Shown here in pieces: positions 1 through 64,000 of a stretch of 64,000 bases of DNA. Within the stretch, counting starts at the first letter, position 1; every line of letters starts with the position of its first letter. The stretch comes from Alphaproteobacteria bacterium (GTDB lineage: Bacteria; Pseudomonadota; Alphaproteobacteria; Caulobacterales; Aquidulcibacteraceae), in contig WGOB01000055.1 in the NCBI GenBank assembly GCA_016124255.1, positions 1-64,000 of the forward strand, read 5' to 3'. Below the pieces are notes generated by a model. That model saw nothing but the letters and a program-made list of their open reading frames with translations. It was not told the DNA's origin and did no database searches. The position numbers and the translations under genes were made by a program.

Positions 1-988
1 CGACCGGCGCCTGCCCGGCGTTGCGTTGCGCCAGCGCGCGCGGCGCCAGCCCGTCGAGCGCGACCGCCATCGGCATCTGGCCACCGATGAAGATCGTGCC
101 GTTGAGCGCGCCAGCTGTGGAGACGAGCGCGCCGGCGGCGATGAACGCTGCACCCCACGGGCCGAGCGCGCGCGCGGCTTCAGCCAGCGGGGCGGTGGTG
201 TTCGCGAGGCGCTCGGCCGGCACAAGCAGCATCACCGCGGCGGTCGCGGCGAGATAGATCAGCGTCACCGTCACCGTGCCGATCACGACGGCGCGCGGGA
301 TCGTGCGCGCAGGATCGCGCACATCGCCGGCAGGGAGGCAGCCCGCCTCCAGCCCGCTGAACGCCCACATCGTCAGCACCATGCACGCGGCGAGCGCGGG
401 CAGCACCGGCGCATTCGACGGATTGAACGCCGGCAGGTTCGACGGTGCGCCGGCGAACGCCGCAAGTCCGATGACGACAAGCAGTGGCGCGATCTTGAGC
501 GCCGTCATCGCGATCTGCGCAAGCGCGAACGCGCGCACGCCCGCGATGGCGTTGAACGTGAGCGCCCAGATCAGCGCCAGCGCAGCCAGCGTCTGCCCGA
601 TCGTGTTGTCGGCGAGCGCTGGGATGAAAACGGGGAGGTAGCCGGCGAAGGCGAGCGCAATGGCGGGGATCGCGATCCAGTAAGACGCCCAATAGCCCCA
701 TGCGATCAGGAATCCGGTGAGATCGCCGAACGCATCGCGGGCATAGACGTAGGGCCCGCCGCTGCGCGTCGTCCGCGCGGCGAGCCGTGCGATGGTCAGG
801 GCGATGAGGATCGCGCCGAGCCCGGTGATCGCCCAGGCGGCGAAGCTGAGGAGGCCGTAGGGCGCGAGCACCGCCGGCAGCGTGAACACGCCCGAGCCGA
901 TCATCACGCCGACCGTGAGCGACCAGCACGCCCAGAACCCAAGCCGTTTGCGCGGCGGCGGGTCGAAGGCGGTGGGTGCATCCGGCAT
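1..988 (-). CDS. APC-family amino acid permease (C-terminus cut by window edge)
   Basis: Reading the minus strand from the ATG at 988 gives 329 residues with no stop before the window edge, so the C-terminus is missing. The start of the protein, MPDAPTAFDPPPRKRLGFW, leads into the classic APC TM1 unwound motif GVMIGSGVF (about residues 27-35), followed by at least seven further hydrophobic segments. The signature GGPYVYARDAFG (about 77-88) sits between TM2 and TM3, as in AdiC/YjeH-type transporters, and the TM6 region reads MWAFSGLEAG. Family knowledge suggests proton-coupled or exchange transport of an amino acid across the inner membrane; the substrate cannot be told. It is divergent from the oxidoreductase at 1083, with a 94-bp gap holding both promoters. 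No other gene competes on this stretch; the plus-strand open frames here are arginine-rich shadows. Confidence 0.85.
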   Translation of the reverse strand, partial: MPDAPTAFDPPPRKRLGFWACWSLTVGVMIGSGVFTLPAVLAPYGLLSFAAWAITGLGAILIALTIARLAARTTRSGGPYVYARDAFGDLTGFLIAWGYWASYWIAIPAIALAFAGYLPVFIPALADNTIGQTLAALALIWALTFNAIAGVRAFALAQIAMTALKIAPLLVVIGLAAFAGAPSNLPAFNPSNAPVLPALAACMVLTMWAFSGLEAGCLPAGDVRDPARTIPRAVVIGTVTVTLIYLAATAAVMLLVPAERLANTTAPLAEAARALGPWGAAFIAAGALVSTAGALNGTIFIGGQMPMAVALDGLAPRALAQRNAGQAPV

Positions 989-1082
989 CGGCACACTATA
1001 GCTGCGCCGCAGCCGTGCGATAGCGAGCGAGCATTGCCCGGCGCGCGCGATCTGGGGCAGACTCGGGCGACAGGAGAGACCG

Positions 1083-2108
1083 ATGGCGCGCACCACGCGG
1101 CGAATCGTGCTGGCGGCGCCGGCGACGGGTTTGCCCACGCCGGCGACGTTCCGGCTGGAGGAGGCCGCGCTGCCGGCGCTGCAGGACGGCGCGGCGCTGG
1201 TGCGCACGATCTATTGCTCAGTCGATCCCGGCGTCCGTTCGCGGCTGTCGGGCGGGGCGAGCTACGCGGCGCCGCTGAGGGTCGGCGAGACGATCGACGG
1301 CTTCTGCGTCGGTGAGGTGATCGAGAGCGCCAGCGCGCGCGTGGCCGTGGGCGATCGCGTGGCGCTCGGCGGCGGCTGGGCCGAGCACGTGGTGTTTCCG
1401 GGCCGCGGCTACATCCAGAAGATCCCGCATGATCGCTTGCCGCTCTCGACCTGGATCGGCGCGCTCGGCGTGCCGGGGATGACCGCCTGGTTCGGGCTCA
1501 AGCGCGTGGCGGCGCTGAAGGAGGGCGAGCGCGTGCTGACGACGTCGGCGGCGGGGCCGGTCGGCGCGACGGCGGGGCAAATCGCGAAGGCGATGGGCGC
1601 GAGCCGCGTGGTCGGCGTGGCGAGCGGGCCGGAGAAGGCCGCGTGGCTGCGCGACGCGGGGTTCGACGCGGTCATCGATTATCAGACTACGGATGATCTC
1701 GCAGGCGCGCTCAAGGCCGCCTCGCCGGACGGGTATGACGTGCTGTTCGACAATGTCGGCAACGCCATGATCGATAGTGCGTTGCCGCTGATGCGGATGG
1801 GCGGGCGTATCGTGATCTCCGGCCAGGTGGCCGATTACAACACCCCGCCTGAGGCGCGGCCGGGCCTGCGCAACACCGCGCACTTCATCGCGCAGCGGTT
1901 GCGGATGGAGGGGCTCGTCGTGTTCGACGATTTGCGCGGCTTCGCGGCGGCGCAGGAAGAGCTCGGCGCGTTGATCGAAGCCGGCGCGGTCAAGACGCGC
2001 GAAGTGCGCGTCCGGGGATTGGAGGCGGCGCCGCAGGCGTTCATCGATCTCTTCGCCGATCACGCCGCGTTCGGGCGGCGGATCGTCGAGGTCGGTCCCG
2101 AGCAATGA
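1083..2108 (+). CDS. NADP-dependent zinc-independent MDR oxidoreductase (CurA / prostaglandin-reductase-like)
   Basis: 341 residues, normal for the CurA/PTGR-like medium-chain dehydrogenase/reductase family that reduces the double bond of enones. N-terminal GroES-like fold to about residue 125, then a Rossmann domain with AAGPVGATAGQIAKAMGA (about 157-174) and the family hallmark DVLFDNVGNAMIDSAL. No structural or catalytic zinc cysteines are present, so it belongs to the zinc-free branch. The ATG at 1083 follows GGAGAG. It ends TGA at 2108, 18 bp before an enoyl-CoA hydratase start, and heads a three-gene run with fatty-acyl-type enzymes, which suggests a role in an acyl or enone degradation route. 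The substrate is unknown. Confidence 0.88.
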   Translation: MARTTRRIVLAAPATGLPTPATFRLEEAALPALQDGAALVRTIYCSVDPGVRSRLSGGASYAAPLRVGETIDGFCVGEVIESASARVAVGDRVALGGGWAEHVVFPGRGYIQKIPHDRLPLSTWIGALGVPGMTAWFGLKRVAALKEGERVLTTSAAGPVGATAGQIAKAMGASRVVGVASGPEKAAWLRDAGFDAVIDYQTTDDLAGALKAASPDGYDVLFDNVGNAMIDSALPLMRMGGRIVISGQVADYNTPPEARPGLRNTAHFIAQRLRMEGLVVFDDLRGFAAAQEELGALIEAGAVKTREVRVRGLEAAPQAFIDLFADHAAFGRRIVEVGPEQ

Positions 2109-2126
2109 GTGAAGGGAGAGCCGCGC

Positions 2127-2921
2127 ATGAAGGCGCATGATTATGAGCGGATCGCGGTCTCGCGCGACGGCCGCGTGCTGATGCTGACGCTGACGGCGCC
2201 CAATCCGGTCAACGCCGTCGATGCGATCATGCATCACGAACTCGCGCGCGTGTTCCTGGACGCGCAGGACGATCCAGACAGCGATCTTGTCGTGCTGACG
2301 GGCGCGGGTCGCGCCTTCTGCGCCGGCGGCGATACGACCTGGTTTAAGACGCAGATCGAACAGCCCGAGACGTTCCGCGCCATCGGGCCGGAGGCGAAGC
2401 GGATCGTGACCTCGCTGCTCGATCTGGAGAAGCCGATCATCTGCCGCCTCAATGGCGCGGCCGCGGGCCTCGGCGCGACCATTGCGCTGCTGTGCGACGT
2501 GATCGTCGCGTCCGACAGGGCGGTGATCGGGGATCCGCACGTGAAGGTCGGGCTCGTGGCGGGCGACGGCGGCGCGGTGATCTGGCCGCAGCTCATCGGC
2601 TTTGCGCGGGCGAAGGAATTGCTGATGACCGGCGACATGCTCGACGCGCCGCAAGCGCTTGCGCTCGGCCTCGTCAATCACGTCGTCCCGCATGACGAAC
2701 TGGATGCGAAGGTGGCCGAGATCGCAGCGAAGATCCTGGGTAATCCGCGCTGGGCAGTGCGGTGGACCAAGACCATCGCCAATATTCCGCTGCGCGCGCT
2801 GGCGGCGCAGATCAACGATGCGGCGATGGGCTACGAAATGCTGTCGAACCTGACGAACGACCGGCGCGAGGCGGTGGCCGCGTTCCTGGAGAAACGCAAG
2901 CCGACCCTTAGCGGCGATTGA
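2127..2921 (+). CDS. Enoyl-CoA hydratase/isomerase family protein
   Basis: 264 residues, crotonase fold. Oxyanion-hole segments are visible: GRAFCAGGD (about 61-69) and LNGAAAGLGATIALLCD. The position corresponding to the hydratase active site reads HVKVGLVAGDGGA. One of the two glutamates of classical hydratases is therefore not present, and an Asp follows in GDGG, which leaves isomerase, hydratase or hydrolase chemistry open. The start is taken at ATG 2127, preceded by AAGGGAGAG at the right distance, rather than the GTG at 2109 immediately after the upstream stop. The downstream acyl-CoA dehydrogenase starts 2 bp after the stop, so the genes are surely co-transcribed. The physiological substrate is not identifiable. 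Confidence 0.9.
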   Translation: MKAHDYERIAVSRDGRVLMLTLTAPNPVNAVDAIMHHELARVFLDAQDDPDSDLVVLTGAGRAFCAGGDTTWFKTQIEQPETFRAIGPEAKRIVTSLLDLEKPIICRLNGAAAGLGATIALLCDVIVASDRAVIGDPHVKVGLVAGDGGAVIWPQLIGFARAKELLMTGDMLDAPQALALGLVNHVVPHDELDAKVAEIAAKILGNPRWAVRWTKTIANIPLRALAAQINDAAMGYEMLSNLTNDRREAVAAFLEKRKPTLSGD

Positions 2922-2923
2922 CC

Positions 2924-4096
2924 ATGCGCATCGAAAACACACTGCCAGAGGAGGAGCACGTCACGGCGCTGCGGCGGCAATTGCAGCGCTTCGTGGCCGA
3001 GAAGGCGCCGCGCGAGAAGCGGCGCGCATGGGACCAGGCGCACGACTGGCCCCGCGACCTCTTTGCGGAGCTTGCTGCAATGGGCCTCTGCGGACTGACC
3101 GTGCCTGAAGAGCATGGCGGCGGCGGGCAGGACATCGTCGCCGCCGTCGCCGCGATCGAGGAATTGGCGCGCGTGGGGCCGGCGCTCGCGGGGCCGTTCA
3201 TCCATTGCGCCTTCTATGGCGGGATGAACATCACCGAGAATGGCTCGGACGCGCAGAAGCGGGCGCTGCTGCCGAAGCTCGCGCGCGGCGAATTGCTGTT
3301 CGCCTACGGCCTGTCCGAACCCGACGTCGGCGGCGATCTCGCCAGCGTGAAGACGCGAGGGCGCGTGGACGGCGACGCCATCGTGATCAATGGGGCCAAG
3401 CGCTGGTGCACCGGCGCCGATTTCGCCGACTACATCTATTGTCTCATCAACACCGCGCCTGATGCGCCGAAGCGCGAGGCGCTTTCTTTCGTGCTGATCC
3501 CGGCGAACGCGCCGGGCGTTACGACAACGCCGATCACGCATGTGAATTTGCGCTACACAGCGTCCTGCGACGTGCATTTCGACGATGTCCGGCTGCCGCT
3601 CGACGCTGTCATCGGCGGGCCTGAGAAGCTCAACAAGGGCTGGGGCATGCTGGCGGGCCGCGCGCTCGACGTGGAGAAGCTTGAAGTCGCGGCCTGCACC
3701 TTCGGCTTCGCGCAGGCGGCCGTGGAGGAAGCGTGGAGCTACGCGCAGGAGCGCGTGCAATTCGGCAAGGCGATCGCCGCGCACCAGGCGGTGGCGCACA
3801 AACTGGTGAACGCGCGCACCAAGCTCGAAGCCTGCCGGCACATGCTCTATCACGCCGCGCGCCTGGCGCACGAGCATCGCCCGTGTGCGATCGAGACGTC
3901 GATGGCGAAGCTCTACACCGCCGAGTGCGGCGTGGAGATCGCGCTGGCGTGTCAGCAGGTGATGGGCGCTTATGCACTGTCGGACGCATACGACATCGAG
4001 CGCAACGTGCGCGATCTGCTCGGCATGCCGATCGTTGGCGGCTCCTCCGACATGCAGCGCAACAATCTCGCCGGCCTATGGAGACTCAGGGGCTGA
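2924..4096 (+). CDS. Acyl-CoA dehydrogenase family protein
   Basis: 390 residues, the usual length. N-terminal helical domain, then the first family signature as YGLSEPDVGGDLASVKT (about 125-141), the beta domain with GAKRWCTGAD, and the C-terminal helical FAD domain with VQFGKAIAAHQAVAHKLV. Near the C-terminus the segment reads IVGGSSDMQRNNLAG. The glutamate of the common EGT motif is replaced by Gly, so the catalytic base must lie elsewhere, as in several long-chain or branched-acyl subfamilies. FAD-dependent alpha,beta-desaturation of an acyl-CoA is inferred. Start ATG 2924 is 2 bp after the hydratase stop; an in-frame TTG at 2918 would overlap it and lacks a ribosome site. It converges with the damaged acyl-CoA synthetase: stop 4096 overlaps that frame's end at 4086. 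Confidence 0.9.
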   Translation: MRIENTLPEEEHVTALRRQLQRFVAEKAPREKRRAWDQAHDWPRDLFAELAAMGLCGLTVPEEHGGGGQDIVAAVAAIEELARVGPALAGPFIHCAFYGGMNITENGSDAQKRALLPKLARGELLFAYGLSEPDVGGDLASVKTRGRVDGDAIVINGAKRWCTGADFADYIYCLINTAPDAPKREALSFVLIPANAPGVTTTPITHVNLRYTASCDVHFDDVRLPLDAVIGGPEKLNKGWGMLAGRALDVEKLEVAACTFGFAQAAVEEAWSYAQERVQFGKAIAAHQAVAHKLVNARTKLEACRHMLYHAARLAHEHRPCAIETSMAKLYTAECGVEIALACQQVMGAYALSDAYDIERNVRDLLGMPIVGGSSDMQRNNLAGLWRLRG

Positions 4097-5990
4097 AGCG
4101 GCTCAGAGCGCGAACTCGGTGCGGCTGACGGCGCGGTCTTCGGGCGTGTAGGCGATGGCGGCGCCGAGGTCGCGCGCGACGCTGAGCAGGGCCGAATGCG
4201 GCGTCGTCCACGCACCCGAGGAGCAGTTCCTGGGCGTGCGGGCGGGTGACCATCGGCTGCACGGTGAACCCATCGATGCGCGCGTCCGGCGCGCGCGCGG
4301 CGACGCGGGCGAGCATGTCGCGCGCTGCGGATTCCAGAGCCGCAGGCTTGTCGAGATCGAGACGTACGCCGCCGACGTCGGATTTGTGGGTGATGTCGCG
4401 GGAGAGTATCTTGAGCGCGTAAGGCGGGGACAGCGCTGCAGCAGCCTGCGCGGCGTCCTCCGGCGTTGCGGCAATGTGCGTTTCGACGATGGGAATGGCG
4501 TACGCCGCAAGCACGGCCTTTGCTTCAGGCTCGGTGAGCAGCGCGCGGTTTTCAGCGAGGGCTGCGTGAATGATGGCGCGGGCTTCCTCGCGCCTGGCGG
4601 GCGTGCGATCGGCGCGCGCAGCAGGCGCCTGCAACAAGGCCTCCTGATTGCGCGCGTATTCCACCAGATGCAGAAAAGCGCGTACAGCCTCGTCGGGCGT
4701 TTCGTAGTTCGGCAGTTTCGCGTCGAACAAGCGCCTGCGCGGCGCCGCCGCCGTCGCTTCTCCGGTCCAACACGCAAGGATGGGACGATGCGGGCGCCGG
4801 CTGCGGGCGCGGATCACGGCGTCGGCGGCGGCGAGATTGTCGCTGACGCCGGTGGGGCAATTCAGAACCAGGAGCGCGTCCCAGCCGGGAGCTTCGGCGA
4901 GGATGTCGACGGCCTGCTCGTAGCGGTCGGCCTGCGCGTCGCCGAGGATGTCGATCGGGTTGTTGTGCGACCAGGCGTTGGGCAGCACGGCGTCGAGCTT
5001 GGCTTTGGTTTCGTCCGACAGCGGAGCGAGCGCGCCGCCGCCGGCGTCGAGGGCGTCGGCGGCGAGAACGCCGAGGCCGCCGCCATTGGTGAGTATCATC
5101 AGCCTGTCGCCGCGCGGACGTTGGCCGCTGGCGAGAGTTTCGGCGGCGTCGAAAAGGGCGCGCAGCGAATAAACGCGCAGCATGCCGGCGCGGCGGAACG
5201 CGGCGTCGTAGACGGCGTCGGCCCCGGCGAGCGCGCCGGTGTGCGAGGCGGCGGCCTTAGCGCCGGACGCGCTGCGCCCCCCCTTGACGACGATGACGGG
5301 TTTTGCACGCGCCGCGATGCGCGCGGCGGACATGAATTTGCGCGCCTGCGTGATCGTCTCGGCGTAGAGGAGGATCGAGCGCGTTTCGGGATCGTGCGCG
5401 AGATAATCGAGCAGGTCGCCGAAATCGACATCGCTCATCTCGCCCAGAGAGAGGATGTGGGAGAATCCGACGCCGCGGCCCTCGGCCCAATCGATGATGG
5501 CGGTGGCGATGGCGCCCGATTGGGTGAGGAAGGCGATGTCGCCGCGCGGGGGCGTGAGATGGGCGAAGCTCGCGTTGACGCCGGAGACGGGCGAGACGAA
5601 GCCGAGACAATTCGGGCCGACGATGCGCATCAAATGCGGGCGTGCGTGGTTGAGGATTTGGCGCTGTTGCGCCGCGTCCAGGCCGGCGGTGATGATCACG
5701 CAGGCTTTGCAGCCGCGCGCGCCGAGTTCGGCGATGAGGCCCGGCACGGGCGCTGCCGGCGTCGCGATGATCGCGAGTTCTGGATCCTCTGGTAGCGCCG
5801 CGATGGAGGCGACGCACGGCCGCGCGTGGATCGTCGCTGCGCGTGGGTTGACGAACATGATCGGGCCGGCGAAGCCGCCGGCGAGGAGATTACGCGCGAG
5901 GACGGCGCCGACCGCGCCCTCGCGATTGCTGGCGCCGACGAGCGCGACAGCCTTCGGCGTGAACAACGACGCAAGATTGCGTGTGGACAT
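4086..5990 (-). pseudogene. NDP-forming acyl-CoA synthetase, C-terminus of the ATP-grasp domain lost
   Basis: 634 codons from ATG 5990. Residues about 1-130 form a CoA-binding domain (VALVGASNREGAVGAVLARN), then a succinyl-CoA-synthetase alpha-like domain with the phospho-histidine loop AAASHTGALAG, then the first part of an ATP-grasp_5 domain (KILSRDITHKSDVGGVRLDL). After LLLGCVDDAAFGP the frame turns into arginine-rich nonsense to 4086. The expected continuation (glycine-rich loop, LPPLNMALA-type helix, DINPL metal site, roughly 90 residues) is absent in every frame. The neighbouring minus frame instead gives a plausible coding tail, SALLSVARDLGAAIAY, stopping at 4103. I infer an internal deletion that fused two coding pieces out of frame. 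Intact relatives make acyl-CoA from acid, ATP and CoA. The truncated enzyme is probably inactive, though only the 3' end is damaged. Confidence 0.75.
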
Positions 5991-6138
5991 GGCCGCTGAT
6001 CCATTCTCGGGGCCGGCGCCCCGGCCCGGTTGTCGCGCCCGATGCCGGTCTGAATCAAGGTCCCTTCGCGCCGCATCGGCTTGACCGGCGCGTCCGCGCC
6101 CAGTTCAGTTGCAGATCAATGACAAAGGGAGGACGGGA

Positions 6139-7101
6139 ATGATGCGAAACGCTCATGCGCTGCGCCGTGCTGCGGGGGCTTTGGGAGCGATGCTGCTTGT
6201 CGGCGGGGCGAACGCGCAAGAGGCAGGGCCGCTGCCGGCGTCGCCGTACGGCGCCGACGACACGATCGGCGCCATGAACCATCTCTCGCCGGAAGGCGCG
6301 CGCGCGGCGGCGCGCCTGGTGCGCACGGGCAAGGTCTACGCGCTTGGCGTGGTGACGGGGCGCGCGACGCCGGCGTGGCCCGGGCGCGCGTTCAACATGG
6401 TGGTTCTGCAGACAAATGATGGGGGCGGGGGAACCGTCGCGCCGAACCAGCTCACCGGGCACGACGACATTCTTATGACTTCGCTCGGCATCGGCACGCA
6501 GATCGACGGCTTCGCGCATCTCGGCGTCGATCATCATTACTACAACAACGTGCCCGCACAGGCGCTGTTCAACGCCGGCGGGGTCACGCGGTATGGAACC
6601 CAGGATATTCCGCCGACGGCCACGCGCGGCGTGCTGCTCGACATGACCAAGCATTACGGCCAATCGCCGGTTCCGCCTGGAACCGCGTTCAATCGCGCCG
6701 AAATCGAGGCGGCGGCGCGCGCAGCGCGGATCACGATCCGGCGCGGCGACGTCGTGCTGTTCCACACCGGCTGGATGGCCGCCTCGGCGGAGAGCAATCC
6801 GCAGGATTTCATCGCGCGCGAGCCCGGGCTCGGGCGCGAGGGCGCGGACTATCTCGCGGGTCTGGGCGTGGTGATGATCGGCGCCGATACTGCGGCGCTG
6901 GAGGCGATCCCGTTCGAGGACGAGGCGGCGCCGTTCATCGTGCACCAGACGCTGCTGGCGCGGCACGGCGTTCACATTCTGGAGAACATCAATACCGCAG
7001 ATCTCGCAGCCGACGACGCGACGGAATTCATGTTCGTTCTCGGACAGCCGCGGTTCGAAGGCGCTGTGCAGATGGTGATCAACCCGATCGCGATCCGATG
7101 A
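6139..7101 (+). CDS. Exported cyclase-family (kynurenine-formamidase-like) hydrolase
   Basis: 320 residues from ATG 6139, chosen because AAAGGGAGG lies 6 bp upstream; the frame stays open to a TTG at 6109 without a ribosome site. A Sec signal peptide is clear (RRAAGALGAMLLVGG, cleavage after about residue 26 at ANA-QE). The body matches the cyclase/formamidase fold (PF04199 type): DTIGAMNHLSPE near the N-terminus and the metal-site segment GIGTQIDGFAHLGVD. This segment resembles the usual HXGTHXDXPXH, but the first His positions are substituted (GTQID), a known subgroup variation. VVLFHTGWM is also typical. It probably hydrolyses an amide or lactone in the periplasm; the substrate is unknown. 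Free-standing gene. Confidence 0.8.
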   Translation: MMRNAHALRRAAGALGAMLLVGGANAQEAGPLPASPYGADDTIGAMNHLSPEGARAAARLVRTGKVYALGVVTGRATPAWPGRAFNMVVLQTNDGGGGTVAPNQLTGHDDILMTSLGIGTQIDGFAHLGVDHHYYNNVPAQALFNAGGVTRYGTQDIPPTATRGVLLDMTKHYGQSPVPPGTAFNRAEIEAAARAARITIRRGDVVLFHTGWMAASAESNPQDFIAREPGLGREGADYLAGLGVVMIGADTAALEAIPFEDEAAPFIVHQTLLARHGVHILENINTADLAADDATEFMFVLGQPRFEGAVQMVINPIAIR

Positions 7102-7158
7102 TTGCGGCAAACCGCGCGTTCGCTTGAACCGCGATGCAGGTTCCAGCGTAGTTCATGA

Positions 7159-7947
7159 ATGGCTTCGTTTCTCCTGCGCATTGCCGTGCTGATCGCCGCG
7201 GTCGTCCAGATCGCGTTCCCGCTTTTCGTCAATCCGTTTCGCGACGGGCAAGACGCGGTGCGCGCGGGGGAAGCCTCGCAGATCGAGCCGGCGGAATACG
7301 CCTTTGCGATCTGGGGGCCGATTTATCTGCTCGCGCTGATCTACGCTCTCTGGCAGCTGACCCCGCGCGGGCGCGCCGATCCGACGACAGCGCAGATCGC
7401 ACCCTACACGATCGCGCTCTATGCGGGGTCGTCGCTGTGGCTTTCTGCGGCGCAATGGGGCCCGCTGTGGGCGACGATGCCCACTCTCGCCGCCATGGCC
7501 GTGTGCGCCGCCGTCGCGCTTCTCTATGCGCTGCGCGGCGGGGGCGGATGGCGGATGTGGACGATCGTCACCCCTTTCGGGCTTTATGCCGGATGGACGC
7601 TCTGCGCGACGTTCGTAAACATCGCCGAGGTCGCGCCGCAATACGGCTTTGACCGGTTCGGCCTTTCGATCCCGGTTTTCGGCGCGCTCTCCCTCGCGTG
7701 CGCGACGGCGATCGCAGCGTGGATGCTGTGGCGAACGCAGGGCGAGCTGAGCTATGCAGCGGCGCTGCTTTGGGCGCTGATCGCCATCATCATCGCGGGT
7801 CGTACGCGCGGCGCTGACGACATCGTCCTGACGACGGCGGGTGTGAGCGTGGTGGTGGTCGCGGTGCTCGCTTTTGCGTGCAAATTATGGGGCCGCTCCA
7901 CTACGGCGACAGCCGGTGCGGATGGGCGAGCGGCGCCGCTACGCTGA
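7159..7947 (+). CDS. TspO/MBR-related multi-pass membrane protein
   Basis: 262 residues with about seven to eight hydrophobic segments and a short polar C-terminus. The motif EYAFAIWGPIYLLALIYALW (about 45-64) is the hallmark of the tryptophan-rich TspO-like relatives (FAIWxxIY). Members are inner-membrane proteins linked to tetrapyrrole sensing or transport, but the long bacterial branch seen here has no assigned function. No good ribosome site precedes ATG 7159; another ATG four bases earlier is in a different frame. The end overlaps the last 9 bp of the convergent gene at 7939, so no terminator separates them. Confidence 0.7.
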   Translation: MASFLLRIAVLIAAVVQIAFPLFVNPFRDGQDAVRAGEASQIEPAEYAFAIWGPIYLLALIYALWQLTPRGRADPTTAQIAPYTIALYAGSSLWLSAAQWGPLWATMPTLAAMAVCAAVALLYALRGGGGWRMWTIVTPFGLYAGWTLCATFVNIAEVAPQYGFDRFGLSIPVFGALSLACATAIAAWMLWRTQGELSYAAALLWALIAIIIAGRTRGADDIVLTTAGVSVVVVAVLAFACKLWGRSTTATAGADGRAAPLR

Positions 7948-9009
7948 GAGGCGCGCGGTGCAATATTGGATCGCGCGGCGCGCCTTCGCGGCCCAGTCCG
8001 ACGGCGGATCGGTGAAGAGATAGAGCTCGAAATGCGATTTGGCGTCGGCCACGGCGCCGCGCTTGAGTTCGAGTTGCGCGAGATTGAAGCGCGCGTCCGC
8101 GTACCGCGGCTCCAGGCGCAGCACCTGGATGAGCGCCTCGCGCGCTTCGGCGAGCTTGCCCAGCGCTTCGAACGCCTGCGCGAGATTGTAGCGCGCCTCG
8201 AGGAAGTCCGGATCGCGGGCGAGCGCGCGCCGGAACGCCAGGGCCGCCTCAGCATAGGCGCCTGCGGCGAGGTGGACGTTGCCGAGATTGTAGCAGGCGA
8301 TGGGATCCTTGCGGTCGCCCCGCGCGCTCATGTCGTAGAGCCGCGCGGCTTCGGCGGCATCGCCCTCGGCTTCGGCCAGCGCGGCGGCTTCGAACAAGTC
8401 GTCGAGCGAGGCTTGGCCTTCCTCCAGCGGCAGATAACCTTGTCCTTCGAGTGTGGAGAGCCCGCTCTCCCATTGCAGCGCCGCCTCGCCGCGGGCGTCG
8501 AGTACGATCTTGCGCCGGCCCTTGGGCGCGCGGTCGCGCGCCTTGGTCAGGATACGGACGATCTCGCCCAGCGTGCGCCCCGCGGCGGCGAGGTCGCCCG
8601 CGCTCTTGATCGCGGGGGCGTCGGCAAAGCGGCAGAGATCGCCTTCCGCGCGGACGATGTCGAACGCGGCGAGGATGGCGATGTCGTCGCTGGACAGCCC
8701 AGTCTCGCGCAGCAGCGGCGCGAGCGGGAGAGACGGCGCCGGCTCTTCGTTTTCCGCGATCAAATGCTCGGTGAAGCGGCGCTCGCCATAGACCGGCACG
8801 CGCCGCGCCTTGGCCGCGGCGAGACGCGCGGCCAGGTGGCCCGGCTCAATCAGCGTGGCGGCGCGTGCGCCGACCACGAGCATGTCGCTGCGCAGGGTCA
8901 GATCGCGGGCGACGCGGGCGCCGCGACGCACGATCGCCGCCGCGAGCCGCTCGCGCACTCCTGCGGTGAAGCGCCCATAGAGCGCCGCGGACTTGCCCTG
9001 CAAATCCAT
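7939..9009 (-). CDS. BRCT-like / HTH / TPR protein in the NHEJ operon
   Basis: 356 residues. Residues about 1-85 look like a BRCT domain: MDLQGKSAALYGRF, then GARVARDLTLRSDMLVVGA and VPVYGERRF. About 100-150 resembles a MerR-type helical DNA-binding or dimerisation module (LSSDDIAILAAFDIVRAEGD). From about 215 to the end there are three or more tetratricopeptide repeats (CYNLGNVHLAAGAYAEAALA, ARYNLAQAFEALGKLAEA, ARFNLAQLELKRGAV). BRCT domains bind DNA ends or phospho-proteins and TPRs bind proteins. It lies 24 bp downstream of ku on the same strand, so a role with Ku/LigD is likely but unproven. Domain calls are by eye; the BRCT call is the one to test. Confidence 0.75.
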   Translation of the reverse strand: MDLQGKSAALYGRFTAGVRERLAAAIVRRGARVARDLTLRSDMLVVGARAATLIEPGHLAARLAAAKARRVPVYGERRFTEHLIAENEEPAPSLPLAPLLRETGLSSDDIAILAAFDIVRAEGDLCRFADAPAIKSAGDLAAAGRTLGEIVRILTKARDRAPKGRRKIVLDARGEAALQWESGLSTLEGQGYLPLEEGQASLDDLFEAAALAEAEGDAAEAARLYDMSARGDRKDPIACYNLGNVHLAAGAYAEAALAFRRALARDPDFLEARYNLAQAFEALGKLAEAREALIQVLRLEPRYADARFNLAQLELKRGAVADAKSHFELYLFTDPPSDWAAKARRAIQYCTARLSA

Positions 9010-9033
9010 CCCTGACCTCGACCGAACCGAATC

Positions 9034-9987
9034 CTACCCGGCTTTGGTCTTCTTCGCAGCCGGGGCGGCCTTCTTGGCGGGAGTCTTGGCTGGAGTCTTT
9101 TGGGCGGTCGACTTCTTGGCTGCGGCCTTTTTCGCGGGGGCTTTTTCGGCTTTCCCGTCAGCGGCTTCCGGCTCCTCGGCCTTGGCCTTGGAGAGGCTGG
9201 GCGCGGGGGGGCGGCGCTCTTCCTCGATCGAGCGGCGCAGCGCATCCATCAGGTTGATGACGTTGCCGCGCTCCGGCGCCTTGGTGATGACCGGCTCGCC
9301 GCCCGCGATCTTGGAGCGCACCAGCGCCAGCAACGCCTGCTCGTAACGGTCCTCGAACGCGGCGGGATCGAACGGGATCGTCTTCTGCTTGATGATCTGC
9401 TCGGCCATGGTGAGCATGTCGTCGGAAATCTTAACGTCCAGCGGCTCGAACGCGTCGGCGGCGCTCTTCACTTCCTTGGCCGCGCGCAGCGTGGTCAGCA
9501 GGAAGCCCTCGGGCTTGGGCTGGATGGCGACGAGGCGTTCGCGCCCGGAAAGCACGATGCGCGCGATGGCGACCTTGTTGGTCTCCTGCATCGCCTTGAG
9601 GATGACGGCGTAGGTCTCTTCCGCGACCGGGCCGTCCGGCGCCAGGAAATAGGGGGAGTCCAGATAGATCGGGTCGATGTCGGGGGCGTCGACGAACCCG
9701 TCGATGCTGATCGTCTTGGAGGACTCGATTTCGATCTCTTCGAGCTCCTCGGGCGTGACGATGACGTATTTGTCCTTCTCGAACTGGTAGCCCTTAACCA
9801 AATCCGCGCGCTCCACCTCGCCGAGTTCAGGGTCGTGGTAGCGCTGGGCCACGCGGTTGCGCGTGTCCTTATGGATCATGTTGAACGACACGCGGCTCGC
9901 GGACGAGGCGGTCGCGGAGAAGAGCTTCACCGGGCATGCGACCAGCGAGAGCTTCAGATAACCCTTCCAATAGGCGCGGCCCGCCAT
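9034..9987 (-). CDS. ku: Ku DNA-end-binding protein
   Basis: 317 residues. The N-terminus MAGRAYWKGYLKLSLVACPV is diagnostic of bacterial Ku; the core follows through YQFEKDKYVIVTPEELEEIE and SIDGFVDAPDIDPIYLDSPY. The homodimer encircles double-strand ends and recruits LigD for non-homologous end joining. After about residue 255 there is a low-complexity tail rich in Lys/Ala/Pro with AKK/PAK repeats, comparable to the lysine tails of some actinobacterial Ku proteins, which affect DNA binding and threading. Start ATG 9987. It sits 61 bp downstream of ligD and 24 bp upstream of the BRCT/TPR gene, all on the minus strand. Confidence 0.97.
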   Translation of the reverse strand: MAGRAYWKGYLKLSLVACPVKLFSATASSASRVSFNMIHKDTRNRVAQRYHDPELGEVERADLVKGYQFEKDKYVIVTPEELEEIEIESSKTISIDGFVDAPDIDPIYLDSPYFLAPDGPVAEETYAVILKAMQETNKVAIARIVLSGRERLVAIQPKPEGFLLTTLRAAKEVKSAADAFEPLDVKISDDMLTMAEQIIKQKTIPFDPAAFEDRYEQALLALVRSKIAGGEPVITKAPERGNVINLMDALRRSIEEERRPPAPSLSKAKAEEPEAADGKAEKAPAKKAAAKKSTAQKTPAKTPAKKAAPAAKKTKAG

Positions 9988-10048
9988 GGCGTTGCTCCGG
10001 AGTCAGATGAATGGGCGGGCCCGCTGCAAGTTTCGCATCAGGATCGCT

Positions 10049-12511
10049 CTAGGATTTCAGGCCGACGGCTTGACGCGCTTTGCGCGAGATGTCGGCTGCG
10101 GAGGATTCTAATCCATCCCAGGGGTCTTTCGCCAGCCTGGAGAGCCGTTGCGGCACGCTTTTGCGATCAAAAACGCGCGGGCCCTCCAGGCCTCGGAGCT
10201 CCTCCCAGGCGATCGGCGCGGCGACCGTGAAGCGCTCATTGGCGCGCAGCGAGTAAGAGGCGATGGCGCTGGAGCCACGGACATTGCGCAGATAATCGAC
10301 ATAGATGCGTCCCTTGCGGGCGTCCTTGTGCGGCGCCTTGGTGAACACTTTTGGTGAATCGTCGGCGGCGCGCGCGGCGAATGCTTCGGCGAAACTGCGC
10401 AAATTCGCCCAGTCGCAGCCCGGCGCCAGCGCCATGACGAGATGCAAGCCCTTGCCGCCGGTTGTGCGCAGAAAGGGTTCGAAGCCGAGATCCTTGAGCC
10501 GGCCGCGCAGATGTTCCGCAGCGGCGCAGATGTGCGGCCAATCGAGCGAGGGATCTGGATCAAGATCGACGACGAAACGGTCGGGGTGTTCGGGATCGTC
10601 GACCCGGCAGCCCCAGGGGTGAAATTCGATCGCCCCGAATTGCGTGAGGCCGAGGAAGCCGGCGGCGGAGTCGACATAGATGTAGTCTTCGCGGCCCTTT
10701 TCGCCGGAGAGCGCGATCGTCTCCACGCCCGGCGGCAGCCCGGCGAACGCGTGGCGCTGGTAGAAACAATCCTCGCGCGCGCCGCTCGGACAGCGGATGA
10801 GGGAGAGCGGCCGTCGCAACAGCTCCGGCAGCATCCAGTCGCCGACGCGCGCATAGTAAACGGCGATGTCGAGCTTGGTCGTGTCCGTCGTTCCCAGCAT
10901 CTTGCGGTCGGGATTGGTGAGACGGATCGCGGCGAGGTCCCGGTCGGTGACGAGTTTCGGTTTCGAGGAACGCACGGGCTTCCTGTAGGGCGTGAGGCCG
11001 AGCAGCACCGGCTGGCGCGGCGCCCCGTCGGGCGCGCGGCTATTGAAGGCAACGCGGGCGACGGCGCTCGGTTCCGTCCAGATCGGCTTCGGGACCGGCG
11101 CCTTGGCGGGCATTGCCTCTTTGACCTTGCGCGCCGCGAGCTTCGCCAGCCACGCTTCGGAGATCGCGTCGCTTGGGCAGGTGACGCGGCCGACAAACTC
11201 AAGCGCGCCTTCGCTGTTCGCTTCCGCAATCAGGAAGGCGGCGATGCGCTTCGGCGTGGAGAGCGTGTACCCGACGACGACGAACTCGCCGACATAGGCG
11301 CGCTTGATCTTGAGCCATGTCTTGGTGCGGCCCTGCACGTAGGGCGCATCCGCGCGCTTCGACATCACGCCTTCAAGGCCCATGCGGCAGGCGTGCGCGA
11401 AGAGGTCCGCGCCGGCGCCGATGAAATGCTCGCTGAGCTGGATCGGCGAGCGCGCGTCGATGTGCGGCGCCAGCAGGCCTTCGAGCGCGGCCTTGCGGTT
11501 GATCAGCGCAGCGGCGGAGAGGTCGTAGCCGTCGAGATAAAGGAGATCGAAGGCGAAGAAGGTGAGATCGCGGTCGCGCCCTTCGGAAAGCGCGGTTTCC
11601 AGCAGCGCGATGGAGGTGACGCCGCGGGGATCCTGCACTGTGACTTCGCCGTCGATCAGCGCGGATGAGCACTTGAGCGCCTTGAACGCGTCGGCCAGCG
11701 CGCGATAGCGGTGCGTCCAATCGTGCTTGTTGCGGGTGAAGAGGCGGACCTCGCCGTCTTCGATGCGCACGATCGTTCTGTACCCGTCATATTTGAGTTC
11801 GTGTAGCCAGCCTTCGCCCTCCGGCGGGCTGTCGCCGGCGCTGGCGAGATGGGGCGAGACGTCCTTCGGCATCGGCGCCTTCTTGGCGCCGGCGATGCGG
11901 TCGGCTTTCGGGCGGGGGGCGCGCGGCCGGTCGGCGGGGCCGATCGTGCGCTTCAGGTCTTCTACGCTAAGTCCGGAGAGCACGCTGTTCGGCGCCGCGG
12001 CCAGGACGTCATGGTCTGCAAGCGGACGAACCTCGTCGTCGCGCTCCTTGATCAGCAGCCAGTTCTTCGGGTCCTTGTTGAGGCGGACGAGCGTCCAGCC
12101 GCCGCGCAGCTTCTCGCCGGCGAGGCGCATCTTGAGTTCGCCGGCCTTGAGCGCGGCGATCGGATCGTCTTCCAGCGTCACCCATGGGCCCCGATCCCAG
12201 ACGATGACGACGCCGGCGCCATATTCGCCGGCCGGGATGGCGCCTTCGAAGCGGCCGTATTCGAGCGGGTGATCCTCGGTCTGCACCGCGAGGCGGCGGA
12301 CCTTGGAATCGAGACACGGCCCTTCCGGCACGGCCCAGCTTTTCAGGACGCCGTCGATCTCGAGGCGGAAATCATAGTGGAGCCGGCGTGCGGCGTGCTT
12401 CTGCACCACGAAGACCGGCGCCTCGCGCGGCGCAGGCGCCTCGGCGCCTTCCGGCTCGGCTGTCACGGTGAAGCGCCGCTTGGCGCGGTAGGGCTTGAGC
12501 TTGTCGGCCAT
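10049..12511 (-). CDS. ligD: Multifunctional DNA ligase D (PE-LIG-POL)
   Basis: 820 residues with all three LigD modules. Phosphoesterase first (about 30-190): QKHAARRLHYDFRLE carries the metal and catalytic residues H39, H45 and D47, with EDHPLEYGRFEG following. The ATP-dependent ligase is in the middle: ELKYDGYR, with K240 as the adenylated lysine, and VIDGEV-like ALIDGEVTV. The primase-polymerase is last (about 525-800), with the acidic pair in VVDLDPDPSLDWPH. This PE-LIG-POL order is the Pseudomonas/alphaproteobacterial type. It processes, fills and seals Ku-bound breaks. First gene of the minus-strand ligD-ku-BRCT/TPR run; 240 bp upstream is non-coding and must hold the promoter. Confidence 0.97.
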   Translation of the reverse strand: MADKLKPYRAKRRFTVTAEPEGAEAPAPREAPVFVVQKHAARRLHYDFRLEIDGVLKSWAVPEGPCLDSKVRRLAVQTEDHPLEYGRFEGAIPAGEYGAGVVIVWDRGPWVTLEDDPIAALKAGELKMRLAGEKLRGGWTLVRLNKDPKNWLLIKERDDEVRPLADHDVLAAAPNSVLSGLSVEDLKRTIGPADRPRAPRPKADRIAGAKKAPMPKDVSPHLASAGDSPPEGEGWLHELKYDGYRTIVRIEDGEVRLFTRNKHDWTHRYRALADAFKALKCSSALIDGEVTVQDPRGVTSIALLETALSEGRDRDLTFFAFDLLYLDGYDLSAAALINRKAALEGLLAPHIDARSPIQLSEHFIGAGADLFAHACRMGLEGVMSKRADAPYVQGRTKTWLKIKRAYVGEFVVVGYTLSTPKRIAAFLIAEANSEGALEFVGRVTCPSDAISEAWLAKLAARKVKEAMPAKAPVPKPIWTEPSAVARVAFNSRAPDGAPRQPVLLGLTPYRKPVRSSKPKLVTDRDLAAIRLTNPDRKMLGTTDTTKLDIAVYYARVGDWMLPELLRRPLSLIRCPSGAREDCFYQRHAFAGLPPGVETIALSGEKGREDYIYVDSAAGFLGLTQFGAIEFHPWGCRVDDPEHPDRFVVDLDPDPSLDWPHICAAAEHLRGRLKDLGFEPFLRTTGGKGLHLVMALAPGCDWANLRSFAEAFAARAADDSPKVFTKAPHKDARKGRIYVDYLRNVRGSSAIASYSLRANERFTVAAPIAWEELRGLEGPRVFDRKSVPQRLSRLAKDPWDGLESSAADISRKARQAVGLKS

Positions 12512-12752
12512 GAATGCGCCGGGAGCTTATCGGGCGGCGAAGGCAATGGCGACACGTCGCGCGCACGGGTGGTGCAGAGCTTGGCGCACACCGCGTGGCG
12601 CGATCCTGTGCTAGGTCTGCTTTTCGCCGAAAGGCGTCACGAGGCGATCGCTATTGCCCCCGTTCTGTTGCACCGGGTCATAGCCCGGCTGGATATCCGC
12701 TCGCAGGGTTTGGCAGGTAGAAGCTCAGCAATTCACTTCGTATCAAGGAAAG

Positions 12753-13238
12753 CTATTGGGCCGATACGATGTGCCCGCGGATTTCTCCGCCCGGATTGGC
12801 CGCCGTGTGGACGTTCACATAATATCTGCCCGCCAGCAGGTCGGCGGCCTGCGCCTCGGTCAGCGTCGCCGTTCCGGAAATCGGATGGGCGGCGTCCGAA
12901 AAGGTAATCACTGGCGGCGCGTCGGCGCCCGGATCCGCGGGTCCGTGGATATGGGCAGCCACGGCCGGGCCCGACAGTCCCGAATAGGTTACGGTGTATT
13001 CGAGCAATCCGGTCGAGGGCGTGAACAAGATCGCCGCCGCGCCGTTAGCGGTAGAGTCGACCCCCTCGCCCGGCGCCAAAACTGCCCGCAATGCATGAGC
13101 CTCAGCAAGGGTCTCCGCCGCCTCAACCGGCGCGCCTGCTGGCGAGGCGCCGTTGGCCTCTGGCCCGGTCGCCGTCTCTCCGCACCCCACGGCAAGCACA
13201 CTGGAAAAGAAGACCAAGGCCACCCAATAGCGTTTCAT
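12753..13238 (-). CDS. CHRD-domain lipoprotein
   Basis: 161 residues from ATG 13238, chosen over the ATG at 13244 because the AGAGGAGAG ribosome site is 6 bp from the former and abuts the latter. The N-terminus MKRYWVALVFFSSVLAVGCG is a lipoprotein signal with lipobox LAVGC. The body is one CHRD domain, recognised by AAHIHGPADPGADAPPVI, FSDAAHPISGTATLTEAQA and YYVNVHTAANPGGEIRGHI. CHRD proteins are surface or periplasmic and of unknown biochemical function; related domains occur in chordin. It stands alone, with about 230 bp upstream and 240 bp downstream without genes. Confidence 0.88.
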   Translation of the reverse strand: MKRYWVALVFFSSVLAVGCGETATGPEANGASPAGAPVEAAETLAEAHALRAVLAPGEGVDSTANGAAAILFTPSTGLLEYTVTYSGLSGPAVAAHIHGPADPGADAPPVITFSDAAHPISGTATLTEAQAADLLAGRYYVNVHTAANPGGEIRGHIVSAQ

Positions 13239-13468
13239 GCACATCTCTCCTCTGTGAGCGCCGTTATAACTCGGCGCTGTACCGCTGCACGGGAGCCGGC
13301 GCATGCGGCTAATGAAGTCGCTGCGCCGAGCGCAACCGCCAGACACATCGTTTTCACGCGCTGATGCTACTGGCGATTGCGCGCATAGCCAATGTCGCCT
13401 TAGGGCCAGAAGGCGATATTTCGCTGCGTCTTGGCGACCCCGTACTTCGCCGGCGGAAGCGATCGCTC

Positions 13469-14290
13469 CTACAAGTGCGGGGCCCACATGAAGGCGACCG
13501 TGCCGAAGACGCCGACGGCGGTGAAGGCGGTTGCGGCAAGCACCATCAGCGCGGCGAGAATTTTGGGCGGGGCGGTCGCGGCGCGCTGGGCGGCGAAATA
13601 GATCTCCAGCAGCGCCAGCGGGATGAGGTAGCAGCCGAACACGAGCACGATGTCGGTTGGGCCGGACAGGGTCTCATTCAGGCCGACAGGGCCCTGGTTG
13701 AGCACCACCCAGCCCATCAGGCCGACGCGCAGGAACCAGACGCCGCTCACGGCCATGAACGTGCGCATCGCCCAGCGGCGATGGCTATCGATCCGGCGGG
13801 CGGCCGCATCGCGCCAGGCGAGGCTGGCGAAGACCAGGATGAGAACGGCGTCGATCAGGATAGCGACCGCAGACACCTCGGACAGGAAGGTTCCGCGCAC
13901 GAGCGTGAGCCAGGCGCCGCTCAGAGCCATGACATAGGCGAGCACGAGGAACGCCCGCCCGGTCCAGCGGTGCAGCGCGGGGAACGCCCGGCGCAGCGCC
14001 GGCATGAGCTGCAACAGCCCGCCGAGCGTGATCACCGCGGCGAGCAGGACGTGCACGGCGAACATCGCGTTGCCCGCATCGTCGCCGGCGATGTGGCCGT
14101 CGATCAACTGCTTTTCATTCCAGCCCTCGAAATCCCCGGTCGCTGTCCGCGCCCCGTAGAAGGCGAGGATGAACGCGATGAACGCGCCCTGGCCGAGCGC
14201 GGCGACGATGAACCAGAGCTTGCCGGCGCCCTGGAGCAAACCGTCTGCGTTGATGGGGGTGGAGGGCCTTGCTTCCTGCGCCGTCGTCAT
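13469..14290 (-). CDS. DUF2306-type integral membrane protein
   Basis: 273 residues with about seven hydrophobic segments. Matches the DUF2306 pattern: FAVHVLLAAVITLGGLLQL, then RRAFPALHRWTGRAFLVLAY with conserved polar residues, and later DSHRRWAMRTFMAVSGVWFL. Conserved His residues in the membrane (VHVLL, LHRWTGR, SHRRWAMR) suggest metal, heme or proton chemistry, but no function is known. It is divergent from the AraC-type regulator at 14440 with a 149-bp shared gap, so that regulator is the obvious candidate controller. Confidence 0.8.
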   Translation of the reverse strand: MTTAQEARPSTPINADGLLQGAGKLWFIVAALGQGAFIAFILAFYGARTATGDFEGWNEKQLIDGHIAGDDAGNAMFAVHVLLAAVITLGGLLQLMPALRRAFPALHRWTGRAFLVLAYVMALSGAWLTLVRGTFLSEVSAVAILIDAVLILVFASLAWRDAAARRIDSHRRWAMRTFMAVSGVWFLRVGLMGWVVLNQGPVGLNETLSGPTDIVLVFGCYLIPLALLEIYFAAQRAATAPPKILAALMVLAATAFTAVGVFGTVAFMWAPHL

Positions 14291-14439
14291 GCGCCTGCCT
14301 TTCGTCCGCGGGAAGGGCTGCGATGGCGTCAGCGGCGCCGGCTCGTCTCGCCGATTTGGAATTCGGCGAAAGATTCCGCTGCATTTTGGCCTGGCGCGCC
14401 GCGCTGGACAGCCGCGGGCGCGGCTTGCATCTTCCGGCC

Positions 14440-15489
14440 ATGACGAGACCGGACCTGATGGCGATGGCGGCGGCGCGGGCAGGGCCGGTCGCTACGATAG
14501 GGCGCTGGGGGCCCCCGAAGCGCGTGCACGTCTATTGGGCCATCTTCACGCTTTCCGTGCTGTGCTTCGTACTGGGGCAGATGCTAGGCGCGCACGCTGG
14601 CGGCCTCGCCGTTGTGTTGGCGATCGGGGGCGTCGCCGGGTGCGGCTGGTCGTGGCTGCTCACGCGAGCGCTGTTCCAGCCGGGCGAGCACGAGGTGCGC
14701 TGGCCGAGAATCGTGGTCGCCATCGTCCTCGTCACGGGCGTGATCTCGATCCTCGCGGAGGCGACGCCGCACATGTGGGCGGAGCCGTTCGTGCGGGTGA
14801 GCGACAACGTCCTGCGGCTGACGAGTTCGACGGTGCTGTTGCTGGCGTTCGTGGAGCCGCTCAATGGGTATCGCCGCGATCTTCCACCGACGGAACGGCG
14901 CTTTCGCGCGCTATTCGCCGCCGGCTATGCAGGGCTGGTGGCGATCTCGGTGCTCTGGCTGCGGTCCGGGGGCGATGCGCCGGCGGCCGAAGCGATCAAG
15001 ACGGCGTGTGCGCTGGCGGCTCTGGCGCTGGGCGGCCTCGCGGTGTGGTTTCGGGACCGCCACCCGCTGGCGGCGGCGCCCGGTCCGGCGAAGAAGCGCG
15101 CCGTTGCGGTCGAGGAGGAGGACGTCATCGCCCGCGCAATCCTCCGCGTGCTGCGCGAGGAGGCGCTCTATACAACGCCGAATCTCAAGGTCGCCGATCT
15201 CGCCCGGCGGGTGGGCCAGCCTGACCACAAGGTCAGTGCGTGCATCACAGGCGCGTTGGGGTACGCCAATTTCAACCGGCTGATGAACCATTTCCGGATC
15301 GAGCGCGCAAAGCGCCTTCTCGCGGATCCCGCACGCGCGGATCAGCAGATCCTTTCCATTGCGCTTGAATGCGGCTTCGCGTCCATCGGCCCGTTCAACC
15401 GCGCGTTCAAGGAAGCGACTGGCGCTTCGCCGCGGGCCTACCGCGCCGCCGCGCCGGCGCCGGACGGCCGCGACCCAGAGCGGCCTTGA
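14440..15489 (+). CDS. AraC-family regulator with N-terminal membrane domain
   Basis: 349 residues from ATG 14440; an open stretch further upstream lacks a plausible start. About residues 27-205 contain six or so hydrophobic segments (YWAIFTLSVLCFVLGQMLGA, AVVLAIGGVAGCGWSWLL, IVVAIVLVTGVISILA). About 240-335 is an AraC double HTH: LKVADLARRVGQPDHKVSAC, then ILSIALECGFASIGPFNRAF and ASPRAYR. This architecture (YesN/7TM-like sensor fused to AraC HTH) suggests a membrane-bound transcription factor that reads a signal in or near the membrane. It is divergent from the DUF2306 gene. The ligand is unknown. Confidence 0.88.
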   Translation: MTRPDLMAMAAARAGPVATIGRWGPPKRVHVYWAIFTLSVLCFVLGQMLGAHAGGLAVVLAIGGVAGCGWSWLLTRALFQPGEHEVRWPRIVVAIVLVTGVISILAEATPHMWAEPFVRVSDNVLRLTSSTVLLLAFVEPLNGYRRDLPPTERRFRALFAAGYAGLVAISVLWLRSGGDAPAAEAIKTACALAALALGGLAVWFRDRHPLAAAPGPAKKRAVAVEEEDVIARAILRVLREEALYTTPNLKVADLARRVGQPDHKVSACITGALGYANFNRLMNHFRIERAKRLLADPARADQQILSIALECGFASIGPFNRAFKEATGASPRAYRAAAPAPDGRDPERP

Positions 15490-15520
15490 ACTTATATTAT
15501 GTTTTGCTAAATTAAGCGCT
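15490..15520 (+). promoter_or_regulatory. AT-rich promoter/operator upstream of the ArsR-type regulator
   Basis: Directly after the AraC gene stop there is an unusually AT-rich patch in this GC-rich window, containing TTATATTATG and TAAATTAAG as an imperfect dyad. BigR/SqrR-type repressors bind AT-rich dyads overlapping their own promoter, so this is the likely site of autoregulation of the gene starting at 15534. Exact promoter hexamers are not assigned. Confidence 0.4.
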
Positions 15521-15533
15521 GAAAGGACAGCGC

Positions 15534-15890
15534 ATGGCGCAGACGCGTGTGGCTTCAAGAAGTGTGCGGCCGAGCCGGCGGGCGGCGAAGGCCGGGCCGG
15601 TCGATCAGCTGGAATCGCGGGCGTTGGAGGCGGCGCGGCTGTTGAAGTTGCTCGCCAATGAACAGCGTCTGACGGTGCTGTGCCGACTGAGCGGCGGCGA
15701 AATGTCGGTCACTGAGCTCGGCGCGCATGTGGCGCTCAGCCAGTCGGCGCTCTCGCAGCATCTTGCGAAGCTGCGCGCCGACGGCCTCGTCGCTACGCGC
15801 CGCGATGCGCAAACCATATATTACCGCCTCGCCTCGCCGAACGTGCAGCGCATCATCGATGTGTTGTGCGAAATCTATGGCGGGCATTGA
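15534..15890 (+). CDS. ArsR-family repressor, BigR/SqrR-like (likely sulfide/persulfide-responsive)
   Basis: 118 residues. Winged helix with LLKLLANEQRLTVLCRL, SVTELGAHVALSQSALSQHL and LVATRRDAQTIYYRLASP. Two cysteines, C50 (TVLCRL) and C112 (DVLCEIYGG), fall in the helices where BigR and SqrR carry their redox pair. Their spacing is 62 residues rather than 66, one helical turn shorter. In those proteins persulfide links the two Cys and releases the operator. No metal-binding ArsR motif (ELCVCDL) is present. An AT-rich upstream patch and the rhodanese 14 bp downstream support a reactive-sulfur role. Confidence 0.85.
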   Translation: MAQTRVASRSVRPSRRAAKAGPVDQLESRALEAARLLKLLANEQRLTVLCRLSGGEMSVTELGAHVALSQSALSQHLAKLRADGLVATRRDAQTIYYRLASPNVQRIIDVLCEIYGGH

Positions 15891-15904
15891 ACAAGGAGTT
15901 CGTC

Positions 15905-16255
15905 ATGAGCGGACAGGATGAGACGGCGCAGACCGTGCACGATGCGTTGCAGCGCGGCGCAATCACGCTGATCGATGTGCGTGAACCGGCGGAGTTCGGC
16001 GCTGAGCGCATTCACGGCGCGCTGCTGTTTCCGATGTCGACGTTCGATCCAACGATGCTGCCGCAGGACGCGAAGAAGCCGATCGTGTTTCATTGCGGTT
16101 CCGGCAAGCGCTCGGCGCGTGCCCTGGCGCGCTGCGCGGAAGCGGGCGTCGCCGCGCGCGGGCACATGGAGGGGGGCCTCGGCGCGTGGAAAGCGGCGGG
16201 GCTGGCGACTGTGACCATCGATCCGGCGACGGGCGCCGTGCGCGACGGCGCATAG
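15905..16255 (+). CDS. Rhodanese-domain sulfurtransferase
   Basis: 116 residues, a single rhodanese domain. ITLIDVREPAEF (about 20-31) and ERIHGALLFP are standard, and the active-site loop is HCGSGKRS with catalytic C64. Start ATG 15905 has AAGGAG just upstream; the frame opens earlier inside the ArsR gene without a ribosome site. Single-domain rhodaneses move sulfane sulfur between thiosulfate, glutathione persulfide and protein thiols in the cytoplasm. The regulator before it and the SulP transporter after it make a compact sulfur module. Confidence 0.92.
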   Translation: MSGQDETAQTVHDALQRGAITLIDVREPAEFGAERIHGALLFPMSTFDPTMLPQDAKKPIVFHCGSGKRSARALARCAEAGVAARGHMEGGLGAWKAAGLATVTIDPATGAVRDGA

Positions 16256-16300
16256 TGCATCAACGGCGGGCGCTGGCGAATCGGCGCTTAAGGGCGGGGC

Positions 16301-18058
16301 ATGCAGCGATACTTTCCGATCCTCGGCTGGGCGCGCGCCTATGACAGCCGCACACTGACCAGCGATCTCGTCGCGGCGGTGGTGGTGACGATCATGCTGA
16401 TCCCGCAAAGCCTCGCTTATGCGATGCTCGCGGGCCTGCCGCCACAGGTCGGGCTTTACGCGTCGATTGCGCCGCTGATCGCCTATGCGGTGTTCGGCAC
16501 CAGCCGCGCGCTGGCTGTCGGGCCCGTGGCGGTGATTTCGCTGATGACGGCTGCGGCTGCGGGCCAGGTCGCAGCGCAGGGCACGCCGGAATATATCGCC
16601 GCTGCGCTCACGCTTGCTCTGCTTTCGGGACTTTTCCTGCTGCTGATGGGCCTCCTGCGGCTCGGCGAATTCGCCAACCTGCTCTCGCATCCCGTGGTGT
16701 CGGGCTTCATCACCGCATCGGGGCTGATCATCGCGGCGAGCCAGCTTGGGCCGTTGCTCGGCGTGCGCACGTCCGGGCAGACGATGGTGGACATCGTGCG
16801 CACGTTCGCGATCGGGATCGAGGCGATCAATCCGTGGACGGCGGCGATCGGGTTCACGTCGCTCGCGTTTCTGTTCTGGGTGCGCAAGGGCCTGAAGCCG
16901 CTGCTGGTGCGGGCGGGACTGAAGCCGCGGCCAGCGGATCTGCTCGCGAAGGCGGGGCCGATCTTCGCGGTGATCGCGGCGACGCTCGCGGTCACGGCGT
17001 TGGCGCTTGCGGAGGAGGGCGTGCGGATTGTCGGCGCCATTCCCGTCGGGCTGCCGCCTTTGACGCCGCCGCTGCTCGACGCCGATCTCGTGCTGCAGTT
17101 GGCGGCGCCGGCGCTGTTCATCAGCGTGATCGGATTTGTGGAATCGGTGTCGGTGGCGCGGACGTTGGCGGCGAAGCGCCGGCAGAGCGTCGAGCCGGAT
17201 CAGGAGCTGATCGGGCTCGGCGCATCGAACGTCGCGGCGGCGCTGACGGGCGGGTATCCGGTAACGGGGGGCTTTGCGCGTTCGGTGGTGAATTTCGACG
17301 CCGGCGCGGAAACGCCCGCAGCGGGCGCGTTCACCGCCGTCGGCATCGCGGCGGCGGCGCTTTTCTTCACGCCGCTGCTCTACAATCTGCCGATCGCAAC
17401 GTTGGCGGCGACGATCATCGTGGCGGTGCTGAGCCTCGTCGACTTCGCCGCGATCGCGCGGATCTGGCGGTATTCGAAACGTGACTTCACGGCGATGGCG
17501 GCGACGATTCTGGTCACGCTCGTGCTGGGCGTGGAGGCGGGGGTCATCGCGGGCGTCGGGCTTTCGGTTCTGCTCTTCCTGCATCGCGCGTCGAAGCCGC
17601 ATGTCGCGATCGTCGGGCAGGTGCCGGGCACGCAGCATTTCCGCAACGTGCTGCGCCACGACGTGGTGACGGCGCCGCACGTGCTGATGATGCGGATCGA
17701 CGAGAGCCTGACATTCGCGAACGCGAACTGGCTTGAAGGCCACGTGCTCTCCAAAGTGGCGCAGGAGAAGGCGCTGAAGCATGTCGTACTGATGTGTTCT
17801 GCGGTGAACGCGATCGACGCGTCCGCGCACGAGAGCCTGGAAGCGCTCAATCATCGGCTCGCGGACGCGGGCGTGATGCTGCATCTCTCCGAGGTGAAGG
17901 GGCCGGTGATGGATCGACTGCGCCGCGCGCATTTTCTCGACGAGCTGACGGGAGAGGTGTTTCTCAGCCAGTACGACGCGTTCCGCGCGCTGGCGCCCGC
18001 GGTGTGCGACAGCCGCGCGTCCGACGTGGCCGCGCAATCGTCCGGCGCCGGCATTTAG
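16301..18058 (+). CDS. SulP-family anion (sulfate-type) permease with STAS domain
   Basis: 585 residues. The N-terminus RAYDSRTLTSDLVAAVVVTI and IPQSLAYAMLAGLPPQVGLY are SulP signatures, followed by GTSRALAVGPVAVISLMT. There are about ten to twelve transmembrane segments, with the conserved QEL-I-GL-NV region as PDQELIGLGASNVAAALTGG. A cytoplasmic STAS domain occupies about residues 440-560. Family members move sulfate, bicarbonate or other anions. The rhodanese/ArsR neighbours favour a sulfur oxyanion, but that is inference. It begins 45 bp after the rhodanese and its stop overlaps the convergent small gene by 4 bp. Confidence 0.93.
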   Translation: MQRYFPILGWARAYDSRTLTSDLVAAVVVTIMLIPQSLAYAMLAGLPPQVGLYASIAPLIAYAVFGTSRALAVGPVAVISLMTAAAAGQVAAQGTPEYIAAALTLALLSGLFLLLMGLLRLGEFANLLSHPVVSGFITASGLIIAASQLGPLLGVRTSGQTMVDIVRTFAIGIEAINPWTAAIGFTSLAFLFWVRKGLKPLLVRAGLKPRPADLLAKAGPIFAVIAATLAVTALALAEEGVRIVGAIPVGLPPLTPPLLDADLVLQLAAPALFISVIGFVESVSVARTLAAKRRQSVEPDQELIGLGASNVAAALTGGYPVTGGFARSVVNFDAGAETPAAGAFTAVGIAAAALFFTPLLYNLPIATLAATIIVAVLSLVDFAAIARIWRYSKRDFTAMAATILVTLVLGVEAGVIAGVGLSVLLFLHRASKPHVAIVGQVPGTQHFRNVLRHDVVTAPHVLMMRIDESLTFANANWLEGHVLSKVAQEKALKHVVLMCSAVNAIDASAHESLEALNHRLADAGVMLHLSEVKGPVMDRLRRAHFLDELTGEVFLSQYDAFRALAPAVCDSRASDVAAQSSGAGI

Positions 18059-18417
18059 GGCGCGCTTGGCAGTGGGTGGGTATATACTTCGTTGAGCGCG
18101 ATGGTCTCGCCGCGCAAGAGAACGAGATCGAATCCGCGCAAGGCTGGCTTCGCTGAGGGGTCCTCGCCGATCGTGCAATACCAGCGCCCGCAGAAACCAC
18201 CGGCGATCGGCCAGATTTCCTCGGGCTCGTAGCGCATGGGCGGCGTGGCGGCGAAGAGGCCGGTCAGATAAGCGCGCAACTGGTCGTGGCCGGTGAGCCC
18301 ATGCGGGACCTGCTGGTCGATATAGGTCGCGTCCGCTGCGTAGAAGGCGAGCAGCGCATCGACATTCTTGTTGGTCCAGGCCTGCAGCCATCGGGTGTTG
18401 AAATCGGTGATGTTCAC
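18055..18417 (-). CDS. SnoaL/NTF2-like protein
   Basis: 120 residues. The pattern FNTRWLQAWTNKNVDALLAFYAADATYID..GLTGHDQLRAYLTGLF is typical of SnoaL-like folds (cone-shaped alpha+beta). These act as cyclases, isomerases or small-ligand pockets. The ATG at 18417 lies 1 bp beyond the stop of the flavin monooxygenase, so the two genes form one transcript and probably act on the same compound. Catalytic residues cannot be assigned from sequence. Confidence 0.75.
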   Translation of the reverse strand: MNITDFNTRWLQAWTNKNVDALLAFYAADATYIDQQVPHGLTGHDQLRAYLTGLFAATPPMRYEPEEIWPIAGGFCGRWYCTIGEDPSAKPALRGFDLVLLRGETIALNEVYTHPLPSAP

Positions 18418-18418
18418 T

Positions 18419-19654
18419 TCAGGTTTCCGCGCCCAGGACGCGCGCGCGGTGTGCGGCGGTGAACACCTCGCCCGGCAACGTCTCCGGCCCCGCCATGACC
18501 GCGAAGGCGTGTGCGCCGATCGTTGCGTCCTCGGTTTGCAGCTGGTGGTAGCGCCGGCGCCGCGCCGCCGCGGCCGGCCCGAACTCGCAGTCGAGCGCGG
18601 ACGTCAGCGACGCGGCGAAGCGCAGCCGGCGCATCCGTTCGATGCGCTCCTCCGCATACGGACGGAAAGCCGCTGACCGCCAATCTGGCGAGGACGTCAG
18701 AATGTCGGACACGATGCGCACGTCGCGATAGGTGATGGAGAGGCCGAGACCGATGATCGGATCGTTCCAGCCGGCGGCGTCGCCGATCAGCACGGCGCCC
18801 TCCACGAAGGGCTCTTCGGTCCAGGAGTCATTGTTGAAGTACGCGAGCAGCGGCCCTGCCGGCGCGCCTCGGGCGATGTGTTCGTTCTCCGGCGCGCATT
18901 CCATACGAAATGCATCGAGAAAAGCGCGTGCGCCGTCGGGTCCGGCGAAGCGCGCGCGCTGGTCGAGGCCGTAGGCGCCGTAGACGCGCACGCGGCCTTC
19001 GCCTTGCGGGAAGGCGAGGAAGGCGAAGTCGCCTTCGGTGCCGATCGCCTGCAATTTCTCGTTCCAGCCGTCGGCGCCGTCGACGAGGAGGCCGGCGAAC
19101 ATGTGATGGGGTTTATCCTGATGCAGCGCGATCTTGGCGGCATCGCGCACAACGGAAGTGCGCCCGTCGGCGCCGATGATGAGACGTGCAGTCGCGCGGC
19201 GGGCGGCGCCCGCGTGCGTGAACGTCGCCGCCGGCGCCGTGCCAAGCGTGATCTCGGTGACGTCGACGCCGCGCAGAGTTTCCGCGCCCGCGCGGCCGGC
19301 TTCGTCGAACAGCGTGCGGCAATGGTGCGGATGCCCGATGCACAGCGGCCCCGGCACGTCTGCGGCAAAAATGCCGAGCGGCAGAGGCTTGGCGCGGGAT
19401 TCATCCGGCGCGCGGCTTTCGTCGAAGGTGATGTGGGCGTCGAGATGCCAGCCGCCGGCGCCGCGGAGGAGGTCGTAGAGACCGAGCCGTTTCACTTCGC
19501 TCACACCCCAGGGCGCGATCCACTCGCCGCGCACGCGGTCTTCGTAGACCATCGATTTCTCAAGCAGCAGCACGTGTGCGCCCGCGCGCGCCATGGTCGC
19601 GGCCATCGCCGATCCGCCGATGCCGCCGCCGATGATGATGAGATCGTAGTCCAT
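18419..19654 (-). CDS. FAD-dependent aromatic-type monooxygenase (PHBH-like)
   Basis: 411 residues from ATG 19654, which starts directly at the FAD-binding fold, MDYDLIIIGGGIGGSAMAA; the frame is open further upstream but overlaps no ribosome site. The second FAD motif GADGRTSVVRDAA and the third, LIGDAAGWNDPIIGLGLS, are both present, so it belongs to the group A flavoprotein hydroxylases and their relatives (also geranylgeranyl-reductase-like oxidases). FAD- and NAD(P)H-dependent hydroxylation or epoxidation of a small organic molecule is inferred. Operon with the SnoaL-like gene. Confidence 0.88.
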   Translation of the reverse strand: MDYDLIIIGGGIGGSAMAATMARAGAHVLLLEKSMVYEDRVRGEWIAPWGVSEVKRLGLYDLLRGAGGWHLDAHITFDESRAPDESRAKPLPLGIFAADVPGPLCIGHPHHCRTLFDEAGRAGAETLRGVDVTEITLGTAPAATFTHAGAARRATARLIIGADGRTSVVRDAAKIALHQDKPHHMFAGLLVDGADGWNEKLQAIGTEGDFAFLAFPQGEGRVRVYGAYGLDQRARFAGPDGARAFLDAFRMECAPENEHIARGAPAGPLLAYFNNDSWTEEPFVEGAVLIGDAAGWNDPIIGLGLSITYRDVRIVSDILTSSPDWRSAAFRPYAEERIERMRRLRFAASLTSALDCEFGPAAAARRRRYHQLQTEDATIGAHAFAVMAGPETLPGEVFTAAHRARVLGAET

Positions 19655-19724
19655 GCGTGCGCTCCGCAGACACAATGAACTGCTCTCGCCACGGAAGCGC
19701 AAACTGAAGCGTGGGCAAGGGTGA

Positions 19725-19800
19725 TGGTGCCGCCAGGGTGACTCGAACACCCGACCTACGCATTACGAATGCGCCGCTCTACCGGCTGAGCTATGGCGGC
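19725..19800 (-). tRNA. tRNA-Thr (anticodon CGT)
   Basis: The minus strand folds into a full cloverleaf. The acceptor stem GCCGCCA pairs with TGGCGGC and the D-stem is GCTC/GAGC. The anticodon stem GCGCA/TGCGT carries loop TTCGTAA with anticodon CGT, and the T-arm is GGGTG TTCGAGT CACCC. The discriminator A and the CCA end are encoded (19725-19727). It reads ACG threonine codons. Confidence 0.97.
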
Positions 19801-19889
19801 CCACGGACGGCGCGCCTTGCGGGGCCGTTCGGGAGGGCGCTTGTCTACATCCCGCGTCCTGGGGGAGCAAGGGCGCGCGGGGCGGCGCT

Positions 19890-21029
19890 TCAGGGCCCGA
19901 CATAGGCGGCGCGGGGGCGGATGGGGCGTCCCACCGCCTGCTGCTCCATGGCGTGGGCGAGCCAGCCGACCATGCGCCCTGCGGCGAACAGCACGAACGG
20001 CGCATCGCGCGGCAGGCGGTATTCCAACGTCACCGCGGCCAGCGCCATGTCGATGTTGGCGGACAGGCCGAGCGCGTCTTCGGCGGCCGCGATGGCGGAC
20101 GCGATCGCCGGGCGCGGCTTGAGCGCGGCAAGGAGCGCGGCGGCGCGCGGATCGCCTTGTGGATAAAGCGGGTGGCCGATCGCCGGCAGGCGTTCACCGC
20201 GCGCAAGCACGGCGCGCACCGTGGCTGCGGGACCGTCGCGGAGGGCGGCGTCGAGGAACACGATCGCGCGCGCCGCCGCCTCGCCATGCAGCGGGCCGAC
20301 GAGCGCTGCGCACCCTGCCAACGCCGCCGCCGCGAGCGGCGCGCCGGTCGACGCGGCAACGCGGGCCGCGAAGGTGGAAGGGTTGAGTTCGTGATCGGCG
20401 GTCAGCGCCAAAGTGCGGCGGAGGATGTCGGCGCGGGCGGCGCTCAGGCCCCACGTGTCGGCGAGGCGGCGATGCAGCGGCGCGCCGTCAGCGGCCGCGT
20501 CGCCGGCGAGCGCGTCGGTCATGCCGCAGAGCAGATCGTAGGCTTCCAGCGCCAGCTGCGCGGGGGCGCGGCCGAAACTTGGCGCATCGGCCGCGGCGCG
20601 TCGGGAGAGGAAGGCGAGGCCGCGCGCCTTGGCGCTCTCGCCCGCGATTGCGCGGCGGCGCGGCGGCCTCGGCGCCCAATTATCGGGTTGCGCCCATAAG
20701 AGGCGGGCGGTGTCCTCCAGCGTTGCGTGCACGGACCAGGCGACGGCGTCCTCGCCGCGATAGATGAGCCGCCCCTCGCGCACCGTGGCGATGGCGCTTT
20801 CCAGCACCGGATCCCCCCAGGCGATGGCGCGCTGGGCGATGTCGACGCGCTTGCGACCCCGGCGGCGGCGCTGGACGAGAGCGGCCACGTCAGCGGCGGA
20901 ATAGAGGCTGGTGCGTGGATCGTCTTCTGCGGGACGCGCCGCGAGCAGCCCGCGGCTGACATAGGCGTAGAGCGTCTGCGGCTTGACCTTGAGGCGGGCG
21001 ATCGCGGCGTCGCGGGAGAGCCATTGCAT
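19890..21029 (-). CDS. Citrate synthase family protein with N-terminal HTH domain
   Basis: 379 residues. Residues about 1-50 form a MerR/excisionase-like HTH (MQWLSRDAAIARLKVKPQTL, YVSRGLL, SLYSAADVAALVQRR). The rest is a citrate synthase fold. His of the first motif is in DHELNPSTFAARVAAS, His of the second in VGPLHGEAAARA, and the late Asp is in SANIDMALAAV. The segment that is GHRVY in true synthases reads AIGHPLYPQGDP, so the substrate-binding Arg is replaced by Pro, as is usual in this HTH-bearing subfamily. Activity may be altered or regulatory. No clear ribosome site precedes ATG 21029. Divergent from a second, motif-complete synthase at 21115, with a palindrome between. Confidence 0.85.
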   Translation of the reverse strand: MQWLSRDAAIARLKVKPQTLYAYVSRGLLAARPAEDDPRTSLYSAADVAALVQRRRRGRKRVDIAQRAIAWGDPVLESAIATVREGRLIYRGEDAVAWSVHATLEDTARLLWAQPDNWAPRPPRRRAIAGESAKARGLAFLSRRAAADAPSFGRAPAQLALEAYDLLCGMTDALAGDAAADGAPLHRRLADTWGLSAARADILRRTLALTADHELNPSTFAARVAASTGAPLAAAALAGCAALVGPLHGEAAARAIVFLDAALRDGPAATVRAVLARGERLPAIGHPLYPQGDPRAAALLAALKPRPAIASAIAAAEDALGLSANIDMALAAVTLEYRLPRDAPFVLFAAGRMVGWLAHAMEQQAVGRPIRPRAAYVGP

Positions 21030-21040
21030 TGAGATTGATT

Positions 21041-21054
21041 ATCTTGATCAAGAT
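21041..21054. promoter_or_regulatory. Palindromic operator candidate between the divergent citrate synthases
   Basis: ATCTTGATCAAGAT is a perfect 14-bp palindrome. It is flanked by a direct repeat, AGATTGA at 21032-21038 and again at 21051-21057. It lies 12 bp from the ATG of the HTH-bearing citrate synthase and about 60 bp from the start of its divergent paralogue. The position suits a site bound by the HTH domain to control both genes; that link is inference. Confidence 0.5.
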
Positions 21055-21114
21055 TGACGAGCAAGCTGCGTTAGCCGATCTCTTCCCCAGCCATATCGAC
21101 CACGGAGGCGGCGC

Positions 21115-22176
21115 ATGGATGCGGGATTGGCGGAGGTTGTCGCGGCCGAGACGGTGCTGTCGGATGTCGACGGCGCGGCGGGGCGGCTGGTGATCAGGGG
21201 CTTCGACGTGGGCGTGCTGGCGCAGCGCGCGGCGTTCGAGGATGTCGCTGCGCTGTTGTGGGACGGGTTTCTGCCGCGCGTGCGGGATTTACCTGCGGCG
21301 TTCGGCGCGGCGCGGGTGCGGATGTTCGCGCGGCTGCCCGATTTCGGCGACCTCGACGATGTTGAGGCGCTGCGGGCGGCGCTGGCGCGGGTGCGCGACG
21401 GCGATGATCTCGGCGTTGCGCTTGATCTCGCCGCGATGAGCGCGGTGGCGACCGCCGCGATTGCACGCACGCGGCGCGGGAGAACGCTGATCGCGCCCGA
21501 TCCGTCTTTGAGCCAGGCGGGGGATTGCCTGCGGATGATGCTTGGCCGCGATCCTGCGCCGGCGGAAACCTCTGCGCTCGACGCCTATTGGGCGACGGTG
21601 TGCGATCATGGCCTCAACGCCTCAACTTTCGCTGCGCGCGTGGTCGCCAGCACGCAGGCGGGTCTCGCGTCCGCGGTGATCGGTGGGCTCTGCGCACTGA
21701 AGGGGCCGCTGCACGGCGGTGCGCCGGGGCCGGTGCTGGACATGCTCGACGCCATCGGCGCGCCCGAGAATGCGGAAGCCTGGATCGACGCGGCGCTGGC
21801 GCGCGGCGAACGGCTGATGGGCTTCGGCCATCGCATCTACCGCGTGCGCGACCCGCGCGCCGAAGCGCTCGCCGCCGCGCTGCGGCGCCTGCCGCGCGCG
21901 GCGGGGCGCATCGCCTTTGCCGAGGCGATCGAGAAGACGGCGCTGACGCAGCTGCGTGCGCGTTATTCCGGGCGCGCACTCGACACCAATGTTGAATATT
22001 ACACCGCGCTGCTGCTCGACGCGCTTGGGGCGCCGCGCGAAACGTTCACGTGCCTCTTCGCGTGCGGACGCGTGCTCGGCTGGATCGCGCATGCGCGCGA
22101 ACAAGTGATGACGCGCCGGATCGTGCGTCCGCAGAGCCGCTATGTCGGCCCTGCGCCGGATGCTGAAGCGGCGTAG
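21115..22176 (+). CDS. Citrate synthase / 2-methylcitrate-synthase-like
   Basis: 353 residues. Start ATG 21115 follows GGAGG at 6 bp. Catalytic motifs are complete: DHGLNASTFAARVVAST, LKGPLHGGAPGPVLDML, GFGHRIYRVRDPRAEAL (with the substrate Arg), and the late Asp in LDTNVEYYTALLLDALG. It condenses acetyl-CoA or propionyl-CoA with oxaloacetate. The protein is shorter than housekeeping type II synthases (about 430 aa) and resembles the compact type I/2-methylcitrate group. Its divergent partner shares the ends of the fold (both end in R-PQSRYVGP / R-PRAAYVGP-like tails), showing duplication. Confidence 0.87.
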   Translation: MDAGLAEVVAAETVLSDVDGAAGRLVIRGFDVGVLAQRAAFEDVAALLWDGFLPRVRDLPAAFGAARVRMFARLPDFGDLDDVEALRAALARVRDGDDLGVALDLAAMSAVATAAIARTRRGRTLIAPDPSLSQAGDCLRMMLGRDPAPAETSALDAYWATVCDHGLNASTFAARVVASTQAGLASAVIGGLCALKGPLHGGAPGPVLDMLDAIGAPENAEAWIDAALARGERLMGFGHRIYRVRDPRAEALAAALRRLPRAAGRIAFAEAIEKTALTQLRARYSGRALDTNVEYYTALLLDALGAPRETFTCLFACGRVLGWIAHAREQVMTRRIVRPQSRYVGPAPDAEAA

Positions 22177-22179
22177 ACG

Positions 22180-23577
22180 CTACGCTGCGTCGGAAGAAGC
22201 GCCGCCGCCTGGAGGAAGCGCGGCGACCGCCGCGGGCGGCAGCGCGAGCAGCGAGCCGGTCGTGGCGTCGCGCCCGCCGCGCTCCATGCGTGGATGGATG
22301 AGTTGGCCGCTGTCGCCGTACACATAGACGAGCCGCGCCCAGTCGGTGTCTTCATAGAGAAACGCGGGACCTTCCGGATCGAGATCGGACCAGTCCGCTT
22401 CGCGTGGGGCGGCGGCGGCCTGGTTGGTCCACGAGCGGGCGGCGGCGTCGTCGCCGCGGCCGCGCGCGACCTGAGCGTAGAGCGTGCAGATGCGTGCGGA
22501 CGGGAATTCGCGGTAGGCGTCGTCGAGGGCTGCTTGTGCTGCGCCCCAATCGCCACGCTCCATTGCAAGCTCGGCCGCGACAATGCGGCTCTCGCGGCTG
22601 TCGGGCCGTTTGTCGAGCAGAACCTGCATGCGTGCGCCGCGCTCGGACGCGCTCTCGCCGACGCGCAGATCGCGGTACGCGTGCGCGAGCGCGGGATGCG
22701 GCGCGACTTCCCAGGCGTCTTCGAGGATCGCGGCGGCGCGCTCGTGCTTCTGTTCGCCCACGAGCAGACGCGCGGCGAGCGCCGCCGCCGGCGCGAAGCC
22801 CGGCGCCATGCGGATCGCCTTCTGCGCCATGTCGGCGGCCTTTTCGCCGCGCCGTTCGCGTTCGGCCTTGGCGGCGGCGGCGGCGTAGAGCACGGCGCGA
22901 CGACGGCGCACGACTTTATCTTCCAGCAGGCGGCGTTTCTCGGCCTGTTCAAGCGCTTCAAGCGCGCCCTCCCAATCTGCCGCCTGCACCTTCAACTCAA
23001 ATAGCGACTGGAACGGCCACGCCGCGGTCTTGGAGAGCCGCATCGCCTGTTCGGCGTGCGACATCGCCGAGAGACGGTCGCCGCGTTTCAGGGCCGCCTG
23101 TAAGAGCCCCTTGTGGCCGAGGAGGGCGGTGTCTTCCTGCGAGAGCATGCCGGAATAGGCGCGCTCCGCGGCGGGCGTGTCGCCAGCGACCTCGGCGGCG
23201 CGGGCCTGCAGCAGGACCGCGAGGCGGGGCTCCTCGATCAATTCCTCCGCGCGGGCGGCGTGCTTGCGGGCCTCATCGAACTCGCCGGCTTCCGCGGCGA
23301 TCAGCCCGAGCGCCAGCGCCTCCTGGCCGCGCTTGGTGCGGTGGCGGCGGCCGAAGCGGCCGAGCATGTCCGGCGCGTCCAGTAGGAACATCAGCATACG
23401 GAGGATCGGCAGCGAGATGGCGACGATGAAGATCAGCGCCAGGAGCCCGAACAGCGCCGTGGTGTGGATTTCGTAATCGCCGAACTCGATGACGACGCGC
23501 CCCGGCGCGTTGGCTGCGTTGATGGCAGCGAGCGCGGCCAGGACCGCTATGACCAGAATGATCGCAATGCGGAGCAT
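22180..23577 (-). CDS. HemY-type membrane TPR protein
   Basis: 465 residues. Two N-terminal transmembrane helices (about 3-22 and 38-62) flank GRVVIEFGDYEIHTTALFG, the HemY_N signature. The remainder is helical TPR-like repeats rich in Ala and Glu (EALALGLIAAEAGEFDEARK, AERAYSGMLSQEDTALLG). In proteobacteria this gene follows hemC-hemD and is thought to organise late heme synthesis at the membrane; it is unrelated to the Gram-positive HemY oxidase. Start ATG 23577 overlaps the stop of the mitofilin-like gene by 1 bp. Confidence 0.9.
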   Translation of the reverse strand: MLRIAIILVIAVLAALAAINAANAPGRVVIEFGDYEIHTTALFGLLALIFIVAISLPILRMLMFLLDAPDMLGRFGRRHRTKRGQEALALGLIAAEAGEFDEARKHAARAEELIEEPRLAVLLQARAAEVAGDTPAAERAYSGMLSQEDTALLGHKGLLQAALKRGDRLSAMSHAEQAMRLSKTAAWPFQSLFELKVQAADWEGALEALEQAEKRRLLEDKVVRRRRAVLYAAAAAKAERERRGEKAADMAQKAIRMAPGFAPAAALAARLLVGEQKHERAAAILEDAWEVAPHPALAHAYRDLRVGESASERGARMQVLLDKRPDSRESRIVAAELAMERGDWGAAQAALDDAYREFPSARICTLYAQVARGRGDDAAARSWTNQAAAAPREADWSDLDPEGPAFLYEDTDWARLVYVYGDSGQLIHPRMERGGRDATTGSLLALPPAAVAALPPGGGASSDAA

Positions 23578-24587
23578 CAGCCTCTCCGGGCCAGTTCGGT
23601 GCGGATGGCGCCCAAACGGGTGTCGATCTCAAGACGACGTTGCGCCGACGTCAGCCAGGGTTGGGCCACACGCGCGGGCGGGCCGGAGAGGCGGCGCAGC
23701 TCCTGCACGGCGCCGGCGAGATTGTCGGCGGCGAGCATGCGGCTGGCGCGTTCCACAACGCCGACGGCGGTGTCTCCTTCGCCGCGGCGGCGCACGACCA
23801 CCCATTGCGCGAGCGACGCCTGGACGCGTCCCCAGAAGCCTTGGCCCGCCTGCGCCTGACGCGCGGCGCGGATGATGTCGTTTTCGATTTCCGCGAAGCG
23901 GTCGCGCAACTCGATCCGCGTCGGCGCCCCGGTGCGGGCGAGGGGCGCCAGCGCGCGGACGTTGGGATCGTCCGGCAACAGCACGGCGAGGGCGCGATAG
24001 CTCTGTTCAAAGGGCCCGGAGGAGCGCGAGGCGTCGGCGGCGGCGGACACAGCGAACGCCGCGCGCGCGGCTTCGCCCGCGGTGCGCGATTGCTGCGCGA
24101 CGGCGGGGAAGTCCACGCGGAGCTGCTGCACCTCGCGGACGAGCGCCTGCACCTCGGCAGTGTTCGGAATCTGGTTCAGGCGGTTTTCGAGATCGCGCAG
24201 ACCGTTCTGCATCGCGATCATGCGTTGCGCGATTTCGGCGTCGCTGGCGGAAGCGATCTCGGCGACGGGCCCGGCCTTGGCCTCAAGCGCGTCGAGGCGG
24301 CGGTCGAGCGATGCAGTTTCAACAGATGCGGCGCCTTGCACACCGGCGGGTTCCGCCAAGACGGAATCCATGGCGGCGCGCAGCGCGGGGATCCGCGGAG
24401 CAAAGGCGCCCAGCACGGCGCCCAGGACGACGCTGAAGAGCGCCAGCACCAACGCTGCGCCGAAGCCGATGCCGTCGTCGCTGCGTGGCGCCTTGGCGCG
24501 GTCGCGGCGACGCGGGCGATCGGCCGGCTCGAACTCGACATCGATCGGCTCGGCGCTGGGCCGGTCGGACGAATCGGACGCGCTCAT
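23577..24587 (-). CDS. Bacterial mitofilin (Mic60-like) membrane protein
   Basis: 336 residues. Polar, basic N-terminus, a single transmembrane helix about residues 43-65 (IGFGAALVLALFSVVLGAVL), a predicted coiled coil about 90-180 (QRMIAMQNGLRDLENRLNQI), and a conserved C-terminal helical domain about 200-336 (FEQSYRALAVLL, WVVVRRRGEGDTAVGVVERA). This is the layout of Mic60/mitofilin. In alphaproteobacteria the homologue sits between hemD and HemY and shapes intracytoplasmic membranes. Start ATG 24587, with a 107-bp gap to hemD. Confidence 0.85.
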   Translation of the reverse strand: MSASDSSDRPSAEPIDVEFEPADRPRRRDRAKAPRSDDGIGFGAALVLALFSVVLGAVLGAFAPRIPALRAAMDSVLAEPAGVQGAASVETASLDRRLDALEAKAGPVAEIASASDAEIAQRMIAMQNGLRDLENRLNQIPNTAEVQALVREVQQLRVDFPAVAQQSRTAGEAARAAFAVSAAADASRSSGPFEQSYRALAVLLPDDPNVRALAPLARTGAPTRIELRDRFAEIENDIIRAARQAQAGQGFWGRVQASLAQWVVVRRRGEGDTAVGVVERASRMLAADNLAGAVQELRRLSGPPARVAQPWLTSAQRRLEIDTRLGAIRTELARRG

Positions 24588-24694
24588 GAATTGAACCCTT
24601 GGCCTTCTGGCTTACGGACATGCCCTCTCGCCCGCTTCGAAGCGGCGCGAACCCCGGCGGACGAACTTAGGCGGGGTCAAGGTCGCCCTCAAGC

Positions 24695-25420
24695 CTAAGG
24701 GGCTGTTTGGGCGAACGCCGCCTCCAGAAGCGCCTCCTCGCGTGGGGCGGGCGCCACGACGACATGCCGCCACCGCGCCGCACGCTCCGCCGCGCGGGCG
24801 ACGTTTTCGCTCAAGCAGGCGGCGAATAGGTGTGGGGCGGCCTGCGGCGCCGTGGCGGCCATGAGCGCGGAAAAGATCGCGGCACCGCGGGGGCTGTGGA
24901 AAAGCACGCCGTCGACCATCGGCGGCGTCGCCGCGAGCCGGGCGCGCACATCGTCGGACAACCGCGCGGACGGATCGGCGGCGTAGAAGACGCGCCGCTC
25001 GCCGGCGAAACCTGCTGCACGCAGAGCCCCGATCACATCGCCTGCGACCGCGGCGCCGGAGATATGGATCAGCGGGCCGCGTTCAGGCGCAAAAAGCGCC
25101 TGCGCGCGCGCGACGAGCGCGGCGGCGTCCCCGTCGGCGCTCTCCACGCGCGCAAAGCCGGCCTGGCGCGCGGCCGCGGCGGTAGCGTCGCCCACGCATA
25201 GCGCCGGCGTCGTGCGCTCGCGCGTCGCCGCCGCGAATGCCGAAACGCCGTTGGCGCTGGTGAACAGGAGCGCCTGCGCACCGGCGACATCGGCGTCGCC
25301 GGCGATCGTCCGTATGCTGAGCATGGGCGCGAGGATCGCCTCACCGTCCATGGCGGCGATGCGACGCGCGGTGTCGGCGGCGCCCGGTTCGGCGCGGGTG
25401 ATGAGGAGGCGCAGGGCCAT
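24695..25420 (-). CDS. hemD: Uroporphyrinogen-III synthase
   Basis: 241 residues from ATG 25420. HemD sequences are poorly conserved, but the two-domain pattern is visible: LLITRAEPGAADTARRIAAM at the N-terminus, ALLFTSANGVSAFA, and GVLFHSPRGAAIFSALM in the second domain. The enzyme closes hydroxymethylbilane to uroporphyrinogen III with inversion of ring D. It starts 11 bp after hemC's stop on the same strand, which supports the call strongly. Confidence 0.93.
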   Translation of the reverse strand: MALRLLITRAEPGAADTARRIAAMDGEAILAPMLSIRTIAGDADVAGAQALLFTSANGVSAFAAATRERTTPALCVGDATAAAARQAGFARVESADGDAAALVARAQALFAPERGPLIHISGAAVAGDVIGALRAAGFAGERRVFYAADPSARLSDDVRARLAATPPMVDGVLFHSPRGAAIFSALMAATAPQAAPHLFAACLSENVARAAERAARWRHVVVAPAPREEALLEAAFAQTAP

Positions 25421-25431
25421 CGCGCAGGCTC

Positions 25432-26352
25432 TCAGGAATCGCGCGCTTGATCGGCGCGGACCTGCTCGGCGCAGGCGCGCCCAATGCGCACGGCGTCTTC
25501 GGGGGAGAGCGGGCCACGCTCGTGCGCTTCCGCGCGCCAGCGTCGCGCGCCGTCCGCGGCGAGCGTTTCGCCGATGAAGGTCAGGCCGTCGTTTTCGTAG
25601 CGCGCGAGCGCGGCGATCGGGGTGCGGCATGAGCCGTCGAGCACGTCGAGAAACGCGCGTTCGGCGGCGGTTTCGATCGTGGCGCGCGCGTCGACGAGCG
25701 GGGCGTATTGCGCCGCGTCCGCCGTCTTCGTCACGATCGCGAGGGCGCCCTGGCAGGCGGCCGGCGGGCACGCGACGGGATCGACGAGGCCGGCCGCGTG
25801 CGCTGCAAGGCCCAGCCGCTTCAATCCGGCGAGGGCCAGAAACGTCGCGTCGAATTCGCCGGTTTCAATCTTGCTGAGGCGCGTCTGCACGTTGCCGCGG
25901 AGCAGCGCGCAGGCGAGATCGGGGCGCTGGTGCAGCGCCTGCGCCTGGCGGCGCACCGAAGCGGTGCCGAGTTTCGCGCCGCGCGGCAGATCGGCCAGGG
26001 CCGTCGCGCGCAGGCTGATGAATGCGTCGCGCGGGTCGTCGCGCTCCGGGACGGCAGCGATGGCGAGGCCCTCCGGCAGCGCGATCGGAACATCCTTCAT
26101 CGAATGCAGCGCCAGATCGATGCGCCCGTCGAACAAGGCTTCGTCGAGCTCCTTGGTGAAGAGGCCTTTGCCGCCGGCTTCGATCAGCGCGCGGTCCTGG
26201 ATCTGATCGCCGCTGGTGGCGATGTGCACGAACGCGATGCGCTCGGCGGGGATATCGAACACACGGGCCATCATTGCGGTTACGTGCGCGACCTGCGCGC
26301 GCGACAGGGGCGAGCCGCGCGCGCCGATGCGGAAAAGAGGTGTGGTCGCCAT
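25432..26352 (-). CDS. hemC: Hydroxymethylbilane synthase (porphobilinogen deaminase)
   Basis: 306 residues from ATG 26352. Motifs: [58 protein letters not shown], and [12 protein letters not shown] with the Cys that carries the dipyrromethane cofactor. It polymerises four porphobilinogen units. It opens the hemC-hemD unit and is divergent from tsaD, with 126 bp between. Confidence 0.98.
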
Positions 26353-26478
26353 GCAGTCTCTCGCTCTTTCGGCGCCGCCGAGGAGCGCAGGGTTAGGACG
26401 GAGGCGGAGCTTTATCGCAACCGCCGCATGCGCGCATCTTGCGATTCGTCCCGTGCGGCCCCACCCCTTGGACGGATC

Positions 26479-27582
26479 ATGGCGCGCGCGGTCACTGTTC
26501 TTGGCATCGAAACGAGCTGCGACGAAACGGCGGCCGCGGTCGTGCGGCTTGAGGGTTCCGGCGCGGCGGTGCTGGGCGACGTGATCCTGGGGCAGGCGGA
26601 GCGGCATGCGCCGTACCAGGGCGTGGTGCCGGAGATCGCGGCGCGGGCGCACGTTGAGGGGCTCGACGGCGCGATCGCGGCGGCGCTGGCGCAGGCGGGG
26701 ATCGGCTTGGAGGATCTGGATGCGGTGGCCGCCACCGCCGGGCCCGGCCTGATCGGCGGCGTGATGGTTGGGCACGTCACCGGCAAGGCGATCGCGCTGG
26801 CGCGGGGGATCCCGCTGATTGCGGTCAATCATCTGGAGGGCCACGCGCTGTCGCCGCGGCTCGCGGGGCCGTTGGCGTTTCCGTACCTGCTGCTGCTGGC
26901 GTCGGGCGGGCATTGCCAGTTCGTGGCGGTGCTGGGGCTGGGGAATTACCGCCGGCTCGGCTCCACGATCGACGATGCGCTCGGCGAAGCCTTCGACAAG
27001 ACCGCGAAGCTCCTGGGGCTCGGGTTTCCCGGCGGGCCGGCGGTGGAGCGGCTGGCGGCGCGCGGCGATGCGCGGCGGTTCGACTTGCCGCGACCGCTGG
27101 CGGGGCGTGAGGGCTGCGATTTCTCGTTCGCCGGGCTGAAGACCGCGGTGCTGCGGGCGGCGGAGGGGCTGGGCGCCCTCGGCGATCAGGATCGCGCCGA
27201 TCTCTGCGCGTCATTCCAGGCGGCGGCGCTCGAAGTGGTGATGGACCGGACCCGCAACGCCATGGCGATGTTCGCGCCTTATTGGGGCGCGCAGGGACGA
27301 TTGGTCGTGGCGGGGGGCGTGGCGGCGAACCAGGCCTTGCGCGGGGCGCTGGAGGGGCTGGCGGCCGAGGCGGGGTATGCGTTCCATGCGCCGCCGCTGC
27401 GCTGGTGCACCGACAACGCCGCGATGGTTGCGCTCGCAGGCGCGGAACGATTTCGGTCCGGATTCACGGATTCGCCGGAGAGGATGTTCGGCGCGCCGGC
27501 GCGGGCGCGGTGGCCGCTCGATCAGGAGGCGGCCATCTTGCGCCCGACCCACATGGCCGGGCGCAAGGGCGTCAAAGCTTAG
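26479..27582 (+). CDS. tsaD: tRNA threonylcarbamoyladenosine synthase component TsaD
   Basis: 367 residues from ATG 26479. ASKHA/Kae1 fold with [28 protein letters not shown], the metal motif [10 protein letters not shown], the glycine loop LASGGHCQF, and [14 protein letters not shown]. With TsaB and TsaE it transfers threonylcarbamoyl to A37 of ANN-decoding tRNAs. The alphaproteobacterial arrangement hemC-divergent-tsaD followed by gpsA is kept, but here a TetR gene and two mini membrane proteins are interposed before gpsA. Stop 27582 overlaps the stop of the first mini-gene on the other strand. Confidence 0.97.
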
Positions 27583-27695
27583 GCCGCTACGCGCGCTGCA
27601 AGCACGAGGAGCGGGGTCGCCGCCGCGGTCACCAAAGCCACGGCCACGACAATCGCCAGCGCACGGCCGGCCATCGGGGAAACCCGGATCATCAT
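27579..27695 (-). CDS. 38-aa single-span membrane mini-protein (copy 1)
   Basis: A short frame, ATGATG at 27695 to TAA at 27579, preceded by a perfect AGGAGG ribosome site (in AATAGGAGGCA). The protein begins [17 protein letters not shown] and continues as one hydrophobic helix ([17 protein letters not shown]), ending ARVAA. It is clearly related to the second mini-gene at 27967: both have RVSP near the N-terminus, a 17-20 residue Ala/Val/Leu helix, and a PLL motif near the end. The start-proximal Arg and the helix predict a single-span inner-membrane peptide. Function unknown. Its stop overlaps tsaD's stop by 3 bp on the opposite strand. Confidence 0.7.
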
Positions 27696-27817
27696 TGCCT
27701 CCTATTCGACACGTCCGATGCTGCGGATGCGAACATCGGTACATCGAGAACATGTGGTGCGCCGGGCGATGGCAGAACGGACTGAAATTGCGGTCTGCCC
27801 TGCGTTTAAGCATGCAT

Positions 27818-27838
27818 CCATCGGTGAGTAGCCGATGG
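27818..27838. repeat. Short perfect inverted repeat between the two mini-genes
   Basis: CCATCGG, 7-bp spacer, CCGATGG. It lies upstream of mini-gene copy 1. It could be an operator or a small RNA hairpin; there is no T tract beside it, so a terminator is unlikely. Confidence 0.35.
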
Positions 27839-27870
27839 CGGCAAGAATCATTCGCAATGGCGTGACAAAA

Positions 27871-27902
27871 CGGGCGCGAACCCGCGGTGGAGTTCGCGCC
27901 CG
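27871..27902 (-). terminator. Intrinsic terminator downstream of mini-gene copy 2
   Basis: An 11-bp perfect stem, CGGGCGCGAAC / GTTCGCGCCCG, with a 10-nt loop. Read on the minus strand it is followed immediately by TTTTG, the expected direction for ending transcription of the mini-gene at 27967-28080, about 65 bp upstream of the hairpin. Confidence 0.7.
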
Positions 27903-27966
27903 CAATATCGGGATGGTGCACCGCCCAGGCGCGCGCGCCGGGGCGGCTGAGACGCCCGGAACGGCT

Positions 27967-28080
27967 TTAGGCGACGACGCCGGCCGCGACGCGCAGCAAA
28001 GGCGCTGCGGCGACGGTGAACAGCGCCGCGGCGACCAGGATGAATCCGGCGAAGGTGACGGGGGAAACGCGCTTGGTCAT
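27967..28080 (-). CDS. 37-aa single-span membrane mini-protein (copy 2)
   Basis: ATG 28080 to TAA 27967, with AGGAG (in GAGCAGGAGCC) 7-8 bp upstream. It begins MTKRVSPVTFAGFILVAAA and ends PLLRVAAGVVA, with one transmembrane helix. It aligns along its whole length with copy 1 (RVSP, hydrophobic core, APLL against TPLL), so this is a local duplication. A promoter-like pair and a terminator bracket it, which argues for a real independent transcript. Function unknown; short alpha-helical membrane peptides commonly act as subunits or regulators of larger membrane complexes, or as stress or toxin peptides. Confidence 0.72.
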   Translation of the reverse strand: MTKRVSPVTFAGFILVAAALFTVAAAPLLRVAAGVVA

Positions 28081-28111
28081 GGAAGGCTCCTGCTCAACGG
28101 CTTGCAGAGCC

Positions 28112-28140
28112 TGTATCGCACAGCGGCGATCTCTGATCAA
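28112..28140 (-). promoter_or_regulatory. Possible sigma-70-like promoter of mini-gene copy 2
   Basis: On the minus strand TTGATC and GATACA are separated by exactly 17 bp, placing a start site about 25 bp before the gene's ATG. Matches to consensus are modest (4/6 and 3/6). An AT-rich stretch (28135-28190) lies just upstream. It contains TCAATGAA, which recurs at 28854-28861 in front of gpsA beside the TetR gene. Confidence 0.3.
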
Positions 28141-28186
28141 TGAATAAAATCGGAAACGTTCAACGAATATCGATTTGTGATATTTG

Positions 28187-28822
28187 TTACGCGACGACCT
28201 TCTCTTTTGCGGTCCGAGCCGTTTCGACTTCGGCGCCGCGGGCGTAGAGGCCCTTGAGCAGGAGATCGAGTACGCCGGCGAGCTCGCGTTCGAGCTTGGG
28301 GAGCGTCAGATGCGAGATCAGCTGCGGGATGGCGAATTTCACGGTCGCGGACTGGAGCATCTCGGCGAAGAAGTTGAAGTCGCCGAATGCGAAGAGACCG
28401 GCCTCGGCGCCTTCTTCCAGCAACGCCGACAAGAACACGCGCTCCGCCGCCAGATGCTCGTTTGCGAACAGCGGCCGCTCGCGGTCGATCACTTCCGCGA
28501 CTTCGAGGATTTTCGCGTTTTCTTCGAACAAAGTGTAGGAATCGCGCATGCGCTTGAAGAAGATCTCGCGCAGGCGGACGTCTGGCGGGATGTCCTTCTT
28601 GCGGGCGATGGCGGAGAGTTCGGCCTGCTGCGCCGCATAGTGTTTGCGCGCCATCGCTTCGGCGATGTCGATCTTGGCCTCAAAGAAGCGATAGATATTG
28701 CCCGGCGACATATCGCAGTCGGCCGCGATTTCGGCCATCGTCGTCTTGCCGTAGCCATAGTGCTTGATCCGCGCCATGGCGGCCTGGAGGATGCGGTCGC
28801 GGGTTGCAGATTTCTCGTCCAT
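28187..28822 (-). CDS. TetR-family transcriptional regulator
   Basis: 211 residues. The N-terminal HTH is canonical: TRDRILQAAMARIKHYGYGK, TTMAEIAADCDMSPGNIYRF, FEAKIDIAEAMA. The remainder is the all-helical ligand domain. TetR proteins usually repress a neighbouring or divergent gene. The options here are gpsA (divergent, 48 bp away) and the downstream mini-gene copy 2, which is on the same strand 106 bp further on. TCAATGAA occurs in front of both. Confidence 0.92.
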   Translation of the reverse strand: MDEKSATRDRILQAAMARIKHYGYGKTTMAEIAADCDMSPGNIYRFFEAKIDIAEAMARKHYAAQQAELSAIARKKDIPPDVRLREIFFKRMRDSYTLFEENAKILEVAEVIDRERPLFANEHLAAERVFLSALLEEGAEAGLFAFGDFNFFAEMLQSATVKFAIPQLISHLTLPKLERELAGVLDLLLKGLYARGAEVETARTAKEKVVA

Positions 28823-28870
28823 GTCAATTACCTAGCTTGTATCGGCTGAACATTCAATGAAGGATTCATT

Positions 28871-29881
28871 TTGACTGCCCTGGGGCCGATCGACGCGATT
28901 ACGGTGCTGGGCGGGGGCGCCTGGGGGACTGCGCTGGCGCAGGTGGCGGCCGGAATCGGCCGGCGAGTGACGCTGTGGGCGCATGAGCCGGAGGTCTGCG
29001 CGGCAATCAACGAACGCCATGAAAACACGATTTTCCTTCCTGGAATTGCGCTGTCGGCGGCGATCCGCGCCACCCCGGACCTGGCGGAGGCGGCGGGCGC
29101 AGACCTGATCCTGGCGGTGACGCCCGCGCAACACATGCGCGGTGTTCTACGTGCGCTTTCCCCCCGGCTGCCGGAAGGTCGCCCGGTGATGCTCTGCGCC
29201 AAGGGTGTGGAGCAAGGTTCGCTGTCGCTGATGACGGACGTTTTGGCGGGGGAGGCGCCGCAGGCGGAGGCGGCGGTGCTGTCGGGCCCCGGGTTCGCTA
29301 AGGACGTCGCGCGGGGGCTGCCGACGGCGACGACGATCGCCTGTGCCGATCCCGCGCTTGCGCGGCGCCTGGTGGACGCGATCGGGGCGCCGACGTTCCG
29401 CCCTTATGCGACCGACGATCTCGTCGGCGCCGAGATCGGCGGGGCGGTGAAGAACGTGCTGGCGATCGCGTGCGGGATCGCGGAAGGGCGCGGCCTTGGC
29501 GAAGGCGCGCGGGCGGCGCTGATCACCCGAGGGTTCGCGGAACTGGTCCGGCTCGGGCGTGCGCTCGGCGCGCGTGCGGAGACGCTGAACGGGCTTTGCG
29601 GGCTCGGCGATCTGGTGCTCACGTGCGTCAGCCGCTCCTCGCGCAACACCAGCCTTGGCGCGGCGCTCGGGGAAGGGCGGACGTTGGCGGACGTTCTCGG
29701 CGAGCGGCGTTCGGTGGCGGAAGGCGTGGCCAGCGCACCGGCGGTGGTCGCGCTGGCGCAGCGCCACGGCGTGGAGCTGCCGATTTGTGAAGCCGTCGAC
29801 GCGATCCTAGCCGATCGCGTCAGCATCGACGATGCGATCAAGGCGCTGCTGTCGCGTCCGTTAAGAGCGGAGAATGCATGA
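28871..29881 (+). CDS. gpsA: Glycerol-3-phosphate dehydrogenase [NAD(P)+]
   Basis: 336 residues. The only workable start is TTG 28871, after GAAGGA; the nearby ATG at 28857 runs into a stop after five codons. Motifs: [17 protein letters not shown] (dinucleotide binding), [15 protein letters not shown] with the catalytic-region Lys, [21 protein letters not shown] with the active-site Lys, and [14 protein letters not shown]. It makes sn-glycerol-3-phosphate for phospholipids. It overlaps the Rieske gene by ATGA. Confidence 0.97.
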
Positions 29882-30228
29882 GCAATCCTGCGCGGCCCGC
29901 GGCGGGGGCGCCGCTGACGCCGGCGATCCGCGTGCCCGATGGCGGCGCGATCCCGCTGCACTTCCGCGCCGACGGGCGCTTCTTCTCGATGATCGTGACG
30001 CGCCGGGGCGCGGATCTCTTTGCGTTCGAGAATGCGTGTCCGCATGCCGGCAATCGGTTCGACGAGATGTACGGCAGCGTGATCGTGGAGAAGAAGAGCT
30101 ACGTGCTCTGCCCGCATCACGGTGCGAGCTTCGATCTGGCGTCTGGCGCGTGCCTGGGCGGCCCGAGCGAAGGCGGGCTGACGCCGATTGCCATCGTCGT
30201 CGAGGACGGCGTGGTGAAGATGGCCTGA
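29878..30228 (+). CDS. Small Rieske [2Fe-2S] protein
   Basis: 116 residues, single Rieske domain. Cluster ligands are C54 and H56 in [11 protein letters not shown], and C78 and H81 in [16 protein letters not shown]. The second box, CPHHG, is typical of NirD/ferredoxin-type Rieske proteins. There is no signal peptide or transmembrane segment, so it is cytoplasmic. Translationally coupled to gpsA; such a free Rieske beside gpsA is recurrent in alphaproteobacteria as far as I recall, with no assigned partner. It ends 16 bp before the convergent DUF2167 gene. Confidence 0.92.
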
Positions 30229-30244
30229 TTGCGCGTCCGCGCGA

Positions 30245-31306
30245 TCAGGTCGTGCTCGGCTTTGGATCGCCGTCCGTGGAAGTCGCTTCGACCGCGTCGT
30301 CGTCGTCATCGTCGTCGTCGAGATCGCGGTTGCGGCGCCCGAGCACGAACCACCCGATGCCGGCGAGGCCGACGACGCCAAGCGCGATCCACGGGAACCA
30401 GCTCTGCAGCCCGCCGCCGGCTTCCTTGCCTTTGCCGGCGACGCCGCCTGCGTCTGCGGACGCGGCGGTCGCGACTGTCGCGTTGGGCACGCCGGTGACG
30501 AGGCCTTTGACGTCGTAGTTCGAGCGGTTGTCGGTCTCGGCGTTGAAATCAGCGTAGCGCTGGCCAGTGGCGAAGGCGGTGGCCTGGCGCATCGCGGCGG
30601 CGGCGTTCACCGCCTGGCCTTGCTGATCGGTGCGCGCGATCGTCGTCAGCGTGACCACGCCGGCGCGCCCGAGGATCCGCTGTTCATGGCGGAGATCGCG
30701 CACGGTGGGGGCTGGCTGCGCAGCGGTGCGCTCAGCCCAGGAAAGCGCGCCGGCGGGGTCGAACGCCGGCTGCAAGATGAACCCTTCGAACGGCCGGTTG
30801 GCGTCGGCCCGGGCCTGACGCACATCGGCTTCCAGGGTTTCGCCTTGAAGTGTGGAGGCGGAATCCGCGCCGACATATCCGATCGGGTGATAGGAGACGA
30901 CCGTGCCCCAGAAATCGGGCGCCGTCGGCTGGGCGCCGGCGGTGGCGATCAGGCCCAGAACCTGGCCGGACGGGGGCGCGGCGTTGGCGCGCTGGAGGAA
31001 CGACTGGGCCTCCGACGCCGGCCAGAATTCGTAGCCGGCGGGGACGGTGATGGCGGCGGCGCCGTTGGCGAGCGGGATCGTGCCGGTCTGCGGGCCAGAT
31101 GCGGCGGTGGTTTCAGCCGCCGGCGTCGTCGGCTGCAGCGGCTGGGCGCGCACGGGCTCTTGCGGCGGGGGCTGAGCCGGAGCCGCGGCGCTGCGCGGCG
31201 GCGTTTCCGGGGGGCCGTCGGCGAAAGCGGGGACCGCGGCGAACACCAGCGCGCTGGCCAAAGCGGCGCGAAGCGCGTCCGCGCTCCGCGAACGAAGCAA
31301 ACCCAT
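30245..31306 (-). CDS. DUF2167 exported membrane-anchored protein
   Basis: 353 residues from ATG 31306, next to GGAGGGAG; the longer frame begins 21 bp earlier. Signal peptide (ALRAALASALVFAAVPAFA), a Pro/Ala/Gln-rich linker, then the DUF2167 domain: AAITVPAGYEFWPASEAQSF, VVSYHPIGYV, SYDVKGLVTG-like NYDVKGLVTG. A C-terminal transmembrane helix (WIALGVVGLAGIGWFVLG) is followed by a short cytoplasmic tail with eight consecutive Asp. DUF2167 proteins are anchored with the domain outside the cytoplasm; function unknown. Confidence 0.85.
   Translation of the reverse strand: MGLLRSRSADALRAALASALVFAAVPAFADGPPETPPRSAAAPAQPPPQEPVRAQPLQPTTPAAETTAASGPQTGTIPLANGAAAITVPAGYEFWPASEAQSFLQRANAAPPSGQVLGLIATAGAQPTAPDFWGTVVSYHPIGYVGADSASTLQGETLEADVRQARADANRPFEGFILQPAFDPAGALSWAERTAAQPAPTVRDLRHEQRILGRAGVVTLTTIARTDQQGQAVNAAAAMRQATAFATGQRYADFNAETDNRSNYDVKGLVTGVPNATVATAASADAGGVAGKGKEAGGGLQSWFPWIALGVVGLAGIGWFVLGRRNRDLDDDDDDDDAVEATSTDGDPKPSTT
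30296..30319 (-). repeat. GAC/GAT triplet repeat encoding Asp x8
   Basis: Eight consecutive GAC/GAT codons (seven GAC, one GAT) near the 3' end of the DUF2167 gene. Simple triplet tracts of this kind can change length by slippage without breaking the frame. Confidence 0.8.
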
Positions 31307-31432
31307 GATCTCCCTCCAGACCGCCACGGTTTTGTAGGCAACGCGCGGCCGGGGCGCGCTGTTCCAGCGCCATTAACCATACCGGGGCGGACGTGTCGCC
31401 CTTACGATGTCGCAAGGCTCGGGCGCATTCTT

Positions 31433-32320
31433 TCAGGTGTGGCAGGCAGCCGCGAGCTCGGCGTGGGCCGCATCCATCGCGCCGGCAACCGCCTCTCGCC
31501 AGGCCGACAGCGAGGCGGCCGAATCCGCGCTCTTGGGATAAAGGACCGCGCGGGAGCTCGATACAATTCCGCCTTCGAGCCCGCTCGGGCCGGGCACGAA
31601 GCCGGCGACGGCGTCGGCGCCGCTGGCGCCCTGCGCGCCGTATCCGGGCACGAGGAAGAGCGTCTTCGGCATCAAAGTGCGAGCGCGGCGGGCCTCCTCC
31701 GGCCACGTCGCCCCGACGACGGCCATCGTTCCGCTCCAGCCGCCATGGCCGGCCAGCCGCGGCGCTTCGGCGGCGATCATCGCGGCGGTGCGTTCCCACA
31801 GCGGGCCGTTCGACGAGGGAGCGTCCTGCAGATCCGCGGCGCCCGTGTTCGAGGTGCGGGCGAGGATCGCGACGCCTTTGCCGTGCGCCGCCGCCAGATT
31901 GAGGAACGGCGTCAGCGAGTCGCGGCCAAGATAGGGGTTCACGGTGACGCAATCGGCGTCGAAGCCGGGCGCCGGGCCGAGCGCGGCCTTGGCGTAGCCT
32001 TCCGCCGTCGAGCCGATGTCGCCGCGCTTGGCGTCGAGCAGCACGAGGAGCCCCTGCGCGCGCGCGGACGCCGTCAGCGCGCGGGCGAGCGCATACCCCT
32101 CGGCGCCGAACGCTTCGAAGAGGCCGAGCTGCGGCTTGACGATCGCCGCGCGCGACGCGGCCAAGGCGAGAATCTCGGTGAAGAAGCGTTCCCAGGCGCT
32201 GAGGTCTTCGCCATCGCCGAACAGCGCGGGAAGACGATCGGGAAACGGATCAAGGCCGACGCAGAGCGGCGCGCCGATGCGCGCGACGGCGTCGCGAAGG
32301 CGGTCGGCGAAGACAGACAT
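31433..32320 (-). CDS. pyrF: Orotidine 5'-phosphate decarboxylase (type 2 subfamily)
   Basis: 295 residues, the longer PyrF subfamily 2 (common in actinobacteria and myxobacteria) rather than the roughly 230-aa type. The active-site motif LLDAKRGDIGSTAEGYAKA, with K of DAKRGD as catalytic lysine, is diagnostic. CVGLDPFPDRLP and FLVPGYGAQGASG also fit. It completes UMP synthesis from OMP in the cytoplasm. Free-standing on the minus strand. Confidence 0.95.
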   Translation of the reverse strand: MSVFADRLRDAVARIGAPLCVGLDPFPDRLPALFGDGEDLSAWERFFTEILALAASRAAIVKPQLGLFEAFGAEGYALARALTASARAQGLLVLLDAKRGDIGSTAEGYAKAALGPAPGFDADCVTVNPYLGRDSLTPFLNLAAAHGKGVAILARTSNTGAADLQDAPSSNGPLWERTAAMIAAEAPRLAGHGGWSGTMAVVGATWPEEARRARTLMPKTLFLVPGYGAQGASGADAVAGFVPGPSGLEGGIVSSSRAVLYPKSADSAASLSAWREAVAGAMDAAHAELAAACHT

Positions 32321-32360
32321 CGGTTTAGTATAGCGAGATTCCTCGCTGCGCGTCAGCGCC

Positions 32361-33218
32361 TTATGATTGCGGGTCCGCGTCGGGGCGCTCGACGATGCAG
32401 ATCACTTGCGCGACGGCGAGCGAGCGGCGCAATTCGTCGGCGCGGCCGCCGTAATTGCTGTCGGTGATGCGCTCGACGGGTTCGCCCGAGGGCGCGACGC
32501 GCTCAACTTCGAGCAGCCGGAAGATCGTCGCTGGCGAGGCGGTGTAGATGCGCCCGCGGCGTGAGGATTCCGCCAGCGTGACGCCGATGGCCTGTCCGTT
32601 GGAATCGAGCGCGGGACCGCCGCTGATGCCCGAGAGCGTGCCGTTCAAGCCGCGCGTGCGTCCAGTCTCGACCCAGACGAGCACGGGCTGTTGAATGGTG
32701 TAGCGCCCGCGCGTGACCAGCGTTTCGCGGCGCAGGAGACGCGACGCCGCTTCTCCGCGGCGGCCCTGAGGGAAGCCGACATGATAGGCGGTTTGCCCGA
32801 TGCGGAGATCATCTTCGGTGTCGTCGAGCGCGATGGCGGTCGGCGCGCCCTTGGTGTGCAGGAGGGCCAGATCGGCGAATTGGGCGACCGCGACGTCCAC
32901 CTCCGCGGCGGTTTCCTGCGCGACGACCAACCCGACCTGGCCAACACGCTGGCAATCGTCGACGACATGGCGCGCGGTGAGCCACCAGCCGTCGGTGCTG
33001 ATCGCGAACGCGGTGCCGAGCCCGGAAGTGACCGGGCCGACATCGACGAGGATCTCGGGATCGAACACCGAAGGCGGCGGCAAGAGCGGGCCGAGCGTTT
33101 CCGAGCCTTCGAACGCGGGCGGCGCTTCGTTGCGGCGACGCATGTCGAGCGTCAGCGTGACCAGGAAGATCGCGATGATCGCCAACGCATAGATCGCCCA
33201 GTCCGGGAGCCAGCGCAT
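32361..33218 (-). CDS. Membrane-anchored trypsin-like (S1) serine protease
   Basis: 285 residues. N-terminal transmembrane anchor about 8-25, then a chymotrypsin-like fold with H84 in LTARHVVDD, D116 in FADLALLH and S199 in GISGGPALD, a complete HtrA-like triad. There is no PDZ domain. Unlike most secreted members it has a real anchor rather than a cleavable signal, so it should act at the periplasmic face of the inner membrane. A DUF350 membrane protein gene ends 10 bp before its ATG on the same strand, so the two are one operon. Confidence 0.85.
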   Translation of the reverse strand: MRWLPDWAIYALAIIAIFLVTLTLDMRRRNEAPPAFEGSETLGPLLPPPSVFDPEILVDVGPVTSGLGTAFAISTDGWWLTARHVVDDCQRVGQVGLVVAQETAAEVDVAVAQFADLALLHTKGAPTAIALDDTEDDLRIGQTAYHVGFPQGRRGEAASRLLRRETLVTRGRYTIQQPVLVWVETGRTRGLNGTLSGISGGPALDSNGQAIGVTLAESSRRGRIYTASPATIFRLLEVERVAPSGEPVERITDSNYGGRADELRRSLAVAQVICIVERPDADPQS

Positions 33219-33228
33219 CAGGCGGCGC

Positions 33229-33663
33229 TCACCAGGGAAGCCCGCTCAGGGCCGGATCGGAGACGGCGCCCGCCATGATCACGCCGAGACCGAGCTTGAG
33301 CGACAGCAGAAAGATGGCGGCGGCGACGTCGCCTTCGGCGATGCGGCGCGGCAGGTTACGCAAGAACATGTCCGTCAGGCGGAACGCGAGCAATTGGATC
33401 AGCAGCGTGATCGCGCCCCAAAGCACAACTTCGATGAGGCCCATCGAATTGGCGATGCAGGCCGAGAGCGGGATGGCGAGGCCGAGAACGACGCCCGCGA
33501 ACGCCAGCGACGCGGAGGGATTGCCTTCGCGGATCAGCGCCAATTCCTTATGCGGCGTGAGCAGGACGTAGATCGTCAGCGCGACCACGAAGAGGGCGAT
33601 CGCCGCGACGAGCTGAAAAAGGAAGTCGGGGAAGCCTGAGACGAACGCGGTGACGTAATCCAT
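33229..33663 (-). CDS. DUF350 integral membrane protein
   Basis: 144 residues from ATG 33663 with GGAGGGGG 9 bp upstream; an earlier in-frame TTG abuts that site and is unlikely. Four hydrophobic segments: FLFQLVAAIALFVVALTIYV, SLAFAGVVLGLAIPLSACIA, IEVVLWGAITLLIQLLAF, and a C-terminal one. LAFAGVVLGLAIPL is typical of the DUF350 (YjfL) repeat. YjfL-type proteins accompany glutathionylspermidine-synthase-like and surface-stress genes; here the partner is a protease. Confidence 0.85.
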   Translation of the reverse strand: MDYVTAFVSGFPDFLFQLVAAIALFVVALTIYVLLTPHKELALIREGNPSASLAFAGVVLGLAIPLSACIANSMGLIEVVLWGAITLLIQLLAFRLTDMFLRNLPRRIAEGDVAAAIFLLSLKLGLGVIMAGAVSDPALSGLPW

Positions 33664-33849
33664 GCGGCGCAACCCCCTCCATACCGCGGACCATGGCCGT
33701 CCGGCCGCGTCAACGCCGGGCCCAGCTTCGGCAGGCGCGCTCTAGCCGCTTCGTTACAGGGAGGCAAGCGTAGGCGGCGGTGCGGCTGCGCTCCGCTGTG
33801 GGAGCGTGCGTTCACGCCGCATTAGGGCTGTTGCGCCAAGTTCGCCGGC

Positions 33850-34278
33850 ATGATCGCGCGTCGCCTTTTCGTGATCGCGGCCTGCGCCGCGCTCGCCGCG
33901 CCGGTTTCGGCGCAGCCGTCCTCCTCGTCGGCCTCGGCCGACCGCAGCCGCGCGCTGACCTCCGCGGAATCCTTCGTGCCGCTGCCCACGCTGACCGCCG
34001 GCGTCTTGAGCCGACGCGGGAACGGGGGGACGCTGGTGGTGGATGTGGGCCTCGACGTGCGGGACGCGGCGCTGCGCCGGCGCGCGCGCGCATCGGGGCC
34101 TAGGCTGCGGGACGCGCTGCGCACTGCGCTCTCGACGTACGCCAACACCTATTATCGCTCGAACACGGCGCCTGACCCGACCACGATTGCGCGTCTAATG
34201 CAGACTGCCGTCAACCGCACGCTGGGTGGCGGGGGGGCGCGGCTCCTGCTCTCGAACATCGTCTTCCAGGCGCCGTAG
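33850..34278 (+). CDS. Exported protein of unknown family
   Basis: 142 residues. A Sec signal peptide (MIARRLFVIAACAALAAPVS, cleavage after SAQ) is followed by a Ser-rich linker and then a small alpha/beta region: SFVPLPTLTAGVLSRRGNGG, TLVVDVGLDVRD, TALSTYANTYYRSNTAPDPT. It ends in GGGGARLLLSNIVFQAP, a strand pattern reminiscent of FliL-like periplasmic domains. I do not recognise a named family and assign no function. Convergent with the lipoprotein at 34289. Confidence 0.7.
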   Translation: MIARRLFVIAACAALAAPVSAQPSSSSASADRSRALTSAESFVPLPTLTAGVLSRRGNGGTLVVDVGLDVRDAALRRRARASGPRLRDALRTALSTYANTYYRSNTAPDPTTIARLMQTAVNRTLGGGGARLLLSNIVFQAP

Positions 34279-34288
34279 GCGTGCAGCT

Positions 34289-34798
34289 TCAGCTGCCGAA
34301 ACAGGCGGTGTTGATGATCTGGCCTGCTGGGCTGGCGCCGGTCTCGGTATATTCCTCTGGCCGCCCGGGCGCTGTGGCGACGATCTCTTCGTTGGCGCCG
34401 ATGATTTGCATCTCGACGGTGGCGTAGGTCATGTCTGTGCAATTGAAACGGTAGTGGAAGCGCGCGAGCGTATAGCGGATGATCTCGTTGTAGGCCGCGC
34501 CTTCCTGGCCCCAAAGCTGCTCGTTGGCGTAGCGCACCTGCACCCAGGCGCGCGCTTCGTCTTCGCCGCAGCGGCGGATCGAGCTTTTCCCCCAATAGGT
34601 GTAGCCCCCGCCCGCCTGCGGCGAAAGCTGAATCCATTCCGGCGCATTGGCGACGTAGCCGATGGGGACGCGGGCGGCGGGATCATCGCAGCTTTCGGGA
34701 CGGGCGACCGGCGCGGCCGCCTGCTGCTGGGCGCCGTCGCCGCACGCGGCGAGCCCGAGCGCGGCCGCGGCGGCGAAGAGGAGGGCGAGGTGTTTCAT
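34289..34798 (-). CDS. Lipoprotein (surface-adhesin-E-like fold)
   Basis: 169 residues. Lipoprotein signal MKHLALLFAAAAALGLAACG with lipobox LAAC. The mature part has four Cys and the pattern WIQLSPQAGGGYTYWGKSSI, ARAWVQVRYANEQ, YTLARFHYRFNCTDMTYATV. This resembles the small beta proteins with a Cys-stabilised core often annotated as surface-adhesin protein E-like. Outer-membrane or periplasmic location; function unknown. Confidence 0.72.
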   Translation of the reverse strand: MKHLALLFAAAAALGLAACGDGAQQQAAAPVARPESCDDPAARVPIGYVANAPEWIQLSPQAGGGYTYWGKSSIRRCGEDEARAWVQVRYANEQLWGQEGAAYNEIIRYTLARFHYRFNCTDMTYATVEMQIIGANEEIVATAPGRPEEYTETGASPAGQIINTACFGS

Positions 34799-34845
34799 TC
34801 GTAGCGTCTTACCCGCGGTCTAAGACAAGCTGAAGGCGCCCGCGC

Positions 34846-35622
34846 TCACATCGCCGAGATGCCGCCGTCGATCTTGAGTTCGGCGCCGGTGACGAATTTG
34901 GATTCGTCGCTGGCGAGGTAGAGGATCGCGTTGGCGACGTCGTCAGGCTCGCCGATGCGGCCGAGCGGGATCTGGCGGGCGAGCTTGGCTTCGGCCTCCT
35001 CCTTGCCGAACGCCTGGCGCAGCGGGTTGAGGATCGGGGTGTCGATGAACGTCGGGTGGATGGAATTGGAGCGGACGTCCATCTTCTTCTTCGCGCAATG
35101 CAGCGCGATGCCCTTGGAGAGCAGCCAGACGGCGGCCTTGGAGGCGTTGTAGACGGGCGAGTTGTGCGCCGCGATGAGGCCTGCGATCGAGGACGTGTTG
35201 ATGATCGAGCCGGGCTGGTTCTTGCGCAGATAGGGGAGCGCGTGCTTCGTGCCGAGGAACACCGAGTCCACGTTGACGCTCATCACGAGCTTCCAGTCTT
35301 CGAGCGAAAGATTCTCGATGTCGCCGCCGCGCGAAATGCCGGCGTTGTTCACGAGCACGGAGATGCCGCCCATGTCGGCGTCGGCCTTGGCGAGCGCGTC
35401 CTTCCATTGCGGTTCGCTGGTGACGTCGAGCGCGTAGGCGAACGCGGTTCCCGCGCCATGGGCGTCATTGATCGCCGTGGCGACGGCCTGGGCGCCGGGC
35501 AGGTTGACGTCGGCGAGCGCGACCTTTGCGCCCTCGGACGCAAGCTTGTGCGCGGCGGCCGCGCCAAGACCCTGCGCGCCGCCGGTGATGAACGCCTTCT
35601 TGCCCGCGACTCGCCCGACCAT
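34846..35622 (-). CDS. SDR-family oxidoreductase
   Basis: 258 residues from ATG 35622 with GGGAGG 5 bp upstream. Classical SDR: cofactor motif FITGGAQGLGAAAA, NNAG in VLVNNAGISRGG, catalytic Ser in IINTSSIAGLIAA, and YxxxK in VYNASKAAVW. Asp after the second strand (LADVN) favours NAD(H). C-terminal DGGISAM closes the fold. Dehydrogenation of a secondary alcohol such as a hydroxysteroid or cyclic alcohol is inferred; the substrate is not identifiable. Divergent from the cytochrome bd operon. Confidence 0.92.
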   Translation of the reverse strand: MVGRVAGKKAFITGGAQGLGAAAAHKLASEGAKVALADVNLPGAQAVATAINDAHGAGTAFAYALDVTSEPQWKDALAKADADMGGISVLVNNAGISRGGDIENLSLEDWKLVMSVNVDSVFLGTKHALPYLRKNQPGSIINTSSIAGLIAAHNSPVYNASKAAVWLLSKGIALHCAKKKMDVRSNSIHPTFIDTPILNPLRQAFGKEEAEAKLARQIPLGRIGEPDDVANAILYLASDESKFVTGAELKIDGGISAM

Positions 35623-35797
35623 GGCTTCCTCCCACATGTTGTCTCTGTCGCCGGCGGCTCTAGCGCATCGCGCGGCGCGTGTCGCCCCGCCTGCGGCCAG
35701 AGCGTCCGCGACGAACGCCCCGCGAGGAACGCCCCGCGACATGGAGACTGATTGAAGCGCGTGTCCGGCGGGCCTAGCCTTCGAACAAGGGACGGCC

Positions 35798-37177
35798 ATG
35801 GAATTCGACGCACTCCTCCTCTCGCGGCTGCAATTCGCGTTCACCGTCGGGTTTCACATTATATTCCCGGCGTTCACGATCGGGCTTGCGTCGTTTCTGG
35901 CGGTGCTGGAAGGGCTTTGGCTCTACACCAAGAAACCGCACTTCAAGAACCTCTACCTGTTCTGGGTGAAGATTTTCGCGCTGTCGTTCGGCATGGGCGT
36001 CGTGTCGGGCGTGGTGATGAGCTATCAGTTCGGCACCAATTGGAGCGTCTTTTCGGCGCATGCCGGCAGCGTGATCGGGCCGCTTTTGGCGTTCGAGGTG
36101 CTGACGGCGTTTTTCCTGGAGGCGTCGTTCCTGGGCGTGATGCTGTTCGGGTGGAAACGCGTCGGGCCGAAGCTGCATTTCTTCGCCACCTGCATGGTGG
36201 CCATCGGCACGCTGATGAGCGCGTTCTGGATCCTTGCGGCGAATTCCTGGATGCAGACGCCGCAGGGCTTCACCACGGCGGCGGACGGGACGCTCGTCGC
36301 GACGCGGTGGCTTGATGTGATCTTCACGCCGTCGTTCCCGTCGCGCTTCGTGCACATGACGTTCGCGGCCTACCTGACGACGGCGATGGTGGTGGCGGCG
36401 ACGGCCGCGTTTGCGCTGCTGCGGGGGAAGAGCAACGCGGAGAACAAGACCAGCCTGCGTATGGCCGTGCTGATGATGGCGATCGTTGCGCCGCTGCAGG
36501 TCGTGGCGGGGCACGAGAGCGGCGTGGTGGCGCATGAGTATCAGCCGGCCAAGGTCGCGGCGATGGAAGGCTGGTGGGAGACGCGCGCGCAGCAGCCGAC
36601 GATCCTGTTCGCGCTGCCGGACGAAGAGAACGAACGCAACATCGCCGAGATCGGCGTGCCCGCCATCGGCTCCTGGGTCGTCGCGGGCGATGTGAACGCC
36701 GAATTGGAAGGCCTCGATGCGTTCGCGCCGGAAGATCGCCCCCCTGTGGCGATCGTGTTCTGGGCGTTCAGGGTCATGGTGGCGATGGGGCTTGCGATGG
36801 TGGGCCTTGGGCTACTCGGCGCGCTATTGTGGGCGCTCAAGCGGCTCGACACGACGAAGATCTATCACCGCCTGCTGGTGCTGCCGGGGCCGTCCGGATT
36901 CATTGCGGTGCTGACGGGCTGGATCGCGGCGGAGGTGGGGCGCCAGCCGTACGTGATCTACAACGTGATGCGCACGGAGAACGCGGTCTCGCCGGTCGCT
37001 GGGGAGCAGGTTGCGCTTTCGCTGCTCGTGTTCATGGTCGTCTACGCGATCGTGTTCAGCGCCGGGGCGCTCTACATCCTGCGCCTGATGGCGAAAGGAC
37101 CGGATACGGACGAAGCGCCGCCGACGGCGACGGATCGTCCGCCCGGCGACGCGCTCGCCGCGACGGAGGGCGCGTGA
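35798..37177 (+). CDS. cydA: Cytochrome bd-type ubiquinol oxidase subunit I (cyanide-insensitive CIO type)
   Basis: 459 residues. MEFDALLLSRLQFAFTVGFH, with H19 as a heme ligand, then SGVVMSYQFGTNWSVFSAHA and EASFLGVMLFGWKRVGPKLH. The quinone loop is short, as in CioA-type subunits and in contrast to the long E. coli loop. It oxidises ubiquinol and reduces oxygen to water in the inner membrane. The stop overlaps the cydB start by one base (TGATG), so the subunits are translationally coupled. ATG 35798 marks the start. Confidence 0.96.
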   Translation: MEFDALLLSRLQFAFTVGFHIIFPAFTIGLASFLAVLEGLWLYTKKPHFKNLYLFWVKIFALSFGMGVVSGVVMSYQFGTNWSVFSAHAGSVIGPLLAFEVLTAFFLEASFLGVMLFGWKRVGPKLHFFATCMVAIGTLMSAFWILAANSWMQTPQGFTTAADGTLVATRWLDVIFTPSFPSRFVHMTFAAYLTTAMVVAATAAFALLRGKSNAENKTSLRMAVLMMAIVAPLQVVAGHESGVVAHEYQPAKVAAMEGWWETRAQQPTILFALPDEENERNIAEIGVPAIGSWVVAGDVNAELEGLDAFAPEDRPPVAIVFWAFRVMVAMGLAMVGLGLLGALLWALKRLDTTKIYHRLLVLPGPSGFIAVLTGWIAAEVGRQPYVIYNVMRTENAVSPVAGEQVALSLLVFMVVYAIVFSAGALYILRLMAKGPDTDEAPPTATDRPPGDALAATEGA

Positions 37178-38208
37178 TGTTCCTCGGCGTCGAACTCTCG
37201 CTGATCTGGGCTGTGCTGATCGCGGTCGCGGTCTTCCTCTATGTGGCGCTCGATGGATTCGATCTGGGCGTCGGCATCCTCTTTCCGTTCGCGAAGTCGC
37301 CGAAGGAGCGCGACCAGATGGTTGCGGCGATCGCGCCGGTGTGGGACGGCAACGAGACGTGGCTTGTGCTCGGCGGGGGCGGGCTTTTCGCTGCGTTCCC
37401 GCACGCCTATGCGGCGCTTATGCCCGCGCTCTACCTGCCGATCGGGATCATGCTGACGGCGCTCATCTTCCGCGGCGTGGCGTTCGAATTCCGGCATCAT
37501 GGACGGGAGCGCGGCAGAAAATTCTGGACGATCGCGTTCGCCGGCGGGTCGCTGGTCGCGGCGCTGGCGCAGGGCTTCGTGCTCGTCGGATTCATCCAGG
37601 GCAATGACTTCATCGACGGCCAGTTCGTCGGCATGCCGCTCGACTGGCTGACGCCGTTCTCGTGTCTCGTCGCGGGCGGGCTGGCGCTCGGCTACGCGCT
37701 GCTTGGCGCGACGTGGCTCATCTTCAAGGCCGAAGGCGATCTCCTGAAGCGCGCGCAGATCTGGGCGCGGCGCCTGATCATCGCGGTGATGCTGGCGATG
37801 GCGGGCGTTTCGATCGCCACGCTGGCGCTCGATCCGCTGGTGACGGAGCGCTGGGGCGTCTCGATGATGCACATCGAGTGGCCGGTATTCTTGAAGCTTG
37901 CGCCGCTGCCGCTGATTGCAGGCGTCCTGGCGCTGTTGATCTGGCGCGATGCGCCGGGGCCGCGGCACCTGCGGCCGTATCTCTTGAGCGTGGCGCTGTT
38001 CGCGGTGGCGTATGCGGGTCTTGGCGCATCGCTTTGGCCTTATATCGTTCCGTTCGAGATGACGCCGGCGGAGGCCGCCGCTGCGGACAACGCGCTTGGG
38101 CTGATGCTGGCGGGCGCTGCGCCAATGCTGCCGATCATTCTCGGCTACACGGCCTATGTCTATTGGCTCTTCCGCGCCAAGGTGCCCGCTGATGAAGCCT
38201 ATCATTGA
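37177..38208 (+). CDS. cydB: Cytochrome bd-type ubiquinol oxidase subunit II
   Basis: 343 residues from ATG 37177. FLYVALDGFDLGVGILFPF, IAPVWDGNETWLVLGGGGLF and RGVAFEFRHH are CydB signatures; eight to nine transmembrane segments. It pairs with subunit I. The last 17 bp overlap the small third gene. Confidence 0.97.
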   Translation: MFLGVELSLIWAVLIAVAVFLYVALDGFDLGVGILFPFAKSPKERDQMVAAIAPVWDGNETWLVLGGGGLFAAFPHAYAALMPALYLPIGIMLTALIFRGVAFEFRHHGRERGRKFWTIAFAGGSLVAALAQGFVLVGFIQGNDFIDGQFVGMPLDWLTPFSCLVAGGLALGYALLGATWLIFKAEGDLLKRAQIWARRLIIAVMLAMAGVSIATLALDPLVTERWGVSMMHIEWPVFLKLAPLPLIAGVLALLIWRDAPGPRHLRPYLLSVALFAVAYAGLGASLWPYIVPFEMTPAEAAAADNALGLMLAGAAPMLPIILGYTAYVYWLFRAKVPADEAYH

Positions 38209-38338
38209 AGGACCGCCGGAAGCGGGCGAAGCGAAGCGGCCGCTTGGGCGTCGGCTCCTTTGGTTCGTCGCTCTGTGGGTGGTCGGGCTTGGGGCGACGG
38301 CGGCGCTCGCCTACGCGCTGCGCGCGCTGATCCTGTAG
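38192..38338 (+). CDS. DUF2474 small subunit of the cytochrome bd oxidase
   Basis: 48 residues from ATG 38192, inside the end of cydB. A charged N-terminus (MKPIIEGPPEAGEAKRPLGR) and one transmembrane helix (LLWFVALWVVGLGATAALAY). The size, position and GR-LLWFVALW pattern match DUF2474, the CydX/CioZ-like single-span subunit found after CIO operons, which stabilises the oxidase. Confidence 0.85.
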   Translation: MKPIIEGPPEAGEAKRPLGRRLLWFVALWVVGLGATAALAYALRALIL

Positions 38339-38365
38339 TGCATCGTCGCCATGCTCCGCGGGCAC

Positions 38366-38902
38366 TCACGCAGACGTCTGTGCGGGATGCGGCAGGCGCC
38401 CGCGGTTGCGAATGAGATCGGCGGCGGTATGCGCGTCCAGGGTCCCGTAGAATTCGAGATTCTGAAAATAGGTGCTGTGCAATTTGGGGAATGGCCATTC
38501 CGGCCCAAAAACCAACGTCCCGCGCGCGGCGTCTCGAAGCCGGAGGACAACATCCTTCGCCGCCGGAAACGCAATGGTTTCGACGCTCTTCCCCCTGAAT
38601 CCGCCGAGAATCAGAATGCGCCTGTCGGTGACGGCGTAGTAGGTCGTGCTGCGGAAGTGCGCGTCAGCGACAAAGCGGCCAACCGCCAAATAACCGCCAA
38701 CCAAAATCAGAACGGTGTCCTCTACCGGGAAAATAAAGTCCGGCGCGACCACCCAAACGCCAACGGCCAGCCAAAGGAACGTGAACGGGATGAGCACCGC
38801 ATCTGCTCTTCGCAGAAGCAGTCCTTGCGGCGGACGCCCCGTCCACAGAACGGTCTCGCCGGGCTCGAGGTGTTTTGCGAATCGATCCGCGTCGAGCAAC
38901 AT
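38366..38902 (-). CDS. Membrane protein with bacterial PH-like domain
   Basis: 178 residues. N-terminal LEPGETVLWTGRPPQGLLL, two transmembrane helices (about 33-52 and 62-79), then the PH-like core starting STTYYAVTDRRILIL and ending LEFYGTLDAHTAADLIR. This is the bPH_2/YdbS-like arrangement with the domain facing the cytoplasm. Function unknown. It lies 4 bp from the stop of the esterase on the same strand and may be expressed with the esterase-phhB pair. Confidence 0.75.
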   Translation of the reverse strand: MLLDADRFAKHLEPGETVLWTGRPPQGLLLRRADAVLIPFTFLWLAVGVWVVAPDFIFPVEDTVLILVGGYLAVGRFVADAHFRSTTYYAVTDRRILILGGFRGKSVETIAFPAAKDVVLRLRDAARGTLVFGPEWPFPKLHSTYFQNLEFYGTLDAHTAADLIRNRGRLPHPAQTSA

Positions 38903-38906
38903 CGCG

Positions 38907-39623
38907 TTACTCGTTCAGCGGGTGGCCGGCGTAGAAGGCGGCGATGCGGGCGTTGGCGCCTGGGGCCCAGTCGTGCACGAGGCCTGGGACTTCCCAATAT
39001 TCAACGGGGTGGCCTTCGTTGCGGTATTGCTCGGCGAGGAGCCGGCCGTTCTCAACCGGCACGCTGCGGTCGGCGTCGCCGTGGATGACCAGCACGGGGT
39101 ATTTGCGCGCAGCGTTGAAGCCGGTGAGGGCAAGTCCGCCGGCGCCGCCTGAGTGCGCGACCACAGAGGCGATGCGTTCGGAGTGTCGTGCGCCCACGAC
39201 GTTGACGAAATAGCCGCCGCCGGAGAAGCCCGCGATGTGAATGCGGTTCGCGTCGGCGCCGTGGTCGGCGATCATGTGATCGATCAGCGCGCCGATGTAG
39301 CCGATTTCGCGGTCCGCCGCCGCCTGCGAGCGGTATGGCCAACGTCCGCCGGCTGCGCGCGGATAGGCGAGAAGCCAGCCATGGGCGCGCGCCGCGTCGT
39401 CGAGGCCGGAATAGCGGGCCATGTTGCCGGGATTGTCGCCGACGCCGTGGAACGCGATCACGAGAGGCGGGCGGGGCGGCAGGGTTGCAGGACGCACGAA
39501 ACGATGGCGCCGTTGCGATCCGCCGACACGGAGGTACTGATCGGAAACATCGTCTTCGGCGCGCGCGTGCGGCGCCAACGCGACTGCGGCGCCCGTGACC
39601 AGAAACGCCCGCCGCGCGATCAC
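38907..39623 (-). CDS. Exported alpha/beta-hydrolase (feruloyl esterase / PHB-depolymerase LpqC-like)
   Basis: 238 residues from GTG 39623, which overlaps the phhB stop as GTGA. Twin-arginine-type signal ([21 protein letters not shown]). Then [20 protein letters not shown], nucleophile S134 in [10 protein letters not shown], Asp in [15 protein letters not shown] and His in GLVHDWAPG complete the triad. LpqC-like enzymes cleave short polyester or feruloyl esters in the periplasm. Genuine coupling to phhB looks incidental. Confidence 0.85.
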
Positions 39624-39907
39624 GACTTGGCCGCGTAGTCCATGAAGCGGGCGAGTTCGACGTCGAGCGCGGTGACGCCGTTTGCGTCGTGGGTGGCGAG
39701 GGTGACGTCCACCTTGTTGTAGACGTTGAACCATTCGGGGTGGTGGTCCATCTGCTCGGCCTTCAGCGCGGCCCTGGTCATGAACCCCCACGCGGCTTTG
39801 AAGTCATCGAACTTGAAGCTCTTCTGAATTGCGTCGCGGCCGTCGACGGCGGTCCAGCCGGCAAGCTGGGCGACGGCTTGGGCGGCGCCGATACGGTCGT
39901 GGGCCAT
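39620..39907 (-). CDS. phhB: Pterin-4a-carbinolamine dehydratase
   Basis: 95 residues from ATG 39907 with GGAGG 5 bp upstream; two earlier in-frame ATGs (39919 and the frame start) lack this. The active-site histidines H55 and H56 in [18 protein letters not shown] and H73 in ATHD are present. It regenerates tetrahydrobiopterin for aromatic amino acid hydroxylases. Phenylalanine hydroxylase is not in this window, but the tyrosine operon is 1.3 kb away. Confidence 0.95.
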
Positions 39908-39981
39908 GTGCTCCTCCATGAAATCGCCGCAGGAGCCAAGCTTCACTTCCTGGTCAAGGCAAGGCGAAAGCGGGGAGCGGT

Positions 39982-40179
39982 ATGCTGGCGAGGATCACGA
40001 TCGGCGCGGCGCTGGCGGCGGGGGCGTTGGCCCTGTCGGGCTGCATGAGCATGCTCGATAACGCGTGGGATGACGCGGCGCATGACGCCTGCGACGCGGA
40101 ATCCGGCACGTACGACCGGATGACGTGCCACGACCGTGTCGACGATTATTCGCGGGAGCGGGACCGGCGCGAGGATTAA
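39982..40179 (+). CDS. Small acidic lipoprotein
   Basis: 65 residues. Lipoprotein signal [20 protein letters not shown] with lipobox LSGC; the mature 45 residues are rich in Asp/Arg and hold two further Cys ([18 protein letters not shown]), which could form a disulfide. GGGAGCGG precedes the ATG. Family and function unknown. Its 3' end overlaps the end of the small minus-strand gene at 40176. Confidence 0.65.
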
Positions 40180-40319
40180 TCCTCGACGACGCGGATTGGC
40201 TTCTGGCGGCGGATCGCCCCGAGGTAGGTCACCTTGGCGACGCCGTCTTCGCCTGGCTGGACCGCCCGCTTCTGGGTCTTGGCCGCTTCCGGCAGCCTGA
40301 ACGGAATAACATGCGCCAT
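40176..40319 (-). CDS. Small hypothetical protein (47 aa)
   Basis: ATG 40319 to TAA 40176, with AGGGGG 5 bp upstream of the start. MAHVIPFRLPEAAKTQKRAV is followed by a short strand-rich segment, [19 protein letters not shown]. Soluble, basic, no cysteines and no membrane segment. It fits neatly between two genes and has normal codon use, so I consider it real. No family recognised. Confidence 0.55.
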   Translation of the reverse strand: MAHVIPFRLPEAAKTQKRAVQPGEDGVAKVTYLGAIRRQKPIRVVED

Positions 40320-40394
40320 GGACGCCCCCTGTTGTGAGGATCGAGCGTCCGGAGAGTCAGGTGAATCGATCGTAAACGGCGGCGATGCAGCGGC

Positions 40395-41054
40395 TCATTT
40401 CGGCTTGGGCGCATCCGGCTGAGAGAGCGGGTGCGCTGCGATGAACGCGGGATGGCCCTCCGCGGCCGCGGCGATCGCGGCGAGCCGGCCGGAGAGGGCG
40501 ACGCCGTAGCGATCGACGGCGGCGTAGAGTTGCGGGACGATGCAGCAATCGGCCAAGGTGGGGGCCTCGCCCCAGGCCCATGGCCCTGGCGGGGCGTTGG
40601 CCAAGAGCCGCTCGAGCGCGGCGAACCCGTCTACCGTCCAGCGCCGGGCGAAGCCGGCGACGGCCGCGTCGTCCTGACCGAGCTCATTACGCAAGTAATT
40701 GAGAACGCGGACGTTTCCGAGGGGGTGGATGTCGCAAGCGACGACCGCGGCGAGAGCTCGGACATGCGCGCGGGCGGCCGGGTCTGGCGGCAAGAGGGCC
40801 GGGACCGGGACCGTCTCCTCCAGCCATTCGAGGATCGCGGGGGTCTGGGTCAACGGAGTTCCGTCGACGATGAGCACAGGGGCGAGGCCCTGGGGGTTCA
40901 CCGCCATGAAGTCCGCGGCATGCTGGGCGCCGGCGCCCAGATCGACGTGGCTGCGCGCATAGCGCAGGCCCTTCAGTTCCAGGGCGATCCGGAGCCTGTG
41001 TGAGGTTCCAGAGCGCCAATAATCGATGAGGGCGAGGGCAGGCGTTTGGGGCAT
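40395..41054 (-). CDS. maiA: Zeta-class glutathione S-transferase, probable maleylacetoacetate isomerase
   Basis: 219 residues from ATG 41054. Thioredoxin-fold half with LIDYWRSGTSHRLRIALELK, NPQGLAPVLIVDGTPLTQTP and AILEWLEE; all-helical C-terminal half. The zeta-class SSCxWRVRIAL active-site motif is present in variant form (SGTSHRLRIAL) with the first Ser retained. Isomerisation of maleylacetoacetate is inferred mainly from the divergent tyrosine catabolic operon 134 bp away, which contains hpd and fahA. Confidence 0.82.
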   Translation of the reverse strand: MPQTPALALIDYWRSGTSHRLRIALELKGLRYARSHVDLGAGAQHAADFMAVNPQGLAPVLIVDGTPLTQTPAILEWLEETVPVPALLPPDPAARAHVRALAAVVACDIHPLGNVRVLNYLRNELGQDDAAVAGFARRWTVDGFAALERLLANAPPGPWAWGEAPTLADCCIVPQLYAAVDRYGVALSGRLAAIAAAAEGHPAFIAAHPLSQPDAPKPK

Positions 41055-41188
41055 GGGCGTTCCTCTCGCGCGGCCGAGGCGGGGTGGAAAGGCCGGCTCA
41101 TGCGCCGTTTGGGGCCGATCGCGGCTCGCGCTATATGACGTGAAACCGATTTGCCCCATTAGTCTCAAGGTCCAGGGAGGCGCCGCTC

Positions 41189-42265
41189 ATGGCCGATCTC
41201 TTCGAAAACCCCATCGGCACGGACGGATTCGAGTTCGTCGAATTCACCGGCCCAGATCCGGACGCGATCAAGCGCTTCTTCGAAACGTTCGGGTTCACCG
41301 CCGTCGCCAAGCACCGCTCGAAGAATGTGCTGCGCTTCAAGCAAGGCGACATCAACTTCCTCCTCAACATGGAGCCGCAGGGCCAGCCTGCGTCGTTCCG
41401 GCAGGCGCACGGGCAATCCGCGAACGCGATGGCGTTCCGGGTGCGCGACGCACAGCTTGCGATCCGCGAGGCGGTGAAGCGCGGCGCCAAGGAGGTGAAG
41501 GGGCCGGTTGGGCCGATGGAGCTCAACATTCCCGCGATCGAGGGGATCGGCGGCGCCAATCTCTATTTCGTGGACCGCTACGGCGCTGAGTCGATTTATG
41601 ACGTTGATTTCCGCCCGATCGAGAACGCTGAGGAGACGAAAGCCAACGCGGGGCTTACCTATCTCGATCACCTCACGCACAATTTGCAGCGCGGCAACAT
41701 GAAGACGTGGGCGGACTATTACGAGACGATCTTCAATTTCCGCGAGATCCGCTATTTCGACATCGAGGGCAAGCACGGCACCGGGCTTTTCTCTAAGGCG
41801 ATGACGAGCCCGTGCGGGAAGATCCGGATCCCGCTCAACGAGAGCCAGGACGACAAGAGCCAGATCGAGGAATTCCTGCGCGAGTACCAGGGCGAAGGCA
41901 TCCAGCACATCGCTCTGGGTACGGACGACATCTATGCGACGGTGGAGGAACTGCGCGGGCGCGGGATGAAGTTCCAGGAAACGCCGGGTGCCTATTTCGA
42001 AGGCATCAATGCGCGGATCGGACCGCACGGCGAGGACGTGGCGCGGCTGACGAAGAACCAGATTCTGATCGACGGCCAACCCAGCGAAGGCAAGGGGCTG
42101 CTGCTGCAGATTTTCACGCAGAATGCGCTCGGGCCGGTGTTCTTCGAGATCATCCAGCGCAAGGGCAATGACGGCTTCGGCGAAGGCAACTTCAAAGCGC
42201 TGTTCGATTCCATCGAACTCGATCAGATTCGCCGCGGCGTGCTGCAGGAGAAGGCGAGCGCATGA
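41189..42265 (+). CDS. hpd: 4-hydroxyphenylpyruvate dioxygenase
   Basis: 358 residues, two VOC-type halves. The iron ligands are His in YLDHLTHNL, His in GIQHIALGTDD and Glu in GPVFFEIIQRKGN, together with NARIGPHGEDVARL-like substrate-loop residues. It converts 4-hydroxyphenylpyruvate to homogentisate. First gene of an eight-gene unit ending with fahA; it overlaps the next gene by ATGA. Confidence 0.97.
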   Translation: MADLFENPIGTDGFEFVEFTGPDPDAIKRFFETFGFTAVAKHRSKNVLRFKQGDINFLLNMEPQGQPASFRQAHGQSANAMAFRVRDAQLAIREAVKRGAKEVKGPVGPMELNIPAIEGIGGANLYFVDRYGAESIYDVDFRPIENAEETKANAGLTYLDHLTHNLQRGNMKTWADYYETIFNFREIRYFDIEGKHGTGLFSKAMTSPCGKIRIPLNESQDDKSQIEEFLREYQGEGIQHIALGTDDIYATVEELRGRGMKFQETPGAYFEGINARIGPHGEDVARLTKNQILIDGQPSEGKGLLLQIFTQNALGPVFFEIIQRKGNDGFGEGNFKALFDSIELDQIRRGVLQEKASA

Positions 42266-43362
42266 TCGCGCGTTGCGCGCTCCGTCCCCTCAGTCACGCT
42301 GCGCGCGACAACTCCCCCGCACGCGGGGGCGCAACGCTTCTTTGCGCGTTGCTTGCGCTTCTGTTGGTCGGTCATCCTGCGGCGCAGGAGGCGCCGCGGT
42401 GGTCGATCGCGATCCATGGCGGGGCGGGCGTCATCGAGCGCGCGCAACTCGATGCGGAGACGGAGGCGCGGTATCGTTCGGCGCTGTCAGAGGCGCTGGC
42501 CGTCGGTGCGGGCGTTCTGGAGAGCGAAGGATCGGCGCTCGACGCCGTTGAAGCGGTCATCACGCGCATGGAGGACGATCCGCTGTTCAACGCGGGCCGC
42601 GGCGCCGTGTTCACGGCGGAAGGCCGCAACGAACTCGACGCCTCGATCATGGATGGGCGCACCCGCGCGGCCGGCGCTGTCGCCGGCGTCACGCGCACGC
42701 GGCATCCGATCTCGCTCGCGCGCGCGGCGATGGAGCGCTCGCCCCACGTGATGCTGATCGGGGAGGGCGCGGAGGCGTTTGCGCGGTCGCAGGGGTTGGA
42801 GGAGGTCGCGCCGTCGTATTTCTTCACGGCGCGGCGCTGGCGGCAGCTTGAGGAGAACTTGCAGCGGCAGGGATTGCCGATTCCCGCGCGGCCCGAGGGC
42901 GCGACGGACGAAGGCGCGGCGCTCCTGCTGGACGATCACCAGTTCGGCACGGTGGGCGTCGTCGCGTTCGATGCGCATGGGAATCTCGCGGCGGGCACGT
43001 CCACGGGCGGGACGACGGGAAAGCGCTGGGGGCGCGTGGGCGATACGCCCGTCATCGGCGCGGGGACCTATGCGCAGAACGGCGTGTGCGCGGTCTCCGC
43101 GACGGGGACGGGGGAGTACTTCATCCGGCTGTCCGTCGCGCGGCGCATCTGCGATCTGATCGAATTGCAGGATCGCGGCGCGCAGGCGGCCGCTGACGCC
43201 GTGGTGCAGGGCGAGCTGACGGCGATGGGCGGCGACGGCGGCGTGATCGTGCTCGACGGCGTCGGGCGCGCCGCGTGGAGCATGAACACGCCCGGCATGT
43301 ATCGCGCGCGCCAGGCGGCGGGCGGCGCGCCGGTGGTGCAGATCTTTGCGGACGAACGATAA
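42262..43362 (+). CDS. Exported isoaspartyl peptidase / type-III L-asparaginase
   Basis: 366 residues. Ntn-hydrolase precursor: IAIHGGAGVIERAQL at the N-terminus of the mature protein, FNAGRGAVFTAEGRNELDAS, and the autocleavage site DDHQFGTVGVVAFD with nucleophile T230, splitting alpha and beta subunits. A signal peptide-like segment (LLCALLALLLVGHPAAQ, about 27-42) suggests a periplasmic enzyme. It is coupled to hpd but has no obvious role in tyrosine breakdown. Possibly it supplies amino acids from peptides. Confidence 0.9.
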   Translation: MIARCALRPLSHAARDNSPARGGATLLCALLALLLVGHPAAQEAPRWSIAIHGGAGVIERAQLDAETEARYRSALSEALAVGAGVLESEGSALDAVEAVITRMEDDPLFNAGRGAVFTAEGRNELDASIMDGRTRAAGAVAGVTRTRHPISLARAAMERSPHVMLIGEGAEAFARSQGLEEVAPSYFFTARRWRQLEENLQRQGLPIPARPEGATDEGAALLLDDHQFGTVGVVAFDAHGNLAAGTSTGGTTGKRWGRVGDTPVIGAGTYAQNGVCAVSATGTGEYFIRLSVARRICDLIELQDRGAQAAADAVVQGELTAMGGDGGVIVLDGVGRAAWSMNTPGMYRARQAAGGAPVVQIFADER

Positions 43363-43380
43363 TGAAATCGACCCATTCCT

Positions 43381-43422
43381 CCGTCATTCCGGGTTCTCGC
43401 TTCGCGAGCCCCGGAATGACGG
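43381..43422. repeat. REP-like palindrome (CGTCATTCCGG type)
   Basis: A 42-bp nested inverted repeat. The outer 13-bp arms CCGTCATTCCGGG / CCCGGAATGACGG enclose an inner CTCGC-TTC-GCGAG hairpin. Elements with CGTCATTCCGG arms are dispersed in many alphaproteobacterial genomes. It lies inside the tyrosine operon, in the only sizeable gap (between the asparaginase and the VOC gene), and could attenuate transcription or protect mRNA ends. Confidence 0.8.
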
Positions 43423-43455
43423 ATGGGGATGGGCGCATGGTTGAGGAGTAGCGCG

Positions 43456-44022
43456 ATGTCGCTCCAAGGCATTCATCACGTCGCCTATCGCTGCAAGGAC
43501 GCGAAGGAGACGGTTGAGTTCTATCGCGACGTGATGGGGATGGAGTTCACCGTTGCGTTTGCGGAGGATCATGTACCGTCCACCGGCGAATATGATCCCT
43601 ACATGCACGTTTTCCTCGACGCCGGCGGGGGAAACGTGCTCGCATTCTTCGAACTTCCGCAGCAGAAGTCGATGGGGCGTGACGAGAACACGCCGCAATG
43701 GGTGCAGCACATCGCGTTCAAGGTGGACACGATGGAGGCGCTTCTGGCCGCGAAGGCGAAGGCCGAGGCCAAGGGGCTCGACGTGCTGGGCCCTACCGAT
43801 CACGGCATCTTCAAGTCGATCTATTTCTTCGATCCGAACGGCCATCGCCTGGAGGTGACGACGGATACCGGCACGCCCGAGGAGCTGGCGGAGCTGAAGC
43901 GCGTCGCGCCGCTGATGCTGGAGGAATGGAGCCGCACCAAGAAGGCGCCGCAGCATGCGGCGTGGCTGCATGAGAAGGCGCGCGCCGCGCACACGGCGGC
44001 GAAGGCGCGGCTCGGCGAATGA
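43456..44022 (+). CDS. VOC-family (glyoxalase/extradiol-dioxygenase-like) protein
   Basis: 188 residues from ATG 43456, 9 bp after GAGGAG. A single VOC module duplicated internally: GIHHVAYRCKDAKETVEFYR, ending AFFELP; then WVQHIAFKVDT, ending YFFDPNGHRLEVTT. The His and Glu positions in each half (IHHVAY/FFELP, VQHIAF/HRLEV) can build a metal site. A C-terminal helical extension follows. It may be a lyase, isomerase or dioxygenase of the aromatic pathway; it is too different from HPPD to be a second copy. Confidence 0.8.
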   Translation: MSLQGIHHVAYRCKDAKETVEFYRDVMGMEFTVAFAEDHVPSTGEYDPYMHVFLDAGGGNVLAFFELPQQKSMGRDENTPQWVQHIAFKVDTMEALLAAKAKAEAKGLDVLGPTDHGIFKSIYFFDPNGHRLEVTTDTGTPEELAELKRVAPLMLEEWSRTKKAPQHAAWLHEKARAAHTAAKARLGE

Positions 44023-44315
44023 CGCTCGTGATTTTGCGGATCGCGCTTGATCCGCACCATTGGCGGGCGGAGGACAAAGCCGGCTGGGCGCTCTCGCTGA
44101 TCGGCATGGCGCAGGTGGCGGCCCCGCAAATTCTGCATACGGATCGTTACGAGATCGGCGATACGATCGTCACCGTGCACATGTGGAGCAAGGAGCCGCC
44201 CAAGCGGATCGCGAAGATCCTGCGCGATCACGAGAGCTTCCGGCGCCTGCGCACCCGCATCGCCGATCTCGGCGCGCGGGCCGATTTCGACATCGAGGAC
44301 GAGGAGGCGGCATGA
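44019..44315 (+). CDS. Hypothetical protein in the tyrosine operon
   Basis: 98 residues, overlapping its neighbours at both ends by ATGA, so surely translated. It opens MTLVILRIALDPHHWRAEDK and contains VHMWSKEPPKRIAKILRDHE. Soluble, no cysteines, no signal peptide. I do not recognise the family; it may be a small regulatory or chaperone-like partner of the adjacent VOC or cupin protein. Confidence 0.65.
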   Translation: MTLVILRIALDPHHWRAEDKAGWALSLIGMAQVAAPQILHTDRYEIGDTIVTVHMWSKEPPKRIAKILRDHESFRRLRTRIADLGARADFDIEDEEAA

Positions 44316-44683
44316 GCGAGGCGCAGGAGGGCGGGCTTGAGGCCAAGTTCGCCGCGTTTAGCGAGCACTGGCGCCCGAAAGTTGTCGCCGCGCTGAATGG
44401 CCAGGAGGTAAAGGCGGTCAAGGTGCAGGGCGTCTTCCCGTGGCATTCGCATGCCGCGTGCGAGGAAATGTTCCTGGTGTGGAAGGGCCGCTTCCGGGTG
44501 GAGTTCCGTGACCGTGTCGTGGAGATGGGGCCGGGCGAGTACATCGTCGTGCCGCGCGGCGTGGAGCATCGCACCGCTGCCGACGACGAAGCCGAGGTGC
44601 TGATCTTTGAGCCGGCAGAGGTGGTGCACACCGGCGACGAGCCGCCTTCGGCGTTCACTGCGCCGAACGGCGTGCGCGCATGA
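44312..44683 (+). CDS. Small cupin-domain protein
   Basis: 123 residues. Cupin motif 1 as FPWHSHAACEEMFLVWKGRF (metal ligands His, His, Glu) and motif 2 as VVPRGVEHRTAADDEAEVLI with the last His. Single-domain cupins bind a metal and a small ligand. At 123 residues it is far too short to be homogentisate 1,2-dioxygenase (about 430 aa), although it occupies the place where that gene might be expected. Confidence 0.85.
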   Translation: MSEAQEGGLEAKFAAFSEHWRPKVVAALNGQEVKAVKVQGVFPWHSHAACEEMFLVWKGRFRVEFRDRVVEMGPGEYIVVPRGVEHRTAADDEAEVLIFEPAEVVHTGDEPPSAFTAPNGVRA

Positions 44684-45102
44684 TCCGCGTGACGCCCGCG
44701 CTTGCGATCGACGACGAGGAATTGCACCTGACGTTCGTGCGCGCCTCGGGACCCGGCGGGCAGAACGTCAACAAGGTCTCCACCGCCGCGCACTTGCGCT
44801 TCGACGCCGCCAACAGCGAGACGCTGCCGGAGGAGATCAAGACGAAGCTGATCGCGATCGCGGGAACGCGCGCCACCAAGGACGGCGTGATCGTAATCCA
44901 CGCCGACCGCTTCCGCACGCAGGAGCGCAATCGCGACGACGCGGTGGCGCGGCTCATCGCGCTGATCGCACAAGCCGCGCACAAGCCCAAGCCGCGCAAG
45001 ACGACGCGGCCGACGGCGGCGTCGCGCGAGCGGCGCCTCGATTCGAAGGCCCGCCGCGGACGGATCAAAGCCGAGCGCGGCGGCAAAGTGGAGTATGATT
45101 GA
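44680..45102 (+). CDS. arfB: Ribosome-rescue peptidyl-tRNA hydrolase ArfB (YaeJ)
   Basis: 140 residues. GGQ motif G26-G27-Q28 in RASGPGGQNVNKVSTAAHLR, followed by a basic C-terminal tail (KPKPRKTTRPTAASRERRLD) that enters the empty mRNA channel of stalled ribosomes. Length and architecture match ArfB rather than RF1/RF2. Overlaps the cupin gene by ATGA and the next gene by one base. Confidence 0.95.
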   Translation: MIRVTPALAIDDEELHLTFVRASGPGGQNVNKVSTAAHLRFDAANSETLPEEIKTKLIAIAGTRATKDGVIVIHADRFRTQERNRDDAVARLIALIAQAAHKPKPRKTTRPTAASRERRLDSKARRGRIKAERGGKVEYD

Positions 45103-45692
45103 TGCCGCTGGTTGATCCGCTCCCGGGCGACGCCTCCGCTGAAGTCGCGGAACTCGCTAAATTCTTCAACGAGACGCTCGGCTTTCCACCGAACAGCGTG
45201 CTGACGATGCAGCGGCGCCCGGAGATCGCCAAGGCGTTCATCAATCTCAACAAAGCGGTGATGACGAACGAAGCGCGGGTCACGTCCGAACAGAAACGGC
45301 TGATCGGGTATGTCGCCAGCCTCACCGCCGGTTGCCGCTATTGCCAAGCGCATACGGCGCTCGCGGCGCAGCGCTACGGCGCCAGCAATGTGCGGGTGGC
45401 GGAGGTCTGGAATTATGAACGCAGCGACCTCTTTACGCCGGCCGAGAAAGCCGCGCTGGCGTTTGCACAAGCGGCGTCGTCCGTGCCCAACGCGGTCGAC
45501 GACGCAATCGCGCGCGACCTGAAGGCGCATTGGAGCGATGACGAGATCGTGGAGATTCTCGGCGTCGTGGCATTGTTCGGCTACCTGAACCGCTGGAACG
45601 ATTCGATGGCGACGACGCTGGAGCCCGGCGCCGAAGCCGCGGGCCGCGCGCACCTGCGGGACGCCGGCTGGACGAAGGGCAAGCACACATGA
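45102..45692 (+). CDS. Carboxymuconolactone-decarboxylase/AhpD-like protein
   Basis: 196 residues from ATG 45102; an in-frame TTG three bases earlier is less likely. The redox motif CRYC-x2-H (C78, C81, H84 in TAGCRYCQAHTALAAQRYG) places it with AhpD-like peroxidase-related proteins. LTPAEKAALAFAQAAS-type helices (FTPAEKAALAFAQAAS) follow. Peroxide or lipoyl-linked disulfide chemistry is likely; role in the operon unknown. Confidence 0.85.
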   Translation: MPLVDPLPGDASAEVAELAKFFNETLGFPPNSVLTMQRRPEIAKAFINLNKAVMTNEARVTSEQKRLIGYVASLTAGCRYCQAHTALAAQRYGASNVRVAEVWNYERSDLFTPAEKAALAFAQAASSVPNAVDDAIARDLKAHWSDDEIVEILGVVALFGYLNRWNDSMATTLEPGAEAAGRAHLRDAGWTKGKHT

Positions 45693-46696
45693 AACTCGCT
45701 TCGCTTAAACATGGGCGGGACGGCCGCCTCGTGGTGGTGTCGGACGATCTCGCCTGGTGCACGGACGCCTCGTTGGTCGCGCCGACGCTGCAGGCCGCGC
45801 TGGATGATTGGGCGACGATCGAACCGAGGCTGCGCGCGCTGGCGGAAAGCCTTGCGCACGACAGCGTGCCGAAGGAGCGCTTCCACGAGCGGGCGTGCGC
45901 ATCGCCGCTGCCGCGCGCGTATCAGTGGGCGGACGGCTCCGCGTATGTGAACCACGTCGAACTCGTGCGCAAAGCGCGCGGCGCGGAGATGCCGGCGAGC
46001 TTCTGGACCGATCCGTTGATGTATCAGGGCGGCAGCGACACGTTCCTTGGGCCGCGCGACGCGATCCCGCTCGGCGACGAGGCGTGGGGCTGCGATTGCG
46101 AGGCAGAGATCGCGGTGATCACCGATGACGCGCCGATGGGCGTCGACGCGGAGACCGCGCGCGGCCACATCAAGCTGGTAATGCTGGTGAACGACGTCTC
46201 GCTGCGCAATCTGATCCCGAACGAATTGGCGAAGGGCTTCGGCTTCTTCCAGGCGAAGCCGTCGTCGGCGTTCTCGCCGGTCGCCGTCACGCCGGATGCG
46301 CTGGGCGCGGCGTGGCGAGAGGGCAAGCTGCACCGCCCGCTGTTGACGCGGATCAACGGCGCGGCGTTGGGACAACCCAATGCCGGGGCGGAGATGACGT
46401 TCGATTTCGGCCAACTCGTCGCGCATGCGGCGAAGACGCGCGCGCTCGGTGCGGGAACGATCGTCGGCTCGGGCACCGTGTCGAACCGCGATCCGGATGG
46501 ATCGCCAGGACGCCCCGTCGCCGAGGGCGGGCTCGGCTATTCCTGCATCGCTGAATTGCGCACGGTCGAGACCATCCGCACCGGCGCGCCGCAGACGCCG
46601 TTCCTGAAGCATGGCGACCGCGTCGAGATCGAGATGCAGGACGAGGCGGGCCATTCGATCTTCGGACGGATCGAGCAGGACGTCATGTTGCGATGA
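45689..46696 (+). CDS. fahA: Fumarylacetoacetate hydrolase
   Basis: 335 residues. FAH fold with PLMYQGGSDTFLGPRDAIPL and the metal-site acids in WGCDCEAEIAVITDD; KLVMLVNDVSLRNLIPNE and SGTVSNRDPDGSPGRP are typical of the bacterial FAH of this size. It splits fumarylacetoacetate to fumarate and acetoacetate, the last step of tyrosine catabolism. Overlaps the AhpD-like gene by ATGA and closes the operon. Confidence 0.95.
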   Translation: MKLASLKHGRDGRLVVVSDDLAWCTDASLVAPTLQAALDDWATIEPRLRALAESLAHDSVPKERFHERACASPLPRAYQWADGSAYVNHVELVRKARGAEMPASFWTDPLMYQGGSDTFLGPRDAIPLGDEAWGCDCEAEIAVITDDAPMGVDAETARGHIKLVMLVNDVSLRNLIPNELAKGFGFFQAKPSSAFSPVAVTPDALGAAWREGKLHRPLLTRINGAALGQPNAGAEMTFDFGQLVAHAAKTRALGAGTIVGSGTVSNRDPDGSPGRPVAEGGLGYSCIAELRTVETIRTGAPQTPFLKHGDRVEIEMQDEAGHSIFGRIEQDVMLR

Positions 46697-46796
46697 AGGG
46701 CGATCCGCCGCGCTTGCGCGGGAGAAGGCGGGTCGGTTGAATGGTCGAGACGACGACGCGCAGCGTAACGGCGCGCGCACGCTAGGGGAGACGAGA

Positions 46797-48872
46797 ATGA
46801 AAGCATTGCTTCGCAGCGCCGGTGCGCTTGGGCTTCTTTTGGCGGCGCCGTTCGTCGCGCCCGCCCAAGCGGAAGAGGGGATGTGGACGTTTGACAATTT
46901 CCCCTCCGATGAGGTTCGCGAAGCCTATGGGTGGGCGCCGGACCAGGCGTGGCTCGATCGGGTGCGGCTGGGCTCGGTGCGGCTGGAGGGCGGCTGCTCG
47001 GCCTCGATCGTCGGCGCGGAGGGGCTGGTGCAAACCAATCACCATTGCGTGGTCGATTGCGTGCAAAATTTCTCCAGCCCCGGCGAGAACGTCGTGCTCA
47101 CGGGCGTGCGCGCGATGTCGCGTGCGGAAGAGCGGCGCTGCGAAGGCATGGCTGCGCAGGTGTTGATGAACATCACCGATGTCACGCAGCGGATCGAGGG
47201 CGCAACCGCCGACGTCGATGCGCAGGGCTTCACCCGTGCACGCGACGCGGAGATCTCGCGCATCGAATCCGAATGCCGGGGCGAGGCGGCGGACAAGCGC
47301 TGCCAGGTCGTCACGCTCTATCAGGGTGGACAGTACAAGCTCTATGAGTACAAGCGCTTCGAGGATGTGCGCCTGGTGTTCGCGCCGGAACTCAACGCCG
47401 CGTTCTTCGGCGGCGATCCGGATAATTTCAACTTCCCGCGCTATTGCCTCGATGTCGCGTTCCTGCGGCTTTATGAGAACGATCGCCCGGCGCGCACGCC
47501 GAACCGGCTGCAGTGGCGGTCCGATCCGTTGCGTGATGGCGAGCTTGTGTTCATTTCCGGCAACCCAGGCTCCACCAGCCGGCAATTGACGGCCGCGCAG
47601 CTCGCGTTCCAGCGCGATCATTTCCTGCCGTGGCGGCTCTCTTATTTGTCCGAGTTGCGCGGGCGCCTGATCGCCTATTCCGCTCAAGGGCCCGAGCAGG
47701 CGCGGATCGCGTCGGATACGCTCTTCGGGGTGGAGAATGCATTCAAGGCGCTGACAGGGCGCCGGCTCGCACTCGCCGATCCTCAAGGTTTCGGCGTGGT
47801 CGAGGCGCGCGAGGCCAATCTCCTGCAGAGCGTCGCGTCGAGCGCGGATACGTCACAAACGCTGTCGGCGGCGTACGGCGACATCGCCGAGGCGACACAG
47901 ACCTTCCGCGGCTTCTATCTCGCGCATCAGTTCGCGGAAGTCCGGCTGGGCGGGGGATCGGAACTGATGTCCTGGGCGCGCGATCTTGTGCGCGCCGGCG
48001 ACGAGCGCGCCAAGCCGAACGCGGAACGTCTGCCGGCCTATACCGACGCGCGCATCGGCTCGGTGCGCCAGCGCGTGCTCGCGGAGACGCCGGTTGAAGG
48101 GGCGCTTGACGAGATACTGATCTCGTTCTGGCTCTCCAAGATGCGCGAGTATCTGACGGCGGACGATCCGCTCGTGCGCAAGGTGCTGGGCGAAGAGAGC
48201 CCCGAAGCGCTCGCGCATCGCCTCGTCAGCCAAACGAGGCTCGGCGATCCGGCGTTCCGGGCGCAATTGTGGGAAGGCGGCGCCGCGGCGATCGCCGCGT
48301 CCGACGATCCGCTGATCGTGTTCATCCGCGGCTGGGACGCCGATGCACGTGCGTTGAGGGCGCGCAATCTGCAGGAGGTCGAAGGCCCGGTCGCGCGGGC
48401 GCAGGAGCGCATCGCGCAGGCGCGCTTCCAGCAATACGGGCAGAGCCTTTATCCTGACGCGACGTTCACGCTGCGGCTGTCCTACGGGCGCATCGCCGGT
48501 TGGACCGAGCCTGGCGGACGCGAAGTGGCGCCGTTCACGACGATTTCCGGACTCTATGAGCGCGGGACGGGCGCCGATCCGTTCGCGATAACCCAGAGCT
48601 GGCTCGATGCGCGACCGCGGCTGAACCCCAACACGATCTTCAATGTGTCGACCACGAACGACATCATCGGCGGCAATTCGGGCAGCCCGCTGCTCGATCG
48701 CGGCGGGCGCGTCGTCGGCGCCGTGTTCGACGGCAACATCCATTCGCTTGGCGGCGAATATTTCTACGACGGCCGCCTCAACCGCTCGGTCGCGGTCGCC
48801 TCAACCGCGGTCGAAGAAGCGCTTGGCACGGTCTACGGCATGAACCACATCGTCCGCGAATTGCGGCGGTAA
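46797..48872 (+). CDS. S46-family exported dipeptidyl-peptidase (DPP7/DPP11-type)
   Basis: 691 residues from ATG 46797, after GGGGAG. Signal peptide cleaved after PAQA-EEG; the mature N-terminus GMWTFDNFP is the S46 hallmark. Catalytic His is in LVQTNHHCVVDC (about 83), Asp in GGDPDNFNFPRYCLD, Ser in TNDIIGGNSGSPLLD (about 627). The long helical insertion between them makes these aminopeptidases cut dipeptides from N-termini. Periplasmic peptide scavenging is likely; the P1 preference (hydrophobic or acidic) is not decided from sequence. Confidence 0.95.
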   Translation: MKALLRSAGALGLLLAAPFVAPAQAEEGMWTFDNFPSDEVREAYGWAPDQAWLDRVRLGSVRLEGGCSASIVGAEGLVQTNHHCVVDCVQNFSSPGENVVLTGVRAMSRAEERRCEGMAAQVLMNITDVTQRIEGATADVDAQGFTRARDAEISRIESECRGEAADKRCQVVTLYQGGQYKLYEYKRFEDVRLVFAPELNAAFFGGDPDNFNFPRYCLDVAFLRLYENDRPARTPNRLQWRSDPLRDGELVFISGNPGSTSRQLTAAQLAFQRDHFLPWRLSYLSELRGRLIAYSAQGPEQARIASDTLFGVENAFKALTGRRLALADPQGFGVVEAREANLLQSVASSADTSQTLSAAYGDIAEATQTFRGFYLAHQFAEVRLGGGSELMSWARDLVRAGDERAKPNAERLPAYTDARIGSVRQRVLAETPVEGALDEILISFWLSKMREYLTADDPLVRKVLGEESPEALAHRLVSQTRLGDPAFRAQLWEGGAAAIAASDDPLIVFIRGWDADARALRARNLQEVEGPVARAQERIAQARFQQYGQSLYPDATFTLRLSYGRIAGWTEPGGREVAPFTTISGLYERGTGADPFAITQSWLDARPRLNPNTIFNVSTTNDIIGGNSGSPLLDRGGRVVGAVFDGNIHSLGGEYFYDGRLNRSVAVASTAVEEALGTVYGMNHIVRELRR

Positions 48873-48889
48873 TGCCGCATCCGCTTTGA

Positions 48890-48916
48890 CCTCCCTCTTC
48901 AAGACGAAGAGGGAGG
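48890..48916. terminator. Bidirectional terminator hairpin
   Basis: A perfect 11-bp stem, CCTCCCTCTTC / GAAGAGGGAGG, with a 5-nt loop (AAGAC). It sits between the convergent S46 and M13 peptidase genes, 17 bp after one stop and 14 bp before the other. There is no long T tract, so its strength is uncertain, but position and symmetry suit termination from both sides. Confidence 0.65.
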
Positions 48917-48930
48917 CTGGACGCGGCGCA

Positions 48931-51030
48931 TCACCAGATCTGCACGCGCTGATCGGGCGCGAGATAAAGCGCGTCGTCGGCTTGCACGTCGAACGCGGCG
49001 TACCAGGCGTCGAGATTGCGGACGACGCCGTTCACGCGGTATTCGGCCGGCGAGTGCGGATCCGACAGCAATTGATTGCGCAGGCGCCCGTCGCGGATGA
49101 TCTGGCGCCACACTTGGCCCCATGCGAGGAAGAAGCGCTGGTCGCCGTTGAGGCCTTCGAGTTCCTGCGCCCGTACGCTCAATGGCGCTGAGAGTTCGTA
49201 GGCCTTGTGCGCGACCTGAAGCCCGCCCACGTCGCCGATGTTTTCGCCGAGTGTGAGGCGCCCGTTCACGGTCAGGCCTTCGAGCGGAGAGAAGGCGTTG
49301 TATTGCTCGGCCAGGCGATCGCCGAGCGCGGTGAAGCGCGCGACGTCGCCCTCGGTCCACCAATCGCGCAGCACGCCGCGCGCATCCGACTTGGCGCCCT
49401 GGTCGTCGAAGCCGTGGCCCATTTCGTGCCCGATCACGCCGCCGATGGCGCCGTAATTCACTGCGGGATCGGCGTGGGGATCGAAGAACGGCGCCTGTAG
49501 GATCGCGGCGGGGAACACGATCTCGTTGAACACCGGATTGTAGTAGGCGTTCACGGTTTGCGGGGTCATGCCCCATTCCTCGCGGTCGGTGCGCTGGTTC
49601 AGCCGCGCCACGCGGCGGCTCCAATCGAACACTGCGGCGCGGCGCACATTGCCGAACGCGTCGCCGCTGCGCACTTCGTACGCGGAATAATCGCGCCAGC
49701 GATCAGGATAGCCGATCTTCGGGCGGAATGCGGCGAGCTTCTCGCGCGCCACGACCTTGGTTTCCGCCGACATCCACGCGAGGCCGTCGATGCGTTCGCC
49801 ATAGGCGCGGCGGAGATTCTCCACGAGCGCCTGCATTTGCGCTTTCGCATCGGGCGTGAAGTGGCGGCGTACGTAGAGCTGGCCGACGGCTTCGCCGAGC
49901 GCGCCGTCGAGCGCCTGCACGGCGCGTTTCCAGCGCTCGCGCTGTTCGGGCTGGCCGTTGAGGCGCCGCCCGAAGAAATCGAAGCTCTCGTCGTCGAGCG
50001 GCTGGGGCAGCACGTGGGCGGCGTTGGTGAGATAGTGGAACGTCAAATACGCGCGCCAGGTCTCCACCGGCGTCGCCATCACCAGATCCGCGAGCGGGCG
50101 CATCGCGCTCAGCTCGCGGACGACGACGTCAGCGGCGCCGCCGAGGCCGGCGGCGTCGAGCGCTGCGTCGAACGGCAGGTTGGGCGCCAGCGCGCGCAGC
50201 TCGGCGCGGCTCATCTTGTTGTAGGTGCGCGAGCGGTCGCGCCGATCGGCGATCGGCCAATGGCGCTCGGCGATCTCTGTTTCCAGCGCCAGGATGGCGG
50301 CTGCGCTCACTTCCGCGTTTTGCTGGTTCGCCAGCGTCAGCATGCGCGCGATGTGGGCCTGGTAATCGGCGCGGATCTGCGGGAATTGTTCATCGGCGCG
50401 GCGATAATACTCCCGCTCCGGCAGGCCGAGGCCGGCATGGGTGACGAGCACGGCGTAGGCGTCTGGATCGCGCTGATCGAGCGAGATGAAGGCCGCGATC
50501 GGGAAGTTCACCGGCATGTCCGGCCGCGCGACGAGCGCCAGCACGTCGCGATGGGTGGCGAGCGCCGCGATCGCGTCGAGATCGCTCTGCGCGGGGCCAA
50601 GGCCGCGCGCATTGATGGCGCCGACGTCGTTGTAGGAATTGTAGAAGTCGGCGATCTTCTGCTCGACGCTGCCGGGCGCGCCGCCGGTCGCGGCGGTTTC
50701 TTCCACGATCACGCGCACGTCTTCTTCCGCCTTGGCGCGCAGGATGTCGAAGGCGCCCCAGCGCGTGCGGTCGGCCGGGATTTCGGTGTCGCGGATCCAG
50801 GTTCCGCTGCAATAGCGGAAGAAATCGTCTCCTGGATCGACGGTGAGATCGCGGGCGGAAAGATCGACGCCGAAGCTGCCGAGTTCCGGGCGCCCGCGCG
50901 CCGGCGTTGCAGTCTGTGCGCCCATCGGCGCGGATGCGCATGAGGCCAGAAGGAGCGCAAACGGCGAAGCGGCGAACACGCGCCGGGACATAGAGGGCGT
51001 GAATCGCGTCGGCATGATCTCAGACGGCAT
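48931..51030 (-). CDS. M13-family zinc metallopeptidase (PepO/neprilysin-like) lipoprotein
   Basis: 699 residues. N-terminal lipoprotein signal with lipobox LLASC (in VFAASPFALLLASCASAPMG). Zinc motif HExxH in VIGHEMGHGFDDQGAK with the third ligand Glu in LGENIGDVGGLQVA; the substrate-binding NAYYNPVFNEIVFPA segment and VNGVVRNLDAWYAAFDV near the end are M13 signatures. It acts outside the inner membrane on oligopeptides. Start ATG 51030 with GGGGAG upstream. Together with the convergent S46 gene it makes a peptide-degrading pair. Confidence 0.95.
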   Translation of the reverse strand: MPSEIMPTRFTPSMSRRVFAASPFALLLASCASAPMGAQTATPARGRPELGSFGVDLSARDLTVDPGDDFFRYCSGTWIRDTEIPADRTRWGAFDILRAKAEEDVRVIVEETAATGGAPGSVEQKIADFYNSYNDVGAINARGLGPAQSDLDAIAALATHRDVLALVARPDMPVNFPIAAFISLDQRDPDAYAVLVTHAGLGLPEREYYRRADEQFPQIRADYQAHIARMLTLANQQNAEVSAAAILALETEIAERHWPIADRRDRSRTYNKMSRAELRALAPNLPFDAALDAAGLGGAADVVVRELSAMRPLADLVMATPVETWRAYLTFHYLTNAAHVLPQPLDDESFDFFGRRLNGQPEQRERWKRAVQALDGALGEAVGQLYVRRHFTPDAKAQMQALVENLRRAYGERIDGLAWMSAETKVVAREKLAAFRPKIGYPDRWRDYSAYEVRSGDAFGNVRRAAVFDWSRRVARLNQRTDREEWGMTPQTVNAYYNPVFNEIVFPAAILQAPFFDPHADPAVNYGAIGGVIGHEMGHGFDDQGAKSDARGVLRDWWTEGDVARFTALGDRLAEQYNAFSPLEGLTVNGRLTLGENIGDVGGLQVAHKAYELSAPLSVRAQELEGLNGDQRFFLAWGQVWRQIIRDGRLRNQLLSDPHSPAEYRVNGVVRNLDAWYAAFDVQADDALYLAPDQRVQIW

Positions 51031-51179
51031 GATCTAACTCCCCGGCGCCGCGTCCGGCGCTGCATCGATGATCCGGAGTCAGACCATAGCGGGGGCCGCT
51101 GCGCTGCAAAACCCGCGTTCGTCGCAATGAAGGCGCGACCGCCGCCGCGCCTTCGCCTGCGAATTGCGTGATGCCGGCG

Positions 51180-54100
51180 CTATTCGGCCGGCAGCGCCTG
51201 CGGACGGCTGGTTCCCCAGGCGCGCCCGATGAGGCGCCCAACCGCGCCAGTCGAGCGTTTCACCGTCACGCCGATCATGTAGAACACCGGCGTCAGGATC
51301 AGCGTCACCGGCATGCAGAGCAACACGCCGAACGCAAGCCCGATCGCCATCGGCTTCAGGAATTGCGCGATCGCGGCGTTCTCCAGCAGCATGGGCGTCA
51401 GGCCGACGAACTCCGTCACGGAGGTGAGGAAGATCTGGCGGAAGCGCGAGATCGAGGCCTCGACGATGCCGCGTTCGGCGCGCACACGCACGATCTGGAA
51501 GCCGGCATGCTCCAGCGCTTCTGCGCCTTCGTGCAGCTCGCTCTTCTCCCGCCGCACGGTTCGCGCGCCGACGATCTCGACGGGCGTATTGTCGAAATTG
51601 CGGGCGATCGAGTCCTGCACCAGGTCCTCGTGGATCTCGACGACGTCGGCGATCTTGACGATCTCCCAAGCTTCGCCATTGGCGGCGGTGAACGTATCCG
51701 CCACAACATCGTCCGGCAGCGGGGGCGCATCGGCGCGTTTGCGGCGCATGGCGAAGAAGCCACGGATCTGGTTGGCGCGATCGACGAGCACGACGTTGTC
51801 GTTCACGACGACGCCGATGGCCGCGATCATGCCCAGCCAGGAGAAGAGCGCGAAATTAAGACCGAAAATATAGTGCCCGAACGCAGCCCCGATGAACGCG
51901 AAGGGGATGATCGAGAGGATCAGCGCCGGCTGCCAGTAGGAGCGGAAGGTGACGGCGAGGAGGAAGTACATGGCGAAGAGCGCCATGACGCCGAACGCCA
52001 TCAATTGCGCGAAGAATTCCTCCTGCGCCTCGGCCTCGCCGATCGCGCGCCGCGAGACGGTGGGATATTTCGCTTCGAGCTGCGGGAAGAATTGCTGGTT
52101 GAGCTCGCGCATGATCGGGCCGCGGGTCTCGTCCGGCGCCTCCGCCTCGACCAGGATCGACCGCATGCGCTGACGGCGGTCGTAGCCAGTGACGCCGGGC
52201 GCGAACTCCACAGTCGCCACCGACGCCAGGGGCACTTCGCGGCCGTCATTGGTGCGGACGCGGAACTGGCCGAGGCTTTCCAGCGTCCGCCGGTCGTCGC
52301 GCGGGTAGCGGACATAGACGCGCACTTCATCGCCGTCGCGCGGCAGGCGCTGCACTTCCTCGCCGAAATAGGCCTGGCGGACCTGGCGGGACACATCCTG
52401 CAGCGTAATGCCGAGCTGTTCGGCGCCGGGCAGGAGCGTGAAGCGCAATTCCTCGATCGCGGCTTCTTCGCTGTCGCGGACGCTGGCGACGTCGGCGAAC
52501 TGACCGAGGCGCACTTTCAATTCATCGACGGCGGAGCGCAGGTCGTCCTGGTTCTCGCCCATGATGGCGATCTGGATGTTGGGGCCGTCATTATTGCCGG
52601 AGAGGGAGAAGTTCACGCGCTCGGCGTCGGGCACGTCGCCCATCAATTCTTCCAGGCGCTCGCGGACGCGGCTGGTGCGCAGGTCGCGCGTCTCGGGCGG
52701 CGTGAGCACGATCCAGGCTTGGATTGTGTTCTCGTTGATCGCCTGGCTCCAGTTGCGGATCACGCCGCGCGAGGGCGCGCCGGTGTGCGGATCCTCGAAC
52801 GCGACATCCTTCGTCTCTTCTTCGAGCGCGAGGCGCGCGCGGTCGAGTTGGGCGGCGACTTCCTCCATGCGGGAGAACGGCGTCGTCTGCGGCAACTCGA
52901 TCGAGGCGGTCATGAAGTCCCCCTCGATCTCCGGCATGAAGGTCTGCTTGATGCGGTTGGAGGCCATCAGGCCGATGGCCAGCATGAACACTGCGATGAA
53001 CGCAGCGGCGGTGGCCCAGCGCCACTTCACGGCGCGGCGGATTGTGGGGCCATGCACGTGGCGCGCGACCCACAGCACCGAATGTGCGCAGCGCTGCTGG
53101 AAGCGGAAGAGACGCGAGATGATCCCATGCCCTTGCGGGTCGGGCTTCTTCACGTGCGCCAAGTGCGCGGGCAGGATGATGAGGCTCTCCACCAGCGAGA
53201 AGAAGAGCGTCGACATCACCACGATGGAGATCGCGCGGGTGAACTGGCGCACTTCGCCGTCGAGCAGCATCCAGGGCAGGAAGGCGATCATGGTGACGAA
53301 GACGGACGCGACGAGCGGCTTGAGCACCAGTTGCGTCGCGAGAATCGCGGCGTCCGCGCCGGTTCGTCCTTTCTCCGCCTGTTCATAGATCGCTTCGCCG
53401 ACGATGATGGCGTCGTCGACCATGATGCCGAGCACCAGCAGGAAGCCGAACACGGTCATGAAGTTCAACGATACGTCGACGTAGGGCAGGATGAAGAATG
53501 AGCCGGCGAAGGCGGTCATGACGCCGACCGTCGCCCAGAACGCGACCTTCGGGTGCAGCGTCAGCAGGAGCAGCACGAAGATCAGGAAGAAGCCCTGCAA
53601 CGCGTTGCCAAGCAGTATGCCGGTCAGCGCGTTATAGTCATCGACTTCGTCATAGATGTAGGTGAGCTGGAGTCCCGCGGGCAATTGCTGGCGCGTGGTT
53701 TCCACCTGTTCGCGGACGGCCTTGGCCGTTTCCCAGATGTCGAACGTGTCGGTGGTCTGGACGGCGAGGATGATCGAGGGCTCGCCGTTCATGCGGGAAT
53801 AGAGATTGACGTCCTGGAACCCGTCGATGACCGAGGCGACGTCGCCCACGCGCACAACACCGCCGTCGGTCGTCTGGCGCAGAATGATATTCTCGAAATC
53901 GAACTCGGTGTCGGCGAGATTTCGGGCGCGGAGCTGGTAGTCGCCGTCCGGGGTGCGGACTGCGCCTGCGGATATGTTGATCGACGCCGCGCGCACGGCG
54001 CGCGCGACTTCATCGAAGGTGAGGCCGTACTGGCGCAACGCGGTTTCCGAGAGCTCGATGGAGACTTCGGGTTGGCGCGCGCCGGTAATGATGGTGTTGG

Positions 54101-54608
54101 CGCCGCCGGGCAGGAGCGCCAGGTCGTCGCGGAGCTTGGTCGCCGTATCGCGCAGCACGCGCTCCTCGACCTCGCCGTGGACGCCGAGGATCACGGCCCA
54201 GTCGCGCCCGACCTGGCGACGGACCTGAATCGGTTCGAGCCCGGGCGGCAGGCCCGAGATGGATTCCACGCGCGAGCGCACTTCCTGCGTCAATGCTTCG
54301 GAATCGATGCTCGGATTGGCGATCAGGTTCACCCAAGCAAAGCCTTCTCCGGAGCGCGAGCGGATCCAGTTGATGCCGTTCAGGTCATTGATCGCCTCTT
54401 CGATTCGAACGGTGACCTGGCTTTCCATGTCCTCGGGGCTGGCGCCGGGCCATGCGACCTCGATGAACGTGCCGTCTTGGCGTCCGGGCGGGAAGAATTC
54501 CTTCTCCATGCGGCCGAACGAGAGGAAGCCCGCGACGACGCATGCGACCATCAAGAGATTGCCGGCGACCGGATTGCGCGCCCACCAGGCGACCATTCCC
54601 TTCAGCAT
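51180..54608 (-). CDS. RND-family efflux transporter permease (inner membrane pump)
   Basis: 1142 residues from ATG 54608 with AGGAGAG 5 bp upstream. Twelve transmembrane segments in the AcrB-like 1+5 / 1+5 pattern, two large periplasmic loops, and the proton-relay acids in TM4 (LVLGIMVDDAIIVGEAIYEQ). It begins with NPVAGNLLMVACVVAGFLSF and has repeated E/D-rich motifs such as WPGASPEDMESQV. It is longer than AcrB and belongs to the HAE1-like branch with many environmental members; substrate unknown. Third gene of the outer-membrane, adaptor, pump unit read on the minus strand. Confidence 0.93.
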   Translation of the reverse strand: MLKGMVAWWARNPVAGNLLMVACVVAGFLSFGRMEKEFFPPGRQDGTFIEVAWPGASPEDMESQVTVRIEEAINDLNGINWIRSRSGEGFAWVNLIANPSIDSEALTQEVRSRVESISGLPPGLEPIQVRRQVGRDWAVILGVHGEVEERVLRDTATKLRDDLALLPGGANTIITGARQPEVSIELSETALRQYGLTFDEVARAVRAASINISAGAVRTPDGDYQLRARNLADTEFDFENIILRQTTDGGVVRVGDVASVIDGFQDVNLYSRMNGEPSIILAVQTTDTFDIWETAKAVREQVETTRQQLPAGLQLTYIYDEVDDYNALTGILLGNALQGFFLIFVLLLLTLHPKVAFWATVGVMTAFAGSFFILPYVDVSLNFMTVFGFLLVLGIMVDDAIIVGEAIYEQAEKGRTGADAAILATQLVLKPLVASVFVTMIAFLPWMLLDGEVRQFTRAISIVVMSTLFFSLVESLIILPAHLAHVKKPDPQGHGIISRLFRFQQRCAHSVLWVARHVHGPTIRRAVKWRWATAAAFIAVFMLAIGLMASNRIKQTFMPEIEGDFMTASIELPQTTPFSRMEEVAAQLDRARLALEEETKDVAFEDPHTGAPSRGVIRNWSQAINENTIQAWIVLTPPETRDLRTSRVRERLEELMGDVPDAERVNFSLSGNNDGPNIQIAIMGENQDDLRSAVDELKVRLGQFADVASVRDSEEAAIEELRFTLLPGAEQLGITLQDVSRQVRQAYFGEEVQRLPRDGDEVRVYVRYPRDDRRTLESLGQFRVRTNDGREVPLASVATVEFAPGVTGYDRRQRMRSILVEAEAPDETRGPIMRELNQQFFPQLEAKYPTVSRRAIGEAEAQEEFFAQLMAFGVMALFAMYFLLAVTFRSYWQPALILSIIPFAFIGAAFGHYIFGLNFALFSWLGMIAAIGVVVNDNVVLVDRANQIRGFFAMRRKRADAPPLPDDVVADTFTAANGEAWEIVKIADVVEIHEDLVQDSIARNFDNTPVEIVGARTVRREKSELHEGAEALEHAGFQIVRVRAERGIVEASISRFRQIFLTSVTEFVGLTPMLLENAAIAQFLKPMAIGLAFGVLLCMPVTLILTPVFYMIGVTVKRSTGAVGRLIGRAWGTSRPQALPAE

Positions 54609-54692
54609 GGAGTCTCTCCTTGCCCCGCCTGAGCGGAGCGCTCCGTCTGCATTGCGCAAGCGCGGATCGACGAACCGACCGCGCACTCAGCC

Positions 54693-55988
54693 CTATGGGC
54701 GAATGTTGAGCGGCTGTTTGGCCGTGTCCGGATCAGGTCCGCGCGGGGCGGTCTGGGCGGCGCGGGCGATGGGCGTGACCGACATGCCGTCGCGCGGGCT
54801 GGGCAGGTGCGAGACGACCACGCGCTCGCCGCTGCGCACGCCGGTGCGGAACAGCACTTCGTTCGCCGTGGTCTGTGCGGCGCGCACTTCGCGCACGTCG
54901 ATGGTGTTGTCGCGGTTGACGACATAGACATATTCGTTGCGCTTGAGGGCGCTGCGCGGCGCCGCGACGAGATTCTCCGAGCGTGCGCCATCGATCGTCG
55001 CGGTGACGAAGATGCCGGGCGCCAGCGGCGAGGCGTTGCGGCGCGCGAATGGATCGCGCACCTCGATGATGCCGTAGGTCAGCCGCGTGGAGGAGTCGAT
55101 CGCCGCCTCGATCCGCGAGAGGCGGCCCTCCCATTGCTGCACTTGGCCGCCGACCGATGCGCTCAGGTGGGCTGCAGGCGCATTGGCGCCGCCGGAATAG
55201 CCGAGCCGCGCGTTGAGCGATGCAAGATCGGCGTCCGTCAGCGGCACGCGCACTTCCATGACGTCAGTGGAGAAGACATCGACTACGGGCGCCCCTGGGG
55301 CGACGTAATCGCCGACATTGGCGCGACGCTGCCGCACGCGGCCTTCGAACGGGGCGCTGATCTCCGTGCGCGACAGATCGAGCTGTGCGGCGCGCAATTG
55401 CGCTTCCGCCGCGGCGAGTGCGGCGCGGGCCTGCGCCAGCTGCGGTTCTCGCAACACCAGGGGCGAGGGGACGCCCTGGCCGAGCTGCTCCCAATCCTGG
55501 CGCGCGAGTTCGGATTCGGCCTGCTCGCGCTGCAGCGCCTCCTGCGCCTGCGCGACCTGCGCTTGGGCGCGGACAACGGCGAGGCGATAGTCGGCGCTGT
55601 CGATCCGCACGAGGGTTTCGCCCGGGCGGAAGGCGCCGCCTTCGATGTAGGACGGCGACACCCAGATAACGCGCCCTGAGACCTGTGCGGCGAGCGAGGA
55701 TTGCACGCGCGGGCGCGCTTCGCCCTGCGCGGTGACGGTGATCGTCGTGGTGCGGGCGACCGCGGGCGCGACCTGCACCGCGACGGGGCGCGGCGTTGAA
55801 TCGTTCTTCTCCGGCTGCGGGCCGGTGGCGTTCAGCACCGCGCAGCCGACCACGCCGAGGCCAATGATCAGCACCGGCGCGCCAATCACCGCGGCGCGGC
55901 GCAGGAGCAGCCCGATGCCGCGGGGCTTTTCGACGACGTCGTCTTCAGTCTCTGAGGCGGCGGTCATGTTGAGGTCCATCTTATTCAT
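54693..55988 (-). CDS. RND efflux membrane-fusion (adaptor) protein
   Basis: 431 residues from ATG 55988 with GAGGAG upstream. An N-terminal anchor (AAVIGAPVLIIGLGVVGCAVL), then the barrel-sandwich (lipoyl-like) halves around a coiled-coil hairpin rich in Ala/Gln/Glu (RAQAQVAQAQEALQREQAES), then beta-barrel and membrane-proximal domains (VAAPRSALKRNEYVYVVNRD). It links pump and outer-membrane channel in the periplasm. It overlaps the outer-membrane gene by 8 bp and ends 84 bp before the pump start. Confidence 0.92.
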   Translation of the reverse strand: MNKMDLNMTAASETEDDVVEKPRGIGLLLRRAAVIGAPVLIIGLGVVGCAVLNATGPQPEKNDSTPRPVAVQVAPAVARTTTITVTAQGEARPRVQSSLAAQVSGRVIWVSPSYIEGGAFRPGETLVRIDSADYRLAVVRAQAQVAQAQEALQREQAESELARQDWEQLGQGVPSPLVLREPQLAQARAALAAAEAQLRAAQLDLSRTEISAPFEGRVRQRRANVGDYVAPGAPVVDVFSTDVMEVRVPLTDADLASLNARLGYSGGANAPAAHLSASVGGQVQQWEGRLSRIEAAIDSSTRLTYGIIEVRDPFARRNASPLAPGIFVTATIDGARSENLVAAPRSALKRNEYVYVVNRDNTIDVREVRAAQTTANEVLFRTGVRSGERVVVSHLPSPRDGMSVTPIARAAQTAPRGPDPDTAKQPLNIRP

Positions 55989-57428
55989 CACGGCGCTCCT
56001 CGTCGCGGCGTGCTCTGCCGCGGAGCTCGACAAGCCCGCCCTGGGCCGCTCCGCCGCCCAACGCGACATGATAATCGATGCGGTTCGTGACGCGGTCTGC
56101 GCGCACGCTGATGAGGCCGCGCTCGGCGTCGATGCGGCGGGTGTAGGCGTCGATCAGTTCGAAAATCGTGGCGACCCCGCGGCCGTATTCGCGCTCCGCC
56201 AGCGCTTGCGCTTCGCGGGCTTCTTCAACCGCCTGCGCCAGTTCCATCTCCCGCACCTGAAGGCTGCGGTCGCTGGAGATTGACGCCTCGACTTCGCGCC
56301 ACGCGGCGATCGCGGTCCCGACATAATCGGCGGCCGCCTGGCGCTGCTCGGCGGATGCGGCGTAGGCTTCATTGCGCAGGCGCCCGCCTTGGAAGATCGG
56401 CGCGGTGAGGCTGCCGATGACCGATGTGATGAGATCGTCGATGCCGTTGACGTCGTTGAACGCGTCGCCAGCGCCGTCGGCGGTCGCGGTCAGGGTGAGG
56501 CGCGGCAGCAGCGCCGCGCGCGCTTCGTGCACCCGGAAGCCGGCGGCGTGGAGGCGCGCCTCGGAGGCGAGTACGTCGGGCGGCGCTCCAAGAGATTTTG
56601 CGGGGCGCCGGCCGCACTCAGCGTCGCCAGCGCCGGCAAGGCCGCGCCGGTCTGCAGCTGACCGTCGGGATAGCGGCCGAGCGTTTCCTGCAGCGCGCGC
56701 GCCGCGATCAGCATGGCTTCGCTCGCCTGCGCCTCGTTGGCGCGCGCGGTGGCGGTCTGTGCGCGCGCAGTGCGCAGGGCGAGCGAATCGGCGAGGCCGC
56801 GGTCATAGCGGCGCTGGGTGAGATCGAGTGCGCGGTTGCGCGTGTCGAGATCCTCCCGGGCCAGCGCAAGCAATTGCTGCGCGGTGACGAGATTCACCCA
56901 GGCGCGGGCCGTGCGGCCGGCGGTCGAGATGCGGGCGGCGTTAAGATCGGCCTCGAAGGCTTCGGCGTCGGCGTAGGCGGCCAGCGTGCGCGCCGTCAGC
57001 CGGCCCCAGACGTCCACCTCCCACGTTGAGGAGACCTGAGCGGTATAGAGATCAAGTCGGGTGCGATCGTCCGTACCCGGAACAGGCGTCTCGGTGCGCG
57101 ATCGGCCGATCCCGGCGAAGAGATCGGGGAGAAGGCCGCCGCGCACACCGCGGGCGCGGTAGCGCGCGGCCTGGGCGCGGGCTTCGGCCGCTTGCAGCTG
57201 CGGATTGGCGATGCGCGCCTCGCGCACAAGGCCGGTGAGTTCCTCAACGCCCAGCCCGTTGACCCAGTCGGGCGCCGGCTCGGCCGCCAGCGCCGCCGCC
57301 TCGCCGGCCGCCATCGCCTGCGCGGCCGCGAAATTCTGCGGCGCCTCCGGCAGATCCGGCCGGCTGGCGCATGAGCCGACCGCCAAGGTCAGCGTCAATC
57401 CTGTTACGAGCCGGGCGGCGCGACGCAT
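55981..57428 (-). pseudogene. RND outer-membrane channel (OprM/NodT-type), frameshifted
   Basis: Two frames make one protein. From ATG 57428 (RBS AGAGGG) comes a lipoprotein signal (TGLTLTLAVGSCASRPDLP, lipobox AVGSC) and the first outer-membrane-factor repeat, LREARIANPQLQAAEARAQA-like, as far as GAPQNLLERRP near 56580. There the frame ends in nonsense and stops at 56490. The adjacent frame continues exactly where needed: DVLASEARLHAAGFRVHEAR, then AALLPRLTLTATADGAG and so on to 55981. One missing base in a run of G (plus strand around 56578-56582) explains it. Intact length would be about 482 residues. Either a real mutation that disables the channel or a sequencing error. Confidence 0.8.
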
Positions 57429-57466
57429 GTTGTCCCTCTTCACCCCTCTTTGCGGCCGTTCACCTC

Positions 57467-57494
57467 GAAAGTCAATAAATCCTCATTGACATTC
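57467..57494. promoter_or_regulatory. Operator-like inverted repeat upstream of the RND operon
   Basis: GAAAGTCAAT, 8-bp spacer, ATTGACATTC: 10-bp arms with one mismatch. It begins 39 bp upstream of the channel gene's ATG and lies in a locally AT-rich patch. Dyads of this size in front of tripartite efflux operons are usually bound by a TetR-type repressor, but no regulator gene is adjacent. Confidence 0.5.
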
Positions 57495-57686
57495 GATAAT
57501 AGTATCACGGCGGGTCACGTGGCTTCTCAGGCGACGCGGGCTGACCGAACGGGCGCTCGCATTAGGGATGCCGGCGCCGGCGGCTTCGGATGCAGGCGGG
57601 TGAATCAATCCCCAAATGCACGGAACCGTCGTATGAGCGTGCCGCTCTTACCGTAAAAGCGTGTTGCGACGGACCGCGGAGACGAT

Positions 57687-58922
57687 TTGGCGACGGAAGC
57701 GAACATCCCGAAGGCGCAGCGCGGCTCGCTCCTGCGACGCGCCGAGCGGGCGGTGCGGACGCTTTGGGCGCGGCCGGTCCCTGGGACGGCGACGCCGGCA
57801 TCGCCGCGAGAGCCGACGCTGCAGGATTATGAGCCGTTGATGCGGGCGCTCCCGGACCCGGCCATGCTGCTGGACCCCACCGGCCGCATTGCGGTGATCA
57901 ATGACGAGGCGCGGAAGCGCTGGGCGGCGGAGCCGTGGGTCCGGTTTTCGGCGGTGCTGCGCCATCCCCCGATCCTCGACGCGGTCCAGGCGGCGATGCG
58001 CGATCATGGCGTGCGCACGATCGAGTTCGTCAGCGGGCCTGACCCGGGCGAGCACTTTCGGTGCACGGTGGCCCCGCTGGGGTTTGGGGCGCCGCTCGGC
58101 GTGGCGGTGCTGTTTCGCGATCAGACCGCGCAGATCGCGGCCGAGCGCATGCGCGTGGACTTCGTCGCCAACGCCAGCCATGAGCTGCGGACGCCGCTGA
58201 CGGCGCTCTCCATGCTGATCGAGACCATCGCGGGGCCGGCGCGGGACAACGAGGCGGACCGGGCCCGGTTTCTACGCATGATGCTGGCGCAAGCCGATCG
58301 CATGCGCCGCCTGATCGACGATCTCCTGGCGCTGTCGCGGATCGAGCTGGATGAGCACATCCCGCCGTCAGGTTTGGCGGACCTGTGCGCGGCGGCGCGC
58401 GAGGCGGCGGATTCGGCGAGCCCGATGGCGGCGCAGCGGGACGTTCGGGTGGAGGTTCGCGCAGGCGCGCATGAGGTGATGATCGTCGGCGACCGTTTCC
58501 AGATCGCGCAGGTGGCGCAGAACCTGATCGACAACGCCGTGAAATTCTCGCCATCGGGGGGATTGGTCACGGTCGAGATCGGAGCGGCCGCCAATCGCGA
58601 AGAGGCGATGGAAGCGGCGGGACGACGGTGGCGGAATGCGGGGCGCATTTCATTGCACACGCCCCCGCCCGGGGCGCTCGGCAAGCGGTTCGCGTATCTG
58701 CGGGTTGTGGATGCCGGGCATGGAATCGCGATCCGCCATCTGCCGCGGCTCGGCGAGCGGTTTTTCCGGGTGGAGCGTGAAAAGGGCTCTGAGCGCGGTG
58801 GAACGGGCCTGGGGCTCGCGATCGTGAAGCATATCGTCAGCCGCCACCGCGGCGGGCTTCTGGTCGAGAGCGAACTGGACGTCGGGTCGGCCTTCGCCGT
58901 CTATTTCGAGTGCGCCGATTGA
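57687..58922 (+). CDS. phoR: Sensor histidine kinase PhoR
   Basis: 411 residues from TTG 57687, with GGAG 6 bp before; no ATG occurs until about residue 52. A PAS-like domain at about 48-145 (LMRALPDPAMLLDPTGRIAV), then HisKA with H165 in NASHELRTPLTALS, and HATPase with NLIDNAVKFSPSGG and GGTGLGLAIVKHIVSRH. No transmembrane segment is visible, unlike enterobacterial PhoR. Assigned to PhoR from its position before pstB-phoU-phoB; it senses phosphate status through PstSCAB/PhoU and phosphorylates PhoB. Confidence 0.88.
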   Translation: MATEANIPKAQRGSLLRRAERAVRTLWARPVPGTATPASPREPTLQDYEPLMRALPDPAMLLDPTGRIAVINDEARKRWAAEPWVRFSAVLRHPPILDAVQAAMRDHGVRTIEFVSGPDPGEHFRCTVAPLGFGAPLGVAVLFRDQTAQIAAERMRVDFVANASHELRTPLTALSMLIETIAGPARDNEADRARFLRMMLAQADRMRRLIDDLLALSRIELDEHIPPSGLADLCAAAREAADSASPMAAQRDVRVEVRAGAHEVMIVGDRFQIAQVAQNLIDNAVKFSPSGGLVTVEIGAAANREEAMEAAGRRWRNAGRISLHTPPPGALGKRFAYLRVVDAGHGIAIRHLPRLGERFFRVEREKGSERGGTGLGLAIVKHIVSRHRGGLLVESELDVGSAFAVYFECAD

Positions 58923-58936
58923 GCGCGGCGCCGTGA

Positions 58937-58954
58937 ATATCACAAGAGTGTCAC
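58937..58954 (+). promoter_or_regulatory. Pho box upstream of pstB
   Basis: ATATCAC-AAGA-GTGTCAC: two 7-bp direct repeats separated by 4 bp, matching the PhoB-binding layout (consensus CTGTCAT-N4-CTGTCAC) at most positions. It lies in the 150-bp gap between phoR and pstB, so phosphate starvation probably drives pstB-phoU-phoB from here, giving autoregulation by PhoB. Confidence 0.7.
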
Positions 58955-59072
58955 GAACCCCGCCTAATCAGCGTGGATACGGGACGGGGAGCGCGATTCG
59001 CCGCTGTGGTCGGAGTGCGGCGCTCAGCCCCTAAACAGCCAGGGCCGCGAACGCGCGGCGGAGTTCATTCTG

Positions 59073-59915
59073 ATGTCTCCTCATGCCGAAGCCGAGCGTG
59101 GGTCCGGCGGCCTCGCGGTGCCGCAGGCGCGGGCCGCGGCGGGCGTGGTGATCGACGGGGGCACGAAAATCGCCGCGCGCGACGTCTCGGTGTTCTACGG
59201 GGACAAGCAGGCGCTGTTCGACGTCTCGATCGACATCCCCGATCGCAGCGTGACCGCCCTAATCGGCCCTTCAGGTTGCGGCAAGACCACATTCCTGCGC
59301 TGCATCAACCGCATGAACGACACCATCGAAGGCGCGCGGGTGTCGGGCGTGATCGAGATCGAAGGCAAGGACATCTATCAGAAGTCAGTCGATCCGGTGG
59401 TGCTGCGCGCGCGCGTCGGCATGGTGTTTCAGAAGCCGAACCCGTTCCCCAAGTCGATCTACGAGAACGTGGCGTACGGGCCGCGCATCCACGGCCTGGC
59501 GCGCTCCAAGAGCGACATGGACGTGATCGTGGAAAGCGCCTTGAAGCGCGCCGGCCTCTGGGAGGAGGTCAAAGATCGCCTCACCGCGGCCGGAACCGGG
59601 CTCTCCGGGGGGCAGCAGCAGCGGCTCGTGATCGCGCGGGCGGTCGCGGTCAATCCCGACGTGATCCTCATGGACGAGCCGTGCTCGGCGCTCGATCCCA
59701 TCGCCACCGCCAAGATCGAGGAACTGATCGACGAATTGCGGGAGAATTTCTGCATCGTGATCGTGACCCACTCGATGGCCCAGGCCGCGCGGGTGTCGCA
59801 ACGGACGGCCTTCTTCCACATGGGGTCGCTGGTCGAGACCGGGCCGACTGAAGAGATATTCACCAACCCGCGAGATAACCGCACCCAGGATTACATCACC
59901 GGGCGATTTGGTTAG
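59073..59915 (+). CDS. pstB: Phosphate ABC transporter ATP-binding protein PstB
   Basis: 280 residues. Walker [20 protein letters not shown] (the CINRMND tail is PstB-specific), Q-loop [20 protein letters not shown], signature [14 protein letters not shown], Walker [14 protein letters not shown], and the ISxTxKIEELI-like region [10 protein letters not shown]. It has an N-terminal extension of about 30 residues. The partner permeases pstC and pstA and the binding protein pstS are not in the window. Confidence 0.97.
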
Positions 59916-59983
59916 AGATTATGACGCCGGCGAAGCCTTCCACTTATTCTTCAGGGGGCCGCGCCGCCGGCTCTGGAGCTTCG

Positions 59984-60703
59984 ATGCCGGAACATACAGT
60001 CAAGGCGTTCAGCGAGGAGCTGGACGCCCTCGCCAATGAAATCGCCCGGATGGGCGGGCTCGCCGAACAGGCGGTTATCGACAGCATCGCCGCCGTTGTG
60101 CGACGCGACACGCGCCTGGCCAACGAGATCATCGAGCGCGACGCCCAGATCGACCGCGAGCAGCGGGAGGTGGAGCGCCGGGCGATCAAGCTGATGGCGC
60201 TGCGCCATCCGTTCGCGGCTGACCTGCGCCAGGTGCTGACCGCCTGGCGGATCAGCGGCGACCTGGAGCGCATCGGCGATCTGGCCAAGAACATCGCCAA
60301 GCGGACGCTGGTGCTGAACCAGTCCGATCCGATCCAGATCACCAAGGGCATCGAGCGGATGGGCAAGATCGCCGCGTTCCAGCTCAAGACTGTGCTCGAC
60401 TCGTATGCGCGGGGCGATGTGCAGGCCGCGCTCAGCGTCTGGATGCACGACGAGGATATCGACGCGCACTACAATTCGCTGTTCCGGGAACTCCTCACCT
60501 ACATGATGGAGGATCCCAGGACGATCAGCCCGTGCGCGCACCTCTTGTTCGTGGCGAAAAACATTGAACGAATCGGCGATCACTGCACCAACATCGCCGA
60601 GATGGTGCACTACCTCGTCACGGGCGAGGAGATGAGCGCGGAACGCCCGCGCGCGAAGGACGATCCAACGCCAGTGGATCCCTCTTCGGCGGCGGGCGTC
60701 TAG
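59984..60703 (+). CDS. phoU: Phosphate signalling complex protein PhoU
   Basis: 239 residues from ATG 59984, chosen because GGAG stands 7 bp upstream and MPEHTVKAFSEELDALANEI is the normal family start; the frame extends to 59921 without a ribosome site. Two three-helix PhoU repeats: RQVLTAWRISGDLERIGDLA with the (E)RIGD metal motif, and LLFVAKNIERIGDHCTNIAE with its second copy. It restrains PhoR when phosphate is plentiful. Confidence 0.96.
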   Translation: MPEHTVKAFSEELDALANEIARMGGLAEQAVIDSIAAVVRRDTRLANEIIERDAQIDREQREVERRAIKLMALRHPFAADLRQVLTAWRISGDLERIGDLAKNIAKRTLVLNQSDPIQITKGIERMGKIAAFQLKTVLDSYARGDVQAALSVWMHDEDIDAHYNSLFRELLTYMMEDPRTISPCAHLLFVAKNIERIGDHCTNIAEMVHYLVTGEEMSAERPRAKDDPTPVDPSSAAGV

Positions 60704-60726
60704 ATCAGATCGACAGGATCCACACC

Positions 60727-61419
60727 ATGCAAGGCCCGCACGTTCTCGTGGTCGAAGACGAGGAAGCTCTCGCCACGCTTCTCAAGTACAATCTTGAGAA
60801 GGAAGGCTATCGCGTCACTGTCGCCGGCGACGGCGAAGAGGCGCTGATGATGGCGGAAGAGGCGCCGCCCGATCTGGTGCTGCTCGACTGGATGCTGCCG
60901 AAGGTGCCGGGCATCGAGGTCTGCCGGCGCCTGCGGCAGCGCAGCGACGCGCGCAACACCCCGATCGTGATGCTGACTGCGCGGGGCGACGAAAGCGACC
61001 GCATCCGCGGTCTCGATCTCGGCGCCGACGACTACGTCTCCAAACCGTTTTCCGTGAGCGAACTCATGGCGCGGCTGCGCGCGGTGCTGCGCCGCATCCG
61101 CCCTGCTTTGGCGGAAGACAAGATCACGGTCGGCGACATCAGCATCGATCGTGCGGCGCGCCGGGTGCGTCGCCGCGGCGGCGAAGTGCATCTGGGGCCG
61201 ACCGAGTTCAAGCTGCTGGATTACCTCGCCCAGCATCCCGGCCGCGTGTTCTCGCGCGAGCAATTGCTGGACGCGGTCTGGGGCTCGGACGTCTATGTCG
61301 AGGCGCGAACGGTCGATGTGCATATCGGCCGGCTGCGCAAGGCGCTCAACAAGGACAGCGACATCGATCCGATCCGGACGGTGCGCAGCGCCGGATATTC
61401 TCTGGATTTCGAATCCTGA
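60727..61419 (+). CDS. phoB: Phosphate-regulon response regulator PhoB
   Basis: 230 residues. Receiver domain with the acidic pair in VLVVEDEEALATLL, phospho-acceptor D54 in LVLLDWMLPKVPGIEVCRRL and Lys in DDYVSKPFSVSEL. C-terminal OmpR/PhoB winged helix with LGPTEFKLLDYLAQHPGRVF and VDVHIGRLRKALN. 23 bp after phoU, same transcript. Confidence 0.97.
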   Translation: MQGPHVLVVEDEEALATLLKYNLEKEGYRVTVAGDGEEALMMAEEAPPDLVLLDWMLPKVPGIEVCRRLRQRSDARNTPIVMLTARGDESDRIRGLDLGADDYVSKPFSVSELMARLRAVLRRIRPALAEDKITVGDISIDRAARRVRRRGGEVHLGPTEFKLLDYLAQHPGRVFSREQLLDAVWGSDVYVEARTVDVHIGRLRKALNKDSDIDPIRTVRSAGYSLDFES

Positions 61420-61514
61420 CGCGGGGCCCCGCCGGGCTCATCACAAGATTGAGAGTGGGCGCTGACACCAAGACGCGCGGGCGTATAGTCGCGCCGGCGT
61501 GAAGGAGACGGCGC

Positions 61515-62438
61515 ATGCGCAAGGTGATCGTGGCGGGATGTGCGGCGGCGTTGGCGGCCGGCTTGGCGTGGGCGGGCCTCGCGGCGGCGGCGCCCTCGGG
61601 GGGCGGCGGATCGGGCGGCATGTCAGGGCCGACGCAGAACACCGGTAATCCCGCGCGTGACTACCAGGAGGGCGTCACGGCGCTGCGGGCGGGCGACTAT
61701 CCGCTCGCCGTGCGCAAGCTACGCGCGGTGCTGCGCGCGGCGCCGGACAACGCGGACGTGAATTTCGCTTACGCGCTGGCGCTGATCGGCAATGGCGACG
61801 CGCGCGACGCGCGCCGGCCGCTGGAACGGGTGGTTCGCAGCGAAAACCCGCCGCCCGATGCGTACATGCAGCTTGGCCGGATCTATCTCGACATGGATCG
61901 GCGCGACGATGCGGAGGCGCAGCGCGACGCGCTGGCGGCGATGATGGCGGCGTGCGACGCGGCCTGCAGCGACGAACGCCGCGCGCAGATTCAGGCCGCG
62001 CACGACAGCCTCTCTGCCGCGCTCGCGGGCGAACCGGCGGCCGAGGCGCAATCAAGCTGGCTCATTCCTGACACGGAAGCAGGCCGGGCAGCGTATGCGG
62101 CGGCGGTCGGGCACATCAATGCGGAACACTTCGAGGCGGCGCTTGCGGCGCTTGATCTTGCGGAGGCCGCGATTGGTCCGCACCCGGACATTCTGAATTA
62201 TCGCGGCTTCGCCAGTCGAAAGCTCGGGCGCTATGAGGCCGCGCTCGGCTATTACCGGGACGCGCTGGCGCTCGATCCCGATCATCTCGGGGCCAACGAA
62301 TATCTGGGCGAACTCTATATCGAGCTCGGCCGCATGGACGACGCCGGCCGTCAGCTCGCGCGACTCGACGCGCTCTGCCCGTACGGCTGCGCCGAACGCG
62401 AGGAGCTTGCGCGCTGGATCGACGCCGCCGCAAAGTAG
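61515..62438 (+). CDS. Exported tetratricopeptide-repeat protein
   Basis: 307 residues. Signal peptide (RKVIVAGCAAALAAGLAWAG, cleavage near AAAAP), a Gly-rich linker (SGGGGSGGMSGPTQNTGN), then TPR-like helices in two groups: YQEGVTALRAGDYPLAVRKL with NFAYALALIGNGDARDARRP, and RGFASRKLGRYEAALGYYRD with YLGELYIELGRMDDAGRQLA. Four Cys lie in pairs (CDAACSD, CPYGCAE), which could bind metal or form disulfides in the periplasm. The cytochrome gene begins 5 bp later. Confidence 0.8.
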   Translation: MRKVIVAGCAAALAAGLAWAGLAAAAPSGGGGSGGMSGPTQNTGNPARDYQEGVTALRAGDYPLAVRKLRAVLRAAPDNADVNFAYALALIGNGDARDARRPLERVVRSENPPPDAYMQLGRIYLDMDRRDDAEAQRDALAAMMAACDAACSDERRAQIQAAHDSLSAALAGEPAAEAQSSWLIPDTEAGRAAYAAAVGHINAEHFEAALAALDLAEAAIGPHPDILNYRGFASRKLGRYEAALGYYRDALALDPDHLGANEYLGELYIELGRMDDAGRQLARLDALCPYGCAEREELARWIDAAAK

Positions 62439-62442
62439 CGCC

Positions 62443-63348
62443 TTGCGCCGCGCCGTCGTCGCATTAGCTCTCTTGGGCGCCGCTGCGCCGGCGGCCAGCG
62501 TGCGCGAAGCGTTGTGGACGGCGCCCGGCGCGTCGATGGCGCATGATCTCACGCACGCGCCGCCCGAATGCCTCGCCGACGGCGGCGATCGCGAGGCGAT
62601 CGAACTCGGCCGCGCGCTCTTTCGCAGCCCGACTGTGCTCGGCGGGCCGGCGGCGCGCATCGGGCTCTCCTGCGCGTCGTGCCATGCCAACGGGCGCGCC
62701 AATGCGCGCTTCTTCCTGCCGGAACTGACCGACACTATCGGCGCCGCAGACGTCACTTCCGAATGGGCGAGCGACGTGCGTGGCGACGGCGTGATGAATC
62801 CGCGCCCGATCCCGGATCTCGTCGACGTCGGCGCGCGCACGACCTTCGGTTCGAACGGCGTGACCTCGCTGCGCGCGTTCGTGCACGCGGTGATCGTGGA
62901 GGAGTTTCAGGGCGCCGAGCCGCCGCCGCGCGCGCTCGATGGGATGCTGGCGTATCTTCGCGCGCTCCGCGCGGACGCGTGCCCCGCCGCGGGCGATGCG
63001 CCGGCGTCGCTCGCCGCGCTCGCCGCCGATGTCCGTCGCGCGCATGCCGCCGCGCGCGCGAGCGCTGGCGCGGGCGACGATGCGAGTGCTGCGCTGGCGC
63101 TGTTGGCGGCGCAGGACGCGATGGCGCGCATCGTCGAGCGCTTGCCGGCGCGCGCGTTCGCACGCGCCCGCCGGGATATCGAAGGGCTGGCCCGCGATCT
63201 CGGCCGCATGCGGACGCGCGCCGATCTCGCCGCAGCGCTTGCAGAGCCGGGCTGGCGTGTGCGCTTCGACGCGAGGATCGCGACGCTCGCGCCGCGCGAA
63301 GACGAAACCTATTTCAACGAAGTCCGGCTCGCGGCGGCGCTGCGCTGA
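62443..63348 (+). CDS. Single-heme cytochrome c (CcpA/MauG-like N-domain)
   Basis: 301 residues from TTG 62443, 5 bp after the TPR stop; this start gives a proper signal peptide (RRAVVALALLGAAAPAAS). Heme motif C77-A-S-C80-H81 in GLSCASCHANGRANARFFLP. The surrounding LGRALFRSPTVLGGPAARIG and NPRPIPDLVDVGARTTFGSN resemble the electron-transfer domain of di-heme cytochrome c peroxidases. There is only one CxxCH, and the second, peroxidatic heme domain is replaced by an Ala/Arg-rich helical region. Probably an electron carrier working with the TPR protein; function not known. Confidence 0.8.
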   Translation: MRRAVVALALLGAAAPAASVREALWTAPGASMAHDLTHAPPECLADGGDREAIELGRALFRSPTVLGGPAARIGLSCASCHANGRANARFFLPELTDTIGAADVTSEWASDVRGDGVMNPRPIPDLVDVGARTTFGSNGVTSLRAFVHAVIVEEFQGAEPPPRALDGMLAYLRALRADACPAAGDAPASLAALAADVRRAHAAARASAGAGDDASAALALLAAQDAMARIVERLPARAFARARRDIEGLARDLGRMRTRADLAAALAEPGWRVRFDARIATLAPREDETYFNEVRLAAALR

Positions 63349-64000
63349 TCATTCAGGGACTCCGTGCTCGGCCAGCCATGCCATTGCGATCGCTTCGGCG
63401 CTTTCGACATCGGCGGCGGAGAAGCGATCGGCATAGTGATTCAACAAGCCCGCGGCGTTGACGTCGCCGCCATGCGCTGCGAGCGCTAGGTACGCGTAGG
63501 CGCGCGGCAAGTCTTGCGCGCCGCCTTCTCCGACGAGCAGCATGCCGCCCAGGCCGCGCAGCGCGTGGGCCGCGCCGGCTTGTCCGGATTCGCTTGCGCG
63601 GACGTACCACGCACGCGCTTCCACATCATTTTCTGCAACGCCTTCCGCCGTCGCCAGCATGACCGCCGTGCTGATCATGGCTCGAACATAGCCGCCTTCG
63701 GCCGAGCGCCGCGTCCATTCGTAGGCGCCCTCGCTGTCGCGCGGGCCCGCCACGCCCTGGTTCAGCATCATCGCGTAGCGCCATTGGGCTTGATGCTCGC
63801 CGCGCTCTGCGGCCAGCTGCATGAGCGCGCGCGACCGCGCGGGCTGCGCGCCGGGCGTGCTGGCGTAGCCGAGCGCGACTTGCAGCAGCATCGTCGCGCC
63901 TTGCTCGGTATGGACATCGCGCAGCAGCGCCATCATCGCATCCCAATCGCCGTCGCCGAAGAGATGCACCCGCGAGGCCCGATTGATGCGCGCGGCGTCG
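63349..64000 (-). CDS. Sel1-like repeat protein (N-terminus cut by window edge)
   Basis: The frame stays open to the right edge, so the start lies outside; 217 codons including the stop are visible. Sel1/TPR-like repeats of 36 residues: LMQLAAERGEHQAQWRYAMM, AYEWTRRSAEGGYVRAMIST, ARAWYVRASESGQAGAAHAL and YAYLALAAHGGDVNAAGLLN. Such repeats form solenoids that scaffold protein complexes. The stop is adjacent to the convergent cytochrome stop. Cellular location cannot be judged without the N-terminus. Confidence 0.78.
   Translation of the reverse strand, partial: DAARINRASRVHLFGDGDWDAMMALLRDVHTEQGATMLLQVALGYASTPGAQPARSRALMQLAAERGEHQAQWRYAMMLNQGVAGPRDSEGAYEWTRRSAEGGYVRAMISTAVMLATAEGVAENDVEARAWYVRASESGQAGAAHALRGLGGMLLVGEGGAQDLPRAYAYLALAAHGGDVNAAGLLNHYADRFSAADVESAEAIAMAWLAEHGVPE

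Follow-up and report, generated by a model that had tools for sequence, protein, structure and literature searches.

Introduction

Which part, if any, does the gene of a tetratricopeptide repeat (TPR) protein play in bacterial NHEJ when it is located directly behind ku? The question is raised by a stretch of alphaproteobacterial DNA of 64,000 nucleotides, which was analyzed as a whole and is referred to as the window, and in which a gene of 356 codons follows ligD and ku. For a BRCT, MerR or TPR factor associated with LigD or NHEJ, no description was found in the open-licence literature, and an earlier mention elsewhere remains possible. Likewise, NHEJ reviews and survey work present no such third factor in the passages that were searched (PMC1378119, PMC7719229, PMC8656161), and the large NHEJ survey among them counted only the neighbourhoods of ku and ligD and mentions neither BRCT nor tetratricopeptide. 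In Alphaproteobacteria, a noncanonical PolX is reported to be a frequent operon neighbour of ligD, and such operons can thus hold further factors (PMC9226535). Another extra bacterial NHEJ protein was proposed with the mycobacterial Sir2, which is unrelated to the protein described here and, unlike it, does not represent an operon-linked family (PMC3102665).

Operon Organization in the Window

The earlier note on this DNA had placed ligD, ku and the third gene on one strand at intergenic distances of 61 and 24 bp, which the coordinates of the open reading frames confirm exactly: all three genes are encoded on the minus strand, with 61 bp between ligD and ku and 24 bp between ku and the third gene, whose product is termed BTPR (BRCT-wHTH-hairpin-TPR) in the following. 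The features of the locus are:

10049..12511, minus strand: ligD, 820 aa, with phosphoesterase, ligase and primase-polymerase domains (Pfam LigD_N, DNA_ligase_A_M, LigD_Prim-Pol; TIGR02776, 563 bits)
9034..9987, minus strand: ku, 317 aa, with a Lys/Ala/Pro-rich C-terminal tail (TIGR02772 Ku_bact, 286 bits, cut-off 150)
7939..9009, minus strand: third gene, BTPR, 356 aa, an open reading frame with homologues that adjoin ku (AlphaFold2 mean pLDDT 89.6)
8746..9009, minus strand: BRCT domain, BTPR residues 1-88 (family profile leading to the LigA and RFC1 BRCT; VIA-align Z 10.1 to LigA over residues 1-85)
8527..8739, minus strand: MerR-type winged helix, BTPR residues 91-161, DNA-contacting basic residues lost (GlnR match; hhalign to the beta HTH and hairpin)
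8419..8523, minus strand: beta-hairpin linker, BTPR residues 163-197, with a conserved GQ (G189, Q190) and strands at 167-170, 176-180 and 183-186
7945..8406, minus strand: TPR domain, BTPR residues 202-355 (Pfam TPR_16; Foldseek; conserved Asn)

Ku and LigD of the window exceed the Pfam and NCBIfam cut-offs, LigD being of the three-domain type and Ku ordinary. Thus, the locus resembles two-component NHEJ in its operon, its Ku and its three-domain LigD, and differs from it by the third gene linked to ku. The homologues of this gene are named merely "tetratricopeptide repeat protein" in databases. A spurious open reading frame is ruled out, as conservation of the gene extends over many families at 23-84% identity.

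The genome of the window features a second ku-ligD pair on another contig (C3 of G000; L139:9054-10541), the Ku of which belongs to a different clade. No BTPR-type gene was present in the 10.5 kb around this second ku, where the contig ends inside ligD. In two genomes of the f34 group, a small CBS-domain-like gene was recognized, by eye only, just upstream of ligD and on the same strand (L038:10461-10892, L040:8921-9385). One of these loci further contains an open frame of 714 aa which fuses the LigD phosphoesterase-ligase to the Ku core and lacks the polymerase domain (L040:6764-8908), possibly a collapsed MAG assembly or a real fusion.

Linkage to ku in Alphaproteobacteria

The labels Alphaproteobacteria and Burkholderiales of the sampled genomes were inferred from named relatives on plasmids, and some of the genomes are MAGs. 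A whole-genome search in 385 genomes of the window's class revealed BTPR in 10, all of them among the 55 genomes with Ku (p 1.7e-9 for this occurring by chance, hypergeometric), and all 10 genes adjoin ku. Nine more, all beside ku, were obtained from a phylum-wide sample, and 56 further Ku loci added BTPR in G074, G206, G282 and, cut by a contig end, in G130. About 14 of the 55 alphaproteobacterial Ku genomes consequently possess BTPR; the 41 without it indicate that the protein is dispensable for NHEJ as such.

The gene is found on the same strand as ku and immediately downstream of it, often with a 4-bp overlap. Each of the 25 homologues that were placed follows ku directly, or else its locus reaches a contig end at that point. 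Among 131 Ku rows, every gene of this type was downstream of ku and on the same strand. No full-length BTPR homologue was encountered away from ku in the sampled genomes. The question posed by the earlier note, whether homologues would keep to the vicinity of ku and ligD, is therefore answered positively with regard to ku only, since full-length homologues occur exclusively beside ku and the gene accompanies ku rather than ligD. G244 is among the cases in which the gene follows ku even though ligD is detached from it or lies on the opposite strand. The ku-BTPR arrangement is not due to chance and recurs in every homologue found. A TPR protein that became a neighbour accidentally is ruled out by the exclusive linkage to ku.

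Plasmids of Sinorhizobium, Ensifer, and Pararhizobium carry BTPR as well (88 plasmid records in all, one of them Azospirillum), and the ku-BTPR junction was inspected directly for Sinorhizobium meliloti pSymB, which has the form with BRCT, and for Pararhizobium pPspA13a. Using the N-terminus of the window protein as query, tblastn gave no match among the plasmids, so that a Rhizobiaceae homologue was needed as query. A scan of genome contigs yielded only one congener and one TPR-only match. Genes for an alpha/beta hydrolase and an exodeoxyribonuclease III (ExoIII) are often located 3' of the gene, i.e., in f177, probably Rhizobiaceae (L092-L100, L131), and in Pararhizobium operons.

Relatives Without BRCT in Burkholderiales and Other Gammaproteobacteria

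A protein consisting of MerR HTH, hairpin and TPR without BRCT (HTPR) was first met in one genome outside the alpha class, directly after ku. Among 200 genomes of its order (Burkholderiales), 16 were found to carry HTPR, with 17 good copies between them; every copy follows ku directly, and these 16 genomes all belong to the 33 with Ku (p 6.9e-15, hypergeometric). The whole-class sample contributed seven more HTPR genomes, again all with the gene after ku. Named carriers are Cupriavidus metallidurans p2, Variovorax plasmid 2 and Burkholderia vietnamiensis pBVIE01. On the latter two, ligD is either missing from the vicinity or encoded on the opposite strand, showing that the gene follows ku and not ligD. 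In L192, L208 and C. metallidurans, the gene is situated 3' of ku but before ligD within the operon. By profile comparison, the full length of the beta protein is covered by residues 92-336 of the alpha protein (prob 99.9, E 1e-34). The family core does not comprise the BRCT domain; the beta/gamma relatives retain the HTH-hairpin-TPR architecture in its absence.

In the Ku tree, the HTPR-linked Ku proteins of the beta/gamma members form one clade (100/96). Likewise, 20 of the 25 BTPR-linked alphaproteobacterial Ku proteins fall into one clade (100/99), with five located elsewhere. Thus, the pair was mostly inherited together. Related Ku lineages without the gene exist.

The BRCT Domain

The BRCT domain which the earlier note had presumed at the N-terminus is borne out by the predicted structure. 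Searched alone against Pfam and NCBIfam, BTPR of the window matched no BRCT or MerR model at E<=1, and a single-sequence HMM search would accordingly miss both domains, which emerge only with the family profile and in the predicted structure. The proposed comparison of residues 1-90 with BRCT profiles hence succeeded with the family profile, pointing to LigA and RFC1, and failed for the sequence of the window alone. A profile from the aligned N-termini of 12 BTPR homologues (A4) identified E. coli LigA in the PDB at 2.7e-8, and a profile of 22 rows the RFC1 BRCT at 6e-6. In the phylum sample, A4 gave a match in 378 of 398 genomes: besides the full-length relatives, a second match (profile positions 4-88) occurred in nearly every genome, and the two such loci inspected represent the C-terminal end of the NAD-dependent ligase LigA. 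One family member, L041, lies above the Pfam BRCT cut-off (23.1 vs 21.3 bits).

AlphaFold2 on the family alignment resulted in a mean pLDDT of 89.6 for the whole BTPR and of 87.4 (pTM 0.83) for residues 1-197 alone. The N-terminus was folded separately because Foldseek matched the complete model to nothing but TPR proteins; the best match of the N-terminal model was LigA (E 2.8e-3). VIA-align provided a Z of 10.1 for LigA (rmsd 2.4, 76 residues) and of 9.6 for RFC1, and the 50 best rows for residues 1-88 were BRCT domains with few exceptions. In the predicted structure, these residues feature the BRCT fold order beta-alpha-beta-beta-alpha-beta-alpha, with strands at 7-11, 32-34, 43-46 and 73-75 and helices at 18-28, 58-68 and 76-84. 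The assignment of residues 1-88 as BRCT is settled.

Single BRCT domains of the RFC1/LigA/PARP1 subclass have DNA, and not phosphopeptides, as their ligand (PMC9359705). The BRCT of BTPR looks like a member of this DNA-binding LigA/RFC1 subclass and not like a phosphopeptide reader, whereby DNA binding is deduced from the subclass and from the net charge, which is positive throughout the 22 alpha members (+4 to +12). The signature of phosphopeptide readers such as BRCA1 and TopBP1, a Ser or Thr closing strand 1 together with a Lys in helix 2, does not fit the 22 sequences. The phosphate-binding Thr is kept in one of them and otherwise replaced by I, V, Y or L, the helix-2 position is occupied by Arg for Lys in 19, and the pocket Gly is kept in 21. 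An Arg at the position of RFC1 R423 is present in 10 of the 22; with the Thr lost and this Arg only partly kept, 5' phosphate binding in the manner of RFC1 is not supported. The analogy to adaptors of the ligase IV/XRCC4 style drawn in the earlier note is weak as well, owing to the Thr kept in only 1/22 and the apparent affiliation of the domain with the single DNA-binding LigA/RFC1 type. Fold, sequence profile, GG turn and final aromatic helix are shared with the BRCT of LigA and RFC1, whereas about 10 additional residues ahead of helix alpha2, the replacement of the TG-motif Thr by I/V/Y in 20/22, the fusion to HTH and TPR and the location beside ku distinguish the BTPR domain. A Ku-linked variant of 220 aa (L187:1484-2146), in which the BRCT is joined straight to the TPRs without the HTH, may be a MAG artefact.

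The MerR-Type Winged Helix and a Possible Regulatory Function

The MerR-like helical module assumed for the third product was correctly recognized. In residues 86-160, the fold corresponds to that of the MerR protein GlnR bound to DNA (4r4e; Z 9.3, rmsd 4.0, 75 residues), and HTH plus hairpin of the alpha members are homologous to those of the beta members (hhalign prob 97.5, E 4.9e-12), of which 13 out of 13 match Pfam MerR_1 (first member 39.4 bits, cut-off 21.6). In the hairpin, Q190 of the GQ motif is found in 22/22 and G189 in 20/22 sequences. The winged-helix fold is common to BTPR and the MerR family, and the beta/gamma relatives exceed the Pfam cut-off; in contrast to the MerR family, BTPR possesses no effector-binding domain, TPRs follow the HTH, and the alpha members lack the basic wing.

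The main rival to a role as Ku partner is that the protein regulates transcription locally: its MerR-type HTH would bind the ligD-ku promoter while the TPRs (and the BRCT) sense a partner, resulting in autocontrol of the operon by its last gene. A MerR-type HTH beside possible target genes typically points to a regulator, its fold corresponds to that of DNA-bound GlnR, and in the beta/gamma members it is basic and passes the MerR_1 cut-off. However, the HTH of the alpha members, the window included, is neutral to acidic (net charge -6 to +2, compared with +6 to +14 in beta members), and the residues that make the wing of the beta HTH basic are missing from it in the alpha-beta alignment; judged by net charge and alignment, the alpha HTH does not show the basic recognition helix and wing of MerR regulators. 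Furthermore, the gene lies 3' of ku, and inside the operons of L192, L208 and C. metallidurans it does so ahead of ligD; BRCT domains are not known to be usual in transcription factors. A footprint comparison found no basis, the ligD upstream regions of three congeners being too divergent by eye. Regulation of the operon is hence considered unlikely, albeit to be taken seriously. Since the HTH has lost its basic residues in the alpha members, which possess a basic BRCT instead, DNA binding seems to have passed from one domain to the other.

The HTH-hairpin module also occurs in proteins of about 160 aa from Gammaproteobacteria (L217-L226), which have the same MerR HTH and a "..GdvvLv...AfdalsGQeW" hairpin and no TPR; a ParA-type ATPase adjoins in 9 of these 10 loci. 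This suggests that the module has a ParA-linked family. The possibility that the profile merely caught generic MerR regulators was rejected, as such matches (L217-L226) adjoin the ParA ATPase and not ku and are devoid of TPRs.

The TPR Domain, Ku Tails and Further Alternatives

TPRs at the C-terminus of the third product were confirmed, with TPR_16 (68.5 bits, cut-off 32.7), TPR_19, TPR_1 and TPR_2 all exceeding the Pfam cut-off in BTPR of the window. The best Foldseek matches of this region included consensus TPRs and the TPR of OGT. Asn 241 is invariant, Asn 244, 275 and 309 are conserved to at least 90%, and the TPR domain is net negative in 21 of the 22 alpha members. Asparagines of this kind in the OGT TPR bind the peptide backbone.

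The Ku tail of M. tuberculosis contacts DNA and LigD (PMC9638933). Alphaproteobacterial Ku proteins with BTPR seemingly have longer basic tails (median 51 vs 34 residues, according to a crude motif-based cut). With 28 Ku rows without the motif and a beta control of one row, no conclusion rests on tail lengths.

A dedicated chaperone or adaptor, serving co-translationally in the folding, assembly or turnover of Ku without any role at DNA ends, appears improbable. The immediate downstream position and the 4-bp overlaps suggest coupled translation, TPRs are common in co-chaperones, and the gene tracks ku, not ligD; nevertheless, BRCT and HTH, both nucleic-acid-associated modules, are left unexplained, and related Ku lineages manage without the protein. 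Least credible is a protein-protein scaffold connecting NHEJ to another pathway, the BRCT recruiting an end-processing enzyme such as the ExoIII of Rhizobiaceae operons, in line with the bridging to other factors that the earlier note had proposed: TPR plus BRCT would make a plausible scaffold and ExoIII and hydrolase genes do lie 3' of the gene in f177 and Pararhizobium, but the canonical phosphopeptide-binding Thr is lost in 21/22, ExoIII is absent from the operon of the window, and the beta form has no BRCT.

Proposed Role as a Dedicated Ku Partner

The reading preferred here, with somewhat more confidence than doubt, is that BTPR and HTPR are dedicated partners of one proteobacterial Ku lineage and a third component of its NHEJ. 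The repair role is inferred from genomic linkage, and no functional, interaction or expression data are at hand. The acidic TPR domain with its OGT-like asparagine ladder would bind a peptide in extended form, for which the basic, disordered C-terminus of Ku is the most plausible candidate, and this docking may tether BTPR to Ku-bound ends. In alpha members, whose HTH has lost the basic wing, the basic BRCT of LigA/RFC1 type would then contact DNA by the break, and in beta/gamma members the basic MerR-type HTH would presumably do so at the break. The putative effect is a steadier end synapsis or a tuning of the hand-over of ends from Ku to LigD.

Conclusion

Bacterial NHEJ is usually described as a two-protein system, and here a gene occurs beside ku in Alpha- and Betaproteobacteria and in none of the sampled genomes without ku. 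This linkage points to a third, dedicated partner that may often accompany Ku and LigD in bacterial end joining and the function of which is inferred. The further-reaching idea of an overlooked, widespread third NHEJ core protein, i.e., a Ku-specific, DNA-contacting TPR factor to which alpha members added a ligase-type BRCT and which is a convergent counterpart of eukaryotic end-synapsis accessory factors, is tentative and stands a little short of an even chance in our judgement. The ku-linked gene in S. meliloti pSymB and in Cupriavidus and Burkholderia plasmids makes the claim testable in laboratory strains. BTPR may also explain the uneven performance of minimal Ku-LigD pairs moved between species. 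If it is true that BTPR acts at ends, it would represent a bacterial counterpart to the eukaryotic accessory factors of end joining.
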